From Natrialba chahannaoensis JCM 10990 (GTDB lineage: Archaea; Halobacteriota; Halobacteria; Halobacteriales; Natrialbaceae): 64,000 nucleotides of DNA. The notes below the pieces were generated by a model that was given only the letters and a program-made list of their open reading frames with translations, searched no databases and was not told where the DNA came from. Numbering within the stretch: position 1 is the first letter of the stretch; every line of letters starts with the position of its first letter. Below are positions 1 through 64,000 of the stretch, in pieces. Made by a program: the position numbers and the translations under genes. The stretch is from positions 46,500-110,499 of the forward strand of contig NZ_AOIN01000099.1 of assembly GCF_000337135.1 (NCBI RefSeq), given 5' to 3'.

Positions 1-19
1 AGATGTGTATAAGAGACAG
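1..19 (+). other. Nextera transposase mosaic-end adapter residue
   Basis: The first 19 bases, AGATGTGTATAAGAGACAG, are identical to the Tn5/Nextera mosaic-end adapter used in library preparation. Genuine haloarchaeal sequence resumes at base 20, in the middle of ftsZ1. This is untrimmed adapter at a contig end. Confidence 0.95.
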
Positions 20-322
20 CATCAGGATCTTGGTGTCGGCTTCGATTTCCACGAGGTGCTGAACGTCGGTGTTCGCGGCGACGAGCTTCGCGCCGTGGAT
101 ACCTTCCTCGTGCATCCGGTTGATGGTGTTCCCGCCGGCACCGCCGCAGCCGACGACGGTGATGTCGGTCTGGAGGTCCTGCAGAACGTCCTCCAGCTCG
201 TCGTCTGTCATCGTCCCGGTTTGTCTACTCTCTGACCCGTCTGCCGACTGACCGTCCGCGGGGGCGTCGGCCGGCTCCCCCTCCTCGGCCTCGTCGATGG
301 CGTCGTCGATGAGTGAGTCCAT
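20..322 (-). CDS. ftsZ1: Cell division protein FtsZ1, N-terminal 101 residues only
   Basis: FtsZ is the tubulin-like GTPase that forms the cytokinetic ring; FtsZ1 is the haloarchaeal paralogue that assembles first as a scaffold. The visible protein begins with an acidic tail (residues 1-45, starting [11 protein letters not shown]), then [11 protein letters not shown], the first beta strand [12 protein letters not shown] (nucleotide-binding loop), INRMHEEGI, and [10 protein letters not shown], all typical of FtsZ1. The start is the ATG complementary to 320-322. The gene is cut at codon 101 by adapter sequence at 1-19, so the GTPase signature GGGTGTG and the rest of the protein are off-contig. 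The truncation is an assembly artefact, not a pseudogene. Confidence 0.93.
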
Positions 323-369
323 TCTTGGCCCCTTCTAAACGATGGAGCATAATTACCTTTCCCCTACAC

Positions 370-387
370 GTCAGCCACCTGGCTGAC
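370..387. promoter_or_regulatory. Palindrome upstream of ftsZ1
   Basis: GTCAGCCACCTGGCTGAC has perfect 8-bp arms around a CC centre. It lies 48 bp upstream of the ftsZ1 start in an AT-richer stretch (323-480) that separates ftsZ1 from the end of dtdA. Its position is compatible with an operator for ftsZ1; it could also be an mRNA hairpin. No binding protein can be named from sequence. Confidence 0.4.
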
Positions 388-480
388 ATGTTACTAGGAT
401 ATTACCTGTCGGACCGTGCTTGCATAACAATCAACTCCCGTAATTGGGTAATTACTACTTATACTCTCCCTCCAAATAAC

Positions 481-1827
481 TCAAATCTCGAACCTATCGA
501 TCTGCTGGCGCTCGACGCGGCCGGGCGTAATCTCCTCGCCATCAACGGTTACCGACTCGCCGCTCGCGAGCGCGCCGAACTTCGGCCCCTCCGGCACGCC
601 TGACTTCTGTGCAAGCGCTGGATCGAACGCTGTCTTTTCGGCCACGACTGCGTCAGCTTCGACCGTGACCGTCTCATAGGCGGACTCGAGTACCTCCGCC
701 AATTCCTCGACGAGTTCGAGTCGCCCGACACCCTCCGGCAGCGCGAACTGGGTACCGACGCGGCTGCCGCCGTTTTCCGTCGTGAACGCGACGGTGTGGG
801 CCTCGATGATGGCTCGGACGCGCTCGGGGTCGATTCCCTCCGCAGTGTCGATCAGGTCACCTGGCAGGTCGACGAGGGTGAACGACGGCTCCCGGTGCTC
901 GCCGAAGCGGACGCCCTCCTCGACCGTCCCCAACGTCGATTCAACCGCGTCGATGAGGTCGAACTGCCGGTCGCCGACCTCCCGGAGCCACGTCTCGCTC
1001 ACCACGCGGTGGCCCGCCTCGTCCAGGGTGGACTCAAGTACCGGCCACTCGCCGTCGAGCAGTGCGACGTCCGCCTGGCTGGCCTCGAAGGCAGCGTCGA
1101 TGACCGCTCGATGGGCCGTCGGATGGCCCATGGACTCGAGTGCCCAGTCGGCCGCGATGTGGCCCACGGCCCAGGGTGTTTCGCGGACGACGCGTTCGAA
1201 GCGCGGCGCGTAGTGGTTGCCGCCGAAGCCGACGAGTTGTCGATCTCGGTGGGGCGCGACGCTGTCGCGTGCGATTTCGAGAATTCCGCGGGCGACGGCG
1301 CGTGCGCCTTCGGGATCGTCCCACTGTTCGTCGTCGCTGCCGAGTTCGGCGAACAGCGACGGACAACCAACGTCGGTCGGGCCGTGGTGGGTACACTCCA
1401 TCCCAACCTCGTAGCCATCGGGCGCGAACTTGTCGAACGCGGCGAGCAGTTCCGCGAGCGCGTTCGGACAGGCCTCGGCGACTGCGTCGTCGTCGCCGCC
1501 GTACTCGGCCGGGCCGAAGTTGCCCGTGAAGTGGCCGGTCAGCAGCGCGCCCGTATCGCCGGAGTGGCGGGAAGCGAAGACGAGCAGGTCCGGGTCGCAG
1601 TCGAACGCGTTGGCGGGGGACTCGAGTTCGATGTGCAGCGTTTCGAAGGATCGGAGTTCGACGCCGTCGAGGTCAGCGAGGGTGTAGTAGGTACCGCCGC
1701 CGTCGGCATCCGGGCGGACCTCGTCCCGGTGTTCGGTCCAGTCTGCGAGTTCGCGAAGCTGGTCGCAGATGTGCACCGACGCCCGATCGGCGCGGCTCTC
1801 GACGATCGCAACGTCCGTCTCGGTCAT
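481..1827 (-). CDS. dtdA: D-aminoacyl-tRNA deacylase, archaeal/plant (GEK1) type
   Basis: This cytoplasmic enzyme hydrolyses D-amino acids from mischarged tRNA, a translation quality-control step. The 448-aa protein matches DtdA along its length: MTETDVAIVESRADRAS at the start, LLVFASRHSGDTGALLTGHFTGNFG (about residues 80-105), ECTHHGPTDV (about 145), and VGFGGNHYAPRFE (about 205), where His residues cluster as expected for this zinc-dependent family. A longer reading frame reaches 1962, but homology starts at the ATG complementary to 1825-1827, and the extra 45 residues are not family-like. It lies between ftsZ1 and an antiporter gene on the same strand, with about 100 bp to the latter. Confidence 0.92.
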   Translation of the reverse strand: MTETDVAIVESRADRASVHICDQLRELADWTEHRDEVRPDADGGGTYYTLADLDGVELRSFETLHIELESPANAFDCDPDLLVFASRHSGDTGALLTGHFTGNFGPAEYGGDDDAVAEACPNALAELLAAFDKFAPDGYEVGMECTHHGPTDVGCPSLFAELGSDDEQWDDPEGARAVARGILEIARDSVAPHRDRQLVGFGGNHYAPRFERVVRETPWAVGHIAADWALESMGHPTAHRAVIDAAFEASQADVALLDGEWPVLESTLDEAGHRVVSETWLREVGDRQFDLIDAVESTLGTVEEGVRFGEHREPSFTLVDLPGDLIDTAEGIDPERVRAIIEAHTVAFTTENGGSRVGTQFALPEGVGRLELVEELAEVLESAYETVTVEADAVVAEKTAFDPALAQKSGVPEGPKFGALASGESVTVDGEEITPGRVERQQIDRFEI

Positions 1828-1930
1828 ATTCGTGCTGGCGTGCTGGGTGTCGTTAATGCTGTCGAACAGCAGTCCGTATGAGACGTCGAGTAGTTCTGTT
1901 CGACAGGAGAACTCGTCCGCTTTCGGCCGG

Positions 1931-2893
1931 TTACGGCAACAGGAGGTAGATGAAACCCGCATAGCCGGCGAGCAAAATCGCGCCGTCGAGCCGACTCAGC
2001 CGCCGGCCATGAGCCATCAGCCCAACCAGCAGCAGGGTGAACCCGAGCAGGTAGGGGAACTCGAGACGGAGTGTCTCTGGGGCAACTTGGATCGGCGTGA
2101 TGACGGCGACGATGCCGAGGACGGCGAGGATGTTGTAGATGTTCGAGCCGACGACGTTGCCGATGGCGAAGCCGGTTTCGTCGCGGATCGCGCCGACGGT
2201 GGAAGCCGCGAGTTCGGGCAGCGAGGTACCGAGTGCAAGCACCGTGAGTCCGATGAAGAGGTCAGAGAAGCCAAGCGCCGAAAGGAGGTCGGTGCCACCG
2301 GAGATGAGCCAGCGCGAGCCGAGGACGAGCGCGAGGAGGCCGGCGAGGACGAGGCCAATGTCTCGGAGGGAGACACCGTCGCGGCTGCCCTCATCAGTTT
2401 CCGGGGCGTCGTCCAGCGGCACCGAGTCCGCGTTGGCCGCATACAGCAGGTAGCTGGTGAAGACGGCAAGTACGAGGAGGAAGACAACACCTTCGAGTCG
2501 TCCGAGAGTACCGTCGACCCCGAGGACGACGAGCAAGACCGCGGCGAGCACCATCGTTGGAACGTGTCGGCGCATGACGAGATCGCCGACCGGGAGCGGG
2601 CGGATGAGCGCTGCAACGCCAAGCACGAGGCCAATATTTGCGATATTCGAGCCGAGGACCGCACCAAGCCCGATGTCCGTCGAGACGTCGAGCGCGCCGA
2701 TCGTCGCGACGAACAGTTCGGGCGCGGTCGTCGCGAACGCGATCACAGTGACACCGACGGTCGCCGCCCGGAGCCCGATACCGAGCGCGAGCCGGCCGGC
2801 ACCGGCAACGAGGAGTTCAGCACCAGCATAGAGAGCGACGACGCCGGCGACGAGGAGGAGGACGGCAAATCCGAGTCCGAAGTCGACGGGCAT
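1931..2893 (-). CDS. Calcium/sodium antiporter of the CaCA family (YrbG-like)
   Basis: A 320-aa integral membrane cation exchanger with about ten transmembrane helices. The two inverted alpha repeats that form the ion site are visible: ATTAPELFVATIGA (about residues 52-65) and LGTSLPELAASTVG (about 213-226). Each is followed by a glycine/asparagine helix, GSNIANIGLVLG and GSNIYNILAVLG. Short cytosolic linkers carry the acidic stretch between the two halves. The chosen start MPVDFGLGF is the ATG complementary to 2891-2893; the frame stays open to 3067, but the added peptide is hydrophilic and not conserved. It is divergent from aroE across about 140 bp. The exchanged cation (Ca2+, or another cation for Na+ or H+) cannot be decided from sequence. 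Confidence 0.88.
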   Translation of the reverse strand: MPVDFGLGFAVLLLVAGVVALYAGAELLVAGAGRLALGIGLRAATVGVTVIAFATTAPELFVATIGALDVSTDIGLGAVLGSNIANIGLVLGVAALIRPLPVGDLVMRRHVPTMVLAAVLLVVLGVDGTLGRLEGVVFLLVLAVFTSYLLYAANADSVPLDDAPETDEGSRDGVSLRDIGLVLAGLLALVLGSRWLISGGTDLLSALGFSDLFIGLTVLALGTSLPELAASTVGAIRDETGFAIGNVVGSNIYNILAVLGIVAVITPIQVAPETLRLEFPYLLGFTLLLVGLMAHGRRLSRLDGAILLAGYAGFIYLLLP

Positions 2894-3035
2894 ACACGCC
2901 GATACTCGGAATTGTCGTATAAGCAACGCGAAACAAGAAGAGCAGAATCTGTGGCAGGTTCCTGAATGATGACCGACGGGAAACCCTGCCGGAGTCACAC
3001 CCGTTATGTCGCCCCCGCGTCGACTACGAGCCAAC

Positions 3036-3878
3036 ATGGCTATGAACGTCTTCGGACTGCTCGGCAACCCCGTCGGGCACTCCCGCTCGCCGCCGATGCA
3101 CGAAGCCGCCTACGACGAACTCACATACGACGCGCGCTACGTCACCTTCGAACCCGACCCGTCCGATCTCGAGGCCGCAGTCGCCGGCGCTGACGCGCTC
3201 GGCATCACGGGGCTGAACGTAACGATCCCGTTCAAGCAGGACGTGCTCGAGCTGGACCTCGTCGAGGCCGACGAGTTGGCCACCCGAATCGGTGCGGTGA
3301 ACACCATCGATTTCGAGCCGGACTCAAGTCGGTCGAACTCGTCGGGACGAGCGACCGGACATAATACCGACGCCGCCGGCGCGCTGCGCGCGCTGCGCGA
3401 ACACGACGTGACCGTGGCGGGCGCTGACGCAGTCGTCGTTGGTGCCGGCGGTGCCGGCCGCGCTATCTCGTTCGCGCTCGCCGACGCGGGCGCAACCGTC
3501 GCCATTGCGAACCGGACGGAATCGACCGCACACGAACTCGCGGCGGACGTGCCGGACGCGACGGGGCACGGGCTGGACGAGGGAGTACTCGAGTCCCTGC
3601 TGGCTGACGCCGATATCTTGGTCAACGCGACGAGCGTCGGGATGGAAGCGGACGAGACGCCGGTGCCGGCGGACGCGCTCCACGGCGACCTAGCGGTGAT
3701 GGACGCGGTGTATCAGCCACTGGAGACGAGATTGTTACGTGATGCGACCGACGCTGGGGCGACGACGGTCGACGGTGCGTGGATGTTGCTGTATCAGGGC
3801 GTCGAGGCGTTCGAGCTGTGGACTGGCCGCGAGGCTCCGGTCGATGTGATGAACGAGGCGCTACGGGCGCAGTTGTAG
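3036..3878 (+). CDS. aroE: Shikimate dehydrogenase (NADP+)
   Basis: Reduces 3-dehydroshikimate to shikimate in the cytoplasm. The 280-aa protein shows the substrate loop [10 protein letters not shown], the catalytic Lys in TIPFKQD, the catalytic Asp in GHNTDAAG, the dinucleotide loop [10 protein letters not shown], the NRT motif that reads the NADP phosphate, and the closing [12 protein letters not shown]. Two ATGs compete: 3036 ([10 protein letters not shown]) and 3042 (MNVFGLLG); both are compatible with the family. The gene is divergent from the antiporter. Other shikimate genes (aroD, aroB', aroA') lie 14-23 kb to the right, so the pathway is scattered and not in a single operon. Confidence 0.95.
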
Positions 3879-4031
3879 CCGTCTTGCCGGGGCCAGAGCG
3901 TAGTGACGAGTGGCACAGTTGATCGATGACAGCGTACACTGGCTATTGCCATCGAAAGTGTGGGCGCAAACCCGGTTTCAGGGCCATCGTATCAGGCGAA
4001 TTTAAGTGACAGAGAAGACTATGTCGGACTA

Positions 4032-4817
4032 ATGGCAATCCTCGACAAGCTGAAGTCGTTGTTGGGACTCGACGACTCGAGTTCGGAGCGCCGGGGGTCT
4101 CGGGACGTTGGTGTGACAGTCGAACGCGAACGGTCGGACAGCGACCAGGGTGAGGCGGCTACCGACGAGGAGTCGTCGGCACAGGGCACGCCGGCACCTG
4201 CGTCAGCGACCTCGTCGCAGGACCAAGACCAAGAGCAGGAAGCGGACCAGAAACAGGAGCAAGAGCAAGACGCAACAGACACAACCGACTCCGACGACGA
4301 ACCGACGATCGAAGAGGCGGAACCCGAGACTGACGCTGCCGCAGCGGGCACCAGCGCAGCCGGGTCGACCGGATCAGTGACCGAGACGACCGACGACCCG
4401 AAAGCGGCAGCAGAGCCCGCCGAAGCAACCGGGCCGTCGGAGACTGACGCCGCACCGACCGAAGAGAAGACGCCGGATATCGACGAACAAGAACAGGTCG
4501 AGTCCGCGACCGAGCCGGATGATGAGGCGGACGAGGCCGACACTGACGAGGGCGACGAAGCTGCCGCCGACGAAACCGAGGAATCGGACAGCGACGAGAC
4601 AGCAGTCGAATCTGGATCCGAGTCCGAGTCCGAGTCCGAAGCCGAATCCGTCACCGAAATCAAGGGGATCGGACCGGCCTACGCCGACCGCCTCGAAGGT
4701 GCCGGCGTCGAAACCGTCGCCGAACTCGCCGAGGCCGATGCGGCCGAGCTCGCCGAGGGAACGGATATCTCCGAAACCCGCATTCAGGGCTGGATCGACC
4801 GCGCCGAGGTCCGGTAA
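4032..4817 (+). CDS. Acidic low-complexity protein with C-terminal helix-hairpin-helix
   Basis: 261 aa. A short N-terminal helix (MAILDKLKSLLGLDD) is followed by about 170 residues of very acidic, repetitive linker, including Q/D/E runs (about residues 65-85) and an SE-dipeptide run (about 195-205). The only folded part is the last 55 residues: EIKGIGPAYADRLEGAG then VETVAELAEADAAELAE and ISETRIQGWIDRA, a tandem helix-hairpin-helix of the kind that binds DNA non-specifically. A TATA-like TTTAAG at 4001-4006 sits 26 nt before the ATG, so the transcript is probably leaderless. A longer frame from 3960 is not used. The function is unknown; a nucleic-acid role is inferred only from the helix-hairpin-helix. 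Confidence 0.8.
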   Translation: MAILDKLKSLLGLDDSSSERRGSRDVGVTVERERSDSDQGEAATDEESSAQGTPAPASATSSQDQDQEQEADQKQEQEQDATDTTDSDDEPTIEEAEPETDAAAAGTSAAGSTGSVTETTDDPKAAAEPAEATGPSETDAAPTEEKTPDIDEQEQVESATEPDDEADEADTDEGDEAAADETEESDSDETAVESGSESESESEAESVTEIKGIGPAYADRLEGAGVETVAELAEADAAELAEGTDISETRIQGWIDRAEVR

Positions 4818-4885
4818 CCCACGCTGCTTTTAACGGCGATGAGCACAGCCCCAGAACCACAACATAAACGAACGCGATTCCTCCT

Positions 4886-4899
4886 CGTGCTAAAGCACG
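4886..4899. repeat. Short hairpin with TAAA loop before pabB
   Basis: CGTGC-TAAA-GCACG forms a perfect 5-bp stem with a 4-nt loop. Its flanks (CCTC before, GGTTTCCTCG after) resemble the subterminal hairpins of haloarchaeal IS200/IS605-type elements. It could equally be a leader hairpin of the pab operon. No transposase remnant is next to it. Confidence 0.3.
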
Positions 4900-4950
4900 G
4901 GTTTCCTCGCTACCGTAAGATGATTAGGGAACTGGTTCCTCTCGACGCCT

Positions 4951-6786
4951 ATGAGCGAGCCGCGCGTCGTCACATCCTTCGAATCGTTCCGAGCCGCCCT
5001 CGAGTCAGCCGACGGTGAAACTGGGCGTTCGGACGGAACGGCGCGCGGACCGATTCGCGTCCCGGTCGAGGTCACCACGACAGTCACCGATCCGTTTCTG
5101 GCGTACCGCCGCGCCCGAGTAGGGCGTTCGCGAGACGCGATCACGGGTGAGCAAACGGACGGATTCGACACGAACGGCGCATTTCTCGAAACGACGGGCG
5201 GCCAGCCCGGCTGGGGCTACTTCGGCGTCGAGCCGGTCGACCGCCTGCGAGTCACCCCCGACGCAGTTACGCGCCAGCGTTCGGACGAGACAGACGAAGC
5301 CACCGGCGCTAGCGCACCGACACTCGCCGCACTCGAGGGACTCCTCGAAACAGACGGCCTCGCCCGCGGCAACTGTACGGTCCCGTACCCGTGTGGTGTG
5401 ATCGGGTGGCTCTCCTACGACGTGGCACGGGAACTGGAGGACCTCCCCGAATCGGCGGTCGACGACCGGGGACTGCCACAGCTCGAAGTCGCGACGTACG
5501 ATCGGCTGGTGTCGTGGGAGGAACCAATCGAGGGCGACGAGGTGACGCTGCGAATTACGGCGTGTCCGCGGGTTCGCGGTTTGTCGAACGCTGCCTCGGC
5601 TGATCCGTCCACCGCCTCCACAGCACTTGCCGCCGACCCTGTCTACAGTCGGGACGACCTCGAAGCCGCCTACGAACACGGCCGCGACCGCGCACTCGAG
5701 TTGGCCCGGCGCGTACAGGACGGCGACGCCACGATCGGTGAGCCACCGATCGACACCACGGAGTCAACGTTCGAAAGCACCTGCGGCCGCGAGACGTTTG
5801 CCGAGCGCGTTCGGCGAGTCAAGGAGTACATCCGCGACGGCGACACGTTCCAGGCGAACATCTCCCAGCGACTGGTCGCCCCCGCGGCGGTCCACCCCGT
5901 CGCGGCCTACGACGCGCTCCGGCGTGTGAATCCCGCGCCATACTCGTGCCTACTCGAGTTCGGGGCGGCGGATCTGGTGAGTGCGAGTCCGGAGTTGCTG
6001 CTCGAGCGCGAAGTGGCACACACCTCGACGGCCGATCGCGGCCACCGGTCGAGAGCGCACGCCAACGATTACGTCAGAACCGAGCCCATTGCAGGCACTC
6101 GACCACGCGGTGGGACACCAGAACAGGACGCCGAACTCGAGGCCGACCTGCTGGCAGACGAGAAGGAACGCGCCGAGCACGCAATGTTAGTCGACCTCGA
6201 GCGAAACGATCTCGGAAAGGTCTGTGAATACGGCTCCGTCGAAGTCTCGGAGTACCGCCGGGTCGACCGCTACGCCGAGGTGATGCACCTCGTCTCGGAC
6301 GTGACTGGCCGGCTTCGAGCCGACGAGACGCTCGCCGACGCCATCGCGGCGGTGTTCCCCGGGGGGACGATCACTGGTGCACCCAAGCCGCGGACGATGG
6401 AGATCATCGACGAACTCGAGTCCACTCGACGCGGCCCGTACACGGGCAGCGTCGGGATCTTCGGCTTCGACGGGCGGGCAACGCTCAACATCGTGATCCG
6501 AACCCTGGTCCGTCAGGACGCGGAATATCACCTCCGGGTTGGTGCCGGGATCGTCCACGATTCGGAGCCGGAACTCGAGTACGACGAGACGCTGGCCAAG
6601 GCGCGTGCGTTGGTGAACGCGGTCGACGATGCGCTGGGTGAGCGGGCTGAGATGGGTGTCGACGGGGACGGGGAACGCGATGGCGTGAGTGAGGACGGAG
6701 AACGTGATGGAATGAGTGGGAACGGAGAGTGTGATGGAGTGAGCGGGGAGCGAAACGAGATGAACGGAGGTGATCCCGATGAGTAA
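4951..6786 (+). CDS. pabB: Chorismate-utilising synthase component I (aminodeoxychorismate or anthranilate synthase)
   Basis: This 611-aa protein aminates chorismate using ammonia from the adjacent amidotransferase. The C-terminal chorismate-binding half is intact: [20 protein letters not shown] (about 290-310), [10 protein letters not shown] (379-388), [34 protein letters not shown] (about 470-490) and [10 protein letters not shown]. Genomic context (pabA and a pabC-like aminotransferase fully coupled downstream, trpCBA elsewhere) favours 4-amino-4-deoxychorismate for folate/pterin synthesis. However, residue 381 is Ala (PIAGT), the anthranilate-synthase state, where classical PabB has Lys (PIKGT). 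The tryptophan-feedback LLES motif is replaced by FLET (about 78-81). The C-terminus ends in a tandem-repeat tail of about 40 residues that is not part of the enzyme. Confidence 0.85.
6673..6753 (+). repeat. Three 27-bp tandem repeats in the 3' end of pabB
   Basis: Three consecutive 27-bp units (6673-6699, 6700-6726, 6727-6753) encode the 9-residue peptides [18 protein letters not shown] and ECDGVSGER. They add a disordered acidic tail to PabB just before the pabA ribosome-binding site. A partial fourth unit follows. The unit length is a multiple of three, so copy-number change would keep the frame. Confidence 0.85.
6765..6773 (+). promoter_or_regulatory. Strong Shine-Dalgarno that sets the pabA start
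   Basis: GGAGGTGAT is complementary to the 3' end of archaeal 16S rRNA over nine bases and ends five bases before the ATG at 6779. It lies inside the last codons of pabB and decides for ATG 6779 over the in-frame GTG at 6770, which overlaps the motif itself. Confidence 0.85.
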
Positions 6787-7561
6787 CCAGGAGCCGACGC
6801 GATTGCTTGTCGTGGACAACTACGACTCGTTCGTCTACAACCTCGTCCAGTATGTGGGAGAGGTTGCAGACGAGGTGATCGTCCGCCGGAACGACGAACT
6901 CGACCTCGCGGCGGTTCGAGAGCTCGACCCAACGGGAATCATCGTCTCACCGGGACCGGGAACACCCGAAGAAGCCGGTGTTTCGATTCCGCTGTTCGCT
7001 GAGACCGAGTACCCGATCCTCGGTGTTTGTCTCGGCCACCAGGCACTGTGTGCGGCTAACGGCGCACCGGTGGGCCACGCGCCCGATGTCGTCCACGGGA
7101 AGCCCTCGACGATCAGCCACGACGGCGAGGGTGTGTTCGCCGGCCTCCCGGACCACTTCCAGGTCGGGCGGTATCACTCGCTTGCGGTCGAACGCGACGA
7201 CCTGCCAGCGTCGGTGGTCGAGACGGCTCGGACGACGGACGAGCGGGAAATCTCGATGGCGGTTCGCCACCGAGAGAAACCACACATCGGCGTCCAGTTC
7301 CATCCGGAAAGTATTCTGACACGGGCGCTCGATTCGGAGCACGAACGGAGAGGGCACGATGAAACAGGGGCTACAGCGACGGACGAGACGGACGGCACGG
7401 ATGACACAGACGGCATCGAACTCACATTGGGCAAACAGATGATCGGCAACTTCTGCGAGTTCGCCGCGGACACCACGCAGACGGGCGCTACTGAGGCGGA
7501 CACGACCGAAATGGACACGAGCAAAACGGACACGACTCGGACTGATGGTGAGCGGCGATGA
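6779..7561 (+). CDS. pabA: Glutamine amidotransferase subunit of aminodeoxychorismate/anthranilate synthase
   Basis: A class I glutamine amidotransferase that supplies ammonia to the PabB-like subunit. The 260-aa protein begins with the typical [15 protein letters not shown] and carries the oxyanion [11 protein letters not shown]. The nucleophile is Cys84 in GVCLGHQA, and the catalytic His-x-Glu is in FHPESI. Between HPESI and the final helix ([10 protein letters not shown]) there is an inserted acidic run of about 30 residues rich in D/T/E/G, and the C-terminus carries a TDTT-rich tail; both look like repeat-derived additions absent from the family core. It overlaps pabB by 8 bp and pabC by 4 bp (ATGA), showing translational coupling. 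Confidence 0.92.
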
Positions 7562-8490
7562 CGAACGGTATCGATAGAGCGGACGAACTCATCAGTTCGA
7601 CCGACAGCGAACTGCGCTACCACGTCAACGGTGACCTCGTCCCCGCGAGCGAGGCCACCGTCAGCGTCGACGACCGCGGCTTTCGCTACGGCGATGGTGC
7701 GTTCGAAACGCTTCGCGCCTACGGCGGCACTATCTTCGGCTGGAACCGCCACATGCGCCGCCTCGCGGAGACCTGCGAGGCGCTCTCACTCGATCATGGA
7801 CTCTCGCCGGACGACCTCCACCAACGAATCGATGAGACACTGTCGGCGAACGACATCGAGGACGCCTACGTGCGCCTCTCGATCACGCGCGGCGTCCAAC
7901 CCGGGAAACTCACACCCCAGCCCGCCGACGATCCCACTGTCGTCGTCTACGTCAAGCCGCTCCCCCGTGGTGGCTTCCAGGGCGAGACCGTCTGGGACCG
8001 ACCCGCCGTCCTCCAGAGCGTCGAAACGCGGCGAATCCCCGACGAATCGCTTCCCGCGGGCGCGAAGACACACAACTACCTCAACGGCATTCTGGCCCGC
8101 ACCGAACTCGACCGAGCCACCGACGAGGCGCTCATGTACGATACTGACGGTATGGTCGCCGAAGGCGCGACAAGCAACCTGTTTTTCGTCCGCGACGAGA
8201 CGCTCTACACCCCCGCAGCCGACGGCTCCGTGCTCCCCGGGATCACGCGCGAGTTCGTCCTCGAGTTGGCTGCCGAAACGGATGTCCCGGTCCAGACGGG
8301 ATCGTACGAACTCGAGTTCGTTACGGGGGCGGATGAGGCGTTTCTCACGAACAGGACGTGGGAGTTGCGACCGGTGGCGAGTCTGGATGGAACACCGATC
8401 GGCGGTGGGCCGATCACGGCGCAGTTGTCGGGGCTGTACGACGAGTTGGTCGAACGGACGTGTTATTCGCGGACGGGTGATTGGCTGTGA
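7558..8490 (+). CDS. pabC: Aminotransferase class IV, probable 4-amino-4-deoxychorismate lyase
   Basis: A PLP enzyme of fold type IV. The 310-aa protein has VSVDDRGFRYGDGAFETLRAYGG near the N-terminus, the cofactor lysine in AKTHNYLNGILAR, and the phosphate-binding EGATSNLFFV. The family covers branched-chain aminotransferases and PabC lyases. Its 4-nt ATGA overlap with pabA argues for the lyase role that releases 4-aminobenzoate and pyruvate. If the first gene were an anthranilate synthase, this enzyme would have no obvious job in the operon. The ATG at 7558 is fixed by the overlap. Confidence 0.85.
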   Translation: MTNGIDRADELISSTDSELRYHVNGDLVPASEATVSVDDRGFRYGDGAFETLRAYGGTIFGWNRHMRRLAETCEALSLDHGLSPDDLHQRIDETLSANDIEDAYVRLSITRGVQPGKLTPQPADDPTVVVYVKPLPRGGFQGETVWDRPAVLQSVETRRIPDESLPAGAKTHNYLNGILARTELDRATDEALMYDTDGMVAEGATSNLFFVRDETLYTPAADGSVLPGITREFVLELAAETDVPVQTGSYELEFVTGADEAFLTNRTWELRPVASLDGTPIGGGPITAQLSGLYDELVERTCYSRTGDWL

Positions 8491-8599
8491 CCAGCCGGTA
8501 GTGGTCGGACTGCTTGACAGAGCTGGGGTGACGGCTCGTCGTGACACACCCAAAGCGCAGTCGAAACGTTGACCAGCCGCGACTCAAAACTGCGTGGCG

Positions 8600-9112
8600 A
8601 TGGGGACAGACGCTGACGGACGAATTGCACCGCTTTCTGCCGTGCCGACCGACTCGACGCTTCTGTTTCGAGTTGCAGAACGAGATCAGTGTGAGGAACG
8701 GGGCAGTGACAACAGCGAGGAAGTGATGACGACTTGTAGCGACGGCGGTGTCGACTGCAAGGACGAACGGGAGGCACTCCTCGTCGCCACCGAAACCGAC
8801 GACACCGACACCGCAACCGCCGTCTCCTGCTGGCTCAACTTTTGTCAGCACTTTACGCACATCAAACTCGACAAGGGCTCGGGGGCGGCCATGCGAGACG
8901 ACGAACTCATTTGCGAGAATCACGGCGCGTACTTCGAAGCTGACTCCGGACTGTGTACGTACGGTCCCTGCGAGGGCGCGACGCTTGCCGCACTCGAGAC
9001 GACCGTCGTCGACGGTGATGTCTACCTGGCGGATGACGACTACGAGTTCGTCGGTCGTGGTCCAGTCGAGACGGACGGCGATCTGACGTCGACATCGAAC
9101 GTCGAGTTCTGA
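8600..9112 (+). CDS. Rieske [2Fe-2S] domain protein
   Basis: 170 aa, soluble, with no signal peptide or membrane helix. The two cluster ligand pairs are visible: a CxH in FCQHFTH and a CxxH in ICENHGAYF, followed by LCTYGPCEGATL, which is typical of the haloarchaeal family with extra cysteines after the second ligand pair. The N-terminus contains a low-complexity TETDDTDTATA stretch. ATG 8600 is preferred over GTG 8594. This is probably a small cytosolic electron carrier or a ferredoxin-like partner; the redox partner is unknown. It follows the pab operon by about 110 bp and may have its own promoter. Confidence 0.82.
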   Translation: MGTDADGRIAPLSAVPTDSTLLFRVAERDQCEERGSDNSEEVMTTCSDGGVDCKDEREALLVATETDDTDTATAVSCWLNFCQHFTHIKLDKGSGAAMRDDELICENHGAYFEADSGLCTYGPCEGATLAALETTVVDGDVYLADDDYEFVGRGPVETDGDLTSTSNVEF

Positions 9113-9157
9113 AGTGATGGTATCGACGAAACCACTGCCGAGTGAGTCCCCGAGCCG

Positions 9158-9532
9158 TTAGTGGTCGCGAACCGCTGCCGGCTGAACGAGGTCACGCTCC
9201 TGATCATACGTGATGAGCCCCGCATCGACGAGTCGCGGGAGATGGTCGTGATACAGCGAGATGTAGACGTTTGCGACGCATTGGGCCGACAGCTCGGTCA
9301 CGGGCTCGCCCGTTTCGCGGACGGCGACTTCCTCCGCAACATCGGGCAGAGTAATCGCCTCCTCGTGGGTCATCATTACGGTGAGGAACTGCCGGCGGCG
9401 CTCGCTCGCGAGGAGGTCGAACGCCGAATCGACCGCCTCCGGATCGAGGCCGTGCTCGCACTGGTCAAGCCACTCGAGTGCCGCGAGAATAAACGCGGCG
9501 CGGTCGGTCGTCGTGTGTGAGGTCGCAGTCAT
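9158..9532 (-). CDS. DUF7344-type winged-helix protein
   Basis: 124 aa. The central part (LASERRRQFLTVMMTHEEAITLPDVAEEVA) is a winged-helix DNA-binding domain of the Halobacteria-specific DUF7344 type. It is followed by a long helix (CVANVYISLYHDHLPRLVDAGLITYDQ) matching the family signature (SLYHxHLPRLxDxGL). It is likely a transcription factor, but its targets are unknown. It is convergent with the Rieske gene, with 45 bp between the stops. The upstream DNA is GC-rich with no clear TATA box. Confidence 0.82.
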   Translation of the reverse strand: MTATSHTTTDRAAFILAALEWLDQCEHGLDPEAVDSAFDLLASERRRQFLTVMMTHEEAITLPDVAEEVAVRETGEPVTELSAQCVANVYISLYHDHLPRLVDAGLITYDQERDLVQPAAVRDH

Positions 9533-9920
9533 CGTGGTGGGGGTGTGGGGTGGGTGTGGTGGAGTATGGTAGAGTGTGGCGGGACACGATCTCGGTTTCG
9601 GCTTCGGTTTCGATTTCGGCTTCGGTTTGAGTTTGGATCTCGGTCTCGGTCGAAGGTGAGACGGCGAACGAATTCAGCAGCGTGTGTCTCGAGCCGGTGA
9701 CCGGTAGTACCGTCCGGAGATATCGAAATCGGCTGGAGTCTGAATCCGAGCCGGAATCGCCGAAACGGCCTGGGACCACATTCTGGGCAGTCACCACCTG
9801 CGAGTACGTACCGGTTTCTCGGTGCCACGATAAATATTAGTGTCGAATCCGCCTCAGTTTTATCATACATTCTTACCTGTTCGCGGCTTTCCGATCGGTG
9901 GACGGGCGACAATCCGGTCC
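9533..9920. repeat. Gene-free stretch with hexanucleotide-type repeat and AT-rich segment
   Basis: Positions 9591-9657 are a degenerate run of TTTCGG/CTTCGG/TCTCGG hexamers (read on the other strand as Thr/Glu codons). Positions 9822-9878 are strongly AT-rich (GATAAATATTAGTG, TTTTATCATACATTC), compatible with the 3' end or terminator of the minus-strand regulator gene that stops at 9921. No convincing gene; the open frame over 9529-9912 on the minus strand is repeat-driven. Confidence 0.7.
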
Positions 9921-10214
9921 TTACTCGATCGTGAACGTTGGCTCCTCGATGGACTCGCTCTTACAGGAGGGACACCGCGAGGGGCGGTTCACGAGGTCGT
10001 CGAACGACTCGAAACCGCAGTCGCGACACCGTGGCGGGGCGACGAGTAACTGTTCGTCTGCCGCCGCATCGACCGATCGGGAGACGTGTTCGACGTGGCG
10101 CAACACCGCTTGCGGTGTGAGATCCAGTTCGACTGCGAGTTCGCTCGGTGTCGCCGGCTCGGCACGCAGCGCGTCTGCGAGTCGCTGGCGCGTCGTTTCG
10201 TCGGCTTCTCGCAT
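9921..10214 (-). CDS. Predicted regulator, HTH fused to Zn-ribbon (COG3357 type)
   Basis: 97 aa. Residues about 1-50 form a helix-turn-helix (TRQRLADALRAEPATPSELAVELDLTPQAVLRHVEHV). The rest is a zinc ribbon with paired cysteines CRDCGF and CPSCKS and the family ending ESIEEPTFTIE. It is likely a DNA-binding regulator whose ribbon may mediate protein contacts. ATG at 10214 is preferred; an in-frame GTG at 10229 would add five residues. It is divergent from the nucleotidyltransferase gene with about 105 bp between, so it may autoregulate or regulate that neighbour. Confidence 0.82.
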   Translation of the reverse strand: MREADETTRQRLADALRAEPATPSELAVELDLTPQAVLRHVEHVSRSVDAAADEQLLVAPPRCRDCGFESFDDLVNRPSRCPSCKSESIEEPTFTIE

Positions 10215-10319
10215 GATCGGGTGTATCACCGCGACCGTTATCCGTTTGCCGCTCCGCCCGCCGCAGTCGAGACCTGTGAAAGGGCAAGTGACTTACATCC
10301 TGCTGGTGAATCACGGGCC

Positions 10320-11288
10320 ATGAAGGCCGTGGTCCTTGCAGGTGGCTATGCAACCCGGATGTGGCCGATCACGAAGCATCGGCCCAAGATGTTCCTCCCG
10401 ATCGGTGAGTCGACCGTCATCGATCGCATCTTCGCCGAACTCGAGGCGGACGTGCGAATCGACGAGGTGTACGTGAGCACGAACGAACGCTTTGCCGCCG
10501 ACTTCGAGGCCCATCTCACGGAGAGTGAGTTCGAGAAGCCACAGCTCTCCGTTGAGGACACGACCGAGGAAAACGACAAGTTCGGCGTCGTCGGCGCACT
10601 CGCACAGCTCATCGAGCGTGAGAACGTCGACGACGACCTGCTGATCATCGCTGGCGACAACCTGATCAGCTTCGATGTCTCGGCGTTCGTCGATTACTTC
10701 GAGCAACAGGACGCGCCAACACTCGCTGCGTACGACGTTGGCTCCCGCGAGAAGGCGAAATCCTACGGACTGGTCGAACTCGAGGACAACCGCGTGGTCG
10801 ACTTCCAGGAGAAACCCGACGAGCCGAACTCGACACTGGTCTCGATCGCCTGCTATGCGTTCCCGCAGGACTCGCTGACCCTCCTGCCGACGTACCTCGA
10901 GGAGGGCAACAACCCCGACGAACCCGGCTGGTTCGTCCAGTGGCTCCAGAACCGCGAGCCAACGTACGCCTACACCTTCGAGGGCGCGTGGTTCGACATC
11001 GGGACGCCCGAGAGCTACCTCGACGCCGTCTCCTGGCATCTCGACGGGGAGTCGCTGATCGCAGACTCGGCGACACTCGAGGACACCTCCATCGGCGACA
11101 ACGTCCACGTGATGGACGGTGCGACACTCGAGGGGACGAATCTCGACCATGCGGTGATATTCCCGGATGCGACGGTCCAGAACGGCGATATACGTCGGTC
11201 GATCATCGACGAGGGGACTCATCTCGAGAATCTGGATCTCGCGGGTGCGCTCATCGGGGCGCATACGACGATCACGAACGGATCGTAG
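10320..11288 (+). CDS. Sugar-1-phosphate nucleotidyltransferase
   Basis: Activates a sugar phosphate to an NDP-sugar for glycan synthesis. The 322-aa protein starts MKAVVLAGGYATRMWPITKHRPK, the NTP-transferase signature. It continues with IIAGDNLISFD (metal-binding GDN), EKPDEPNSTL, and WFDIGTPESYLDA. The last 90 residues are a left-handed beta-helix of hexapeptide type (SIGDNVHVMDGATLEGTNLDHAVI). The family includes the UTP- and TTP-glucose-1-phosphate enzymes and haloarchaeal AglF, so the exact nucleotide and sugar cannot be given. The long open frame upstream (from 10086) overlaps the divergent regulator and is not coding. Confidence 0.88.
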   Translation: MKAVVLAGGYATRMWPITKHRPKMFLPIGESTVIDRIFAELEADVRIDEVYVSTNERFAADFEAHLTESEFEKPQLSVEDTTEENDKFGVVGALAQLIERENVDDDLLIIAGDNLISFDVSAFVDYFEQQDAPTLAAYDVGSREKAKSYGLVELEDNRVVDFQEKPDEPNSTLVSIACYAFPQDSLTLLPTYLEEGNNPDEPGWFVQWLQNREPTYAYTFEGAWFDIGTPESYLDAVSWHLDGESLIADSATLEDTSIGDNVHVMDGATLEGTNLDHAVIFPDATVQNGDIRRSIIDEGTHLENLDLAGALIGAHTTITNGS

Positions 11289-11444
11289 ACGTGTTAGAGA
11301 TGTCTCGGAGCTGAGCTGGTCACGCCTTGACCAGCTAGGCGGCAACAGACCGGCGATACTCAACGATGAGATAGTTTCGAGATGGCGTTACCGTGGAGTG
11401 AAACGCGGTAAACATTTAATCAGGGTGAGCCCTTAGCATCAGGT

Positions 11445-12149
11445 ATGCTCGACGCCCTCTTTGGGAACGTGGCGCTCTTGCTCCTATCGGCGGGTCTCGT
11501 ACTGATGGCACTCGAGGCTCTCTCGCCAGGAGCACACCTCATCGTGATCGGGATTGCGCTGGTCGGTGCGGGTCTGATTGGAGTCCTGTTTCCGGTCAGC
11601 AGCCCGTTCATTCTGGCAGGCCTGACTCTGCTCATCGGCGTTATCGCGGCCTACATCTACAACGAGTTCGACTTCTACGGCGGGAAGGGGACCGCCCAGA
11701 CTTCGGATTCGGACACGCTAGCTGGCTCGACGGGCTACGTTACTGAGACAGTCACGACCCGCGGTGGCGAGGTCAAACTCGACGACGGCGGCTTCGCCCC
11801 GTTCTACAGCGCTCGCACGACCAATGGCACCATCGAAGAGGGCGAAGAAATAATCGTCCTGGACCCTGGCGGCGGGAATATCCTGACCGTCGAATCGCTC
11901 GGCGCGATCGGTGAGGACGAAATTGACCGTGCACTCGCGGCGAACGCGAGTGAGACGGAAACAGAGACAGACACAAACACGGACATGGACACGGACACGG
12001 ACTCAGCAACAAGCGAGTCGACGAACTCGAACGGAGAGCCGAGTACGACCTCTCAATCGGGCGGTACAGAGACACAGACTGGGAGCAATACCAACACCAA
12101 CACTAGCAGCATCGACGAGTCGGTGACGGAGACAGAGAAATCCGGGTAA
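11445..12149 (+). CDS. NfeD-like membrane protein
   Basis: 234 aa. Three to four transmembrane segments occupy residues 5-80. A small beta-barrel OB-like domain follows (LAGSTGYVTETVTTRGGEVKL to EEIIVLDPGGGNILTVESL), the soluble NfeD domain. The last 70 residues are low-complexity T/E/D/S/N repeats. NfeD proteins work with stomatin/SPFH proteins, and the stomatin gene follows 127 bp downstream, so the two likely form a membrane microdomain complex. TTTAAT at 11415-11420 is correctly placed for a leaderless transcript starting at the ATG. Confidence 0.88.
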   Translation: MLDALFGNVALLLLSAGLVLMALEALSPGAHLIVIGIALVGAGLIGVLFPVSSPFILAGLTLLIGVIAAYIYNEFDFYGGKGTAQTSDSDTLAGSTGYVTETVTTRGGEVKLDDGGFAPFYSARTTNGTIEEGEEIIVLDPGGGNILTVESLGAIGEDEIDRALAANASETETETDTNTDMDTDTDSATSESTNSNGEPSTTSQSGGTETQTGSNTNTNTSSIDESVTETEKSG

Positions 12150-12183
12150 CTGCACAGTTGGAGACGTTCGAGTCGGATGAGTT

Positions 12184-12199
12184 CGCCGCAGTTGCGGCG
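12184..12199. terminator. Tight hairpin between nfeD and stomatin genes
   Basis: CGCCGCA-GT-TGCGGCG forms a perfect 7-bp stem 35 nt after the nfeD stop. There is no T-run directly after it, so it may act as an mRNA-processing or attenuating structure and not as a full terminator. A separate promoter-like TTAAAC lies at 12233-12238, before the stomatin gene. Confidence 0.4.
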
Positions 12200-12276
12200 T
12201 ATTCACCATGTAATCATGTAGCAAAAATTGGTTAAACAAGGGAACATTTTTCCCGTCACCGCCGCAAGAGAGGGAT

Positions 12277-13455
12277 ATGGTCGCAGAACTGATCCCCCTA
12301 CAAACCACTGGTGGTGCCGTGTTGTTCCTCGGTGCCCTCGTGCTCGTCGTGGTCGTTGCTGCACTGCTTAGCGCGATCGAAATCGTCGACGCGTACGAGA
12401 AACGTGCCCTCACCGTCTTCGGCGAGTACCGCAAGCTCCTGGAGCCGGGTATCAACTTCGTCCCGCCGTTCGTTTCGAACACCTACCGGTTCGACATGCG
12501 AACGCAGACGCTGGACGTTCCCCGTCAGGAAGCAATTACCCGCGACAACTCGCCCGTCACCGCCGACGCCGTCGTCTACATCAAGGTGATGGACGCGAAG
12601 AAGGCCTTCCTCGAGGTCGACAATTACAAGAAGGCGACCTCGAACCTCGCCCAGACGACCCTCCGTGCCGTGCTGGGTGACATGGAACTGGACGACACGC
12701 TCAACAAGCGCCAGGAGATCAACGCCCGCATCCGCCAGGAACTCGACGAACCCACCGACGAGTGGGGTATCCGCGTCGAATCCGTCGAGGTCCGTGAAGT
12801 CAACCCATCGAAGGATGTCCAGCGTGCGATGGAGCAACAGACCTCCGCGGAGCGGAAACGCCGTGCCATGATTCTCGAAGCACAGGGTGAACGCCGCAGT
12901 GCTGTCGAGAAGGCAGAGGGTGAAAAGCAGAGTGAGATCATCCGTGCACAGGGTGAAAAGCAGAGCCAGATCCTCGAAGCACAGGGTGACTCTATCTCGA
13001 CCGTCCTCCGCGCCCGCTCCGCCGAATCGATGGGCGAGCGCGCCGTCATCGACAAGGGCATGGAGACGCTTGCCGAGATTGGACAGGGCGAGTCCACAAC
13101 CTTCGTTCTCCCACAGGAGCTCTCGTCGCTCGTCGGCCGCTACGGCAAGCACCTCTCCGGCAGCGACGTCCAGGAAGACGGCACCGAACTCGAGAGCCTC
13201 GGGTTCGACGAGGAGACGCGCGAACTGATCGGTCTCGACGACATCAGCGAGATCATTGGCGAGATCGATCAGGAAGCCGACATGGACGTCGAAGCGATGG
13301 AACAGGAAGCCCAGGCGATCAAGGAAGGCCAGGATCCTGCGGAAATCTCGGATCCAGATGAGGTCATCGAAGAGATGGACCAGGACTTCCAGGGCCAGGG
13401 CCAAACTGACGGCGGGTCGCCGGTCGACGAGGCTGGCACCGACAGCTCGAACTAA
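12277..13455 (+). CDS. Stomatin/prohibitin family (SPFH, band 7) membrane protein
   Basis: 392 aa. One N-terminal membrane anchor (residues 11-34) is followed by the band-7 domain (AYEKRALTVFGEYRKLLEPGINFVPPF and so on). It has the conserved QTLDVPRQEAITRDNSPVTADAVVYIKV and the ATSNLAQTTLRAVLGDMELDD block. A coiled-coil of A/E/K/Q heptads (MILEAQGERRSAVEKAEGEK, about residues 195-245) drives oligomerisation. The C-terminus is an acidic low-complexity tail. Its partner NfeD is encoded just upstream in the usual order. The complex likely organises membrane domains and associated proteases. Confidence 0.92.
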   Translation: MVAELIPLQTTGGAVLFLGALVLVVVVAALLSAIEIVDAYEKRALTVFGEYRKLLEPGINFVPPFVSNTYRFDMRTQTLDVPRQEAITRDNSPVTADAVVYIKVMDAKKAFLEVDNYKKATSNLAQTTLRAVLGDMELDDTLNKRQEINARIRQELDEPTDEWGIRVESVEVREVNPSKDVQRAMEQQTSAERKRRAMILEAQGERRSAVEKAEGEKQSEIIRAQGEKQSQILEAQGDSISTVLRARSAESMGERAVIDKGMETLAEIGQGESTTFVLPQELSSLVGRYGKHLSGSDVQEDGTELESLGFDEETRELIGLDDISEIIGEIDQEADMDVEAMEQEAQAIKEGQDPAEISDPDEVIEEMDQDFQGQGQTDGGSPVDEAGTDSSN

Positions 13456-13492
13456 GCCGCTGCTTCGACCACGATCCGCGGTGCGAATCGCC

Positions 13493-13498
13493 TTTTTT
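13493..13498 (+). terminator. Candidate oligo-T terminator after the stomatin gene
   Basis: A run of six T residues 38 nt downstream of the stomatin stop, in otherwise GC-rich DNA, fits the simple U-tract terminators of haloarchaea. Confidence 0.45.
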
Positions 13499-13612
13499 GC
13501 AGGTCCAACGGCATACTAACGAGTCGTTAGCGTCCCTGATGATCACATCCTGCTGAGCGAAACGGAGCGAAACCGGTTTTACGGTTGACGTTCTTTCGGA
13601 TGGTAGACAGAC

Positions 13613-14257
13613 ATGACATCGTCCGACGGGGTCGACGACGAGAAACGAGCGACCCTGCGCCGATTCGCCGCCGTCGGCGCGTCTACCCCGCTCGCTGGCC
13701 TTTCCACGACAGCATCGGCTGAGTCCGGCGACAGCGACGCTCGCGACGCGATCACGGGCTACCTCTCGACGACGCCGGGTGCACACTTCTCGAAGATCCG
13801 GGACGACCTCCAGCTCGGTACCGGCGAAACCCAGCACCACCTCCGGCGACTTGAGGACGCAGACACGATCGAGCAGTATAGCGACGGCGACTACAAGCGG
13901 TTCGTGCTCGCAGATCGTTTCGACGAGTTCGAAAAGCAAGCGCTCGGCTACCTTCGACGGGAGACGCCCCGCGGGATGCTGGTCGAACTGCTCGCCAACC
14001 CCGACGCAACTGCGGGCGACCTCGCGGAGGCGCTCTCAGTCTCTGCGCCAACAGTGAGCAAGTACGCCGGTGAACTCGAGGAGGCAGGACTGCTCTCCCG
14101 GGAGGGCGGCTATACGGTTGAGCGGCCGACGACGGTCCTGTTGCTCGTTGTTCGTCACGCAGACTCGTTCGACGAGCGGGCAACGCAGGTCGCGCACAAC
14201 GCGGATCAGTATCTGAACTACGACGCTGAACTGGATACTGATCCAAACACGGTCTGA
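13613..14257 (+). CDS. Two-domain winged-helix protein with Tat-like N-terminus
   Basis: 214 aa. Two winged-helix units are visible: residues about 42-100 (ITGYLSTTPGAHFSKIRDDLQLGTGETQHHLRRLEDA, with wing) and about 107-165 (ETPRGMLVELLANPDATAGDLAEALSVSAPTVSKYAGELEEAGLL). This arrangement is common in haloarchaeal transcription regulators that use the N-terminal unit for a short-range contact. Residues 11-38 (KRATLRRFAAVGASTPLAGLS and on) read like a weak twin-arginine signal, which is surprising for a DNA-binding protein. If the true start were downstream, only the first winged helix would be affected. Targets unknown. Confidence 0.78.
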   Translation: MTSSDGVDDEKRATLRRFAAVGASTPLAGLSTTASAESGDSDARDAITGYLSTTPGAHFSKIRDDLQLGTGETQHHLRRLEDADTIEQYSDGDYKRFVLADRFDEFEKQALGYLRRETPRGMLVELLANPDATAGDLAEALSVSAPTVSKYAGELEEAGLLSREGGYTVERPTTVLLLVVRHADSFDERATQVAHNADQYLNYDAELDTDPNTV

Positions 14258-14299
14258 GTGCGCCGCTTCGCGTTGCCGCTTCTGAATACGAACATCACC

Positions 14300-14995
14300 T
14301 CAGTCTGCAGCCGCTAACTCCTCGAGTATATCGGGCAGTTCCGAGAGAGACTCGAGTTCGTACGTCGCGTCGGCGGGGCGTTCCAGCCCGCGGTTGTGGT
14401 CGCGACGGACGAACACGGTGTCGAGATCGGCGGCGGTGCCGGCGGTGACGTCTTTTTCGAAGTCGCCGACGTAGAGGCCTCGCCGGCCGTTGTTGGTGTC
14501 GCCGCTATCCAGTTCGAGCGAGGCGAGTGCGTCCTCGATGTAGTAGGGATCTGGCTTGCGTCGGTGGTAGCCCGCGAACGTCGGGTCGCGTCCACGGACG
14601 ACGTCGAACGCGAAGTCGTAGTAGTCGGCGACAAACTCGGCGGTCTGGTGGCGGTTGTTGGTGACGAGTCCGATCGTCGTGCGCTCGGCGAGGTCGGCGA
14701 GCACGTCGGTGTCATCGTAGCGGCCGCGTTGGCCGGTTCGGAGGCGCTCGTGTGTGCCCTCGGAGGCGTAGCGCTCCTTTCGCTTCCAGAAGCTATCGGG
14801 GTCGATTTCGAGTTCAGCGCAGCGGCGCTCGACTGCATCGGTGCCGTGTCGTCTGAGGTCGCGGCGTTGTTCGGGTGTTGGTGAGACGCCAAAATCGGAG
14901 AGCGCGGCGTCGGCCGCGTCGGCGTACACCTGCGGCTCGGTGCGGGGACCCTCGAGAATGATCCCGTCCATGTCGAAGAGGATCGGTATCGTCAT
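14300..14995 (-). CDS. HAD-superfamily hydrolase
   Basis: 231 aa. HAD motif I is DMDGIILEG (Asp nucleophile and acid/base Asp), motif II is VTNNRH, motif III is the Lys in RRKPDPYY, and motif IV is GDFEKDVTAG. A helical cap lies between motifs I and II (about residues 18-95). This is the phosphoglycolate-phosphatase-like subgroup. The natural substrate cannot be predicted; a small phosphorylated metabolite is likely. It is convergent with the winged-helix gene, 42 bp between stops. Confidence 0.85.
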   Translation of the reverse strand: MTIPILFDMDGIILEGPRTEPQVYADAADAALSDFGVSPTPEQRRDLRRHGTDAVERRCAELEIDPDSFWKRKERYASEGTHERLRTGQRGRYDDTDVLADLAERTTIGLVTNNRHQTAEFVADYYDFAFDVVRGRDPTFAGYHRRKPDPYYIEDALASLELDSGDTNNGRRGLYVGDFEKDVTAGTAADLDTVFVRRDHNRGLERPADATYELESLSELPDILEELAAAD

Positions 14996-15193
14996 TCGTC
15001 AGTTCGTAGTTGCGCAAAGAAGTGGATAAAGGAAGGGGCAGCGACTGCGGCGTTTGCTCACTGTCGCTCGAACGAACAGTTCAGTGGCTGCTCAAAACAG
15101 GGTCGAAATCAGGTCTGGTGGTCAGGAGACCGGAAACCGGAGATCCAGCGGTCCAGAGCTATCGCCGAACCAAGAGCGGACGTGAATCGGGCT

Positions 15194-15427
15194 TCAGCAG
15201 CTAACCTTCCAAGTGGTACTCGAGGAGTAGCCCCACTTCTCGATCTCGATATCGTAGTCACCTTCCTGGAGTGCACTAATGTTCGAGCCGACCTCTTTCG
15301 CCGTCATCCCGAGTTCCTGCCCGATGAGCCGGGATTTGAAGTACGTCTTCGTTGCAGCGTGTTCCCGGAAGTACTGCAGGATCTGACGTTGTTTGCTCGT
15401 GAGGTCGGGGGCCATTGCGGTGCTCAT
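15194..15427 (-). CDS. DUF7123 small winged-helix protein
   Basis: 77 aa. The sequence SKQRQILQYFREHAATKTYFKSRLIGQELGMTAKEVGSNISALQEG is a compact winged helix, and the ending EIEKWGYSSSTTWKV is the signature of a Halobacteria-wide family (DUF7123). It is probably a DNA-binding protein with a conserved housekeeping role, but its targets are unknown. The start at 15427 (MSTAMAPDL) is supported by homology; M5 is also possible. Two near-identical 17-18-bp sequences lie upstream. Confidence 0.85.
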   Translation of the reverse strand: MSTAMAPDLTSKQRQILQYFREHAATKTYFKSRLIGQELGMTAKEVGSNISALQEGDYDIEIEKWGYSSSTTWKVSC

Positions 15428-15462
15428 ATCAGATGAGACGACGGGGCCACCCTTAGGGGGTT

Positions 15463-15560
15463 TGGTACGTGCGGTTAATGAGCTTCCGTCTTGCGATTTT
15501 CAGGGCAAGTAATCAGTTAATAATCGGCTGGAAAGGAGAAGTTGGTACGGCCAGTTAATG
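15463..15560. repeat. Direct repeat pair upstream of the DUF7123 gene
   Basis: TGGTACGTGCGGTTAATG (15463-15480) recurs as TGGTACGGCCAGTTAATG (15543-15560), 80 bp apart; AGTTAATAATCGG at 15515 carries a third GTTAAT core. All lie between the yjjX stop and the DUF7123 start and could be operators for the latter. Confidence 0.45.
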
Positions 15561-15654
15561 GATTCACGAGATAGACTCTCATGGGGAGGTGACTGTTAGA
15601 CTGGTCGTGGCCGGGCACCACAGGAAGTGCATGAGCGACAGAACGTACAGCAGA

Positions 15655-16239
15655 CTACGCGGTATCGTAGTACGAAGTGAGAAAGGGACCGAAGGCACAG
15701 GCAACAGCCTCGCCGAGCGCCTGCGTTCGGTCTGTGAGACCGTCAGTAAGAACCCCGGCAGCGCCCTCTGTTTCCGCGATGGCAGTCGTGTCAAGAACGT
15801 CGTTCATCACCGGGCCGAGTTCCTCGCCGTTCTCGATTCGGGTCGCGATTTCGTCCGGCAGGCGAAGGGTCGGGCCGCTGCCGACTTCGACACGAGTTCC
15901 GTCAGTGACGGCGGCCCACATGATGAGTGAAAGGCCGTCGACGCCGTCGAACTGTGCGACGCCCCCCTCGAGTCCGACGGCGTAGTCGGCCCTCGTCGTG
16001 TCGGACGCTCGTTGGGCACGGTTTCGCGCCCCCGTGATCGTCTCTTCGACCGACCAGGGCTGTTCGGGAACACCGGAGTCGACTTCGATTGGGGTGACTG
16101 TTGGGTTCAGCACCAGACAGTCACAACTACAGTGGTCATCACAGCCATGATCACAGTCACAGTCACAGTTGTGCGACTCGAGTGTCCGTTCGACTGCGTC
16201 AACCTTGACCGGGTTTGTGCTGCCAACCGCAATCTCCAT
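15655..16239 (-). CDS. yjjX: Inosine/xanthosine triphosphatase (YjjX family) with Cys-rich insert
   Basis: Removes non-canonical ITP/XTP (house-cleaning NTPase). The 194-aa protein begins EIAVGSTNPVKVDAVERTL, has VDSGVPEQPWSVEETITGARNRAQRA (about 52-78), GLEGGVAQFDGV, and FLTSYY at the end, all family hallmarks. Between residues 24 and 42 there is an insertion absent from typical YjjX: seven Cys and two His within 17 residues, alternating with Asp (C25, C27, C29, H31, C33, H36, C37, C39, C41). It is encoded by a TGTGAC hexanucleotide run. It would make a metal-binding knuckle in the loop after helix 1, if expressed as written. It is divergent from tfb. Confidence 0.88.
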   Translation of the reverse strand: MEIAVGSTNPVKVDAVERTLESHNCDCDCDHGCDDHCSCDCLVLNPTVTPIEVDSGVPEQPWSVEETITGARNRAQRASDTTRADYAVGLEGGVAQFDGVDGLSLIMWAAVTDGTRVEVGSGPTLRLPDEIATRIENGEELGPVMNDVLDTTAIAETEGAAGVLTDGLTDRTQALGEAVACAFGPFLTSYYDTA

Positions 16240-16451
16240 GTTTGACGGTGAGCGCGGTCCACACTTGGATTCGCCGGTTCGGGGTTGCGGATTTTATCGT
16301 CATTGTTCATACCAGTTCCGACGAATTACGCGTTTTCGCGGGGTATCGAACGCGGATTCCGAAATCCTTAACCCGTGTGTCTCGGAACGAAGTAGGTAAC
16401 GAATCCGTCCGGGCTTTTGCAGCCGTCTGTCCGGGCAGTATTTGCCATCGT

Positions 16452-17432
16452 ATGACCAACGCACCATCAAACACAAGAGTACGACGTAGCGAACAACGAA
16501 CGGAAGAATCGGAGACGGAAAGCGAGCAAAACGACCTCGCTTGCCCGGAGTGTGCGGGTAATCTCGTCGTCGACGACGAGCACGGCGAAACGGTCTGTGA
16601 GGACTGTGGGCTCGTCGTCGAGGAAGACTCCGTCGACCGTGGTCCCGAGTGGCGTGCGTTCGACGCCGCCGAGAAGAACGAAAAGTCCCGTGTCGGTGCC
16701 CCGACGACGAACACGATGCACGACAAGGGGCTGTCGACGAACATTGACTGGCGGAACAAGGACGCCTACGGCAACTCGCTTGGGTCCCGCCAGCGCGAGA
16801 AGATGCAGCGCCTGCGCAAGTGGAACGAGCGCTTCCGGACCCGCGACTCGAAGGAGCGTAACCTGAAGCAGGCACTCGGTGAAATCGACCGCATGGCCTC
16901 CGCACTCGGTCTGCCAACCAACGTCCGTGAGACCGCATCTGTCATCTACCGACGCGCACTCGACGAGGATCTGCTCCCCGGACGTTCGATCGAAGGTGTC
17001 TCCACTGCCTGTGTCTACGCTGCTGCCCGCCAGGCTGGCGTTCCTCGCTCGCTCGACGAGATCGCAGACGTCTCGCGTGTCGAGAAGAACGAAATCGCAC
17101 GCACCTACCGCTACGTCGTCCGTGAGCTCGGCCTCGAGGTCCAGCCTGCAGACCCAGAGAGCTACGTGCCACGCTTTGCCTCCGGGCTCGATCTTTCCGA
17201 CGAAGCCGAACACCGCGCGCGTGCACTCCTCCAGAACGCAAAGGAAAAGGGCGTCCACAGCGGCAAGTCGCCGGTCGGCCTCGCGGCCGCAGCCGTCTAC
17301 GCCGCTGCCCTACTGACCAACGAGAAGACGACCCAGGCCGCCGTTTCGGACGTTGCTGACATCTCCGAAGTCACGATCCGAAACCGCTACCACGAACTCC
17401 TCGAAGCCGAGGAGACGCTCGGACTGGCCTGA
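16452..17432 (+). CDS. tfb: Transcription initiation factor IIB
   Basis: Bridges TBP at the TATA/BRE promoter and RNA polymerase. The 326-aa protein has an N-terminal zinc ribbon (C31, C34, C49, C52 in LACPEC and CEDCG), the B-finger/reader region (GPEWRAFDAAEKNEKSRVGAP), linker, and two cyclin repeats (about 125-215 and 220-315). The cyclin repeats show LGLPTNVRETASVIYRRALDEDLL and the BRE-contact helix ISEVTIRNRYHELLE. Haloarchaea carry several TFBs with different promoter preference; which one this is cannot be told here. The start at 16452 is chosen because the zinc ribbon lies shortly after it; the frame is open to 16215 without homology. Confidence 0.95.
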   Translation: MTNAPSNTRVRRSEQRTEESETESEQNDLACPECAGNLVVDDEHGETVCEDCGLVVEEDSVDRGPEWRAFDAAEKNEKSRVGAPTTNTMHDKGLSTNIDWRNKDAYGNSLGSRQREKMQRLRKWNERFRTRDSKERNLKQALGEIDRMASALGLPTNVRETASVIYRRALDEDLLPGRSIEGVSTACVYAAARQAGVPRSLDEIADVSRVEKNEIARTYRYVVRELGLEVQPADPESYVPRFASGLDLSDEAEHRARALLQNAKEKGVHSGKSPVGLAAAAVYAAALLTNEKTTQAAVSDVADISEVTIRNRYHELLEAEETLGLA

Positions 17433-17519
17433 ATTCGGGTTTTGCAGTTCTCGGTTTTTATATCGACAGCAGTATTCAACACTAGTGTCGACACCGGTCG
17501 CACACTACTGCGATTCATA

Positions 17520-17585
17520 CCTGAACAGCAACAGCACCACCAGTACCAACACCAACAGCAACACAACACCACACAAACTGCAACA
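17520..17585 (+). repeat. CAN-trinucleotide low-complexity tract before aroD
   Basis: A run built from CAACAC, CAGCAA and CACCAG units fills much of the 195-bp spacer between tfb and aroD. It is open in frame with aroD but encodes only Q/H/N-rich sequence, so it is not taken as the aroD N-terminus. Confidence 0.7.
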
Positions 17586-17627
17586 ACCGACACCGTTTTT
17601 CGATCACTCACCCACCACTGCACACGA

Positions 17628-18350
17628 ATGGGTCTCGAGGGTCTCGAATTCGAATCGTTCACACTCGCCGCGTCGACAGCCGACCTCAGTGAGGAGCCAG
17701 CCGCACGCGATCACGCCGACGTGATCGAGTTCCGGATGGATCTGGCTACCGAACCAGTCGCTGCACTCGAGTCGTACGACTCGACGTACGGAGAGACGGC
17801 CGATGCACTGCCGGTGCTGGCGACGAATCGCGCTGACTGGGAAGGCGGCGAGGCAGCGGACGACGAGGTGCGCCTGCGTGCGCTTGGCGAGGTGGCGAAA
17901 CTGGATGCGGTACAGGCGATTGACATCGAACTCGCGTCGCTACGTGACGGGACAGCCACAGCGCTCAGCAAGACGGCTGGTGAGCACGACGTGACCGTCG
18001 TGGCCTCTGCCCACGACTTCGAGGAAACGCCCAGTGTCGCCGCGATGAGCGAAACGCTCACCGACGCCTGTCGATACGGCGACGTCGGCAAACTCGCCGT
18101 AACGGCGATGAACCGAAGCGATGCACTGGCGTTGCTGACCGTCACACACCAGCTCGCACAGGAAGGTGAGTACACCATCGCCACGATGGCAATGGGCGCT
18201 GCCGGGAGCCACACACGGGCTGTCGCGCCGGTGTATGGCTCGCGAATCGGCTACGCGCCGGTCGACCCGGCGAAGGCGACTGCACCGGGCCAGTACGATC
18301 TCGAGACGCTCTCACGGCTGGTAACACAGTTAGAGCCGGTAGACGACTGA
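17628..18350 (+). CDS. aroD: 3-dehydroquinate dehydratase, type I
   Basis: Dehydrates 3-dehydroquinate to 3-dehydroshikimate by a Schiff-base mechanism. The 240-aa TIM-barrel protein shows DVIEFRMDL near the start (substrate Glu/Arg), the IDIELAS strand, the catalytic His in ASAHDFEETP, the Schiff-base Lys in GKLAVTAMN, and MAMGAAGSHTRAVAPVYGSRIGYAP near the C-terminus. The start is the ATG at 17628 (MGLEGLEFESFTL). It comes after tfb on the same strand; the shikimate partner aroB' follows convergently. Confidence 0.94.
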   Translation: MGLEGLEFESFTLAASTADLSEEPAARDHADVIEFRMDLATEPVAALESYDSTYGETADALPVLATNRADWEGGEAADDEVRLRALGEVAKLDAVQAIDIELASLRDGTATALSKTAGEHDVTVVASAHDFEETPSVAAMSETLTDACRYGDVGKLAVTAMNRSDALALLTVTHQLAQEGEYTIATMAMGAAGSHTRAVAPVYGSRIGYAPVDPAKATAPGQYDLETLSRLVTQLEPVDD

Positions 18351-18453
18351 GGTCGGCCGGTCTCACAGCGCCGAGACGGATAGCCGAGAGACTCGAGTGA
18401 ACAGCAAACAGAATCGGAATGTTAAGGAGTCGCCTCACATATCAGTACATACG

Positions 18454-18891
18454 ATGACATGGCTTCGTGCCCTCGTTGCCGGCGGCGTTTCTCTGTTCCT
18501 CCCCGGTGCCGGCCACGCGCTGATCCGTGACTGGATCCGCGCGCTCGTTTTCGGCGGACTGTTCATCGCTGCAGCAGTGATCTTTCTTCCGACCGGAGAG
18601 ATTGCCGCGGCTGATTCGGTCTCCGATAGCATGACTGCGGTCGCTACCGAGACAGATACGATTACACAGTTCCTCTTTTCCTTTATCGCCCTGTTCGCTG
18701 CGATCGACGCGACCTTCCGCGGACTTGGCTTTCCACCTGGATCGAACGCCAACGCAGACGGTGAGGGTGGACCGTCCTGTCCGGAGTGTGGCAAGGAACT
18801 GGACGAGGACCTGACGTTCTGTCACTGGTGTACGACGCGACTCGAACCGGTGGCTGATGCAGAGGCAGAAGCAGACGTGAACGCGAAGTAG
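18454..18891 (+). CDS. Membrane protein with C-terminal zinc ribbon
   Basis: 145 aa. Two or three hydrophobic segments (residues 5-22, 28-45, 68-88) are followed by a four-cysteine zinc ribbon, CPECGKELDEDLTFCHWC, and a short acidic tail. The N-terminal GVSLFLPGAGHALIRDWIRAL motif resembles small membrane modules often found with zinc ribbons in Halobacteria (DUF7575-like). Function unknown; the ribbon probably faces the cytoplasm. ATG 18454 is chosen because the hydrophobic segment begins just after it. Confidence 0.78.
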   Translation: MTWLRALVAGGVSLFLPGAGHALIRDWIRALVFGGLFIAAAVIFLPTGEIAAADSVSDSMTAVATETDTITQFLFSFIALFAAIDATFRGLGFPPGSNANADGEGGPSCPECGKELDEDLTFCHWCTTRLEPVADAEAEADVNAK

Positions 18892-18945
18892 GTCACACAG
18901 CCAAGCAGTGAACTGCCCAGGCAGTACCGCAGTCTCTCGGATTCG

Positions 18946-20226
18946 TTACTTCTCGATAATACTCTCCTCGACCGCTTCGCCGAAGTGACGCGCCGTATCC
19001 TCGTAGTACAGCAGGAGCTCGTCACCGGCTGCGAGATCCGTCACGGCCTTTCGCCCGTCGCCGGTTGCAACCTTGATCGTCTCGGCGTTCTGGAGGAGTG
19101 TCTCGATGTGGTCGCCGTCGTCGGTTTCCAGGGCGACACGAAACATCGGTCGTTTCTCGATCTTGACCCGGCCGACGATTGCCTCGCGTGTGTTGCCGTT
19201 CGTATCGACGACCTGCACCTCGTCACCGCTCTGGAGCTCCGAGAGGTACTTCGTCCCGCCCTCTGGCGTCCGCACGTAGGCGTGGACCGCACCCGCGTTG
19301 ACCCGGAACGGACGCGAGGCAACGTACGGCGACTCGGCCGTCTCTGCGTGGACGAAGACGAGGCCGCGACTCATCGATCCGACGAGCATTCCCTCGTCGT
19401 GTTCGAGGAGGCTCCCGGTGTCGACACAGACTCGGTCTGCGCTGCCGATCTGCTCGACGTCGGTCACCTCGGCGTACTGGAGGTCGAGCGACTCGCGTTC
19501 TGACTCGTCCCGAACCTCGACCGTCCGTCTGATCTCGTCGGGATCATCGGAATCGAGGAGGACCGCATCGGAGCCGAGTTCGAGCGTTTCGAAGGCGGTT
19601 TTAGCCTCTTCGGCACTGGTAACGCCAGCAACGAGATCTGTCTCCTCACCGATCCGAGCGATCAGATTCTCGAGTGGGATGATCGTCCAGTCCTCGCCGA
19701 TGACGATGGTGTACTCACCCTCCTCGGCGGCGGCTTCGGCGAACGCCTCGTACTCGGTGTCGAGGATGCGGACGTAGGCACCGCGCTCGATACCCTCATC
19801 GCCGTCGCGACGCAGTGTCGAGAGGTCGGCCGACCCGGAGAAGTCGTTCGGCAGGTCGATCGTGGCGTCGCCCTCGCCGTCCTTACCGACGATGACGGCG
19901 TCGGCGGCTGTGCCGTTGTCTCTCTTCGAGGTGGTGACATCGACATCGAGGTTCTCGGCATCGTCGACGTTGTCGATCTCCTCGAGTTCGTCGGCATCGG
20001 AACTCGCAGCGTCGGTGCCGGCCTCGGCGTCGTCGACCAGCGTCACGTCGCCGTCAGTACGGAACGCAGCGACGTTGATGTCGCCAAGTTCGCGGACGCG
20101 TTCGACATCCTCCTCGTCAACCAGTACCCAGTCCGCGCCGGCCTCGAGTGCGGCCGTGATGCGGGCACGACGGTCGTCCCAGTCGCCGACGGTATCGTCA
20201 GCTTTGATCCAGACGGATCGTGTCAT
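18946..20226 (-). CDS. aroB': 3-dehydroquinate synthase II (archaeal type)
   Basis: Oxidatively deaminates and cyclises 2-amino-3,7-dideoxyheptulosonate to 3-dehydroquinate, the archaeal alternative to AroB. The 426-aa protein starts MTRSVWIKADDTVGDWDDR. It has the long acidic linker usual in haloarchaea (about residues 65-105), and the C-terminal half is conserved, with SADRVCVDTGSLLEHDEGMLVGS, GLVFVHAET, PYVASRPFRVNAGAVHAYVRTPEGGTKYLSEL and the ending YYEDTARHFGEAV. Its metabolic partner aroA' is at 25677-26480. A longer frame to 20298 is not used. Confidence 0.94.
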   Translation of the reverse strand: MTRSVWIKADDTVGDWDDRRARITAALEAGADWVLVDEEDVERVRELGDINVAAFRTDGDVTLVDDAEAGTDAASSDADELEEIDNVDDAENLDVDVTTSKRDNGTAADAVIVGKDGEGDATIDLPNDFSGSADLSTLRRDGDEGIERGAYVRILDTEYEAFAEAAAEEGEYTIVIGEDWTIIPLENLIARIGEETDLVAGVTSAEEAKTAFETLELGSDAVLLDSDDPDEIRRTVEVRDESERESLDLQYAEVTDVEQIGSADRVCVDTGSLLEHDEGMLVGSMSRGLVFVHAETAESPYVASRPFRVNAGAVHAYVRTPEGGTKYLSELQSGDEVQVVDTNGNTREAIVGRVKIEKRPMFRVALETDDGDHIETLLQNAETIKVATGDGRKAVTDLAAGDELLLYYEDTARHFGEAVEESIIEK

Positions 20227-20366
20227 GACTCGACGGTCGAAGGGAACTGGCTTGAACGTGGCGGATCTGGCAGGCGATGTCGATGAGCGACGCCTCACTT
20301 CGGCGAAAGCGATCGTGTCGGAAGCGTGTACTGACGACCCGGTTATCCCGGTCGTAGAATTGTACT

Positions 20367-20390
20367 GATAGTATCGATAGTATCGATACT
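20367..20390. promoter_or_regulatory. GATAGTATC direct repeat with 12-bp palindrome
   Basis: GATAGTATC occurs twice in tandem (20367-20384), and the second copy runs into AGTATCGATACT (20379-20390), a perfect 12-bp palindrome. It lies 42 bp before the ATG of the plus-strand gene at 20433, just upstream of a TAATAT box (20405-20410), and in the divergent spacer with aroB'. Position and symmetry fit a repressor or activator site. Confidence 0.5.
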
Positions 20391-20432
20391 TTCGTAGAAG
20401 TAACTAATATCTTCCCGTGCGATAGTTCAATC

Positions 20433-21104
20433 ATGGGTCAGCGCCAGTTCGAACCCGACGACGCGGACGCGACGACCGCCCCAGCCGAGACGGACACCAC
20501 GGCTGCCGCGGACGTAACCGACGACTCCCTCATCACCGTCGACGAGGCCATCGACCGGCTGGACGCCGACGCACTCGGCCCGGTCGCCCACGCAGCGTTC
20601 GCCCACGCGGGCGAACTGGCAACACTCGAGTACGGCCGTCCCGCTGCCGTCCTGGGTGCGGTCCGACTCGCGAGTCGGCGCAGCCGGCACGCGACACTCG
20701 AGTGCGAGCGACTCGCGGCTGTGTTCGATACGGACCCCGACGCGGTGTCGGGAGCCGACGCAGCCATTGCGAGCACGCTGACCCCACCCGCTGACGCGTC
20801 GACGATTCGTACCCTCCGCCGGCGACTCATCATTGTCGAGGAGTCGCTGGCCACAGCGCGCGCTGCCGAATCGGAAGCAGTGCCGAGCCCTCATCACACC
20901 ACGCAGTGGAGTCCGACGTTCGCCGACGCAGCGCCCTGGCTGCTCGGCCGTATGGAGGCCGCTACAACACACTGTGAGAACGCCGCCCCGTTCGGACTTG
21001 ACGAGGATGGGTTACAGGCCCACGCCGACCGACTGCGTGCGGATCTCGAGTTCGCCCGGCTCGGGACGACACTCGCGACACTGGTGTCGCAGCGCCGAAG
21101 ATAG
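20433..21104 (+). CDS. Acidic helical protein of unknown function
   Basis: 223 aa, not recognised. After an acidic, Ala/Thr-rich N-terminus (about 35 residues), the sequence is predominantly helical, with repeated Ala/Leu/Arg amphipathic stretches (VAHAAFAHAGELATLEYGRPAAVLGAVRLASRRSRHA, then TIRTLRRRLIIVEESLATARA). There is no signal peptide or membrane span. TAATAT at 20405-20410 is well placed for a leaderless transcript from the ATG at 20433, so it is very likely a real, independently transcribed gene. Confidence 0.7.
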   Translation: MGQRQFEPDDADATTAPAETDTTAAADVTDDSLITVDEAIDRLDADALGPVAHAAFAHAGELATLEYGRPAAVLGAVRLASRRSRHATLECERLAAVFDTDPDAVSGADAAIASTLTPPADASTIRTLRRRLIIVEESLATARAAESEAVPSPHHTTQWSPTFADAAPWLLGRMEAATTHCENAAPFGLDEDGLQAHADRLRADLEFARLGTTLATLVSQRRR

Positions 21105-21175
21105 TGTGAGTAGCAACGAGAAAAACGAGACTGCACGCGATGTGATTGGGACACTGAGACGTGCTACGAGTTGTT

Positions 21176-22096
21176 CTATTGGTCCAGATCCGAAAGTTTG
21201 TGCTTGAATGCCCGATACGCGTTGTCACCCTGTTCGGTGAGTGAGACGACTCGGCGACGACCCATGGATTCGATCGTGACGTAGCCGTCGGCTTCGAGCG
21301 GGTCCAGCACGTGTGTATCGAGGACGCGAAACGCGCCCTTGTCCTCCCCGGTTCGCTCGTCAGGAGAGCGCCGGTCCGCCATGAACGAGAGGCCACGGTC
21401 GCGGCCGAACTCGATGAGATCTTTCTTCTTCGGTGGCGCGGTCCGGTCGTCGTGGTAGCCGTCCCACGAGGCTGGATCGCGAAGGAAGCCCATGATGGCG
21501 ACCTGATCCGTCGTCGGCGAATCGATCGGGTACGTCGGCAGCCGATCGATTTCGTCAATCCCCATCGAGGACGGCTCACTCGTCCCGTCGTGGGCGTACG
21601 ATTCTGGTTCGACGTAGAACGCGTGCGCATCGGTTGAGACGTCCATACAGGCCATCGTCGCCCCAATTGCGGCGATTGTCCCGCCGCCGGAGACATTGAC
21701 TGACACGTCGTCAGCGGCGTGGTTCGAAGCAATCGTCGTCACGGCACCCAGGACCGCGTAGACATCCGTAAGATCACAGGACCACGTCCGAACATCAGGC
21801 ACGATAGACTCGAGTTCCTCGCGCAACTCGTCGTGGTACGTGGCTGGTGGACCGTTGGCGTCGGGAGGGGTCGCGGTGTCGGCGGACGCGCTAGAACTGG
21901 GGGCGGAGTGGTCCCTGGAAGCGGTCGATTCGGGACCCGGAACCGGCGATTCGCTCGTCTTGCCGCGATCTGTCAGCGACCCACCGTCGTGTTCGAGGAG
22001 ATAGACGAGGTCGGCGCGCTGGCGACGAATCGGCTCGACGATCCGGTCGTACTCGTAGCCCAGCGGCACGATGTGCACTCGCTTGACGACGTCCAT
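21176..22096 (-). CDS. Stand-alone CARF-like sensor with C-terminal winged helix (HFX_2341/DUF6293 type)
   Basis: 306 aa. The N-terminus (KRVHIVPLGYEYDRIVEPIRRQRADLVYLLEHDG) is the first strand-helix-strand of a Rossmann-like CARF-type domain. The expected SGGG loop is seen in DDVSVNVSGGGTIAAIGATMA (about 125-145). The C-terminus (about 215-300) is a winged helix ending in RVVSLTEQGDNAYRAFKHKL. A disordered Ser/Pro-rich insert (about 45-85) splits the sensor. The family is widespread in Halobacteria. By analogy with Csa3, it may be a nucleotide-responsive transcription regulator, but no CRISPR-cas genes are in this window, so its ligand and targets are unknown. Confidence 0.8.
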   Translation of the reverse strand: MDVVKRVHIVPLGYEYDRIVEPIRRQRADLVYLLEHDGGSLTDRGKTSESPVPGPESTASRDHSAPSSSASADTATPPDANGPPATYHDELREELESIVPDVRTWSCDLTDVYAVLGAVTTIASNHAADDVSVNVSGGGTIAAIGATMACMDVSTDAHAFYVEPESYAHDGTSEPSSMGIDEIDRLPTYPIDSPTTDQVAIMGFLRDPASWDGYHDDRTAPPKKKDLIEFGRDRGLSFMADRRSPDERTGEDKGAFRVLDTHVLDPLEADGYVTIESMGRRRVVSLTEQGDNAYRAFKHKLSDLDQ

Positions 22097-22225
22097 ACGC
22101 CGACAACGACCCCCTCCGAAATAACACCTGTCGAATCAGTGGACTCTCACAGGGACCAACGGCCGGCTCGCGTGGAGCGGGTCACGACGAAACGTTCAGA
22201 ACCGTCGCGTTCGTACGTCCACGCA

Positions 22226-22927
22226 ATGGCAGCTTACGACGCGATCTATTTCGATCTCGACAGCACTCTCTGCGACCCCATCCAGGATCCGGACACCCTC
22301 CTCGCTGGCACGTTCGAGGACGCCGGTATCGAGCCGTTCTGCACGCCCGCCGACCTGCGAGCCGCAATTCCCGACCTTCCAACAGCCGAAACCGCCCGCG
22401 AGTTCTACGAATCGCTCTTCTCAACCGTCGCCACACAGGCCGATTCACACGTACAGGACCAACTCGGCTCCGATGGCGCAACGGAACTCGCTGCAGCCTA
22501 CCTCGAGCGTAAGGACCCGACCGCCGTCGAGTTTCGTCCCGGCGCGAAGGCTGCACTCGAGTTTGCCCGCGAACAGGGGCCGGTCGGCCTGATCACGAAC
22601 GGCGGTCGCGAGACCCAGACACAGAAGCTCCGTGCACTGGATATCGAGGATGCATTTGACGTTCGCGTCTTTACAGATCCGGCGGCGGGAATCTTCCCGA
22701 AGCCGGACACTGCGCCGTTCGAGTACGCACTCCGGGCACTCGAGGCGACACCGGAAACGGCAGTCCATATCGGGGATTCGTTGCACGCGGACGTCGGCGG
22801 TGCGAACACAATGGGGCTCGACTCGGCCTGGATCGAACTTGAGGATCAGGTTCAACACGGCGATCCAACCGTCCACCAGCCGACGTACGAACTGTCGACG
22901 CTGGAGTCGTTCGAGACGATTTTCTGA
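22226..22927 (+). CDS. HAD-superfamily hydrolase
   Basis: 233 aa. HAD motif I DLDSTLCD (second Asp replaced by Ser, as in some haloacid-dehalogenase subgroups), motif II ITNGG, motif III Lys in FPKPDTAPFEYAL, and motif IV GDSLHADVGGANTMGL are all present, with a helical cap between I and II. The motif DxDST suggests the dehalogenase/phosphatase branch resembling DehII and N-acylneuraminate phosphatases. Substrate unknown. The start at 22226 gives MAAYDAIYFDLDS. It is divergent from the CARF-like regulator (about 130 bp). Confidence 0.85.
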   Translation: MAAYDAIYFDLDSTLCDPIQDPDTLLAGTFEDAGIEPFCTPADLRAAIPDLPTAETAREFYESLFSTVATQADSHVQDQLGSDGATELAAAYLERKDPTAVEFRPGAKAALEFAREQGPVGLITNGGRETQTQKLRALDIEDAFDVRVFTDPAAGIFPKPDTAPFEYALRALEATPETAVHIGDSLHADVGGANTMGLDSAWIELEDQVQHGDPTVHQPTYELSTLESFETIF

Positions 22928-22970
22928 GCTTGTGGCGTGTTCGACGGGTTGTGAATTCTGCGTGACCTGC

Positions 22971-23591
22971 CTATTCAAGAAGGTCCGTGTGGACCACTGC
23001 CCGGTACTGGCTGTCGGTTGCGTCCCGCAAACGGGTTAGGAGGGCGGCTGCGTCGGTGAACGACGCGGGGAGTTCGAACGGGTCGTCTGGCTGCTCGTCA
23101 CGTTGCTTGCACAGTTTGGTGAACGCGAGCAGTCGGTCGTCGGTGCCGGGACGGGCGTAGACGGTGGCAATGTCGGCCGCCCTGTCGCCATCACGGGTCG
23201 TATTGTCGCTGGAGTCAGTGCTGCCACCCGCTTCCGCTTCATCTTCATCTTCACCTCCGTCTCCGTCAGCACCCACCTGCTCGTGCCAGTGATCGATAAT
23301 CGGTTCAACGGCAAGGCGCGTCCGGCGCTTCTGTTCGGCTAGATCCGCGGCATCGATGCCGGCGTCACCGAGCACGTCGTCGAAGACATCCTGCAGTTCC
23401 TCGGTTTCCTCCTCGACGTACGGCGCGTCCGCTTCGGCCTCGATTAGTTGCACGAAGGCCGCTACCTCCTCTCGGCGGACAGCGACGGGGTAGACGAAGT
23501 CGTGCGTCTCTTTAGAGAGCGTATAGGATTGCCCCTCGACGCCCTGTTCGCCCGGGCCGGACGAGCCGAGCATCAGATCGAGTATTCCCAT
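22971..23591 (-). CDS. Conserved-looking haloarchaeal protein of unknown function
   Basis: 206 aa, not recognised. The N-terminus MGILDLMLGSSGPGEQG resembles the short amphipathic starts of many haloarchaeal cytosolic proteins. A folded region follows (about 20-105: SKETHDFVYPVAVRREEVAAFVQLIEAEA to LAVEPIIDHWHEQ). A disordered acidic insert from about 110 to 140 carries D/E/G/S runs. The C-terminal region (AADIATVYARPGTDDRLLAFTKLCKQRD) is well ordered. No signal peptide, membrane span or metal motif is visible. ATG 23591 is preferred to the more upstream in-frame start at 23663. Confidence 0.65.
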   Translation of the reverse strand: MGILDLMLGSSGPGEQGVEGQSYTLSKETHDFVYPVAVRREEVAAFVQLIEAEADAPYVEEETEELQDVFDDVLGDAGIDAADLAEQKRRTRLAVEPIIDHWHEQVGADGDGGEDEDEAEAGGSTDSSDNTTRDGDRAADIATVYARPGTDDRLLAFTKLCKQRDEQPDDPFELPASFTDAAALLTRLRDATDSQYRAVVHTDLLE

Positions 23592-23644
23592 GTCTAGAAC
23601 AGGTCCACAGCGCCGAATAAGTGTTCCGCGCTTCGATTTCCGGT

Positions 23645-23702
23645 GTCCAGTTGCCGGTTTCAAGTTTCAGGTTTCTGGTTTCCGATTTCCAGTTCCCGGG
23701 GT
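23645..23702. repeat. Degenerate GTTTC/GATTTCC low-complexity tract
   Basis: A run of CCGGTTTC, AAGTTTC, AGGTTTC, TGGTTTCC, GATTTCC and AGTTCCC units between the SprT-like gene and the unknown gene at 22971. Period is about 7-8 bp. No gene is supported in 23592-23750. Confidence 0.7.
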
Positions 23703-23750
23703 CCGGTCTCGTCCAACGTAACAGTGACAGCAGACAGCCAGACGAACACG

Positions 23751-24323
23751 CTACCACTCATCGCCCAGCGCCGCCTTTACACCACCATAGCCGCTCGCAG
23801 ACGACCACGTCCGGCCACTCTCGACGTGCTCGACCTCGTACTCGCCGCCGCACACTCCGCATCGGTAGCCATCCGGCGCACGAACCGGCTTCGACGCCTG
23901 ATGCCGTTTCGCCGCCCACTCGCAGTCACTTCCGAGACAGCGCAGCACGTACCGCGGCTCCGAAAACGACCGACAGTGTCGTGGCGCATTCAGGTCAGCC
24001 GCACGCTCGCGAAATCGCGGCCCGTGTCCCGACTCCCCGAACTGCTGGTACTCCCAGGCGTGGACGAGTTCGTGCCTGACGACCCCGGCGAACTCCGGCC
24101 ACTCGTAGCGCTCGTACGCCCGCCGCGCCAGCACGATCGTTGCTTCCTCACAATCCGCCCGCCAACGACAGAGTCCAGCCCGACGCTTGGCCCGCGCAGA
24201 GACGTCCCACTCGAGTGCAGACAGGTCGAGCGTCAGGTTGGTGCCGGCGACGACTTCGCGGGCGTGGATCCGTGCCCGGGCGATGATCTCGTCGTCGATC
24301 GTGAGCTGTTCGCCGTCGGTCAC
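23751..24323 (-). CDS. SprT-like zinc metallopeptidase domain protein
   Basis: 190 aa. The metalloprotease motif HExxH is in VVRHELVHAWEYQQFGESGHGPRF (about residues 80-105), with a third zinc-ligand His downstream, as in SprT/Spartan. A four-cysteine zinc ribbon lies in the C-terminal third (CLGSDCEW and CGVCGGEY). In eukaryotes Spartan removes DNA-protein crosslinks; the archaeal role is inferred to be similar but unproven. No ATG fits: homology starts close to an in-frame GTG complementary to 24321-24323 (MTDGEQLTIDDEI), which is chosen. Upstream DNA is repetitive. Confidence 0.8.
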   Translation of the reverse strand: MTDGEQLTIDDEIIARARIHAREVVAGTNLTLDLSALEWDVSARAKRRAGLCRWRADCEEATIVLARRAYERYEWPEFAGVVRHELVHAWEYQQFGESGHGPRFRERAADLNAPRHCRSFSEPRYVLRCLGSDCEWAAKRHQASKPVRAPDGYRCGVCGGEYEVEHVESGRTWSSASGYGGVKAALGDEW

Positions 24324-24365
24324 GTCTACGGGCTGGGAACGCAGACGGAGACTGAAATTCTTCCG

Positions 24366-24426
24366 GTCTGACGGATGGAAATGGTGGATAGTAGATGGGA
24401 GATGATGGACGGAGGACGGTGGATAG
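24366..24426. repeat. GATGG-rich minisatellite-like stretch
   Basis: GGTGGATAGTAGATGGGAGATGATGG and GGACGGTGGATAGTGAA are overlapping variants of a GGTGGATAGT / GATGG unit. They occupy the divergent spacer between the SprT-like gene and the phosphorylase-like gene. No TATA box is evident in this tract. Confidence 0.6.
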
Positions 24427-24541
24427 TGAACACGACGCGGTTCGCAGGGTTGAGCGTAACGGATGGCGAGGGATCGACGAACACATTGCGACCACGACCG
24501 CGGTCGGTGCGCCTTTTGCCTTTCACAGCGACCGCCACAGC

Positions 24542-25540
24542 ATGAACGACCTCGCAATTCCGGAACCGCGGGAGCCGGGTTCGAGTGAGTTGATCCAGCC
24601 TGCGGCACTGGTGCTCCCAGCTGTCGCGGAGCCCCCGCTGACCGAGCGCCGACCCTGGCTTGAGCGCGCCGACATCGTCGACGCGCTCTCGATCACCGGT
24701 GGGAAAACGCCAGTCTACCTGACGGCCGACGATGTGGCGATCACGACGACCGGCATTGGCAAGAGCGACGCGGCGACGACCGTGACGGCGCTGCTCGCCT
24801 CGCCTGAAATCGACCTCTCGGCCGCCTACGTTGTCTCAGCGGGGATCGCAGGCGGGCCGCCTGAACGGATCGCACTCGGCTCCGTCGCCGTCGCCGACGC
24901 GGTGGTCGACTGGGATCGAAAACACCGCTGGGATCGGGCGACAGGTGCGGATCATGAGTCGCAGGCGGGTCACACGGCTCGTCCCGAATCCAACGAGGGG
25001 AGCGACAACCCCGACGCCAGGCTCGATCTCCTCGCCTACCGACCGCACGACTACGTTCACCACCTTGACGACACGCTCGTCGATACCGCCTGCAAGGCTG
25101 CCGACGATGTCTCACTCCAAACAGATGCCGACGTGCGGACGTATCAGGCCAGCTACCCGGACGCACCTGCGTCCGGACCCGCTGTCGAACGCGGCCCGAC
25201 CGTCTGCGGCGACGAGTTCTGGCACGGCCCGCGCTACGCCCGCGAAGTCGAGTGGCTCTGTGACGCCTACGGCGTCTCGCCCTACCTGACGACCCAGATG
25301 GAGGATGCCGCGACGGCGACGGCACTCGAGCGCTTCGGCCTGCTCAATCGGTATCTGAGCGTGCGCGCCGTGGCGAACTACGACCGCGCAGCGCCCGGCC
25401 AGTCGGTCGAGGAGAGTTTCGACGGGAACGAGGCGAGTCTGGCGCTGGCGCTCGATAACGCGGCCCGTGTGGGCGGTGCAATTGTGGACGAACTTGTCGA
25501 GAGCGACCCACTCGAGATCAAGCCAAAAAACGGCGTTTGA
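24542..25540 (+). CDS. Nucleoside phosphorylase-like protein (purine nucleoside permease/NUP family)
   Basis: 332 aa, no membrane helix or signal peptide. Recognisable blocks of the NUP/phosphorylase fold are VAITTTGIGKSDAATTVTALL, AAYVVSAGIAGGPPERIALGSVAVADAVVDWD (about 95-127) and TTQMEDAATATALERFGLLNRYLSVRAVANYD (about 255-287). The family was named for a yeast nucleoside permease but has the fold of phosphorylases, so a cytosolic nucleoside-cleaving activity is more plausible here than transport. The middle has a disordered acidic insert (about 133-155). The start at 24542 is the first ATG before the homologous region. Confidence 0.75.
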   Translation: MNDLAIPEPREPGSSELIQPAALVLPAVAEPPLTERRPWLERADIVDALSITGGKTPVYLTADDVAITTTGIGKSDAATTVTALLASPEIDLSAAYVVSAGIAGGPPERIALGSVAVADAVVDWDRKHRWDRATGADHESQAGHTARPESNEGSDNPDARLDLLAYRPHDYVHHLDDTLVDTACKAADDVSLQTDADVRTYQASYPDAPASGPAVERGPTVCGDEFWHGPRYAREVEWLCDAYGVSPYLTTQMEDAATATALERFGLLNRYLSVRAVANYDRAAPGQSVEESFDGNEASLALALDNAARVGGAIVDELVESDPLEIKPKNGV

Positions 25541-25676
25541 GTGGCGAGTGTGACGAGCACAACGGGCGTGACGAGACGTTGAGGGCGATGGGAGCGACGA
25601 GAGCGCCAACAGTCCGAGAAGAACAGTAGCCAAACGTAGCGAGCGGTGGCCGTGGAGCCGAGTCAGTGCTCAGTGC
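25541..25676. repeat. Spacer with a triple CAGTGCT heptamer
   Basis: The short gap between the convergent phosphorylase-like gene and aroA' ends in three CAGTGCT-type heptamers (25663-25683) that run into the aroA' stop codon. Nothing else is seen. Confidence 0.5.
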
Positions 25677-26480
25677 TCAGTGTTCGACTTCAATCGCGAG
25701 CCCGGCCTCTGCGAGTGCATCCTCCGTCGACAGATCGTCGTGAACGACACCGGAGACGGCGCGAGTGATAGCCTCTGGGTTCTCGTGCTGGAAGATCGAC
25801 CGGCCCATTGAGACGCCAGACCCCCCGGCGTCCATCACGCCGCGGACCATCTCAACCGTCTCGCGGTCAGTGCCCTTCGAGCCGCCGGCGATGACGACCG
25901 GTAAACGAGTCGACTCGACGACGTGCTGGAAACTCTCTGCGTCGCCGCTGTAGCCAGTTTTCACGATGTCAGCGCCGACCTCTTCGGCGAGGCGGACCGC
26001 GTGACCGAGTGCCTCTGGATCCTCAGAGTCAACATCCGGGCCGCGGGCGTAGGCCATCGCAAGCACCGGAATCCCGAACTGGTCTGCCTTGCGAGTCAGG
26101 TCTGCAAGCTGACTGGTCTGTTCGGGTTCGTACTCAGAGCCGACGTTGATGTGGAAGGAGACGGCGTCGGCACCGGCACGAATCGCTTCTTCGACGGTTC
26201 CGGTCAGGCGTTTATCCTGCTCGTCTGGGCCGATCGTCGTCGAACCGTTGAGATGGACGATGTAACCCTTGCCGTTCGTGTTGTCGTGAACACGTGGGGC
26301 GATTCCCTTCTGCGTGAGGACGGCGTCCGCGCCGCCGCGGGTGACGCCGTCGATGGTCGATTCGATATCCTTCAGTCCCTGAACAGCTCCCATCGTGAGG
26401 CCGTGGTCCATCGGGATAATTACGTACGAGTCGTCTGTTCCGATCCGATTCAGTCGTGCTGTGAGTCCTGCTGTAGTCAT
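25677..26480 (-). CDS. aroA': 2-amino-3,7-dideoxy-D-threo-hept-6-ulosonate synthase
   Basis: First step of the archaeal shikimate route: condenses aspartate semialdehyde with a deoxyhexose phosphate, using a class I aldolase-type Schiff base. The 267-aa TIM barrel shows IIPMDHGLTMG (substrate Asp/His), QKGIAPRV, the Schiff-base Lys in ADIVKTGYSGD, VVIAGGSKG and SGVSMGRSIFQHENP (phosphate loop). It is the fourth gene of a trpC-trpB-trpA-aroA' operon, 24 bp after trpA, so expression of the common pathway is tied to tryptophan synthesis. The start is the ATG complementary to 26478-26480. Confidence 0.94.
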   Translation of the reverse strand: MTTAGLTARLNRIGTDDSYVIIPMDHGLTMGAVQGLKDIESTIDGVTRGGADAVLTQKGIAPRVHDNTNGKGYIVHLNGSTTIGPDEQDKRLTGTVEEAIRAGADAVSFHINVGSEYEPEQTSQLADLTRKADQFGIPVLAMAYARGPDVDSEDPEALGHAVRLAEEVGADIVKTGYSGDAESFQHVVESTRLPVVIAGGSKGTDRETVEMVRGVMDAGGSGVSMGRSIFQHENPEAITRAVSGVVHDDLSTEDALAEAGLAIEVEH

Positions 26481-26504
26481 TGCGAGTGTATAGCAAACTT
26501 GCGG

Positions 26505-27385
26505 TTATGGCTGTTCTGGTTCCGGTGCTTCTTCCCGCCCCTGCTCGTGTCCGTTCCTCTGCTCGCCGCCGCAGCGCGCCCCCCGCTTGAGTTCGCGCGC
26601 CTTGGACTCGAGTGCAGCCGCCGCGGGCGCGTCGCCGGTGCCGTGCTCGGCGATCAGGTCGACGAGCGCGCTGCCGACGATAACGCCGTCCGCGCCGGCC
26701 TCGATGATTTCGGCGGCGTGGTCGCCCTCGCTGACGCCGAAGCCGACGGCCTTGGGGACGTCGTACGCCGAGAGTCGCGTCAGGCTGTCGTGTGTTGCGT
26801 TCGAGACGTCCGCCCGCGCGCCGGTCGTTCCGAGGCGGGCCTGGACGTAGGCGAAGCCCGAGACCTGGGACATAATCCGGTCCAGGCGCTCGCCGGCGGT
26901 CGTCGGCGCGACGATGAAGACGAGGTCGAGGCCGTGGTCGTCGCAGGCGTCACGGAGCGGGTCCGCCTCCTCCGCGGGGAGGTCGGGAACGATGATTCCC
27001 GAGAGGCCCGCGTCGGCTGCTCGCTCCACGAACGGACGGACATCGGGTTCAGAGCCGTACTGGAGGATCATGTTGTAGTACGTCATCACCAGCAGCGGCG
27101 CGTCCGTCTCGAGTTCGTCCACCAGGTCGAAGAACCGCGCGGGCGTCGTCCCGGCGTCGAGCGCGCGGTTGATCGCGGCCTGGATGGTTGGCCCCTCGGC
27201 GATCGGTTCGGAGAACGGCAGCCCGAGTTCGATCAGGTCCGACCCGCCGCGGTCGAGCGCCTCAACGTATTCCTTGGTGTCCTCGAGCGACGGGTCTCCC
27301 GCCGTGATGTACGTAATGAGCGCGGGATGGTTCTCACGGATGGCGGCCTCGATGTCGCTGTCTATCGTCGCTGTCTGTTCACCGC

Positions 27386-27389
<4 letters not shown>
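26505..27389 (-). CDS. trpA: Tryptophan synthase alpha subunit
   Basis: Cleaves indole-3-glycerol phosphate to indole, which is channelled to TrpB. The 294-aa protein has [14 protein letters not shown], the catalytic Glu54 in [23 protein letters not shown], and [13 protein letters not shown]. The second catalytic acid, Asp60 in enterobacterial TrpA (in LADGPT), is Glu65 here (IAEGPT), and the preceding Asp of FSDP is also Glu; this looks like a haloarchaeal variant. The last 25 residues form a basic/acidic tail not in the core fold. ATGA overlap (27386-27389) couples it to trpB. Confidence 0.95.
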
Positions 27390-28653
<1,264 letters not shown>

Positions 28654-28657
<4 letters not shown>

Positions 28658-29529
28658 GTCTGTGTGCGTGTCTCCGTCGTTGCTGTCGGTTCCACTGCCT
28701 CTACCAGTCGTCGTGTGTTGGCGGTCACATCGCTGTCGCCGTCGCCACCATGATCCATGATGGCGCTGCCAACCAGTAACGCGTCCGCGCCCGCGTCGCG
28801 CATCCGACGGACATCCGAAGGAGCAGAAATCCCGCTCTCAGCGATCAGCGTCACGTCGTCCGGGTCCGGTCTCTCGGTTCCACCGCTCGACTCGTCGAGG
28901 CGACAGAGTCGCCTCGCGTGCGGTGCAACAGATTCGAACGTCCCGAGGTCGACCTCGAGTTTTGCGAGATCACGATTGTTCACCCCGATGAGCGTCGCAC
29001 CGGCCTCAAGGGCGTCAGCGAGTTCGTCGCGGTCGTGAACCTCGACGAGGGGCTGGAAGCCGCGCTCGCGAGCGGCTCCGACGAGTTCGTCGAGATTGTC
29101 GACGAACCGGGCGATCAGGAGGACCAGGTCGGATTCGACCACGTCCAGACTTGCCTCCTCGAGGATGAAGTCCTTCCGGAGGACGGGGACGTCGACGGCC
29201 TCTCGAACCTGCCGCAGGGCGTCTGGCGAGCCGCCGAAGTGGGTTGGTTCAGTCAATACTGAGATTGCCGTTGCGCCGCCTGCAACCATCGCTTCGGCCA
29301 GTTCGGCGGGGTCGTCCTCGCGTGTACCGTCCGTCGTCGGACTCGTCGGTTTCACCTCGGCGATGACCGGTACCCGGCCGTCTTGTTCAGTCTGCGCGAC
29401 CGCGTCGAGAAACGACCGCGCGTCGACATCAAGCGGTGCCCGCTCCCGGTCCTGTCCCGCAGCAGCGCGCTCGGCGGCGGCTGCGAGAATGGATTGCACC
29501 GGTGGTGCGAGCTCCGTACCAGAAGTCAT
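28654..29529 (-). CDS. trpC: Indole-3-glycerol phosphate synthase
   Basis: Ring-closing decarboxylase that makes indole-3-glycerol phosphate. The 291-aa TIM barrel has IAEVKPTSP (catalytic Lys), [22 protein letters not shown] (catalytic Lys), [11 protein letters not shown] (Glu), [15 protein letters not shown] and LIAESGIS. A disordered acidic insert (about residues 207-222) sits between the NNRDL and ESGIS strands, unlike bacterial TrpC. First gene of trpC-trpB-trpA-aroA'. Two TGTACA sites lie immediately upstream and probably mediate tryptophan-responsive control. Confidence 0.95.
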
Positions 29530-29532
29530 TGT

Positions 29533-29558
29533 TGTACATCAACGTACTCATTTGTACA
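29533..29558. promoter_or_regulatory. Phased GTAC/TGTACA boxes at the trpC promoter
   Basis: TGTACA occurs at 29533-29538 and 29553-29558; a third GTAC core sits exactly midway (29544-29547), so GTAC recurs every 10 bp on one face of the helix. The distal box overlaps the only TATA-like stretch 25-30 bp before the trpC start. In Methanothermobacter the repressor TrpY binds TRP boxes with consensus TGTACA. That this is a haloarchaeal tryptophan operator is an inference. Confidence 0.7.
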
Positions 29559-29634
29559 AAAGTGTTGCGCCATCCACCGCCACTCACAGTGACGACCGGC
29601 GACTATTCAAGGCCGTGTTTCCTACGGACCGCGT

Positions 29635-30105
29635 ATGGAGGACGTTACGGACGCTGGAATCTACGCGCGGGAGTCGACGTATCTCGACCGGTACGTACAG
29701 CTCGGTGCGGCCAGCGGGCGCGTGCTGACTGTTTCCTTTCCGGACGCACCCGAAGACGACGCCGAAGGCGATCACCCGGTACTCGATCGAATCTTCGAGT
29801 ACTTAGACGGCCTCGAACCGGTCACCTTCGACGACGTACAGGTCGCACTGACGATTCCGACCGACCAGCGCGCCGTACTCGAGCAAGTACAGTCAATTCC
29901 GTACGGTGACCAGGTCGACGTCGCCACGCTTACGCAGATGACGCCCGAACTCGACCCCGACGACCAGGACGACGGTATCCTGGTTCGGACGGCACTCGAC
30001 GAAAATCCAGCGCCCATTCTGATCCCCGACCACCGCGTCCGCGACGGCCCGAGTGCCGCACCACCGACCGTCGAACAGAAGTTACGCTCACTCGAAGAGT
30101 TGTAG
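29635..30105 (+). CDS. Alkyltransferase-like protein (MGMT fold) lacking the active-site Cys
   Basis: 156 aa. The C-terminal half is the DNA-binding domain of O6-alkylguanine alkyltransferases: VLEQVQSIPYGDQVDVATLTQM (recognition helix region), VRTALDENPAPILIP and HRVRDG. The catalytic PCHRV motif is PDHRV here: Asp132 replaces the methyl-accepting Cys. Alkyltransferase-like proteins (ATL) have Trp at this position and recruit nucleotide excision repair. An Asp version is unusual, so the protein may bind lesions without repair, or have a different role. The N-terminal 75 residues form a short alpha/beta domain. Divergent from trpC; 105 bp shared promoter region. Confidence 0.78.
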   Translation: MEDVTDAGIYARESTYLDRYVQLGAASGRVLTVSFPDAPEDDAEGDHPVLDRIFEYLDGLEPVTFDDVQVALTIPTDQRAVLEQVQSIPYGDQVDVATLTQMTPELDPDDQDDGILVRTALDENPAPILIPDHRVRDGPSAAPPTVEQKLRSLEEL

Positions 30106-30118
30106 TGGAGGTCGACTC

Positions 30119-30466
30119 TTACTCTGCCGTCCATGTCACGTACAGATACAGGCCGATCCCGATGAAGACCAGCAGCGACGACACCTGGTTGAGTGCCGGC
30201 GACTGTGTGAACAACGCCCCAAACTGCGCGATTCCGCCCACAATCAGAAAGACAGCACCGCCTAACGCTGCCGAGAGTTCACCATCCGACAGATCAAACA
30301 ACACGACCCCGACACCGATCGCGATCGTCCCAAAGACGAACTCGGCGGCAAGCGACGCGATCACGTCCCCGGTCATCGCACTGTATATGACCAGTGCGAA
30401 GTAGAGGACAATTCCGAGAAAGATCGCACGATACGCTGCATCCGGCACGGCATCACTACGGCTCAT
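30119..30466 (-). CDS. Small four-helix membrane protein
   Basis: 115 aa with four predicted membrane segments (about residues 10-28, 33-55, 60-80, 88-110) and almost no loops. Not recognised beyond a generic haloarchaeal membrane protein. Two starts are possible. ATG 30466 gives MSRSDAVPDAAY. The in-frame GTG at 30514 overlaps the CPBP stop codon by GTGA, typical of coupled operon genes, and adds 16 polar residues. It is probably the last gene of the lonB-CPBP operon. Confidence 0.7.
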   Translation of the reverse strand: MSRSDAVPDAAYRAIFLGIVLYFALVIYSAMTGDVIASLAAEFVFGTIAIGVGVVLFDLSDGELSAALGGAVFLIVGGIAQFGALFTQSPALNQVSSLLVFIGIGLYLYVTWTAE

Positions 30467-30510
30467 ACCCGATTCTTTTCGCGTGGAATTGTTACCGTTC
30501 GGATTTCGTG

Positions 30511-31650
30511 TCACTCCTCACGGTCCGGATCGGACGCCGCGGACGCGGAGGAAGACGCTGACTCTGCACCCACCAACGACTCACTCCACTCGAGTCCGAA
30601 CGCCTCGTGCACGACGAACTCGAGTGCGTTGATCAGGTAGTGTGCGACGACGACGACGAGGAAGCTGCCGGTGACGATGAACAGGGCGGCGAGGACGAGG
30701 CCGAGTGCGCCGGTGACGATAATGCCGACGGTGCCTTGCATGCCGTGGCCGAGCGCGAACGCGATCGATGAGAGGAAAGCGAGGAGCCACGGCGAGATGT
30801 CAAAGCCGGCTGAGAGGACGCCGATGAGTGCGGCGCGAAAGAGGAGTTCCTCGAAGATGGCGATGATCGGGAGCACGACGAGCAGGAGGACGAGCCAGCC
30901 GCGTGCGGAGTCGGGGGCGAGCATCGATCGGAGTCGCTCGTCGTGGTCGAAACCGAATCGTGTCGCGAGTGCAGCGCTAAATTCGTTCCCGATGTAGAGG
31001 AGGATACCGGCGACTGTGCCGATGAGGAGTCCGGTCGTGAGGTAGTCGACGCTGAACTCGATGCCGAGCGCCCACGCTGGGATGCCGGTGTAGAGAATCG
31101 CGCCGAGGATGAGCAAGAGGAACAGACCCTGTGAGACGGCGACGTTCGCGAGGAGCATTCCGGTCGAGAGGTCGGTCGGATCGATTTCGTCGCGCTGGGC
31201 ACGGGCAGGAGAACGTGCTGTGTCGTCTGGCTGTTTGCTGTTTTCGGTGGCGTTGGTGTTGGCGCTGGCGTTGCCAAGGTCGGTGCTGATGTCGATATCG
31301 ACGCTGGTGTTGGTGTCAGTATCGGTGTTGGTGCCAGTACCGGTCCCAGTGTCAATAGCCGTGTCAGTACCGGCATCGGTAGCTGACTCTGGAACAGGAT
31401 GGTTCTCTTCCGTCACGGACTCCACGGACTCTGCAGACTCCCTAGCGCTCGCTAGCGAGGAGTCAGGCTTGGAAGAAGTGGCTGCATCCGTGTCGGTAGG
31501 AGTCGTCGTATCAGCGTCAGTGCCAGTACTGATGTCAGTGTCGCCGTCACTGTCAGCGTCAGCAAACGACGACTGTGTGAGATGCGAAAGAACGAGCAAC
31601 AACACGAGGACGACGCCTGTGATCGCCGCGAACGCCGTCCACTGTACCAT
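30511..31650 (-). CDS. CPBP-family intramembrane metalloprotease
   Basis: 379 aa. One N-terminal membrane segment (about residues 5-24) is followed by a 130-residue low-complexity T/D/S/E/N linker of repeat origin. Then comes the CPBP (Abi/Rce1-like) core of about six helices. Motifs: EELLFRAALIG (catalytic Glu pair and Arg), ALGHGMQG (His) and VVVAHYLINALEF (His). CPBP proteases cleave membrane substrates or prenylated proteins. Being 18 bp downstream of lonB suggests a joint role in membrane protein turnover. The linker is poorly conserved and probably expendable. Confidence 0.88.
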   Translation of the reverse strand: MVQWTAFAAITGVVLVLLLVLSHLTQSSFADADSDGDTDISTGTDADTTTPTDTDAATSSKPDSSLASARESAESVESVTEENHPVPESATDAGTDTAIDTGTGTGTNTDTDTNTSVDIDISTDLGNASANTNATENSKQPDDTARSPARAQRDEIDPTDLSTGMLLANVAVSQGLFLLLILGAILYTGIPAWALGIEFSVDYLTTGLLIGTVAGILLYIGNEFSAALATRFGFDHDERLRSMLAPDSARGWLVLLLVVLPIIAIFEELLFRAALIGVLSAGFDISPWLLAFLSSIAFALGHGMQGTVGIIVTGALGLVLAALFIVTGSFLVVVVAHYLINALEFVVHEAFGLEWSESLVGAESASSSASAASDPDREE

Positions 31651-31668
31651 CGATCGACCCTCCTGTCG

Positions 31669-34002
31669 TTACTGTGGACTTGGGTTCGACCCGCTTGCGG
31701 AGCCGACCGTCTGCTGGTCGAACGCCGAGCCGGTGATCGACTTCAGGCGGTCGACGAGCGAGTCCTTCTTCGGTTCGCCCTCGAGTGCGACATCGAGCAC
31801 TTCACTGATGTTCTCACACGGGACGATCTCGACCATCTCGTCGTACTCGTCTTCGATCATCACGTCCTGCTCGTTGGCCTTCGGAATGATGACCTTGTCA
31901 CAGCCGGCCTTGGCGGCGGCTTCGATCTTGTGGGTCACCCCACCGACCGGGAGCACGTCGCCGCGGACCGACAGCGAGCCGGTCATCGCGACCGACTGGT
32001 CGACCGGAATATCCTCCAGCGCGGAGATGACGGCGGTTGCCACCGTGATGGAGGCGGAGTCGCCGTCGACACCCTGCTGGCCAGCCTGGACGAACTGGAT
32101 GTGGATGTCCTTCTCCGAGAGATCCACGTCGGAGAACTTCTTGATGATCGCCGAGACGTTCTGGACCGACTCCTCGGCCATCTCCTTGAGCTTCCCGGTG
32201 GCGATGACCTGTCCACCACCCTGTGCGGGCGCGATTTCGGCCATGACCGGCAGCATGATTCCGGAGTCTTCGCCCATGACTGCGAGGCCGTTGACGCGGC
32301 CTTCGACGCCGTCGTCGGTGACCTGCAGTTCGTAGTCCTTGCGGCGTTCGATGTAATCGTCGGCCAGCTGCTGTTCGATCGAGCGCGAGCGCTGCTTGGC
32401 CTGGAGCACGTCGTCGCGGGTCGTGCGGTCGCGGTCCTCGGCGCGGGCGATGTCACCGGCGACGCGGACCAATCCACCGAGGCTGCGGAAGTGCAGCGTC
32501 AGGTGGTTCTTCCGGCCCGAGCGACGCTTGGCCTCGAGGAGCAGTTCCTCGACGGCGTCGCGGGTGAAGTGTGGCAGGCGGCCATCGCGTTCGACTTCCT
32601 GGGCGATGAACCGGGCGTACTTCCGGCGCATCTCCGGCGTGGACTCGATGGTGTCGTCCATGTAGACCTCGTACCCGTATCCCTTGACACGGTTCCGGAG
32701 TGCGGGGTGCATGTTCTCCATGGCGTCCAGGTTCCCTGCAGCGATCATGACGAAGTCACAGGGGACGGGTTCGGTCTGAACCATCGCGCCCGAGGAGCGC
32801 TCGGACTGGCCTGTGATCGAGAACTCGCCTTCCTGGATCGCCGTCATCAGCTTCTGCTGGGTACGCACGTCGAGCGTGTTGATCTCGTCGACGAACAGCA
32901 CGCCCTTGTTGGACTTGTGGATCGAACCAGGTTCGACGCGGTCGTGGCTCGGCGTCTCCATCCCACCGGACTGGAACGGGTCGTGGCGAACGTCGCCCAG
33001 CAGCGCGCCGGCGTGAGCGCCGGTCGCGTCCTCGAACGGTGCCTGGCGCTGCTCGCCGTTGTTGATGATCATATTCGGTACCATCGCGTCCGTTCCGCGG
33101 CTGGTATAGCGGAAGATAAGCCAGACAACACCAGCTGCGATGATCCCCATCAGTATATTCGCCGGACTGAGGATCGTGTAGCCGATAATGATCGCGATAA
33201 TGATCCACATCAGGATCGAGCGCATCTGGTTGCGCTTTCGCGCTTCCTCCTTGTGCGCGTCGATGATCTGTTCGCCCTTGCCTGCTGGGACGGTGCGGAC
33301 CTTCGGCTCGTTGCCGTCGTCCGGGTTGTGATAGACGAGTACGTCCTGCAGGTCCTCCTGTGGCAGGAGCTGACTCATTGCCTTCGCCAGCATCGACTTC
33401 CCGGTCCCCGGGGAACCGATCATCATCACGTGGCGGCGCTGCTTTGCCGCCTTGATGATGATGTCTCGCGCCTCGTCCTGCCCGATGACCTGATCGACGA
33501 GTCGGTCGGGAACCTCGATGTCCTCGGTCGACTCGATCTGGAGGCCACCGAGGAGGTCGTCTTCGGCAATCTCCTCGTCTACTTCGACGCCAGGATCGAC
33601 TTCGACCGTACTGCCGAGGTCATCAACAGTTTCGATCTCGTCATCGGTACTGTCGGTCCTGTCGTCGCCAGCGTCAGCCCGGCCGTTGGACTCGTCGGTT
33701 CCGAGGCCGTCGTCGCCGACGGTGATCCTACTATCCTGTTCGTCCTCGTCGCTGGTGACATCAGTTCCGCCGTCGACGTCGTCTGGGTCACCGGTTTCAT
33801 CGGTCGGCGACCGGTCTCCCTGACGCTCCGTCTCCGAAGACTGAGACGGTGACTGTGATTGAGACTGGGAAGCGGGAGATTGTGAGCGCTCCTCCGTGCG
33901 CTCGGTCTCGTGCTCCCGTTCTGTCTCCTGCGCCTGTTCCTCGTCCGGCGCAGCTCCGGAGGCGTCCTCGGGAGGGTCGTCAACGTTCGTATCGTTGCTC
34001 AT
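31669..34002 (-). CDS. lonB: ATP-dependent protease LonB, membrane-anchored
   Basis: Archaeal Lon degrades misfolded and regulatory proteins at the membrane face. The 777-aa protein has an acidic disordered N-terminus (about 1-150), then an AAA+ module with Walker A GSPGTGKSMLA and Walker B VLFVDEIN. Two transmembrane segments are inserted between them (SILMWIIIAIIIGYTIL and ILMGIIAAGVVWLIF), the hallmark of archaeal LonB. The C-terminal protease has the Ser649 (DGDSAS)/Lys692 (THKIEAA) dyad, spaced 43 residues as in E. coli Lon. ATG 34002 is chosen; TATA-like AGTATATCA is at 34041-34049. First gene of lonB-CPBP-membrane protein. LonB is essential in Haloferax. Confidence 0.96.
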   Translation of the reverse strand: MSNDTNVDDPPEDASGAAPDEEQAQETEREHETERTEERSQSPASQSQSQSPSQSSETERQGDRSPTDETGDPDDVDGGTDVTSDEDEQDSRITVGDDGLGTDESNGRADAGDDRTDSTDDEIETVDDLGSTVEVDPGVEVDEEIAEDDLLGGLQIESTEDIEVPDRLVDQVIGQDEARDIIIKAAKQRRHVMMIGSPGTGKSMLAKAMSQLLPQEDLQDVLVYHNPDDGNEPKVRTVPAGKGEQIIDAHKEEARKRNQMRSILMWIIIAIIIGYTILSPANILMGIIAAGVVWLIFRYTSRGTDAMVPNMIINNGEQRQAPFEDATGAHAGALLGDVRHDPFQSGGMETPSHDRVEPGSIHKSNKGVLFVDEINTLDVRTQQKLMTAIQEGEFSITGQSERSSGAMVQTEPVPCDFVMIAAGNLDAMENMHPALRNRVKGYGYEVYMDDTIESTPEMRRKYARFIAQEVERDGRLPHFTRDAVEELLLEAKRRSGRKNHLTLHFRSLGGLVRVAGDIARAEDRDRTTRDDVLQAKQRSRSIEQQLADDYIERRKDYELQVTDDGVEGRVNGLAVMGEDSGIMLPVMAEIAPAQGGGQVIATGKLKEMAEESVQNVSAIIKKFSDVDLSEKDIHIQFVQAGQQGVDGDSASITVATAVISALEDIPVDQSVAMTGSLSVRGDVLPVGGVTHKIEAAAKAGCDKVIIPKANEQDVMIEDEYDEMVEIVPCENISEVLDVALEGEPKKDSLVDRLKSITGSAFDQQTVGSASGSNPSPQ

Positions 34003-34381
34003 AGAACTCTGTTCGGTACCTGTTTCGAAGGGATTGCCACTGATATACTTTCTCCATGCGTCGAATCGTGTCGAGTGCCGAAAACGGCAGATAGGGCGGC
34101 TAACGGACACGTCCTATATCGGAACAGTACTGGTCAATATCCGAATGGACGTGACAGCGAATTACCTGTTACATTCCCGGACACTCACGGGAAGAAACCG
34201 GTTTCGTTGCCGAGAACTCGAGATCGGTTCATACAATGCCGAACGTATCTGTTTTCGAATATGGGGGAATGCCTGTGATCAGCTCAAGCGGTGAGAAAAC
34301 GGCAGGCGATAGCCAATGCGAAACCGATTCGCCCGCGACTAACTCGCCACGCTTAAGCGCGATGCCCAAACAATGTCCGGC
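34003..34381. promoter_or_regulatory. Divergent promoter region of lonB and nadM
   Basis: No gene is supported here. Toward lonB, GATATAC/GTATATC at 34042-34048 is the likely TATA box. Toward nadM, CTTAAG at 34352-34357 lies about 27 nt before ATG 34382. The middle (34090-34280) is relatively AT-rich with no clear structure. Confidence 0.55.
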
Positions 34382-34900
34382 ATGACCCGGGGGTTCTACA
34401 TCGGCCGCTTTCAGCCCTTCCACAACGGCCATTACAACATGGTCGAACGCATCGCCGCCGACGTCGACGAACTCGTTCTCGGCATCGGCAGTGCCGACAA
34501 CTCACACACCGTTCGCAACCCGTTCACCGCCGGCGAGCGAATCATGATGATCACCAAATCGCTCGTCGACACCGACCTCGTCACCTACGCCGTCCCCATC
34601 GAGGACTTAGAACGTAACTCTGTCTGGGTGAGCCACGTCCAGAGCATGAGCCCCGACTTCGACGTCGCCTACTCGAACAACCCGCTCGTCATCCAACTCT
34701 TTCGCGAGGCCGACATCGAAATCCGCCAGTCCCCGATGTTCAACCGGGACGTACTCGAGGGCTCCGAGGTTCGCGAACGCATGATCAACGGCGACGACTG
34801 GGAGTCGCTCGTCCCCGAACCGGTCGTCGAAGTCGTCGACGAAATCGGCGGTATCGAACGCATTCAGATGGTCAGCGGCTCGGATTCGAACGGCGACTAG
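34382..34900 (+). CDS. nadM: Nicotinamide-nucleotide adenylyltransferase (archaeal)
   Basis: Makes NAD from NMN and ATP. The 172-aa protein opens MTRGFYIGRFQPFHNGHYNMVE with the HxGH nucleotidyl-transfer motif, continues with VLGIGSADNSHTVRNPFTAGERIMMI and YSNNPLVIQLFREA, and ends with the EVRERMINGDDWESLVPEPV block of archaeal NadM. ATG 34382 is preferred to 34373 because CTTAAG at 34352-34357 is at the right distance for a leaderless transcript from 34382. A membrane-protein gene starts three bases after its stop. Confidence 0.93.
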   Translation: MTRGFYIGRFQPFHNGHYNMVERIAADVDELVLGIGSADNSHTVRNPFTAGERIMMITKSLVDTDLVTYAVPIEDLERNSVWVSHVQSMSPDFDVAYSNNPLVIQLFREADIEIRQSPMFNRDVLEGSEVRERMINGDDWESLVPEPVVEVVDEIGGIERIQMVSGSDSNGD

Positions 34901-34903
34901 CGC

Positions 34904-35449
34904 GTGTACACTCCGGTTCCAGACCGCTCACAGGGGCGTGATTTGTCTCGGTTTCCATCAGTCTGGGTTGCGGCGACGATGGCAATACTCGGCGTCTCCG
35001 CGCTCGGAGGGATGCTCGTAACGCTCGCCGTTGCTACCGAGATGACGACACCGACGAGCGGCTCTGTTGCACTCAGCAATCTGCTCCAGAGCGTTTCGAT
35101 GTACGCAGTCGCGGTGGCGTTGACCACCGGTCTGCCACCAGGCTTTGTTGTCCTCCGACGAGTCATCGACACAGCAAGATCGGGAACAGAGCTTGCACTC
35201 GGCCCCGGCACGTTCGTCCTGCTCTGTCTCGAGTGCTGTGCGCTCGTCAGCGCCGCCGTGAGCTATCCGATCGTCGTTATCTTTGCGGAGTTCTGGGGAC
35301 CTGGGTTCCGACCAGTGTCGATCGCACTGACGTTCGGACTCGAGTCCGTCGCCGGCGTAACTGGCCACGAGGCGGTCGCCCTGTTTCTGCTGGCGGTGGT
35401 CTGCTGGGCTGTTGCCTGGCTGATTGCGGCTGTTCGTGGCGAGACCTGA
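34904..35449 (+). CDS. Small membrane protein, unknown function
   Basis: 181 aa with four predicted membrane segments (about residues 21-45, 62-85, 103-125, 150-175). Not recognised. It begins with a GTG at 34904, three bases after the nadM stop, so it is read from the nadM transcript; an internal ATG at 34980 would shorten it into the first helix. It contains no catalytic motif that can be named. Confidence 0.6.
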   Translation: MYTPVPDRSQGRDLSRFPSVWVAATMAILGVSALGGMLVTLAVATEMTTPTSGSVALSNLLQSVSMYAVAVALTTGLPPGFVVLRRVIDTARSGTELALGPGTFVLLCLECCALVSAAVSYPIVVIFAEFWGPGFRPVSIALTFGLESVAGVTGHEAVALFLLAVVCWAVAWLIAAVRGET

Positions 35450-35527
35450 GCGGGCGGCAGGGTCCCGCTTTCCGACCGGGTGTCCGGTTCCGAACAACCT
35501 TTTCTGAATCGGCGGCTTTGATACGGC

Positions 35528-36592
35528 ATGATCACGATCGCGTCGGACTTTGGCTCGCCGTATCCGGCGACGATGAAGGGCGTGCTCTGTCAGCGTGTGG
35601 ATGCCAGCGCTGAAACGGGAACTGGCGCAGGAACAGGAACAGGAACAGGCACGGCCACGGGTACAGACGCGGAGACGGACACAGACACCGGAACTACTCC
35701 CGTCACTTCATCCACCTCGCCCACTCCGTCCACCACTACCAGTACCACTCCCAACACCGACACCACCAGACTGGTCGACATCGCCCACGACTTCCCACGC
35801 CAAGATATCCGGGCGAGCAGCTTCTGGCTGCGCGAAATCCTGCCGTACTACCCACCGGCAGTTCACCTCGTCGTCGTCGACCCTGGCGTCGGCACCGACC
35901 GCGACGCACTCGTCGTCCGCGCGGGCGAGCACATCCTGGTCGGACCGGACAACGGCGTCCTGCTGCCCGCCGCCCGCCGACTCGCAGGCGAAGACGGAGA
36001 CACATCGTCGGCGGGGCCACTCGAGTACTACGTCATCGACGAAACCGAACTCGAGCCGCCGGCGGTTGCGGGCCAGGGCGGTCCCCAGCAGAGCGACGAC
36101 GCGGCTGGCCCAGCAAGCAACACCTTCCACGGCCGCGACGTGTTCGCACCCGCTGCTGGCGACGTTCACGAGTTCGGCCTCGACCGGTGCGACGACCTGA
36201 TCGAACTCCCCTTCCTCGAGCGGACGGAGTCGGTCGTCGACCTCTCGCTACCGAGCGCAACTGTTGACGATGACCGCGCTGAGGGAGAGGTGCTCGTCGT
36301 CGATGATTTCGGCAACGCTATTACGAACGTACCAGGGAGATTTCTGGCGGCAGGTGGCCGTGACCACGACAACGACAACGACCACGACAACGACCGCACC
36401 CACGTACTTGCGAACGGCGAGCGGGTACCTGCTGTGGACACCTTCGCTGCCGTTCCCGTCGGCGACCGCCTCGCAACCGCCGGCAGCCACGGCTACGTCG
36501 AACTCGATGTCAACCAGGGACGGGGCAACGAAGCGTTCGATCTCGGGGCCGGTGATCGGGTGGTACTCGAGTTCCCCGTGGTCGAGTCGTAG
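35528..36592 (+). CDS. S-adenosyl-L-methionine hydroxide adenosyltransferase (DUF62) with repeat inserts
   Basis: Hydrolyses SAM to adenosine and methionine; family also includes fluorinase and chlorinase. The 354-aa protein keeps all family blocks: ITIASDFGSPYPATMKGV, VDIAHDFPRQDIRASSFWL, VVVDPGVGTDRDALVV, GPDNGVLLPAA, FHGRDVFAPAAGDV and VLVVDDFGNAITNVP. About 54 residues of G/T/D/E/S/P low complexity are inserted between the first two blocks (about residues 27-80), and a second run of HDNDND type lies near residue 280. Both come from short repeats. Halide-binding specificity is not predicted; hydrolase activity is most likely. It may form an operon with nadM. Confidence 0.88.
   Translation: MITIASDFGSPYPATMKGVLCQRVDASAETGTGAGTGTGTGTATGTDAETDTDTGTTPVTSSTSPTPSTTTSTTPNTDTTRLVDIAHDFPRQDIRASSFWLREILPYYPPAVHLVVVDPGVGTDRDALVVRAGEHILVGPDNGVLLPAARRLAGEDGDTSSAGPLEYYVIDETELEPPAVAGQGGPQQSDDAAGPASNTFHGRDVFAPAAGDVHEFGLDRCDDLIELPFLERTESVVDLSLPSATVDDDRAEGEVLVVDDFGNAITNVPGRFLAAGGRDHDNDNDHDNDRTHVLANGERVPAVDTFAAVPVGDRLATAGSHGYVELDVNQGRGNEAFDLGAGDRVVLEFPVVES
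35606..35767 (+). repeat. In-frame GGAACA/GACACN hexanucleotide tract
   Basis: Consecutive hexamers (GGAACA, GGCACG, GACACA and variants) inside the DUF62 gene encode a G-T/D-T repeat that interrupts the conserved SAM-binding domain between two adjacent motifs. Confidence 0.85.
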
Positions 36593-36616
36593 CGATGGAC
36601 GATGAGCGAGGAAATA

Positions 36617-36702
36617 CTATAGTACCAACTGGAACTGTTTACACATCAATCACATAGCCTTCGTGCGATTGGGTGTGCACTGACTTTCAGTGGCTACTAT
36701 AG
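36617..36702. mobile_element. MITE-like palindromic element, copy A
   Basis: 86 bp bounded by CTATAGTA and its complement. Read on the minus strand, its first 41 bp match 37 of 41 positions of copy B (49353-49478), and its last 38 bp match 30 of 38. The whole element is a long imperfect hairpin with a 7-bp unique centre. No open reading frame and no clear target duplication. Most likely a non-autonomous transposon end pair. Confidence 0.7.
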
Positions 36703-36798
36703 GCTGGTGGCGAGACAGTTGTGAGCGCCAGCGCTGGAGCTAATTGGCACGGTCAGACAGGACAGGATAGGCCAGTCCAAAGAACGGCTGGCAGCGCG

Positions 36799-37170
36799 TT
36801 AGCCAACGATGTCAGCCCGCCGAGGATCAATCACGATTTCGCCGTCGTCGTGAATCGTGATGTCGTGCTGGGCGAACAGAAACGAGATCGAATCGGTTCG
36901 CTCGCCGATCCGGCGTGCCGACCGCCGACGCCAGTCAGTGACCAGCGCGTTCAGCGCGTCCGGATCGATACTGTTCGCGAGCGGTTCGAGTTCGGCCGGC
37001 TCAACGCCCGAAATCGACGAAATGGCGAGCGGTAGCGCCACTGTCACGGGCTCGTACTCGCTTTCGTCACACCACAGGTGGTAGGTGCCGCGAGCGTCGT
37101 TGTGGTAGACGGTCTGACCAACCGCCTCGTCGACCGGCGTCAATCGGTCTGATGGAGCCATGCCGGACAT
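36799..37170 (-). CDS. HalOD1 output-domain protein
   Basis: 123 aa. The family signature is visible: QTVYHNDARGTYHLWCDESEYEPVTVALPLAISSISGVEPAELEPLANSIDPDALNALV, then SISFLFAQHDITIHDDGEIVI. HalOD1 is a short haloarchaeal output domain found alone or after sensor domains; its biochemical role is unknown. ATG 37170 is supported by a TTAAGTGTTAA TATA-like sequence about 27 bp upstream; ATG 37161 is the alternative. Confidence 0.85.
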   Translation of the reverse strand: MSGMAPSDRLTPVDEAVGQTVYHNDARGTYHLWCDESEYEPVTVALPLAISSISGVEPAELEPLANSIDPDALNALVTDWRRRSARRIGERTDSISFLFAQHDITIHDDGEIVIDPRRADIVG

Positions 37171-37321
37171 AACAGCTAGGGACAAGGGATGTTAACACTT
37201 AACACTATTGGCCAGTCAGGAGACGTGACCAGTTCGAACACCAGAACGTAGTAGCCGAGCGATCAGAACGCAGTGCCTACCACGCGGTACGAGCGCTCCG
37301 CTTTCGGTATCTCAGGCGGCT

Positions 37322-37327
37322 AAAAAA
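37322..37327 (-). terminator. Candidate oligo-T terminator after the thermosome gene
   Basis: A run of six A on the plus strand (T on the transcribed minus strand) lies 47 nt downstream of the thermosome stop, a plausible U-tract terminator. Confidence 0.4.
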
Positions 37328-37373
37328 CGCGAGGCGGCAAGCCGTACCGCCGAGAAAGACAGCGACGGACGCG

Positions 37374-38951
37374 TTATTCGGCGGCAATGACGTCGTCGAT
37401 GCGGACGATCATCGTCGCGGCTTCGGTCGCGCTCTCGACCGCTTCACGCTTGACATCGGCTGGGTCAACGACACCGGACTCGAGTGGGTCGCCGATCGTG
37501 ACATCTTCACCGTCGGTGATTAGGCCGGCGCGGCCCTCGGATTCGTGGGCAGCGCGGAGGTCGACGAGTGCGTCGATTGGGTCCTGACCGGTGTTCGCGG
37601 CGAGCGTTCGTGGCACGACGTCGAGCGCGTCCGCGAAGGCGGTGACAGCGAGCTGCTTGCGACCCTCGATCCCGGCGGCTTCCTGGCGAATCTTGTCGGC
37701 GATGGCGATCTCGGTTGCACCGGCACCGGGCACGACCTCGCCCGACTCGAGTGCGGTGGAGACGACGTCGAGTGCGTCACCGATGGCGCGCTCGAGTTCG
37801 TCGACGACGTGCTCGGTGCCGCCGCGGACGAAGACGGTGACGGTCTCGGCGGCTGCACCGCCTTCGACGAACGCGAGGTCGTCGTCGCCGTAGTTTTCGG
37901 CGCTGATGCGGTCGGCGTGTCCAAAGTCGGCTTCCTCGAGGTCATCGAGTGCGCCGACGCGGGTTGCGCCGGTTGCGGAGATGATGTCCTTGGTGTCGCT
38001 GCTGCCGACGTTTTCGAAGACGAGAATGCCCTCGTTCGCGAGGAACGTGCTCACGCGGTCGTCGACGTCATCCGTGGTGATGACGACGTCAGCACCGCTT
38101 TCAGCGACGGTTTCGGCGTAGCCCTGCACCTCGCTCTCTTCAGCGTCGATGGCCGCGTTGAGCTGGTCGATGGAGTCGATGGCGTACTCCGCGTCGACAT
38201 CGCCGGTGCGGACGCCGAGTTCGACGTCGAGGACGGCGATCGAGGCGTCCTCGACCTCCGAGGGCATGCCCTCGTGAGCCGGCTCCTCGTCGATGACGAT
38301 GCCGGGGACGAGTTCGGTCGCGTTCGAGGAAGCACCGATCTGGGTGTGGACGGTGACGTTGTCGCGGGCGACGCCCTCGTCGCTCTCGACGTGGCGGACG
38401 GCCTCGACAACCGTCTCGGCGAGGGATTCGGCGGTGAGGCCACCGGTGCCCTTGCCGGTCATGCTGGATTCGGCGACCTGCTTCAGGATTTCGTCGTCGA
38501 CGGCGGCGTCACCGACCTGCTCGTCGATTGCGTCCTGTGCGATCGAGGCGGCCTCGTGGTAGCCCTCGACGATGGTCGTGGCGTGGACATCCTGATCGAT
38601 GAGGTCCTCGGCCTCGCCGAGGAGGTTCCCAGCGATGACACCTGCAGTCGTCGTGCCGTCGCCGACTTCCTCCTCCTGGGTCTCGGCGACTTCGACGATC
38701 ATCTGGGCCGCTGGGTGCTCGATGTCCATCTCGTTCAGGATGGTCGCCCCGTCGTTGGTGATGACGACCTCACCGCTCGAGTCGACGAGCATCTTGTCCA
38801 TCCCACGAGGTCCGAGCGTCGTCCGTACGGCCTCGGCAACTGCCTTGCCGGCCATGATGTTGGACGACTGGGCGTCGCGGCCCTGTGTTCGCTGGCTGTC
38901 CTCGCTCATAATGAACATGGGCTGTCCGCCCATGCGTCGCTGTTGTGCCAT
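37374..38951 (-). CDS. Thermosome subunit (group II chaperonin), CCT3-like
   Basis: ATP-dependent protein-folding chaperonin. The 525-aa protein has [58 protein letters not shown] (ATP site) and [20 protein letters not shown], with an unusual, highly acidic apical domain. The C-terminus ends IDDVIAAE, without the Gly-Gly-Met tail seen in the main haloarchaeal subunits. By this and by its position near lonB, nadM and the SAM hydrolase it resembles the third, non-essential Haloferax subunit. The start at 38951 ([13 protein letters not shown]) lies 36 nt after a strong TATA box. Confidence 0.92.
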
Positions 38952-38986
38952 GATTGTATCCTCACTAACTATGTCGTCAGCACTTC

Positions 38987-38994
38987 TATATAAA
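38987..38994 (-). promoter_or_regulatory. Strong TATA box of the thermosome gene
   Basis: TTTATATA on the minus strand, preceded by a run of A (GAAAAAG), in an otherwise GC-rich context. The predicted transcript starts about 14 nt before the ATG. This is one of the best TATA boxes in the window and fits a highly expressed, possibly heat-inducible promoter. Confidence 0.7.
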
Positions 38995-39108
38995 CTTTTT
39001 CCTCCTTCACCTTCTCCGTCTTGCGATTCTGACACCGACAGACGAGTGCTCCCAGTCGCTGTGAAAGTCGGTAGCAAAATATGGTTCGACACACAATAAC
39101 CGCGTGGG

Positions 39109-39951
39109 ATGCTGGAGCTGGAACACGGGTTTCGCGTCGTCGACAGCTACGCTCGGCTGGCCCCCGGACGACGCGACGAACCGCACGATCGGACGATCAC
39201 TCCCGACCGCCTCGAACGGGAGATGCATCAGGCGGGAATCACCAGATCGGTCGTCTTTCCACCGGCCGAACCGGAGACGAGCTACGTCGCGGCCAACAAC
39301 GGCGTCGCCAGACGCAGCGTCGACCGCCCCTTCGTCGCGTTCGCCCGAATCAACGGCTCGCGTCGGCCCGGGGCGACCGCTACGAGCCGCCTGCACAACG
39401 TCGTCAGCTGCCGCGGCCGAGAGGAGTACCACACAACACCCGGTGACGTCGAAAAGTACGCCTACGACGACCGCTTTCATGGCTTCGTCCTCGACCCACT
39501 CACCGACGGCCTGCCAGACGAGGAGGTACTCGAGACGCTCGACGATGTGGGCCTCCCGTTGATCGTCCGCGGTGGTGCGGATGCGCCACCAGCCGCGCTC
39601 GCCGAGACCGTCTTCGGGCGCTCGTTTCCCGTCGTCGTCGCCCACTTCGGCGGCCACCCACTCAGCCGGTCGCAGATGCACGAGATGGTGGATTTACTGG
39701 ACGAGTTCGACGACTGCTACGTCGAGACGAGTTTCGTCCGCTATCGGGACGTACTCGAGCGCGCGCTCCTTGAGCACCCTGACCGTGTCCTCTTCGGCAG
39801 CGGTGCGCCGGCCTGCCATCCAAACGTCGCGGTGATGGAGATTCTCACGCTCGACGTCTCCGAAGATAAGCTCTGGCGGGCGTTTTCGAAGAATGCGTGT
39901 CGCGTGATCGAGGCGCTCTCGCCGGATGCACAGTTGCGAATTCGTCACTGA
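39109..39951 (+). CDS. Amidohydrolase-family (TIM-barrel) protein
   Basis: 280 aa. The order of strands and the motifs VVAHFGGHP (His), YVETSFVRY and RVLFGSGAPACHP (Asp/Glu usually; here Gly-Ser-Gly-Ala) match the amidohydrolase 2 group (metal-dependent decarboxylases/hydrolases). The expected N-terminal HxH metal motif is replaced by DSYARLAP, so metal binding and activity are uncertain. Upstream is the divergent thermosome promoter. Substrate unknown. Confidence 0.72.
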   Translation: MLELEHGFRVVDSYARLAPGRRDEPHDRTITPDRLEREMHQAGITRSVVFPPAEPETSYVAANNGVARRSVDRPFVAFARINGSRRPGATATSRLHNVVSCRGREEYHTTPGDVEKYAYDDRFHGFVLDPLTDGLPDEEVLETLDDVGLPLIVRGGADAPPAALAETVFGRSFPVVVAHFGGHPLSRSQMHEMVDLLDEFDDCYVETSFVRYRDVLERALLEHPDRVLFGSGAPACHPNVAVMEILTLDVSEDKLWRAFSKNACRVIEALSPDAQLRIRH

Positions 39952-40140
39952 GTGCGGTGAGCCGAGCCCTGAGCGCGACGATTGTATCCCGTCGACCTTC
40001 CAGACCTGACAATGATCCTCCACTGCTGCGACGAGTGTAGTAATTTATAGTCATGCCCCAATACCCGCCACGTATGGACGCGGGATGGAGTCGGCTGCGA
40101 TCACTGTTTGCCCGACACTCGACGAACACTCGGAACGCTC

Positions 40141-40194
40141 GGCGTACCCGGCGTACCCAGCACACCCGGCACACCCGGCACACTCAGCGTACCC
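40141..40194 (+). repeat. Six 9-bp tandem repeats upstream of DUF368 gene
   Basis: GGCGTACCC, GGCGTACCC, AGCACACCC, GGCACACCC, GGCACACTC and AGCGTACCC follow without gaps. They are open in frame with the downstream gene and would encode a collagen-like (G-x-P) tripeptide repeat, but they precede the likely start and follow a good TATA box (TAATTTATAG, 40041-40050). They probably lie in the 5' untranslated region. Confidence 0.75.
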
Positions 40195-40227
40195 GAACCC
40201 GCTGGAAGATCCAGCAACCACCAATCA

Positions 40228-41190
40228 ATGGGATATAACGTCGACCAGGGCGTCAGCGACCGTCTCGCCCTCCTTCGGACCTACTGCTACGGCCTCTGTA
40301 TGGGCATCGCCGACGCCCTTCCCGGCATCTCCGGCGGCACCGTCGCCCTCCTGCTCGGCTTCTACAGCCGCCTCATCACCGCCGTCACCGCCCTCACGCC
40401 CGGCCGCGCACTTGAGGTCCTCCGTGGCTACGACCCCAATCGTCGTGACCGTGCGCGCGAGGCACTACTCGAGATGGACTTGCAGTTTCTGCTCCCGCTC
40501 GGTATCGGGATGGTAACCGCGGTCGCGCTCATCGGCAGTGCGGTCTCCGCGCTGTCCGAATCCCAGCCGATCGCACTCTTTGGCTTCTTCATCGGGCTCA
40601 TCGCCGCCTCGGCGGTGGTCCTCTTTCGGAGCCTGCCGTTCAGCACGACGAAACACGTCCTCGCAGCAGGAGCTGGGACCGCACTCGCATTGCTCGTCGC
40701 AAGTAACGTACTTCAGCTACCGGGAACCGGGCTGGTGCTCATCTTCCTCTCTGGTGCGCTGGCGATCAGTGCGATGATCCTCCCCGGCGTCTCGGGCTCG
40801 CTCATCCTGATTCTGCTCGGCCAGTACGTCGTGATGATGACCGAGTTGAGCGACTTTCTCACCGCAATCGGCCAGTACGTCTCGGGCGTCGGCTCGGTAG
40901 AGAACGTGCTTGATCCGGGGACGGCCGTCGTCGTCTTCGTCGTTGGCGGGCTGGTCGGACTGGTTACGATCGCTCGCGTGGTTCGAGCGGCCCTCGACTG
41001 GCAACGCGACCTGACGTTGCTCTTTCTGGTCGGCCTCATCGCTGGCTCGGTGCCTGCGCCGCTGCACAACATCGGCGAGGCACACGCCTGGACGAGTGAA
41101 GTCATCGGGTTTACGCTCGCCTGGGCGGTGCTCGGGGCACTCGTGTTGTTCGCGCTCGATGCGCTAGCTGGCGGCTTCGACCCAGAGTAA
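40228..41190 (+). CDS. DUF368-family polyprenyl-phosphate transporter (PopT-like)
   Basis: In bacteria DUF368 proteins flip undecaprenyl phosphate back across the membrane for reuse as a glycan carrier. The 320-aa protein has 8-9 membrane segments and the paired family motifs ALPGISGGTVALLLGFY (about residues 30-46) and MILPGVSGSLILILLGQY (about 185-202). In archaea the lipid would be dolichyl phosphate used in N-glycosylation; that is an inference. The start at 40228 (MGYNVDQGV) is chosen because the frame upstream is repeat sequence. The next gene, a GT2 glycosyltransferase, is convergent 33 bp away. Confidence 0.88.
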   Translation: MGYNVDQGVSDRLALLRTYCYGLCMGIADALPGISGGTVALLLGFYSRLITAVTALTPGRALEVLRGYDPNRRDRAREALLEMDLQFLLPLGIGMVTAVALIGSAVSALSESQPIALFGFFIGLIAASAVVLFRSLPFSTTKHVLAAGAGTALALLVASNVLQLPGTGLVLIFLSGALAISAMILPGVSGSLILILLGQYVVMMTELSDFLTAIGQYVSGVGSVENVLDPGTAVVVFVVGGLVGLVTIARVVRAALDWQRDLTLLFLVGLIAGSVPAPLHNIGEAHAWTSEVIGFTLAWAVLGALVLFALDALAGGFDPE

Positions 41191-41223
41191 GATTTCTCGG
41201 ACACCGTCAGCGCTTCGTTCGGT

Positions 41224-42129
41224 CTACCGGCGGTCGTACACCCGAACGGCCCGATCGTGGCGCACCGAAATTCCGTTCGGATTCCGCTGTGCCGACCGGT
41301 CACCGACGCGTGCCCGAATACCGTCGACGAACCCGCGCGCGGTGTTGGTAACAACGTCGGTACCGTCCGACACCCAACCCGTTGGCGTCGCCTCGCCGGA
41401 GACGATCCGGCGAACGCCGGACCCACCGTCTCGAAGCGCGCTGCCGATCGTCCGCACGACGACCGTCGGCCGCGGTCCGTAGTTCTTCGCGAGCCGGTAG
41501 GACAGCGCCCGGTACGTCGCTCCCCAGTCATACTCAGTCTGGCCGCCATCGGCACCAACTTCGGCGCGAACAGCCATCTCTCCCTGCCAGTGCACGTCGA
41601 AGCCGAGGCCCGCCACCCGATGTGCACAGTCGCGTGCTCCGTCACCCTTCAGATATTCGTCGAACCCGTCGAGCGCGTCGAGCACCGTTCGGTCGAAGGC
41701 GACGTTGCTCCCGTCGAACAGCGTCACCGATCGACGGGCGACGGTCGCCGTCCGCTCAGCATTGACCGTCTCGAGTTCCCCCGAGCCGGTGACCGGGCCG
41801 GTGACTACGTCCGCGCCATCCGCGAACGCAGTTTCGACAGCGTCGACCCAGCCGTTCTTGACCGCGTGCGCGCCGTCGAGGAAGGCGATCACGTCGCCCG
41901 TTGCGACGCTGCAGCCGACGTTGCGCGAGACGTTCTCGTTTCGCTCCGAAATCTCGACGAGCACGTCGACGTCGGGCCGATCACGGACAACACCCGTCGT
42001 TCCGTCAGAAGAAGGACCGTTGACGACGATCACTTCCGTCGACTGCGGGACAACCTCACAGAGTGCGTCGAGCGAGGACAGCAATCGCTCCCGGTCGTTG
42101 AGCGTCGAGACGACTACCGAGAGCTCCAT
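41224..42129 (-). CDS. Family 2 glycosyltransferase
   Basis: 301 aa. GT-A fold: ELSVVVSTLNDRERLLSSLDAL, VIVVNGPSSDGT, then RNVGCSVATGDVIAFLDGAHAVKNGWV (the DxD-type site appears as FLDGAH), GSNVAFDRTVLDALDGFDEYLKGDGARDCAHRVAGLGF. No membrane helix is visible, so it acts at the cytoplasmic face. Substrate unknown; the convergent PopT-like gene suggests surface glycan or N-glycan assembly. The start is the ATG complementary to 42127-42129. Confidence 0.88.
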   Translation of the reverse strand: MELSVVVSTLNDRERLLSSLDALCEVVPQSTEVIVVNGPSSDGTTGVVRDRPDVDVLVEISERNENVSRNVGCSVATGDVIAFLDGAHAVKNGWVDAVETAFADGADVVTGPVTGSGELETVNAERTATVARRSVTLFDGSNVAFDRTVLDALDGFDEYLKGDGARDCAHRVAGLGFDVHWQGEMAVRAEVGADGGQTEYDWGATYRALSYRLAKNYGPRPTVVVRTIGSALRDGGSGVRRIVSGEATPTGWVSDGTDVVTNTARGFVDGIRARVGDRSAQRNPNGISVRHDRAVRVYDRR

Positions 42130-42205
42130 ACTGTGTGGTAGAACACCCCGGGAGTAAAAATACGATGGGATTTGCCCGGTGGTGATACTGAGTGGTGAGC
42201 GTTCG

Positions 42206-42913
42206 TCACCGAAGCCGCGTGTTCCAGTACGACACCGACGCGAAGTGATCGGTGACTGCGTTCCCGCCAACCGCCGTATCGATCGTCCGGATCGGCGAGG
42301 CGAGCCCGTTCGGAATCGAGCGATAGAGGCCGTACGGAACGAGGAAGTCGTCCTCGACGTCGACCAGCGTCAGGTTCGTCTTCGCGAGCAACTCGCTGAC
42401 CTCACTCTTCGAGTACAGTCGCGATCCCATCGGCAGCGCCCAGTTATAGACGCTGCGCGCGCTAAAGCGGTTGAACGTATCGAAGACGATCTGGTCGCGC
42501 GAGACGCGACGCATCTCCCGCAAAAACGCCTCCGGATCGTCCGCGAGGTGGAAAAAGCGCATCGCGATCACCGTATCGAAGTGATCGTCCGGGAACGGCA
42601 ACCGCCCGGCGTCACCACGAAGGAACTCGAGTGTCCCCGCGGGGTCGGCGCGCTGTGCTTTCGTTCGTCCCTGTTGGAGCATCGCTGCAGAGATGTCGAG
42701 TCCAACGACGTCGGCGCCCTGTTCGGCGAGCATCACCGTGAATCGCCCAGTACCACAGGCGATCTCGAGGATATTCCGGTCCTCGACGGGCATGATCGCC
42801 TCGAGGACGGCTTGCTTCTCGCGGCGGTCGATCAGCTGTCCGCCCTTCGAAAAGCGTTTGTCGTCGTATTCCTCGGCGACGTCGTCGGCCTGGTACCACT
42901 CCTGTCCTTTCAC
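42206..42913 (-). CDS. Class I SAM-dependent methyltransferase
   Basis: 235 aa. SAM-binding motif I ILEIACGTGRFTVML, acidic loop VVGLDISAAMLQQGR, motif IV FDTVIAMRFFHLADDP; Rossmann-fold core complete. The acceptor is unknown; the N-terminal WYQADDVAEEYDDKRFSKGGQLID is common among small-molecule methyltransferases. The start is a GTG complementary to 42911-42913 (MKGQEWYQ). It is supported by a TATA-like CGTTTTAT at 42941-42948, at leaderless distance; the frame is open further upstream without homology. Confidence 0.85.
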   Translation of the reverse strand: MKGQEWYQADDVAEEYDDKRFSKGGQLIDRREKQAVLEAIMPVEDRNILEIACGTGRFTVMLAEQGADVVGLDISAAMLQQGRTKAQRADPAGTLEFLRGDAGRLPFPDDHFDTVIAMRFFHLADDPEAFLREMRRVSRDQIVFDTFNRFSARSVYNWALPMGSRLYSKSEVSELLAKTNLTLVDVEDDFLVPYGLYRSIPNGLASPIRTIDTAVGGNAVTDHFASVSYWNTRLR

Positions 42914-43159
42914 ACTGGGCGCAACTACAGTAGCCGTGGGATAAAACGATACTGGAGTTGGTCGGCACATCTGACTGGTCACCAGTCGGGTAACTCCCGA
43001 ACAAGTTCGCCCAGAATCAACTGCGGGAACGGAGTGCATCTAGCGATCGACCCACACAGCGATCCGTATTAATATCACATGTGTACTCCTTATACAACTT
43101 GGATTATTCGTATCCACATATAGGGAAGCTTTACCAGCACTGATTCCGCTCGACATGGT

Positions 43160-43441
43160 ATGAGCATGAGTACCGCAGAGGATGGCACCGCAGCAACCGA
43201 AGAGGTTCTTTCAGCCGACGAGTACCGCGAGCGACTTCGTGACCTCCCACCAAGCGCAAAACTGGTCGCGAAAGTTCTCGAAACCGATTCGCCGCTCTCG
43301 CAGGGGCAACTCGCCGAGGAATCACTGCTGCCAGACCGCACCGTTCGCTACGCGCTCAACCGTCTCGAGGACGTCGGCCTCGTCGACTCACGATACAGCT
43401 TCCGCGACGCCCGCAAGCAAGTGTACTACCTGAAGAACTGA
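43160..43441 (+). CDS. Winged-helix (MarR-like) regulator
   Basis: 93 aa. After an acidic N-terminus, the helix-turn-helix is LSQGQLAEESLLPDRTVRYALNRLEDVGLVDSRYSFRDARKQVYYLKN, with recognition helix and beta-wing. Single-domain haloarchaeal MarR/TrmB-like regulators of this size are common. The gene lies in an AT-rich upstream context (43068-43110, TATTAATATCACATG), which gives a strong promoter. Targets unknown. Confidence 0.85.
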   Translation: MSMSTAEDGTAATEEVLSADEYRERLRDLPPSAKLVAKVLETDSPLSQGQLAEESLLPDRTVRYALNRLEDVGLVDSRYSFRDARKQVYYLKN

Positions 43442-43517
43442 CATCTGAAGAACTAACCGCCGATCACAGGGGTTGTGCTGTCGACAATCACATTGTCGTC
43501 GCCCGTGATGTCGGACT

Positions 43518-44366
43518 ATGGTTGCGTCTCCGCCCGACACCGCCGCCGTGACTGAGTGCAGTGCTATTACTCGCTGTGTCGTTCCTGTCGAAACACGCGC
43601 ACCGAGCGGCAAGACGAACGCGTACGTCATCGGCGAAGATCCTGCCGTGCTTGTCGACCCAGCTACCAGAACCGACGCACTCGACGAACTCGTCGCCAAT
43701 CGCACTGTCGACCACATCGTCGTCACCCACACGCATCCGGACCACGTCGGCGCTGTCGCCGCCTACGCCGAAGACACCGACGCAACCGTCTGGGCCAGAC
43801 GCGGCCGCGTCGACCGCTTTCAAGCGGCAACTGGACACAGACCCGACCGCGAGCTCGGACCCGGAACGACAATTCAGCTCGGCGACAAACCCGTCCGCGT
43901 CCTCGATGCGCCGGGCCACGCGCCCGACCACGTCGCACTCGAGTGCGGCCGGAGCGGGCCGATCCTCTGTGGTGACTGTGCGGTCCGCGAGGGCAGCGTC
44001 GTCGTCGGCGCTCCCGAGGGAGATATGCGTGCGTACGTGACGACGCTGCGTCGACTCTGGGCGCGGAACCCGCCGGCGCTCTATCCGGGCCACGGACCGA
44101 CGATCAACGCGTCGCGGGAGACGATCGAACGGCTGCTCGATCACCGCGCACGCCGCGAACAACGCGTGCTCGCGACCGTCGAGGACGGCGCGACGACGCT
44201 CGCGGAGATTCTCGACGGCGCGTACGAGAAGGACCTGACCGGTGTCCGTGACCTCGCGCGGACGACCGTTCACGCGCACCTCGCGAAACTCGATACTGAG
44301 GGGGCACTCGAGTGGGACGGCGAGCGTGCCCGCCCCGATAACCGGTTTTGCACCGGCAGGTCGTAG
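43518..44366 (+). CDS. Metallo-beta-lactamase-fold hydrolase with C-terminal winged helix
   Basis: 282 aa. Metal ligands: VVTHTHPDHVG (HxHxDH), VLDAPGHAPDH, ILCGDCAV (Asp) and YPGHGP (His), matching the LACTB2-like group of hydrolases/nucleases. The last 70 residues (VLATVEDGATTLAEILDGAYEKDLTGVRDLARTTVHAHLAKLDTEGALEW) form a winged-helix-like domain, common in this subgroup. Substrate may be a thioester or RNA end; unproven. ATG 43518 fits. Confidence 0.88.
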   Translation: MVASPPDTAAVTECSAITRCVVPVETRAPSGKTNAYVIGEDPAVLVDPATRTDALDELVANRTVDHIVVTHTHPDHVGAVAAYAEDTDATVWARRGRVDRFQAATGHRPDRELGPGTTIQLGDKPVRVLDAPGHAPDHVALECGRSGPILCGDCAVREGSVVVGAPEGDMRAYVTTLRRLWARNPPALYPGHGPTINASRETIERLLDHRARREQRVLATVEDGATTLAEILDGAYEKDLTGVRDLARTTVHAHLAKLDTEGALEWDGERARPDNRFCTGRS

Positions 44367-44368
44367 CG

Positions 44369-44632
44369 CTACTCCTGTGAACTGAACTGGAACTCGAAGG
44401 TCAGCTGGTCTTCCATCTTCACCCTGACGCCGCCGAACTCGTCCGATATTTGCGTACGGGCGTTGGAACTCGGCTCGACCGTAAGGGTGACGCTGTTGTT
44501 AGTCGCGTTGTACTCGATCTGACTGACGGTGACGTCGAACTTGAACAGGGTGGGGACATCCGTCCGAATTCGATCGCGGACGCGATCGATCTCCGTCTGG
44601 ACGTCGGCCATCTCCTCGTTCAATGATGTCAT
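44369..44632 (-). CDS. Small conserved-looking protein of unknown function
   Basis: 87 aa, not recognised. Residues 1-27 form a helix that may be coiled coil (MTSLNEEMADVQTEIDRVRDRIRTD), followed by a beta-rich half (FKFDVTVSQIEYNATNNSVTLTVEPSS, VRVKMEDQLTFEFQFSS). No signal peptide. It is convergent with the MBL gene (2 bp between stops). The promoter contains a 14-bp palindrome just before the ATG. Confidence 0.65.
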   Translation of the reverse strand: MTSLNEEMADVQTEIDRVRDRIRTDVPTLFKFDVTVSQIEYNATNNSVTLTVEPSSNARTQISDEFGGVRVKMEDQLTFEFQFSSQE

Positions 44633-44635
44633 GGT

Positions 44636-44649
44636 GCAACATATGTTGC
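44636..44649. promoter_or_regulatory. 14-bp palindrome before the start of the 87-aa gene
   Basis: GCAACATATGTTGC is a perfect dyad ending 4 bp before the ATG complementary to 44630-44632. It overlaps the expected transcription start, an ideal place for an autoregulatory repressor site. Confidence 0.5.
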
Positions 44650-44776
44650 GAGAAGTCGTAACAGTTTGTCCTGCGTTCGGTTCGGCTGTCCGTCCAATGG
44701 GCGGATAGGGACGACACAGCATCGGCATCACGAGCGACTTACTTTTCCCGCTCGGCGCGTATGACCAGACGTACAC

Positions 44777-45481
44777 GTGCAATCACTGGAGGCGGAACTC
44801 GAGGAAGCCCGCGCCCTCGAGGTCGACGCGCTCGCCGACGCCATCGAGTCGATCGGATTCGAGTGCACGCGCTGTGGCGCGTGCTGTACGGGCGAGGCCG
44901 AGGACGACCACACGGCGACGGTGTTCCCTGACGAAGTGCGCGATCTACAGGAGACGACAGAGCACGACTGGCGCGATGTCGCCCGACCAATGCCCTATGG
45001 ACTCGCCGACGGTGAGGACGGGCCGGAGGGGGAGACCTTCGAGTGGGCGCTCCAGACCGACAGCTGTGGCGACTGTGCCTTCTACGAGGAGGACGACAAC
45101 GGTGTCGGTGCCTGTGTCGCACACGATGACCGGCCGCTGATCTGTCGGACCTACCCATTCAGCGTAGCGCTCGCCGGCACCAGTCAGCCAATGGGTGAGG
45201 TCGTTGACAGCGTTGCGCTGGGAGCGCAACGGGAAGTCGACGAAACCGGCGACGAGGAGAGTGTCGTCCAAGCCCACGAGTGCGAGGGCCTCGGTCGTGA
45301 CATCTCCCGGTCAGACGCCGAGGACCTCGCCGCGGCGCTCAAGGAGCGCGCCGTGCGGGAACTCGAAGAGGCGATCGGTGTCCGTGACGCATACGAACCG
45401 ACAGCGGTGGACCCCGGTGAAATCGTCGTCCACGATTCCGAGGGCGCGAAACGGCCGGACGGGACACCGATCGACGACTGA
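44777..45481 (+). CDS. YkgJ-family cysteine-cluster protein
   Basis: 234 aa. The N-terminal cysteine cluster is CTRCGACCTGE, with further cysteines in SCGDCAFY, GACVAHDD and ICRTYPF, the pattern of the zinc/iron-chelating CxxCxxCC family (UPF0153/YkgJ). Function unproven; a metal-binding or redox role is inferred. The start is a GTG at 44777 (MQSLEAELEEARAL); the ATG at 44761 is out of frame. The C-terminus carries an amphipathic helix and an acidic tail. Confidence 0.85.
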   Translation: MQSLEAELEEARALEVDALADAIESIGFECTRCGACCTGEAEDDHTATVFPDEVRDLQETTEHDWRDVARPMPYGLADGEDGPEGETFEWALQTDSCGDCAFYEEDDNGVGACVAHDDRPLICRTYPFSVALAGTSQPMGEVVDSVALGAQREVDETGDEESVVQAHECEGLGRDISRSDAEDLAAALKERAVRELEEAIGVRDAYEPTAVDPGEIVVHDSEGAKRPDGTPIDD

Positions 45482-45541
45482 CGCCGATCGGAGCAACACG
45501 AAACCAGCGGGAAATTTATACGCGTCGTCAAATAGTTCAGT

Positions 45542-46309
45542 ATGGACATTCCGTGGACCGACATCCGCCACGTCACGAAGGTCGACCCCGCGAAGCCGCT
45601 CCCGGACGATGCCGGCGTCATCGCGGACACCGATCTGGTGATCGTCGGCGGATCGGATGACGTGACGGAGGCGAACACGCTGGCGACGATCCAGTCGATC
45701 TTACGGCTCGCTCCGGACGTGCCGATCTTTCAGGAGCCCTACAGCGCCGAACAGGTCTCGACGGACACTCTCGACGCGATCGACTATCTCTCCGTCCCCG
45801 CTGTCTACAACGGCGACCGAAACAACTTCGTTGGGAAGCACCTCGATCTCTTCGCCGAAATCGCGCGCAAGCCGGACGAACTTACTGGGAGTAGCGTCCC
45901 GCTCGTCGGTGATCTGATCACTTCCAAGGGCGTCGACGCCGTCGAGCGATTGGCGACGAAACTGGTCGGCGAGGGGTACGTCGTCCAGCACGTCGACTCG
46001 GCTGCAGCGGATGTGTCCGGCGTCGAGACGGCGTACACGTCCGAACAGGTTGCCGGGGCCGCGCTCGCAACCGAGATGTTCTACGACTTCCCGATCTTCT
46101 ACGTCGAATACTCGGGCACTTATGGCGGCCCGGAGGACGTGAAAGCAGCCGCGCGATACCTCGATGAGACGGCATTGCTCTACGGCGGCGGCATCGACTC
46201 GGCCGCGAAGACGACCGAGATACTCGAGGCGGGTGCGGACGCGGTCGTCGTCGGTGACTGTTATCACGACGATCCGGCACTGTATCAGCGAACAATTCCA
46301 GGCTGGTAG
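45542..46309 (+). CDS. Geranylgeranylglyceryl phosphate synthase
   Basis: First committed step of archaeal ether-lipid synthesis: joins glycerol-1-phosphate and geranylgeranyl diphosphate. The 255-aa (PcrB-like) TIM barrel shows DTDLVIVGGSDDVT, YLSVPAVYNGDRNNFVGKHL, VDSAAADVSG, YVEYSGTYGGPEDVKAAARYL and LLYGGGIDSAAKTTEIL (phosphate loop). TTTATA at 45515-45520 lies about 25 nt before the ATG, so the transcript is leaderless. Membrane-associated by substrate. Confidence 0.94.
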   Translation: MDIPWTDIRHVTKVDPAKPLPDDAGVIADTDLVIVGGSDDVTEANTLATIQSILRLAPDVPIFQEPYSAEQVSTDTLDAIDYLSVPAVYNGDRNNFVGKHLDLFAEIARKPDELTGSSVPLVGDLITSKGVDAVERLATKLVGEGYVVQHVDSAAADVSGVETAYTSEQVAGAALATEMFYDFPIFYVEYSGTYGGPEDVKAAARYLDETALLYGGGIDSAAKTTEILEAGADAVVVGDCYHDDPALYQRTIPGW

Positions 46310-46652
46310 TTGCGAGTTGCAAGTACCGAGTTCCGCCGCTGAGAGCGGCAAGTCGCTGTGTGCAGTGTTTGTGGTGCCTCTCTGTGTCTGTAGCTGACCC
46401 TCTCTCTGTCTCTATGCGTTCAGAGGGAGCAGTCGTCGTCACAGGTATACTCACAGCCACAGTCACATATCTCCGGCAATCGACACAGTGAACAACGGAC
46501 AAAAGAGCGGCCTACAGGTCAGAACGAGTGAGTGTGCGCCTTCGAGAACGAACGGGGGAACGAGAGAACTGCCGAAATCACAGCCGCTGGAGGGCGACAG
46601 GGCGCTGTGACACACGGACCGCCGCAATAACCGCGAGACTCCCGAGTGGGAG
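46310..46652. other. Gene-free spacer before the TRAM gene
   Basis: Between the GGGP synthase stop and the TRAM stop. It contains CT-rich low complexity (46380-46412, CTCTCTGTGTCTG...). On the minus strand it has a short Cys/Asp-rich stretch (46436-46476) reminiscent of the YjjX insert, but with no start codon. Nothing else supported. Confidence 0.55.
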
Positions 46653-47117
46653 TCAGAACGTCTCTTCGATGATTTCGCCGACGGCGAAGTTCGATTTGAC
46701 TTCCGTCACTTCGATCTTGACGCGGTCGTTGACATCGGCACCCGGGACGATAATGACGTACCCGCGTTCGACACGAGCAATCCCATCACCCTGCTTGCCG
46801 ATATCTTCGATTTCGACGTAGCGCGTTTCACCGACATCGACCGGTGGCTGTGGCTCCGACGGTGCCGTTTGTGTTTGCGTCTGCGTTTGCGCCTGCGGTT
46901 GTGCCGTAGACGCTTCGGTCTCACCACCCTCATCCTCGCGAGAGATGAGTGCGACGCGATAGATCTCGTCGGGATCGATGTCGCCGGTCTCGACTTCCTG
47001 ACGTGGTACTTCGATGACGTATCGGTCCTCCTCTGCCGAAACCTCCGTACTGAACAGACACAGGAGTTTTTCAGATATTTCCACAGGTAGACCCTCAATT
47101 CCACCTCTAACGCTCAT
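46653..47117 (-). CDS. TRAM-domain protein
   Basis: 154 aa. The C-terminal 60 residues are a TRAM domain (VGETRYVEIEDIGKQGDGIARVERGYVIIVPGADVNDRVKIEVTEV), an RNA-binding OB fold; archaeal stand-alone TRAM proteins act as RNA chaperones. The N-terminal 60 residues (VEISEKLLCLFSTEVSAEEDRYVIEVPRQEVETGDI) are a haloarchaeal extension, followed by a QTQTQ/AP-rich linker of repeat origin. The start is the ATG complementary to 47115-47117. Confidence 0.88.
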   Translation of the reverse strand: MSVRGGIEGLPVEISEKLLCLFSTEVSAEEDRYVIEVPRQEVETGDIDPDEIYRVALISREDEGGETEASTAQPQAQTQTQTQTAPSEPQPPVDVGETRYVEIEDIGKQGDGIARVERGYVIIVPGADVNDRVKIEVTEVKSNFAVGEIIEETF

Positions 47118-47250
47118 CCGTATTAGAACTACCGACCATGGTCGGGAATTTTTCCGTAGACAACCGGTTTCAACCGGTCGTTTCGAGGGGCCACCGAGAC
47201 AATCCGTGCGGACTGTGACACACAGGCGTACCGTCAGCCCGGATCAATCA

Positions 47251-49038
47251 TCAATCCGCGTGCTCGAACGGCCGCGTCGTCACGAACTCGTCTACATCGA
47301 TGGTCGTCTCGAGTTCCGCCGCCGCGACGGAGTCGTAGGGCCGGTTGACGACGATATCGCCCGCCGTCCGATCGCCGACGCCGGGAATCGCCGTGAGTTC
47401 GTCCATCGATGCGTCGTTCAGGTCGAGCGGATACGGAACACCCGTCACCGAGCGGTAGCCGTGATCGACGACTGCAACGTCGATCGTCCGCCCGAGTTCC
47501 CGTTCGCCGGGAATACCGACGAGCAGCGGGTAGGTTCCAAGCTGTCGGCCGAAGGTCCTGCCATCCTGATGGTACTCGAGATGCACGTCGGAGAGCACGG
47601 TTCCGGGCGAGGCGACCCGTTCGAGCATCGGGTTGTCGATCTCCTCGCGAACTTGCTGCTTGTAGCGTTTGAAGAGCTTCTTGTGCTCGTTTGCGATTTC
47701 CGCGCCGGTGTCGGACATGTCGGTGCCGTCGAAGGACATGACCTGCCGGATGTTGATCCGACGGAGCATGTAGCCCTCGTCGTAGACGCGCTGGAGGAAC
47801 TCGCGGTTGTGCTGGTAGGTTTCCTCGCGCTCACCCTTGAGTCCGTGCAGGAGGTTGATTCCGGGGAGGAGTTTCGGGAGCTGACGGACGTTCGAGTCGG
47901 ACTGTGACGAATCGGCCGTCGGGTCGTCCGGTCCACCCGGTCGCCAGCCCGCCTCCTCGTTGACGATCTTGACCGCTTCGAAGCATTCCTCGGCGGTGAC
48001 GTTCAGATTGTTCTCCTCCTGGACCAGCGGATCGGCGGATTCGAGTCCGAACGCGGCGGTGTCGCCGGGCGTATTGTGCTCGGCGATGATCCGGATTCCC
48101 TCGCGGCTCTGCTCGGGCCACTCGACGATCGTGATCGGGTTCATGTTGTCGAGGTGGAGCGTCTCGAGATCGGGCGCGACCTCGCGGATGCCGCCATAGA
48201 GCTGGCGGAGGGCGTCGGGATTCGGCGCTTCGCCGTCGCCGCCGTAGGCGAGAATATCGGCTTGCCGGCCGATCCGGAAGTGTTTCACGCCGTAGTCCGC
48301 GAGCGCGTCGACCTCGCCGACGACTGTCGGCGGCGGCCGGAACGTCGGATTGCCGTACAGTGGTTCGGTACAGAACGAACAGCGGTAGGCACAGCCGCGG
48401 GACGTCTCGAGTTCGGCGATCAGATAGTCGGGATGGTTCGGGTGCTGTTCGACCACGAACGCGCCCTGCTGGGCCCACCGGGAGACCTCGTCCACGTCTC
48501 GCATTCGGTTGTTGAAACCCTCGAGGCCGCTCTCAACTAAGTCGTGGACGGCGGCCTCGACATCGCCCTTGGCGACGAAGTCGAAGTCGAGGTCCTGGCG
48601 TTCGGTTTCGGTCGCGCCGGCGTTTTCGTCGCCCACACCGAACTTGACGGGACCACCCATCAGGCTGGTGCCGTTCGCGGTCCACGCCAGCTTGCGGACC
48701 TCGTCGGGTTCGGCGGGCGTCCCGCCGACGTACTTGCCGGGGACGGTCATCCCGCCGAGGTAGATCATGAGGTCCGCTTCGTCGATGTCCCGCCAACGGT
48801 CGGGCTCGTCGCGCAGGCCGTCGATCGTGTGGTAGGTAATCTGTTCGGGTGGCACGCCCGCATCGACGAGTGCGCCGGCCGTGTACCGTGGATACGTCGA
48901 GATGTACGGCGGCACGCCGAAGTGGGCGGGCTCGTCGACGTAGCCATCGACGATCGTCACCGAGAGCCCCTCGCTCCCGCGCTCCGTCCCGGAGGCGGGA
49001 CCGGAGCCAGCGGTGGAACCGGGACCGGAGTCAGTCAT
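47251..49038 (-). CDS. Radical SAM protein with C-terminal helix-hairpin-helix
   Basis: 595 aa. The [4Fe-4S] motif is GCAYRCSFCTEP (CxxxCxxC, about residues 225-236), preceded by an N-terminal Rossmann/B12-like region (DGYVDEPAHFGVPPYISTYPRY, IYLGGMTVPGKYVGG). The C-terminus has a helix-hairpin-helix (MDELTAIPGVGDRTAGDIVVNRPYDS). This is the large archaeal COG1031 type, whose reaction is unknown; it may modify RNA or a protein. The start at 49038 (MTDSGPGSTAG) is chosen; 49065 is an alternative. Confidence 0.85.
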   Translation of the reverse strand: MTDSGPGSTAGSGPASGTERGSEGLSVTIVDGYVDEPAHFGVPPYISTYPRYTAGALVDAGVPPEQITYHTIDGLRDEPDRWRDIDEADLMIYLGGMTVPGKYVGGTPAEPDEVRKLAWTANGTSLMGGPVKFGVGDENAGATETERQDLDFDFVAKGDVEAAVHDLVESGLEGFNNRMRDVDEVSRWAQQGAFVVEQHPNHPDYLIAELETSRGCAYRCSFCTEPLYGNPTFRPPPTVVGEVDALADYGVKHFRIGRQADILAYGGDGEAPNPDALRQLYGGIREVAPDLETLHLDNMNPITIVEWPEQSREGIRIIAEHNTPGDTAAFGLESADPLVQEENNLNVTAEECFEAVKIVNEEAGWRPGGPDDPTADSSQSDSNVRQLPKLLPGINLLHGLKGEREETYQHNREFLQRVYDEGYMLRRINIRQVMSFDGTDMSDTGAEIANEHKKLFKRYKQQVREEIDNPMLERVASPGTVLSDVHLEYHQDGRTFGRQLGTYPLLVGIPGERELGRTIDVAVVDHGYRSVTGVPYPLDLNDASMDELTAIPGVGDRTAGDIVVNRPYDSVAAAELETTIDVDEFVTTRPFEHAD

Positions 49039-49155
49039 AGCGTCGGATAGCGCCTGGAACGACAAAACGGTGACTAACGCGCGGGACGGCGCGAGTGTGG
49101 CGTACGGACCGCCGCAACCGCCGCGTTGATGGTCCTGGTCCCGGTACTGTCGCTC

Positions 49156-49314
49156 ATGCCGCCAACCGAAGAGATCGTCTGCACCGACGACGACTGCTTT
49201 CTCGACCTATTCGAAAACCACTACACCTACGACGTGCCGGACAAGTTCGGCGTCTCCGAACTCTCCTGTCCCGTCTGCGGCGGGACCGACTGTCTCGAGG
49301 CGGTCGAGTTGTGA
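49156..49314 (+). CDS. Small zinc-binding protein (DUF7559 type)
   Basis: 52 aa. MPPTEEIVCTDDDCFLDLFENHYTYDVPDKF is followed by SCPVCGGTDCLEAVEL; the paired CxxxxC and CxxCxxxxC cysteines form a zinc finger. This mini-protein family is conserved in Halobacteria, with unknown function. It is shorter than many annotation cut-offs. Copy B of the MITE-like element begins 39 bp after its stop. Confidence 0.85.
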   Translation: MPPTEEIVCTDDDCFLDLFENHYTYDVPDKFGVSELSCPVCGGTDCLEAVEL

Positions 49315-49352
49315 GCCCGTCTCTTCGTAGTCGAGACGGGAACAGCCAATAG

Positions 49353-49478
49353 CTATAGTAGCCACTGCAAGTCACTGCACACCTGATCGCACGGCGGCAG
49401 CGCGGTTCGGAGCGAGTGAACTGAGCGAGAACCGCGAACGTGCGATCAGTGTGTAACTAGTTGCAGTTGTTACTATAG
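49353..49478. mobile_element. MITE-like palindromic element, copy B
   Basis: 126 bp with CTATAGTA at both ends. The outer 38-41 bp of each side match copy A; the 47-bp centre (49394-49440) is itself a hairpin (GCGGTTC ... GAACCGC). No open reading frame. Sits in the spacer between a DUF7559 gene and an Hsp20 gene. Confidence 0.75.
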
Positions 49479-49681
49479 TCGCGATACCACTCACCCATCT
49501 CGCTCGGGGACGTGTCAGACGTTAATTTACTCGGTACCAAAATCAATATCAACGGGGATCACGTAACCGTACATCCGGCCATGCTATGCGCTCACTCCCC
49601 GCCGTCTCTCCCGTACAGCACGCGCCGTTCGTGCCAATATCATCGCCCTCGCTCGTCCGTCTCTTCGACAGAGGTGACAGC

Positions 49682-50260
49682 GTGACCGCGAACGAACTCG
49701 GTTCCTCGATCAAGCACACGCTGTACCGTCAACTTGGCCGCGCCAGCGGCCGCATCCAGAACCATCGTGCCCTCGACGTCGACGTTCTCGAGGACGACAT
49801 CTCGTATCTCGTCGTCTTCGACGCACCGGGTGCAGAGACTGACGACATCCAGGTCCGCTACATCGACGGCAACGTCAAGATCAAGGTCGACCGCTTTCGT
49901 CCCTTCCGCGAGGAGTACTCGATGTGTTTCCCCGGCCGCGGGATGCACCTCGGTGGAGTGGCCGAACTACCCCCCGATGCGGTCGTCGACCCAAACGCCG
50001 GCACCGCGACCCTCTCCGAAACCGGAACCCTCCGCATCGAGATTCCAAAATCGAGCGCAGTCGACGAGAGCGAAGCAGACAGCGCCGCTGACACCGAAAT
50101 AGACGCCGGACCAAGTGCGCGGCCAGAGTCTACACCGGACCACTCAGCCGGCGACGACGCACACACACCAGCCCCCCACCAGACCACCGCGACCCGAGAG
50201 GACTCGAGTGAGACCACTGCAAGCGGAGACGCACCGACTGGGACGGTCGACCCCGAGTGA
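49682..50260 (+). CDS. Hsp20/alpha-crystallin family small chaperone
   Basis: 192 aa. The alpha-crystallin core runs from DVDVLEDDISYLVVFDAPGAETDDIQVRYIDGNVKIKVDRFRP to LSETGTLRIEIPKS (about residues 30-125), followed by an acidic, disordered tail of about 65 residues rich in S/T/D/P. The GTG at 49682 is preferred because GAGGTGA (49671-49677) is an excellent ribosome-binding site at the right distance. The frame is open to an ATG at 49586, which would add 32 non-conserved residues. Confidence 0.83.
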   Translation: MTANELGSSIKHTLYRQLGRASGRIQNHRALDVDVLEDDISYLVVFDAPGAETDDIQVRYIDGNVKIKVDRFRPFREEYSMCFPGRGMHLGGVAELPPDAVVDPNAGTATLSETGTLRIEIPKSSAVDESEADSAADTEIDAGPSARPESTPDHSAGDDAHTPAPHQTTATREDSSETTASGDAPTGTVDPE

Positions 50261-50698
50261 GTGCGTGCCTCCGGTGTGAGCCAGGAACGCCCTCCAACTC
50301 GAGTAGCTAGTTCGTCCGAGACTGTCTCCGCCCCTCCAAATCGGCTCCGAGTGTTCGACAGCCGACCAGGACCGACAGCGTGCGACTAGTGACTTGTATC
50401 GAGAGCGAACAGCCACGGGTGGGAGCGATGTGGTTAGGGTTTGGTCATGCACACAGTTGGGCAGCGGCGTAATTGCGCAGTCTCACCTACAACTGATCGT
50501 GAACCGGAATTGAACGGCGTCGATTGGCGACATTCGTCGATGCTGAATCGAGTTGACAAGCAGTGATTCCAGCGAGGTGTGTGCACTGCGTTGTGCGGAC
50601 TATACACTGCACGCTGTACGCTGTACGCCGGAAACACTGCACTCGGACTGCGACAGTCGCTCGCAGTTCCGGCGTTTACAGCGTAACTCTGAACGTGT
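50261..50698. other. Gene-free spacer before the oxidoreductase
   Basis: 438 bp without a supported gene. The last 100 bp contain CACTGCACG CTGTACG CTGTACGCC repeats and a weak TATACAC at 50600-50606, possibly the promoter of the following gene. The rest is ordinary low-feature DNA. Confidence 0.5.
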
Positions 50699-51754
50699 AT
50701 GGACACCACCAACCACCAACCGACGATCGGGCTCATCGGCCTTGGCAACATCGGCTTGCTCCACGCCGACCGATATGCCGCCCTCGGAGCGAGTCTCGCC
50801 GGTATGGATACCACGGCCAGAGCACGACAGCGTTTCGCCAACCGGTACGACAGTCCGGTCTTCGACGATCACCACAACCTCTTCGACACCGTCGACGCCG
50901 TCGTCGTCGCGGTCCCTAACGCCTACCACGATCGCTACGCCGTCGCGGCACTCGAGTCCGGTCTCGACGTGTTCCTCGAGAAGCCGATGGCGGACACTGT
51001 ACCCAATGCAGTGCGGATCGCTGACAGTGCGGCGACTGCGGAGGGTGTGTGCATGGTTGGCTTCCACAACCGATTTCGACCGATCGTCGAGCAGTTCAAA
51101 CAGTTACAGGAGGTGGGTCGGTTCGGGTCACTGACGCACGTGCAGGCGAACTACGTGCGACAGCGGGGGGTGCCCGACAGCGGTGCAGGCGGTTGGTTCA
51201 CCCAACGAGCGATCGCCGGGGGCGGTGCCGTGATCGACATCGGCGTGCACGCGATCGATCTCGCACTGTACCTCACGGGATATCCGCTGGTCGACGACAT
51301 CGTCGGGACGACGCGGCGCGCGCCCGAACACGAGTTCGATGTTGAGGACGCAGCGAGTGCGTTTATCCGCTGTGTGGACGGAACGACGATCTCGCTCGAG
51401 GTCGCGTGGCAGTCAAACGGGCCCGACAACCGGTCGTTCGTGATCGAGGGGACCGAGGGCGGGGCGATGCTCCATCCGAACGAAGAACGACTCGAGCTCT
51501 TCGAATCCGGGCACAAAACTGACATACACGTCGATCCGGTCGACCCGTATGAACGGCAGGCACGCTCGTTTCTGCGTGCTATCGAACGCGGAACGCCACC
51601 GAGACGGAACACGGTCACGGAGGCGCTTGCGGTACAGCAAGTGATCGACGGCATCTACCGCTCGGCAGCCGACGATACGCCGTGCGGTGAGCTGACGACG
51701 GCCGATGAGCCGGCATTTGTACCAGGTGTTTCAGGAGAGCAAGTGAGCGAATGA
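50699..51754 (+). CDS. Gfo/Idh/MocA-family NAD(P)-dependent oxidoreductase
   Basis: 351 aa. Nucleotide-binding GLIGLGNIGLLHADRY at residues 10-25, AVVVAVPNAYHDRY, the EKPMAD catalytic Lys (VFLEKPMAD), and the C-terminal beta-sheet domain with GGGAVIDIGVHAIDLALYLTGYP (catalytic Asp/His). Typically oxidises or reduces sugar or inositol derivatives. Substrate unknown; no sugar operon partner is adjacent. The start at 50699 gives MDTTNHQPTIG. Confidence 0.9.
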   Translation: MDTTNHQPTIGLIGLGNIGLLHADRYAALGASLAGMDTTARARQRFANRYDSPVFDDHHNLFDTVDAVVVAVPNAYHDRYAVAALESGLDVFLEKPMADTVPNAVRIADSAATAEGVCMVGFHNRFRPIVEQFKQLQEVGRFGSLTHVQANYVRQRGVPDSGAGGWFTQRAIAGGGAVIDIGVHAIDLALYLTGYPLVDDIVGTTRRAPEHEFDVEDAASAFIRCVDGTTISLEVAWQSNGPDNRSFVIEGTEGGAMLHPNEERLELFESGHKTDIHVDPVDPYERQARSFLRAIERGTPPRRNTVTEALAVQQVIDGIYRSAADDTPCGELTTADEPAFVPGVSGEQVSE

Positions 51755-51882
51755 GGGAGTGAGACTGGGGTTCGAGTGCCAACTCCCATCGCCACCACAC
51801 CCAACTTCCCAGCCCGACATTCGACCCGATTCGGTCCCATCCTTCCGTGTCTCTTCACGAGGATGCCAGGTGTGGATCTACT

Positions 51883-52605
51883 ATGAGACGACGAACGCTG
51901 TTAGCGGCAGTGAGCGGAACTGCCATCCTCATCGTCGCCGGCTGTTCGACCGCAGAAAACCCGGAAGACGAGGAAAGCGAGGAAAACGATGAAACCGACA
52001 CCAGATCCGAATCTGCTGACGACGACACAGCAAGCGACCAGGCAGACGATGACAGCCTCGCAGCGTTTCGTGCGACACTCGAGTCCGCCGGCTTCGAGCA
52101 GGTGACGCTCGAACCGGTCGATGACGGAGCGGTACTCGAGTTGGGTTACGATGCAACGGGGACGACCGAGGCGGACGTTGCCTCCGAGATCGAACTGGTC
52201 ACGGATGGGTACACGACCACGATCGAGGATGGCCTGGTGTCGACGCGGCTCGAGGCGGCGGCGTATCGGCCGGATGACGGGACGGTACTCGATTACTTTA
52301 CGGTCGAGGCGTCGTGGGTCGAGGACTATCTCTCGGGTGGACTCGAGTGGCGCGAGTTGTTGACGCGGGTGGCGGAGACGTTCGTGTCGCTCGCGTCTGA
52401 GGGGGATGGTGCCGAAGCAGATAGTAATGGTGAAGAGGACGGTGGGGCGGATGGTGATGGCGATGAGGACGGTGGAGCGGATGGGAATAGTGAGGACGAC
52501 GAGGGTGATGCAGATGGACGTAGTGAGAACGGGGCTAGTGAGACGGACAGTGATGATGATGAGAGCGGCGGCGAGGCAGACGGTGGTGACGAGGATGGCA
52601 GCTAG
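51883..52605 (+). CDS. Tat-type lipoprotein, unknown function
   Basis: 240 aa. MRRRTLLAAVSGTAILIVAGC is a signal sequence with a twin-arginine and a lipobox (IVAGC, Cys at residue 21), so it is probably exported by Tat and lipid-anchored, the usual haloarchaeal route. The mature protein starts with an acidic low-complexity run, then a small domain of about 110 residues (SLAAFRATLESAGFEQVTLEPVDDGAVLELGYDATGTTEADVASEIELVT to LEWRELLTRVAETFVSLAS). It ends in a D/G/E/A repeat. The frame stays open with the same composition for 46 codons beyond the TAG stop. Confidence 0.8.
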   Translation: MRRRTLLAAVSGTAILIVAGCSTAENPEDEESEENDETDTRSESADDDTASDQADDDSLAAFRATLESAGFEQVTLEPVDDGAVLELGYDATGTTEADVASEIELVTDGYTTTIEDGLVSTRLEAAAYRPDDGTVLDYFTVEASWVEDYLSGGLEWRELLTRVAETFVSLASEGDGAEADSNGEEDGGADGDGDEDGGADGNSEDDEGDADGRSENGASETDSDDDESGGEADGGDEDGS

Positions 52606-52804
52606 ATGGACGGTCGTGACGAGAACGATGCTACTGCGAGCAGTGACGGCAGTAGCGATGACACCAACGATTCGAACGATGGCGAGACCGCCAGTATCGG
52701 CGCGTGCATTCCAAGAACTTACCACGTTTTCTCACTACGGTAATCAGGTCGTGTCATGAGAAAGAATCACACAGTTATGTACACACATGTGGTAGCATTT
52801 GACA

Positions 52805-55477
52805 ATGAAGACCGCTTCTTCACATGTTGACAAGCGGTTCCTCGAGGAGATAGCAACGGCGAGCAGCGACGGTCTCATCGGGTTCGACGCGGAGGGAGAC
52901 ATCGTCTTCGCGAACCGGGCCGCAGAGGAGTGGCTCGGCTACCCGGATGGCGCGCTCCTCGACCGGTCGATTGACGAATTCGTGGCAGGTGAACACGCGG
53001 TGACACTGGACCGACTCACACAACGTGCACGACAAGCGGACGAGGCAACTGCGTCGTGTGTGCTCCTCGACCGACGCGGCCGCGAGAACCCCGTCTCGTT
53101 GACACTACGATTGGCAACGGATGATGACCAGCGGCGGTTTATCGCGGTCGTACACAAGCAACCGACGGCGGGCGACGAGCAGGTAGAACACGAACAACTG
53201 CTCCGCCAGCGCTCTGCAGCAATCGAGGCTGCAAACGATGGAATGGCCATCACGGACGAAGATGGCATCTTCGTCTACTCGAACGACGCTCACGCCTCAC
53301 TGTTCGGCTACGATGATGCGCCCACAATCGTCGGTCGCTCCTGGAAACAACTGTTCACCGACGCCGATGTCGAGCGGTTCGAAGCCGAGGTCTTACCGAC
53401 CGTCGCCGAACACGGCTCCTGGCGGGGTGATGCGACCGGTTATCGGAAGGATGGCTCGACGTTCCCCATCGAACTCGCGCTCTCTTCGCTTGGTGACGGC
53501 ATCGTCTGCGTCGTCCGCGATGCGACCGAGCAGATCGCACGCCAGCGCCAACTCGAGTCCCTCACCGACGGTCTCCGCGAGTTGCTCACCGCGGACGACC
53601 CCGAATCGGTTGGCCGACTCACGCTCGAGGCCGTCGAAACAGTCCTCGAGTTCGAGATAGCGTGTGTCCGCCTGTTCAATCCCGACACGAACCGACTCGA
53701 TTGCACCGTGCTCACGGATGCAGCAGCGTCGCTGCTCGAGACGCGAGCCGCCTACGATCTCGAGGCGACGCTCGCTGGACAGGCCTTCCGAGAAGGGGCG
53801 ACGGTCAGCAACCGACTATCGAGCACGGAGACGACAGAGACAGAGGAGGCCGGCTTCGGAAACGACGACGTGGAGGAGTATTCGAGCCTCCACGTTCCGA
53901 TCGGTACCGATGGTGTGTTGACCATCCTGGCGGAGACGGCCGAAGAACTCGACGACCGGGCCGTCCAACTCGCCGAGATGCTCGCGGTCAACGCGAGAAC
54001 GGCGATCGGTCGTGCTGAACGCATTCGACTCCTCGAAGCCCACGAACAGGAACTGTGTGCACAACGCGATCAACTCGAGACGCACAACCAGATCAACACG
54101 CTCATTCAGGAAATCGGCCGCCGGCTCATCGAGGCGTCGACCCGCGAGGAACTCGAGGAGACGATCTGTGAGCAACTGGTTGCCTCGGAGCTGTATCACA
54201 GTGCCTGGATCGGCGAGATCGAGACGAGCACGGATCGGCTCACGACACAGGTTGGGTATGGCATTACGGACAGCGACTTGGAGGCGATCAACGAGATGTC
54301 GATCGGGAGTATCGGCCACGGAACCGTCGAACGGATGCTCGAGAGTGGGTCGGTCGAGGTCGTCCGGTCCTACGAATTGAGGGGGAAGGGAATGGAGAGA
54401 AGGGTGATAGTAGCAGATAGTGGTGCGGGCACAGGGGTAGCATCCGAATCGGAATCGGAATCGGAATCGGTACCAGAACCGGACCCGAACCCGAATCCAG
54501 ACCCGAACACGAACCCGAACCAAACCCCAGATACCGCGGCCAACATACTCTCGACGGCAGCGATCCCGCTCACGTACGGCGACCGACTGCTTGGCGTCCT
54601 GGTTGTCAACGGAACCGGCGATAGCATCTTCGGAGAGGAGACCGTCACCGGCTTCGAATCGCTCGGCCGGGTCACCGGTTTCGCGATCAATGCGATCCGG
54701 AACCGACTGTTGCTGCTTGCCGATTCGGTGATCGAACTCGAGTTCCGTATCACCGATCCAACGCTGTTCTCGCTCGCAGTGGCGACTGAACTCGACTGTG
54801 AGTGTTGGTTCGAGCGGTCAGTTCCAGTTGAAGGCGGAAAGATTCTCACGTACTATACGATAACGGGAAGCGACCCAGCATCCGTGCTGGAAGTGGCGTC
54901 GGGAGCTCCGCAGGTGTCGGATGCACGTGTGATTACTGAGCGCACGAGTGACAGGACCGGAAGTTCGAACGAGGATAGAAGTTCGGCAGTAACCGAGAAC
55001 GAAAACGGGACCGGAACCGAACCGACCCAGCAACTCGTCCTCCAGACAGCCTCCACGAACTCCCTCGCACACGTTGCCCTCGAAAGTGGCACAACTGTTC
55101 GCGATGTCGTTGCGTCTGCTAACGAGGCCCGTGTCGTCATCGAGGCACCACAGACGGCAGACGTTCGAGCGATCGTGTCTCTGTTCGACGCCGAGTTCGA
55201 CGGCGTGGAACTGACGGCAAAACGCGAACGCGACCGCTCGGTCGAGACGGTAGCCGAATTCCGTCAGGCCGTCGACACGGCACTGACCGAGAAACAGCGG
55301 GCTGCACTCGAGTCGGCGTACGCAGCGGGCTACTACGACTGGCCGCGCGCGATTACGGCGGAAGAGCTCGCGGCGTCGATGGGAATTTCGTCGTCGACGC
55401 TCCACCAGCACCTGCGGAAGGGGATCTGGAGCGTGCTGTGGGCGTTTCTCGATGGTGACGATACCCACGAGAACTGA
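52805..55477 (+). CDS. Bat-type multisensor regulator: PAS-PAS-GAF-GAF-BAT-HTH_10
   Basis: 890 aa soluble one-component regulator. Domains: PAS 1 (about 8-115, SDGLIGFDAEGDIVFANRAAEEWLGY), PAS 2 (about 135-245, NDGMAITDEDGIFVYSNDAHASLFGY), GAF 1 (about 265-410), a coiled linker, and GAF 2 (about 435-620). GAF 2 is broken by an inserted low-complexity SESE/PNPD run (about 545-575). The bacterio-opsin-activator region is at about 640-815, and the C-terminal HTH_10 at about 830-885 (ITAEELAASMGISSSTLHQHLRKG). It has no kinase or receiver. ATG 52805 is preferred over the TTG at 52799. It is a paralogue of the regulator at 60145. Confidence 0.88.
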   Translation: MKTASSHVDKRFLEEIATASSDGLIGFDAEGDIVFANRAAEEWLGYPDGALLDRSIDEFVAGEHAVTLDRLTQRARQADEATASCVLLDRRGRENPVSLTLRLATDDDQRRFIAVVHKQPTAGDEQVEHEQLLRQRSAAIEAANDGMAITDEDGIFVYSNDAHASLFGYDDAPTIVGRSWKQLFTDADVERFEAEVLPTVAEHGSWRGDATGYRKDGSTFPIELALSSLGDGIVCVVRDATEQIARQRQLESLTDGLRELLTADDPESVGRLTLEAVETVLEFEIACVRLFNPDTNRLDCTVLTDAAASLLETRAAYDLEATLAGQAFREGATVSNRLSSTETTETEEAGFGNDDVEEYSSLHVPIGTDGVLTILAETAEELDDRAVQLAEMLAVNARTAIGRAERIRLLEAHEQELCAQRDQLETHNQINTLIQEIGRRLIEASTREELEETICEQLVASELYHSAWIGEIETSTDRLTTQVGYGITDSDLEAINEMSIGSIGHGTVERMLESGSVEVVRSYELRGKGMERRVIVADSGAGTGVASESESESESVPEPDPNPNPDPNTNPNQTPDTAANILSTAAIPLTYGDRLLGVLVVNGTGDSIFGEETVTGFESLGRVTGFAINAIRNRLLLLADSVIELEFRITDPTLFSLAVATELDCECWFERSVPVEGGKILTYYTITGSDPASVLEVASGAPQVSDARVITERTSDRTGSSNEDRSSAVTENENGTGTEPTQQLVLQTASTNSLAHVALESGTTVRDVVASANEARVVIEAPQTADVRAIVSLFDAEFDGVELTAKRERDRSVETVAEFRQAVDTALTEKQRAALESAYAAGYYDWPRAITAEELAASMGISSSTLHQHLRKGIWSVLWAFLDGDDTHEN

Positions 55478-56371
55478 GCAGCGAGCCGACGTGGCTGGGT
55501 CCCCGAGTGTGGAGTACGTCGGCGGTCGACGGTTGAGCAGTGGCGGCTTTTGTGCACGTAGGACCGGGCGAGTTGTCGGAGACGGAGAAGCGGGTTGGAG
55601 AGCGACGGAGGGTCGAAGAGATGGGGTGAGAGACGCAGAGAAACAGAAAGACAGAAAGACAGAAACAGAAAGGGAACTCGTCGGACAGCTCTCCCGACCA
55701 CGAAACCATGCCAGCAGAGGACCGTCCCAGCGACGCACGCACCGCCGCCGAACCGCCGTCGGTTCCGTCGACGATTGTCGCGGATATCGACCACACCGGC
55801 TGTGTCACAATTTACGACGAGCGGACAGAGCGAGCGTGGATTCGATCGACAGTGTCGATTTCGCTCCCACGGGCCGTCTGAGAGTATCCTGGTCAGTGTC
55901 TCATGGCCAGTGTGCCGTCGTTGGTGTCTCATGGCCAATGCGCCGCCGTTGGGATGTCATATGGCCGTGTCGTTGTCATCTCGTGGTGGTGTCGTGGCCA
56001 ACGGGATAGGCGGTCCGAAGCGAACCCATGAGAACGGAGGTGAACCACGGCGAACCAGGACGCAGTCGGGGACGGAACCGCCCGTTTTCCACGCCGGATG
56101 GGTGCCACCTTTCTCTATCGACACCACTGCTTCGACCGGGGTTTAGGTACGCCGTCCCCGTTTTTGTTTCCGTTGACGACACGAACAGACTCGCGGCGAA
56201 GCGACCAGAATCGTGTCCAGCCGATAGCCAGCGGAGACCACCCATGCAACACAGATACCGGACACGACTCACCGACGCGCGGACGCAGAATCGACACTGG
56301 AACGGCACCCCCCTCTGCATCAACGGGCACAGGAACGCAGCGGAGCCGAGACCGGCCCGCTGGCACAGTCT
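55478..56371. repeat. Long repetitive spacer between Bat-type regulator 1 and small protein 1
   Basis: 894 bp with no supported gene. It contains an AAACAGAAAGACAG microsatellite (55636-55673). It also has four degenerate units of about 24-30 bp (55891-55920, 55921-55948, 55949-55972, 55973-55999) sharing TGTCTCATGGCCA. Several frames stay open because of GC content only. Confidence 0.65.
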
Positions 56372-56542
56372 ATGACGACACACATCAAACTCCACGGCTC
56401 GAAGGCCGAACGGTTCGAACAGGTCAAAGCCGAACTGAGCGATCGAATGGGATACGAACTGAGCAATCCGGAAGTGCTCGGCCTCCTGATGGCCGGTATC
56501 GATCTGGAGACACTCCCGACAGAGCGCCAACCGAAGCGATAA
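56372..56542 (+). CDS. Small ribbon-helix-helix-like protein 1
   Basis: 56 aa: MTTHIKLHGSK, then ERFEQVKAELSDRMGYELSNPEVLGLLMAGI and a short basic tail. The order beta strand (THIKLHG), helix, turn, helix is that of ribbon-helix-helix DNA-binding proteins. It shares about 25 identical positions over 41 with the protein at 63450. Both lie downstream of a Bat-type regulator, so a regulatory partnership is inferred. No family name can be given with confidence. Confidence 0.75.
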   Translation: MTTHIKLHGSKAERFEQVKAELSDRMGYELSNPEVLGLLMAGIDLETLPTERQPKR

Positions 56543-56571
56543 CCCACAGTACCCAATAGCTGCGCGCCCCC

Positions 56572-59208
56572 TCACTCACCCGCGAGTTCGACTGTCTCAG
56601 TCTCCTCGCTCGTCTGTTCGAAGTAGTCCGTCGCCCGAATCAGCACCTCGTACGTCCCGCCCTCTCCCGCATCATCGGCCCTGAGCGAATCCGTTCCAGA
56701 TGCCTCCTCGTTCCGTGCCATCGAACTCGTCTCGTCCACAAGCGAGCCGCCGCGGCGCAACTCGAGTACGACGCCGTCGAGTTCGCCGCCCTCGTCGGAG
56801 ACGGCCCAGTCGACAACGGCTTCGGGGGTGCCGAGGAAGTCATCCGTCGTGATGTCGAACTGGTCGATGCTCGGCGGGGGTGAGCGTTCGTCGAGGGAGA
56901 GCTGTTCGGTCGCGTCGGTCGTGTTGCCATCGGTGTCAGTGACGGTGATCGTGACGGTGTATGATTCGCCAGCGCCCTCAAGTCGGTCGCTGTGTCTGAG
57001 CGTGTGGATGCCGCTTTCCTCGCTCTGGTCCTCGAGTTCGGTGACGACGTGATGGAGGATGTCGTTGCCGTCGTCATCACTCTCCGTCGCGTACCGAAGC
57101 TCCGTCTCGACGAGTTCGAGTTCGCCGTTCGACACGCTCACACCCCAGTTGACCGCACAGCGGACGAACTGGCTGTTGCTGTCGTCTGTGAGTTCGAAGC
57201 GGTCGACCGACGGGAGTCCGGGTTCGGGATCTGTTTCGGCTGTGACGATGCCGCCGGTGGTTTCGTCGGCGTTGCTTTCATCGGTGCCGCCGTCGCCATC
57301 ACCGTCACCATCGCCAGCAACAACGACCGCTTCAACCTCGTACATCGTCTCCGGTTCGAGTCCCGAAATGGACTCCTCGTAGGTGCCGATCGACTCGAGT
57401 ACCTGCCCGTCAGTCGTGTCCCAGCTCTCTTCGCCTTCCGGGCGAACGCGGAACGATGCTGTAACGGGGGTGGCGTCGGCGTCAGTGGTGGCGTCACCGA
57501 TACCATCCAGTGAACCGGTCGCCTGCAGTGTTCGGTGGTCGTCCGCCTCGACGGCGGTGGTTTCGACGGCGAGTTCGTCGCGTCCGGTTTCGAAGGTGAC
57601 GATGCTCGCGGTTGTCTCGTCGTTGCTGTCAGTTCCGCTGTCTCCGCCGTCTCCGTCCTGACTCTCGCTCGCTCCACCGTCGGGGAGCATGACGGCCCGA
57701 ACGTCGTACGCCGTTTCGGGCTGTAACTCATCGAGCGCGGCGCTGAACGAGTCGCCCAGCTCGACCGACTCAGGCTCCGTTCTGGTCCACTCGTCGTCTG
57801 TCTGTCGCCACTCGAAGCAACACTCCGCTGACTCCACATCGGCGTTCGATCGAAGCTCGCCGGTGAGCGTGGCGGTGCTGGCCCGAACGTCCGTGACCTC
57901 TCCAGTCGTCACCGGGTCGACCGACTCGAGTGCCTCGAAGGCGTTGAGGAGGCCGAACCCCTGTTCGTCAGCGTCCACACCGAGATCTTCGGCGCTCTCG
58001 CGGAGGATAGCACGAACGCCGCCCGGCTCGTCGATGTTCTCGGGATCGTCAGCGTGGGAAAGCCCCTGTCCTATCAGTTGGGCTGCAATTGCGGCGACGT
58101 GAGGTGTCGACATGGAGGTCCCCTCCAGATAGACGTACTCGTCCCCTGGCTTGGTCGAGAGGACGGCCTCTCCCGGGGCGACGAGTTCGATGGTGTCGCC
58201 GCGGGCCGACCAGTCTGGCACCTCGTCGTGGTCGTTCGTCGCACCGACGGCGATGCACTCGTCGTAGGCGGCTGGGTAATCGACCCCGCCAGCCGCGCCC
58301 GCGTTGCCCGCCGCCGCGACGATCAACACGCCACGATCGTAGGCGTAGCGCAGGGCGTCCTCGAGTACTCGTGCTTCGTCGCTCCCACCGAGACTCAGGT
58401 TGATGACGTCGACGTCGTTGTCGGCACACCACTCGATGGCGGCGGCGATGTCCGAGTCGTAGCCCGAGCCGTCGCCGGCGAGCACCTTGAGCGCACAGAG
58501 TTTGACCTCGGGTGCGACGCCGACGACGCCGGTGTCGTTGTCCAGCGCGGCGACGGTACCGGCACAATGGGTTCCGTGACCGGTTTCGTCGTCCCAGTCG
58601 GCAGCGCAGTCGCTGCCGGCACAGTCGGCAAACGACCGTCCTTCGGAGACGTCGAGACTCTCGTGCTCGGGGTCGATGCCGGAGTCGAGAATCGCGACCG
58701 TTGCCTCTGCCTCGCCGGTGGCGTGCTCGTGGACCTCGGCGGCTCCGATTCGCTCGACACCCCATGGCGTTCGCTGTTTGTCGGCCAAGTCGACGGTCTC
58801 GTTCGGCTCACCGGTGCGCTGACGATTTGTCCCGTTGTCACTGCTTCGGACCGCCTGTACCCGCCTGTAATCCGGTTCGACGTACCTGACATCCGAGCGG
58901 GACTCGAGTTCCGCTCTCGTCTCGTCGTCGAACGCACCGGCGACGACGCTACCGTTCGAGGAGAGTCCGAGCGACCGGTAGACCGTCGAGGCGGTGCGGG
59001 CAACGCTTTCGGTTGCCGTGCCGGGCTTGAGACCGACGACGTACCGAGGCTGGTCGTCAGTCGACTCACCGTCTGCACCGGCGTCGTCACCACTCGTTTC
59101 GGTCGCCGATCCGGGAGAAACGCCGAATCCGGTGAGTATCGCGCCGGCGAGTGCGCCGAGCGAGGTGCGACGGGTGATCGGTCGGCCGGCACACACCAGC
59201 GCCAACAT
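56572..59208 (-). CDS. Tat-exported subtilisin-like serine protease (S8) with C-terminal beta domains
   Basis: 878 aa halolysin-like exoprotease. An N-terminal twin-arginine signal (RRTSLGALAGAILTGFGVSPGSA) ends near residue 36. A pro-domain (RYVVGLKPGTA to DVRYVEPDYR) is followed by the catalytic domain with Asp (VAILDSGIDPEH), His (GHGTHCAGTVAAL) and Ser (GTSMSTPHVAAI). Three Fn3-like or Ig-like beta domains follow, the first with TGEVTDVRASTATLTGELRS. It is convergent with small protein 1 (29 bp). ATG 59208 is chosen; the frame is open to 59532 without homology. Confidence 0.9.
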   Translation of the reverse strand: MLALVCAGRPITRRTSLGALAGAILTGFGVSPGSATETSGDDAGADGESTDDQPRYVVGLKPGTATESVARTASTVYRSLGLSSNGSVVAGAFDDETRAELESRSDVRYVEPDYRRVQAVRSSDNGTNRQRTGEPNETVDLADKQRTPWGVERIGAAEVHEHATGEAEATVAILDSGIDPEHESLDVSEGRSFADCAGSDCAADWDDETGHGTHCAGTVAALDNDTGVVGVAPEVKLCALKVLAGDGSGYDSDIAAAIEWCADNDVDVINLSLGGSDEARVLEDALRYAYDRGVLIVAAAGNAGAAGGVDYPAAYDECIAVGATNDHDEVPDWSARGDTIELVAPGEAVLSTKPGDEYVYLEGTSMSTPHVAAIAAQLIGQGLSHADDPENIDEPGGVRAILRESAEDLGVDADEQGFGLLNAFEALESVDPVTTGEVTDVRASTATLTGELRSNADVESAECCFEWRQTDDEWTRTEPESVELGDSFSAALDELQPETAYDVRAVMLPDGGASESQDGDGGDSGTDSNDETTASIVTFETGRDELAVETTAVEADDHRTLQATGSLDGIGDATTDADATPVTASFRVRPEGEESWDTTDGQVLESIGTYEESISGLEPETMYEVEAVVVAGDGDGDGDGGTDESNADETTGGIVTAETDPEPGLPSVDRFELTDDSNSQFVRCAVNWGVSVSNGELELVETELRYATESDDDGNDILHHVVTELEDQSEESGIHTLRHSDRLEGAGESYTVTITVTDTDGNTTDATEQLSLDERSPPPSIDQFDITTDDFLGTPEAVVDWAVSDEGGELDGVVLELRRGGSLVDETSSMARNEEASGTDSLRADDAGEGGTYEVLIRATDYFEQTSEETETVELAGE

Positions 59209-60144
59209 GACGATGAGGCGGAGTGACGATGCGATTTCGACGGGATGCCAACGGGAACGACCGAGTCGCGCCAGTCGTCCCAGCCGGGAGCGGCTGGGCC
59301 ATGGTGGCGGGAGGTCCTTCGAAACCGTCTCGAACGCCGTTGCGATCACAGTGCTGGATCGCCATGGACTCGGATTCACCGGCAGGTCACGCTGTGCGTC
59401 GGGTGGACTCGAGTGCTCATCGCGACCGTGGCCATCACACTCCGTGACGTGATGGGAGTCGGTGCCGTGAGCGTGCTGCGAGAATGGTGTCGATTCGTCG
59501 TCGGATGGGCCAGAACCTCCCTGTCCTATCATAGACTTCGTCGACTGGGGCTCACGCGGACACCGACAAAACGGCTGGCGCTATCTGAATCGTGGGTCGG
59601 AGGGACTCGAGTCGATATGAATAGTGTTCCCGATAGCGGCGTCGAATCGTCACCGGGTCGGTCGCGAACAGTCCGTTCTGATAGCTGACTAGTGTGGCTA
59701 GCGGAGAGGGTAACGAGCGGACGGGAGATGGCGGAACAGGTGGCGGGCGGAGTGCGTCGCAGGCGGACGCCAGCGAAGACACGCAGGGGCCTCGTTTCGA
59801 CACCCGGGGCAACCACGCGAGGTACATCGGTTGTGACCGGCGACGGGCATCGGCACGGCAGTTCTGCGGCTGTGAGGAGTACTAGTACGACACCGGTCGG
59901 TTCGGTTAGTCGCTCGCGAGTACCGTAACGACCGACGGCGTGGCCGTTGCCGCGCGAGCGGCGGCAAGGGATGATGCGACTCACGGACCACAACCACAAT
60001 CACGACCGACCACCGACCCACGGCTCACGACCAGGCTCACGAACTCCCATCACGGCCTACGGCCCACAACTCACACCGCTGCAACCCTCGTCGACCGGCG
60101 ACACACTCGTCCGCGTCGCCAGCACGACCGGAGCGTCACTCTCG
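59209..60144. other. Gene-free spacer upstream of the protease and Bat-type regulator 2
   Basis: 936 bp with no supported gene between divergent starts. The last 200 bp are CAC/ACC-rich low complexity (ACAACCACAATCACGACC) open in frame with the regulator. No clear TATA boxes are visible. The reading frames here are long only because stop codons are rare at this GC. Confidence 0.5.
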
Positions 60145-62826
60145 ATGAACAGCACGACACCAACGCGACGCGTCTCCGACTCACCCGAACCGATTCGCGT
60201 CCTCTTCGTCGACACCACCGAAACCACGGCCCGTGCTGCGACAGCCGTGTTCGACGCCGAGTTCGACATCCGCACGCAGATTGCGCCCTCGGACGACGAT
60301 GATATCGAGTCACGTCTCGAGTCGGTCGACTGCGTCGTAACCGAGCATGGACCGGAAGCCAACAACAAGCAGTCGGCGCTCCAAGCGATTCGAGCGACCG
60401 ACTCCGACCTCCCTGTCATCGTCTTCTCGACGGTACGGGACGAGGACAGCATCGAACGCGCGCTGTCGGCAGGGGCGACAGATTTCGTGCGGATCGACGC
60501 TGACGACGCCGGCTACTGGATGCTCGCGACGCGAATCAGCGCGCTCGTTGCTAGCGGCCGAGCAGGCAAGGCCACCGCGAGCGCGGATCACCCGCTCGAC
60601 GCCGTCCTCGTCGGCAGCAGCGTCCTCGACGAGTCGCTCACGTTCACCGCCGTCAGCGCGAGTCACGCTGCCCTCCACGGCGAACAACGGGATCGACTGC
60701 TGGGTGCCTCGTGGACTGTTCTCTTCCCCGACGACGCGACAGCGGTACTCGAGTCGATCGCTCGGCGCGCTCGGTCACGTGGGACCGCAGTCGGCGAGGT
60801 GGCCACCCTGGATGGCGAACGGACGTTTCCGGCGCTCGTCTCGCTTGCTCGCGTTCGGGAGATGTTCGTCTGTACGGTTTTCGACCAGAGCTGGCGTGAA
60901 GGTGGGAGGAGTGAGAGGAGCGAGAGGAGTGGGGAGAGCGATGAGTCCGAAGATGCAGAGAGAGAGCAGACAGGAGTGGCGACGGCCGGCAAGACTGGAA
61001 GCATCACGCTTGGATTCGAGCGTGCACTCCACGGCATCGAAACCCTCGCAAATACACGTGTCGAGCCGGACGAATCAGGGATTCAGGAGTTCTGTACGAC
61101 GATCATCGACACGGTCGAGACCGGTAGTCGACACGACAGCGGTAGATCGACGACGGCGACGACGACCGTCGCGGCAGTCTACCGCTACGACGAGGAAACC
61201 GACACGCTCCGCCGGCAGGCGACGACGCGCGCTGGGGGATTCGACCGCACCGTCTCACTCGAGGAGCGAACGCTCCCGCTCTGTCGAGCCTTCCTCGACC
61301 GAGAACCGGTTTTCGTCGCTGATCTGCAAGCGAGTCCACTCTCGACAGTCGCTGATCTGAGGCGCGCCCGTGGACTTGTATCACCGGTTGGATCGCACGG
61401 CGTGCTCGTCGTCGGCGTTCGCGAGAGCGGAGTACAAACACGATCACGGCCGGTGCCTGATGCCAGTGCCGATGGTACACCCACGCTGACGCCGCTCGAT
61501 CACGCGTTCGTCCGCCTCGTCAGCGCGACTGCGGGGACGGTACTGGATCGAGTCGACACGAAGCGCGAGCTGAACTCGTGTGCGGAGCACCTCGACGATG
61601 CAAGCGAGTCGGTCGACTCGCTCACCGAGCGGCTCGAACTCGTCTGCACCGTCGCCCGCGCGATCAGCACCGCCTGGACACGGGGCGAACTCGAAACACG
61701 CGTCTGTGAATCCGTCGCCGCGAGTGATTGCTACGCCATCGCTCGAATCGCAGCCCTCGATAGCGTCGGTGAAACGATTCGCGACCGGGCCTGGGCAGGC
61801 ACTGAGCCGACCGCACTCGAGTCCCCCGACGCGAGCGTGGACGTGCTGGTCGACGAGCGCGAGCCGATGGCGTGGACGCTCCAGTCACTCGAGCCGTGTA
61901 CGCACCGGCGGCTGCTGTCGGAGCCGGGGTCGGTCGACCAGCACTGGCGACAGACCGCCGTGAGCCAGGGCATCCGCGCGGTCACCGCCGTCCCGCTCGT
62001 CTTCCGGGAACGATCCTACGGCGGGCTGGCGGTGTACAGCGAGCGGCCGACCGCCTTCGACGCAGACGAACGACAACTCATTGTCGACCTCGGTGCGTGG
62101 GTTGCCCAGGCGAGCAACGCCATCGAAATGCGTACCGCGTTGGTTGGACGCGGCGAGGTCGAACTCGAGTTCCGTCTCCGCGGCGAGGCAATCGAATTTC
62201 TCGAGTGGGCACGAGAGACGGGCGGGTCAGTCGAGTTCGAAACGTCCGTCTCGCAACCGGACGGGTCGATCCGCGGCTTCTTCACGATCGAGAACCCCTC
62301 CGAGGAGGCGATTCTCGAGCTCGCCGCACGGTCGCCGTCAGTGTCGGATACCCGGCTTGTCACCACCCACGGCGACAGACAGCTGTTCGAGTGTACGCTC
62401 ACCGAGGAGACCCTCATCGCACGGCTACTCGAGTACGGTGTGGTCCCGCGGCGGATTTCGGCGACCGAGGAAGCGGGCCGGCTGGTGGTTTCGCTCCCGG
62501 CGCAGACGGACGTGCGGGAGTTCGTCGAGTTCGTTGGGCGGCTCTATCCCGATTCGACGCTCGTGCGGCGGCGCGAGCGAGAGGTCGACGCCAGGCCTGG
62601 GTACGGCTTCCGGGCGGAACTCGAGTCAACGTTGACCGCGCGCCAGCTCGAGGCACTCGAGACGGCGTTCGTGAGCGGCTACTTCGAAGTTCCGCGGGAA
62701 ACAAGCGGCGCGACGGTCGCCGAGATGCTTGGGATTACGCAGCCAACACTCAATACGCATCTCCGGGTTGCGGAGCGGAAGTTGTTGGAGTTGGTGTTTG
62801 CCAGGGAGGAGGATGCTGGGAGATGA
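60145..62826 (+). CDS. Bat-type regulator with pseudo-receiver: REC-PAS-GAF-GAF-BAT-HTH_10
   Basis: 893 aa, paralogue of the regulator at 52805. The N-terminus (about 16-130) is a receiver fold (IRVLFVDTTETTARAATAVFDAEF to LSAGATDFVRID). However, the phospho-acceptor position is Glu67 (DCVVTEHGPE), the acidic pair after strand 1 is reduced to one Asp, and the conserved Lys is Arg; it cannot be phosphorylated normally. PAS (about 150-255), GAF 1 (about 290-470), GAF 2 (about 530-690), BAT region (about 700-820) and HTH_10 (about 830-885, ATVAEMLGITQPTLNTHLRVAERK) follow. ATG 60145 is chosen. Confidence 0.88.
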   Translation: MNSTTPTRRVSDSPEPIRVLFVDTTETTARAATAVFDAEFDIRTQIAPSDDDDIESRLESVDCVVTEHGPEANNKQSALQAIRATDSDLPVIVFSTVRDEDSIERALSAGATDFVRIDADDAGYWMLATRISALVASGRAGKATASADHPLDAVLVGSSVLDESLTFTAVSASHAALHGEQRDRLLGASWTVLFPDDATAVLESIARRARSRGTAVGEVATLDGERTFPALVSLARVREMFVCTVFDQSWREGGRSERSERSGESDESEDAEREQTGVATAGKTGSITLGFERALHGIETLANTRVEPDESGIQEFCTTIIDTVETGSRHDSGRSTTATTTVAAVYRYDEETDTLRRQATTRAGGFDRTVSLEERTLPLCRAFLDREPVFVADLQASPLSTVADLRRARGLVSPVGSHGVLVVGVRESGVQTRSRPVPDASADGTPTLTPLDHAFVRLVSATAGTVLDRVDTKRELNSCAEHLDDASESVDSLTERLELVCTVARAISTAWTRGELETRVCESVAASDCYAIARIAALDSVGETIRDRAWAGTEPTALESPDASVDVLVDEREPMAWTLQSLEPCTHRRLLSEPGSVDQHWRQTAVSQGIRAVTAVPLVFRERSYGGLAVYSERPTAFDADERQLIVDLGAWVAQASNAIEMRTALVGRGEVELEFRLRGEAIEFLEWARETGGSVEFETSVSQPDGSIRGFFTIENPSEEAILELAARSPSVSDTRLVTTHGDRQLFECTLTEETLIARLLEYGVVPRRISATEEAGRLVVSLPAQTDVREFVEFVGRLYPDSTLVRRREREVDARPGYGFRAELESTLTARQLEALETAFVSGYFEVPRETSGATVAEMLGITQPTLNTHLRVAERKLLELVFAREEDAGR

Positions 62827-63449
62827 ATCCGAAGCAGCCAGTGGCGGGCCGCGAACCGATGGAGCCGACGGATCTAGGGCCGCCGGCATCCAATCACATA
62901 GGCAGACAACTCACTCCACAGCGTGTTGTTTGTGCACCTATAGCAGCGATCCGCCGTGAGGCGAGTGCTGTCGCGCGGATACTGCTATCCAGTGACGACC
63001 GCGTTCGTGCCGGTGCTCGCACTGAGATCTGAACGCCGCGTTCGCGTTTGCGTTTGCGTTCGGATTCGGACTCACATTTACGTCCGCAACCGCATCTGCA
63101 TCCGCGTTCGTGTCGCGAGACGAACCGTCCGCGACGCACCGTCCCCGACCGGCGTCACTGCCGATTCCCTTGCCCCGACGGAACGGACGACACGAGGGAC
63201 GGGAGAGGAACAGACAAGCAGGTCCGATGGCGAACAGGCGAGTCAGCGACACTCATCCGCACCGATACCCGCACTCGAACCTGCAGTCAGACTCAGATCC
63301 AGACCCACCATCGACACCCGCACTCGAGGACCGAGGCGAATCGTGCACCACAGACCCAGAATCAGAACCGAACTGAAGTCGGACCGAGACCCAGATCAGG
63401 CCCACCTTCAGACCCAGACCCAGCACCGGACTAACCGGAGGCGAACCAC
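62827..63449. repeat. Repetitive spacer between Bat-type regulator 2 and small protein 2
   Basis: 623 bp without a supported gene. Hexanucleotide-type tracts: 63032-63110 (GCGTTCGCGTTTGCGTTTGC and CGCATCTGCATCC variants) and 63285-63425 (CAGACCCAGA/CAGATCC variants). Same type of DNA as the spacer at 55478-56371. Confidence 0.65.
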
Positions 63450-63626
63450 ATGACCTCACACATCAAACTCTACGGATCGAAGAGCGACCGGTTCGAGGAG
63501 ATCAAAGACAGTATGGAACAGCAACTCGGATACGAGCCGTCGAACCCCGAAGTCGTCGGCCTCATTATGGCGGCCTACGAAACGGAGGAGAACAACGCAC
63601 TCAGCGTCGACAACGCGCTCCTGTAA
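63450..63626 (+). CDS. Small ribbon-helix-helix-like protein 2
   Basis: 58 aa: MTSHIKLYGSK, SDRFEEIKDSMEQQLGYEPSNPEVVGLIMAAYETEENNA. A clear paralogue of the protein at 56372, with the shared core HIKLxGSK, RFE, GYExSNPEVxGLxMA. Preceded by GGAGGCG at 63437-63443, a plausible ribosome-binding site. Predicted ribbon-helix-helix fold; DNA-binding or antitoxin-like roles are possible. It stands downstream of Bat-type regulator 2 in the same order and orientation as the first pair. Confidence 0.78.
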   Translation: MTSHIKLYGSKSDRFEEIKDSMEQQLGYEPSNPEVVGLIMAAYETEENNALSVDNALL

Positions 63627-63811
63627 CATCTGCAGGAGCAAGCTATCAACCGCATCCGTCCACATTTTCGGAGACAAGAACGGCATTCGAACCAGTCTCC
63701 ATTTTCGACAAAAACCACTAAGTAATCTACTGTGGTAGGGTCCTTGGTGCTTGGTGGCAGTGAACACTATATCAGGCACCAGCCTCCGTGACAAAACAGG
63801 AGTGAAAACCC

Positions 63812-63985
63812 ATGGCAGACGCACATAAACTCGATTGTGAATCAGTGTCGGACACATGCCGGTTCATTATTCAGTCGGAAAACGAGGAAGAGGCAGTTGA
63901 ATTGGCTAAGAAACACATGAAAGAGGTTCACGAGCAGGAATTTACAGACGACGAACTCCGAGAGGAGCATCTTCAAATCGTCTAA
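63812..63985 (+). CDS. DUF1059-family small protein
   Basis: 57 aa: MADAHKLDCESVSDTCRFIIQSENEEEAVELAKKHMKEVHEQEF, then DDELREEHLQIV. The CRFIIQSENEEEAVELAKKHMKEVH block is the DUF1059 signature, a compact alpha/beta protein of unknown function common in haloarchaea and actinobacteria. Two Cys may bind metal. The ATG at 63812 follows an AT-richer region (63700-63780) that may contain its promoter. Confidence 0.82.
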   Translation: MADAHKLDCESVSDTCRFIIQSENEEEAVELAKKHMKEVHEQEFTDDELREEHLQIV

Positions 63986-64000
63986 CGAATAGACGTGGTC

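Follow-up and report, generated by a model that had tools for sequence, protein, structure and literature searches.

The closest described counterpart of the locus studied here is the TrpY system of Methanothermobacter thermautotrophicus, in which several palindromes of the sequence TGTACA, the TRP box recognized by TrpY, lie across the trp core promoter. According to work cited in a later study (PMC6737238), Methanothermobacter TrpY acts as a repressor of trp in the presence of tryptophan. Membership of this family is no proof of function, since in Thermococcus kodakarensis the TrpY protein fails to bind the trp promoter (PMC6737238). In that organism trp is likewise controlled through palindromic sites, by Tar (TK0271), which also acts on other aromatic operons; Tar is an activator, has the site TGGACA-N8-TGTCCA and is largely limited to the Thermococcales (PMC6737238). 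A 2019 survey of TrpY homologues stated that no function could be estimated for the branches to which the haloarchaea belong (PMC6737238). When H. salinarum is deprived of aromatic amino acids, all seven trp genes are induced, OE1472F by 12.5-fold (PMC4162585), and a Haloferax paper describes the native trpCBA promoter as not tightly regulated (PMC13147458). Control by TrpY and the TRP box is of a known kind and, as far as the literature searched shows, has not previously been described in haloarchaea; the search found no paper on haloarchaeal trp operators or on binding or mutation of haloarchaeal TrpY, older Haloferax trp papers in subscription journals lying outside it.

We analysed a stretch of 64,000 nucleotides from Natrialba chahannaoensis (the window), in which three sites of this kind stand ahead of trpC (Table 1). 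A sequence-only reading of the window had placed two TGTACA sites and one GTAC core in 10-bp steps upstream of trpC, one box overlapping the presumptive TATA box, and these positions proved exact: the sites start at 29533, 29543 and 29553, with the middle GTAC at 29544-29547, and the near end of the array is 4 bases ahead of the A of the trpC ATG (29529). Read on the trpC strand, the promoter is CGCAAC-A-CTTTTGTACA-AATGA-GTAC-GTTGA-TGTACA-ACA-ATG. By sequence, box 1 lies partly on the TATA-like element and box 3 on the predicted start region. Only 26-33 bp separate the TATA element from the ATG; the transcript is therefore likely to be leaderless, and its initiation region would be covered by box 3. 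In contrast to the Tar system, the sites are TGTACA palindromes at 10 bp, at or downstream of TATA, and the TGGACA-N8-TGTCCA arrangement is absent from the trpC promoter. The genes that follow have the order reported for H. salinarum, trpCBA-OE1472F, with OE1472F last (PMC4162585).

Table 1. Features of the trpCBA-aroA' promoter region and adjoining genes, in window coordinates.
Feature	Position	Strand	Remarks
aroA'-type gene	25677..26480	-	counterpart by position of H. salinarum OE1472F
trpA	26505..27389	-	
trpB	27386..28657	-	
trpC, indole-3-glycerol phosphate synthase	28654..29529	-	Pfam PF00218, E = 5e-65; first gene of operon
TRP box 3, TGTACA	29533..29538	.	-9 to -4 relative to trpC ATG; sequence and column conservation in 20 genomes
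TRP box 2, CGTACT on + (AGTACG on trpC strand)	29543..29548	.	core GTnC(A/G)T across genera
TRP box 1, TGTACA	29553..29558	.	overlaps TATA-like element
TATA-like CTTTTGTA (CTTATGTA in most genera)	29555..29562	-	26-33 bp upstream of trpC ATG
BRE-like CGCAAC	29564..29569	-	conserved (most genera: CGCAAG)
Divergent alkyltransferase-like gene	29635..30105	+	own TATA-like TATTCAA at 29604-29610

On its own, TGTACA is about as common in the window as chance predicts (5 seen, 4.55 expected). The phased arrangement GTAC-N6-GTAC occurs three times against an expectation of 0.42, two of these at the trpC boxes, and none of 100 shuffles attained three. The remaining copy, at 5375-5388 (GTACGGTCCCGTAC), is distant from the trp genes and is probably there by chance. 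A check of the genome for further copies recovered the exact box triple at a single place in 4.3 Mb (106 contigs). The comparison of trpC promoters took in 24 named haloarchaeal loci, 30 others including that of this genome, 20 diverse genomes and 34 loci mostly of further genera. All of them carry the element directly ahead of trpC; the form CGCAAG-n-CTTATGTACA-n5-GTnC-n5-TGTACA-n3-ATG was found in about 55 haloarchaeal genera, and the weakest examples, from single genera of one family, match at 16-18 of 26 scored positions. In the 20-genome set, most columns of the boxes, BRE and TATA hold about 1.1-1.9 bits, the columns upstream average 0.14 bits, and the DNA just 5' of the element is not conserved. 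Conservation over about 55 genera rules out chance as the origin of the boxes, and a lack of conservation in related species, named beforehand as the result that would speak against the idea, was not what we saw.

To gauge the extent of the regulon, a profile built from the sequence of the trpC element alone (model R1) was run on the whole genomes of the 20 diverse haloarchaea. The trpC promoter was the top match in all 20, and the trpD promoter was among the next matches in several. In the 30 trpD loci inspected, GTAC-type cores are conserved at positions 0, +10 and +30 bp, downstream of a TATA element of CTTAAG type that is likewise conserved; both of the split haloarchaeal trp operons therefore have boxes on one face of the DNA. 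In Natrialba, trpDFEG is at G000:C70 and its second trpD box is degenerate (TGGGCA).

It had been remarked that the window holds no TrpY homologue, which is true of the window and not of the genome. Listing the ACT-domain genes of the genome, a search for ACT-domain/HTH regulators proposed in that same reading, recovered a protein of 167 residues (L121, G000:C36:10490-10978) that matches the NCBIfam model TrpY_fam (NF053754) over nearly its full length, with E = 6.6e-70 and above the curated cut-off. Within this genome its gene lies apart from trp, on another contig than trpCBA. A further ACT-domain protein, L120 (G000:C96:8543-8647), belongs to an open frame of 237 codons. TrpY_fam was matched in 238 of 247 Halobacteriota, with one copy in each haloarchaeon sampled; since TrpY is universal in haloarchaea, its co-occurrence with the boxes cannot discriminate there. 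In the TrpY gene tree the haloarchaeal proteins form one group with no sign of transfer. The N-terminal half of the protein contains a predicted HTH, and its putative recognition segment, VDRRVVD, shows little or no variation between haloarchaea and most methanogens. In an AlphaFold model (mean pLDDT 86, pTM 0.55), the N-terminal part is helical and the C-terminal domain is likened by Foldseek to amino-acid-binding ACT domains, IlvN being the best; no solved structure matching TrpY by sequence was found.

Taken together, the three sites very probably form an operator of the TRP-box type for trpCBA-aroA', with a TrpY-family repressor as the most likely binder, tryptophan as the probable corepressor and occlusion of the promoter as the probable mode of action. 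The proposed TRP-box identity, phasing on a single face and repressor logic are all supported. Archaeal proteins that sit on TATA or past it usually prevent initiation, and activators usually bind upstream of the BRE; repression is therefore to be expected here, where all boxes are at or downstream of TATA. The induction of trp in H. salinarum without aromatic amino acids fits a corepressed operator. We infer that TrpY is the binder, tryptophan the ligand and steric occlusion the mechanism at this promoter. In such a scheme the repressor, an HTH and ACT protein that is presumably dimeric and encoded elsewhere in the genome, would bind the TGTACA palindromes, and the 10-bp distance between cores would let several dimers sit adjacent on one face of the DNA. 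Once in place, these dimers would lie over the TATA box and over the initiation point of the leaderless transcript, obstructing TBP/TFB or RNA polymerase. With tryptophan in the ACT domain, binding would probably be stronger, the operon opening when tryptophan is low, and TrpY may also control trpDFEG through the boxes at 0, +10 and +30.

The resemblance to M. thermautotrophicus extends to a small TrpY-family protein with HTH and ACT-type parts in the genome and to the trp genes as targets. Unlike in the methanogen, haloarchaeal trpY is unlinked to trp, its upstream region in the haloarchaea checked has none of the boxes that self-control would need, and the divergent, self-controlling arrangement is absent, a departure from the type case on which operator function does not depend. 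Moreover, the haloarchaeal trp genes are in two operons with boxes at both, and at trpC the three cores keep a strict 10-bp register in a promoter predicted to be leaderless. The proposal gives the universal, single-copy TrpY of haloarchaea a specific and testable set of targets and offers a reason for the joint response of the two split trp operons in H. salinarum. It also describes a compact native operator that could be useful in haloarchaeal genetics, as well as a regulator–operator pair that can be traced through most of an archaeal phylum.

To see whether the boxes reach beyond the haloarchaea, we took 40 genomes of other Halobacteriota and scored, in a region of about 18 kb surrounding trpD, the location of the best TGTACA pair at fixed spacing. 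With a spacing of 10 bp the best pair was in the operon leader at 27 of the 40 loci (two ties; 26.0 after tie sharing), against 0.64 expected. Enrichment is greatest when the spacing is 10, 20 (19.5) or 30 bp (15.3), and the highest value at any other spacing was 9.4. TGTACA ranked first among all 64 six-base palindromes with its 26.0; TATATA came next at 11.1, a score that probably reflects AT-rich promoter background and partial matches. At four more loci (L200, L201, L202 and L212) the best pair is directly ahead of a trpB2-type gene heading the operon, which brings the loci with a best 10-bp-phased pair ahead of the trp operon to 31 of 40. Such a trpB2-type gene, with an M-TKILLDE-like start, opens the trp operon in some methanogens, namely at these four loci and at L220. 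For families f13 and f28, a classification of the methanogen loci as box-less was rejected: the trpB2-type gene, not trpE, heads the operon there, and the pair precedes it. The presence of 10-bp pairs at trp operons of other Halobacteriota makes the element old in the phylum rather than convergent-looking. The control system had been called ancient or convergent; with the phasing shared by methanogen boxes and a TrpY tree lacking signs of transfer, we retain the former within the Halobacteriota and set aside the latter, and ancestral TrpY/TRP-box operators are the best reading for the phylum.

In families f14 and f34 the trp operons have no boxes, and TrpY carries DRKVV in the recognition segment. 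The TrpY proteins of this clade (loci L218, L219, L226 and L227) are on a separate long branch, at 2.62 changes per column with support of 100/100. These sequences are consistent with TrpY and its box having been altered together, and the loss amounts to about one evolutionary event. The f23 and f15 loci without clear boxes retain the usual TrpY helix. At L227 the divergent trpY gene adjoins trpC on the opposite strand and may use another site. Overall, it seems probable that TrpY was the ancestral tryptophan regulator of the Halobacteriota, acting through helically phased arrays at 10, 20 and 30 bp; that it was kept on trp in methanogens and haloarchaea while operons were split and rearranged and trpY became unlinked; and that it was rewired in the clade of f14 and f34, which has an altered recognition helix and no boxes left.

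Could the boxes be a genuine operator that is read by another regulator? Lrp/AsnC proteins resemble TrpY in joining an HTH to a ligand-sensing alpha/beta domain, and they are able to bind palindromes in arrays. The obvious candidate is LrpA2 (Trh1), which responds to aromatic amino acids: it is induced 14.9-fold in their absence in H. salinarum and has been proposed to regulate their synthesis (PMC4162585). Set against this, TrpY_fam is a family separate from Lrp/AsnC with an NCBIfam model of its own, the sequence TGTACA is the TrpY box in Methanothermobacter, and a search for a TGTACA site for LrpA2 returned none. Across the Halobacteriota, moreover, TrpY and the boxes co-occur, and the box-less clade is the one with a changed TrpY helix, and we regard control by LrpA2 through these sites as unlikely. 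Still less credible is that the conserved block is simply a core promoter, in which BRE, TATA and initiator drive a leaderless transcript strongly and no repressor is dedicated to the sites. Box 1 does overlap TATA and box 3 adjoins the start codon, as such a promoter would have it; however, box 2 is between TATA and the start, a place in which one would not expect a core element, and whole-genome searches show the arrangement to be specific to trp promoters. The trpD and methanogen boxes also differ in their distance from TATA or from the start, and they keep the 10-, 20- and 30-bp spacing nonetheless.

A role for the sites in the mRNA, or mainly for the divergent alkyltransferase-like gene, is the least probable of these possibilities, and we give it hardly any weight. 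Given the TATA-to-ATG distance, the transcript should be leaderless and the boxes should lie outside the RNA. The neighbouring gene encodes a protein of 156 residues that weakly matches PF01035, the DNA-binding domain of methyltransferases, and it is found near trpC on the opposite strand in 58 of the 72 haloarchaeal loci checked. The sequence-only reading had suggested that this gene could share the control system. A main role of this kind is not supported: its own TATA-like element is 46 bp past the boxes, and the boxes persist in the 14 haloarchaeal loci where the gene was not found. At the trpD promoters and at the trp promoters of methanogens, the boxes stand beside other neighbours.
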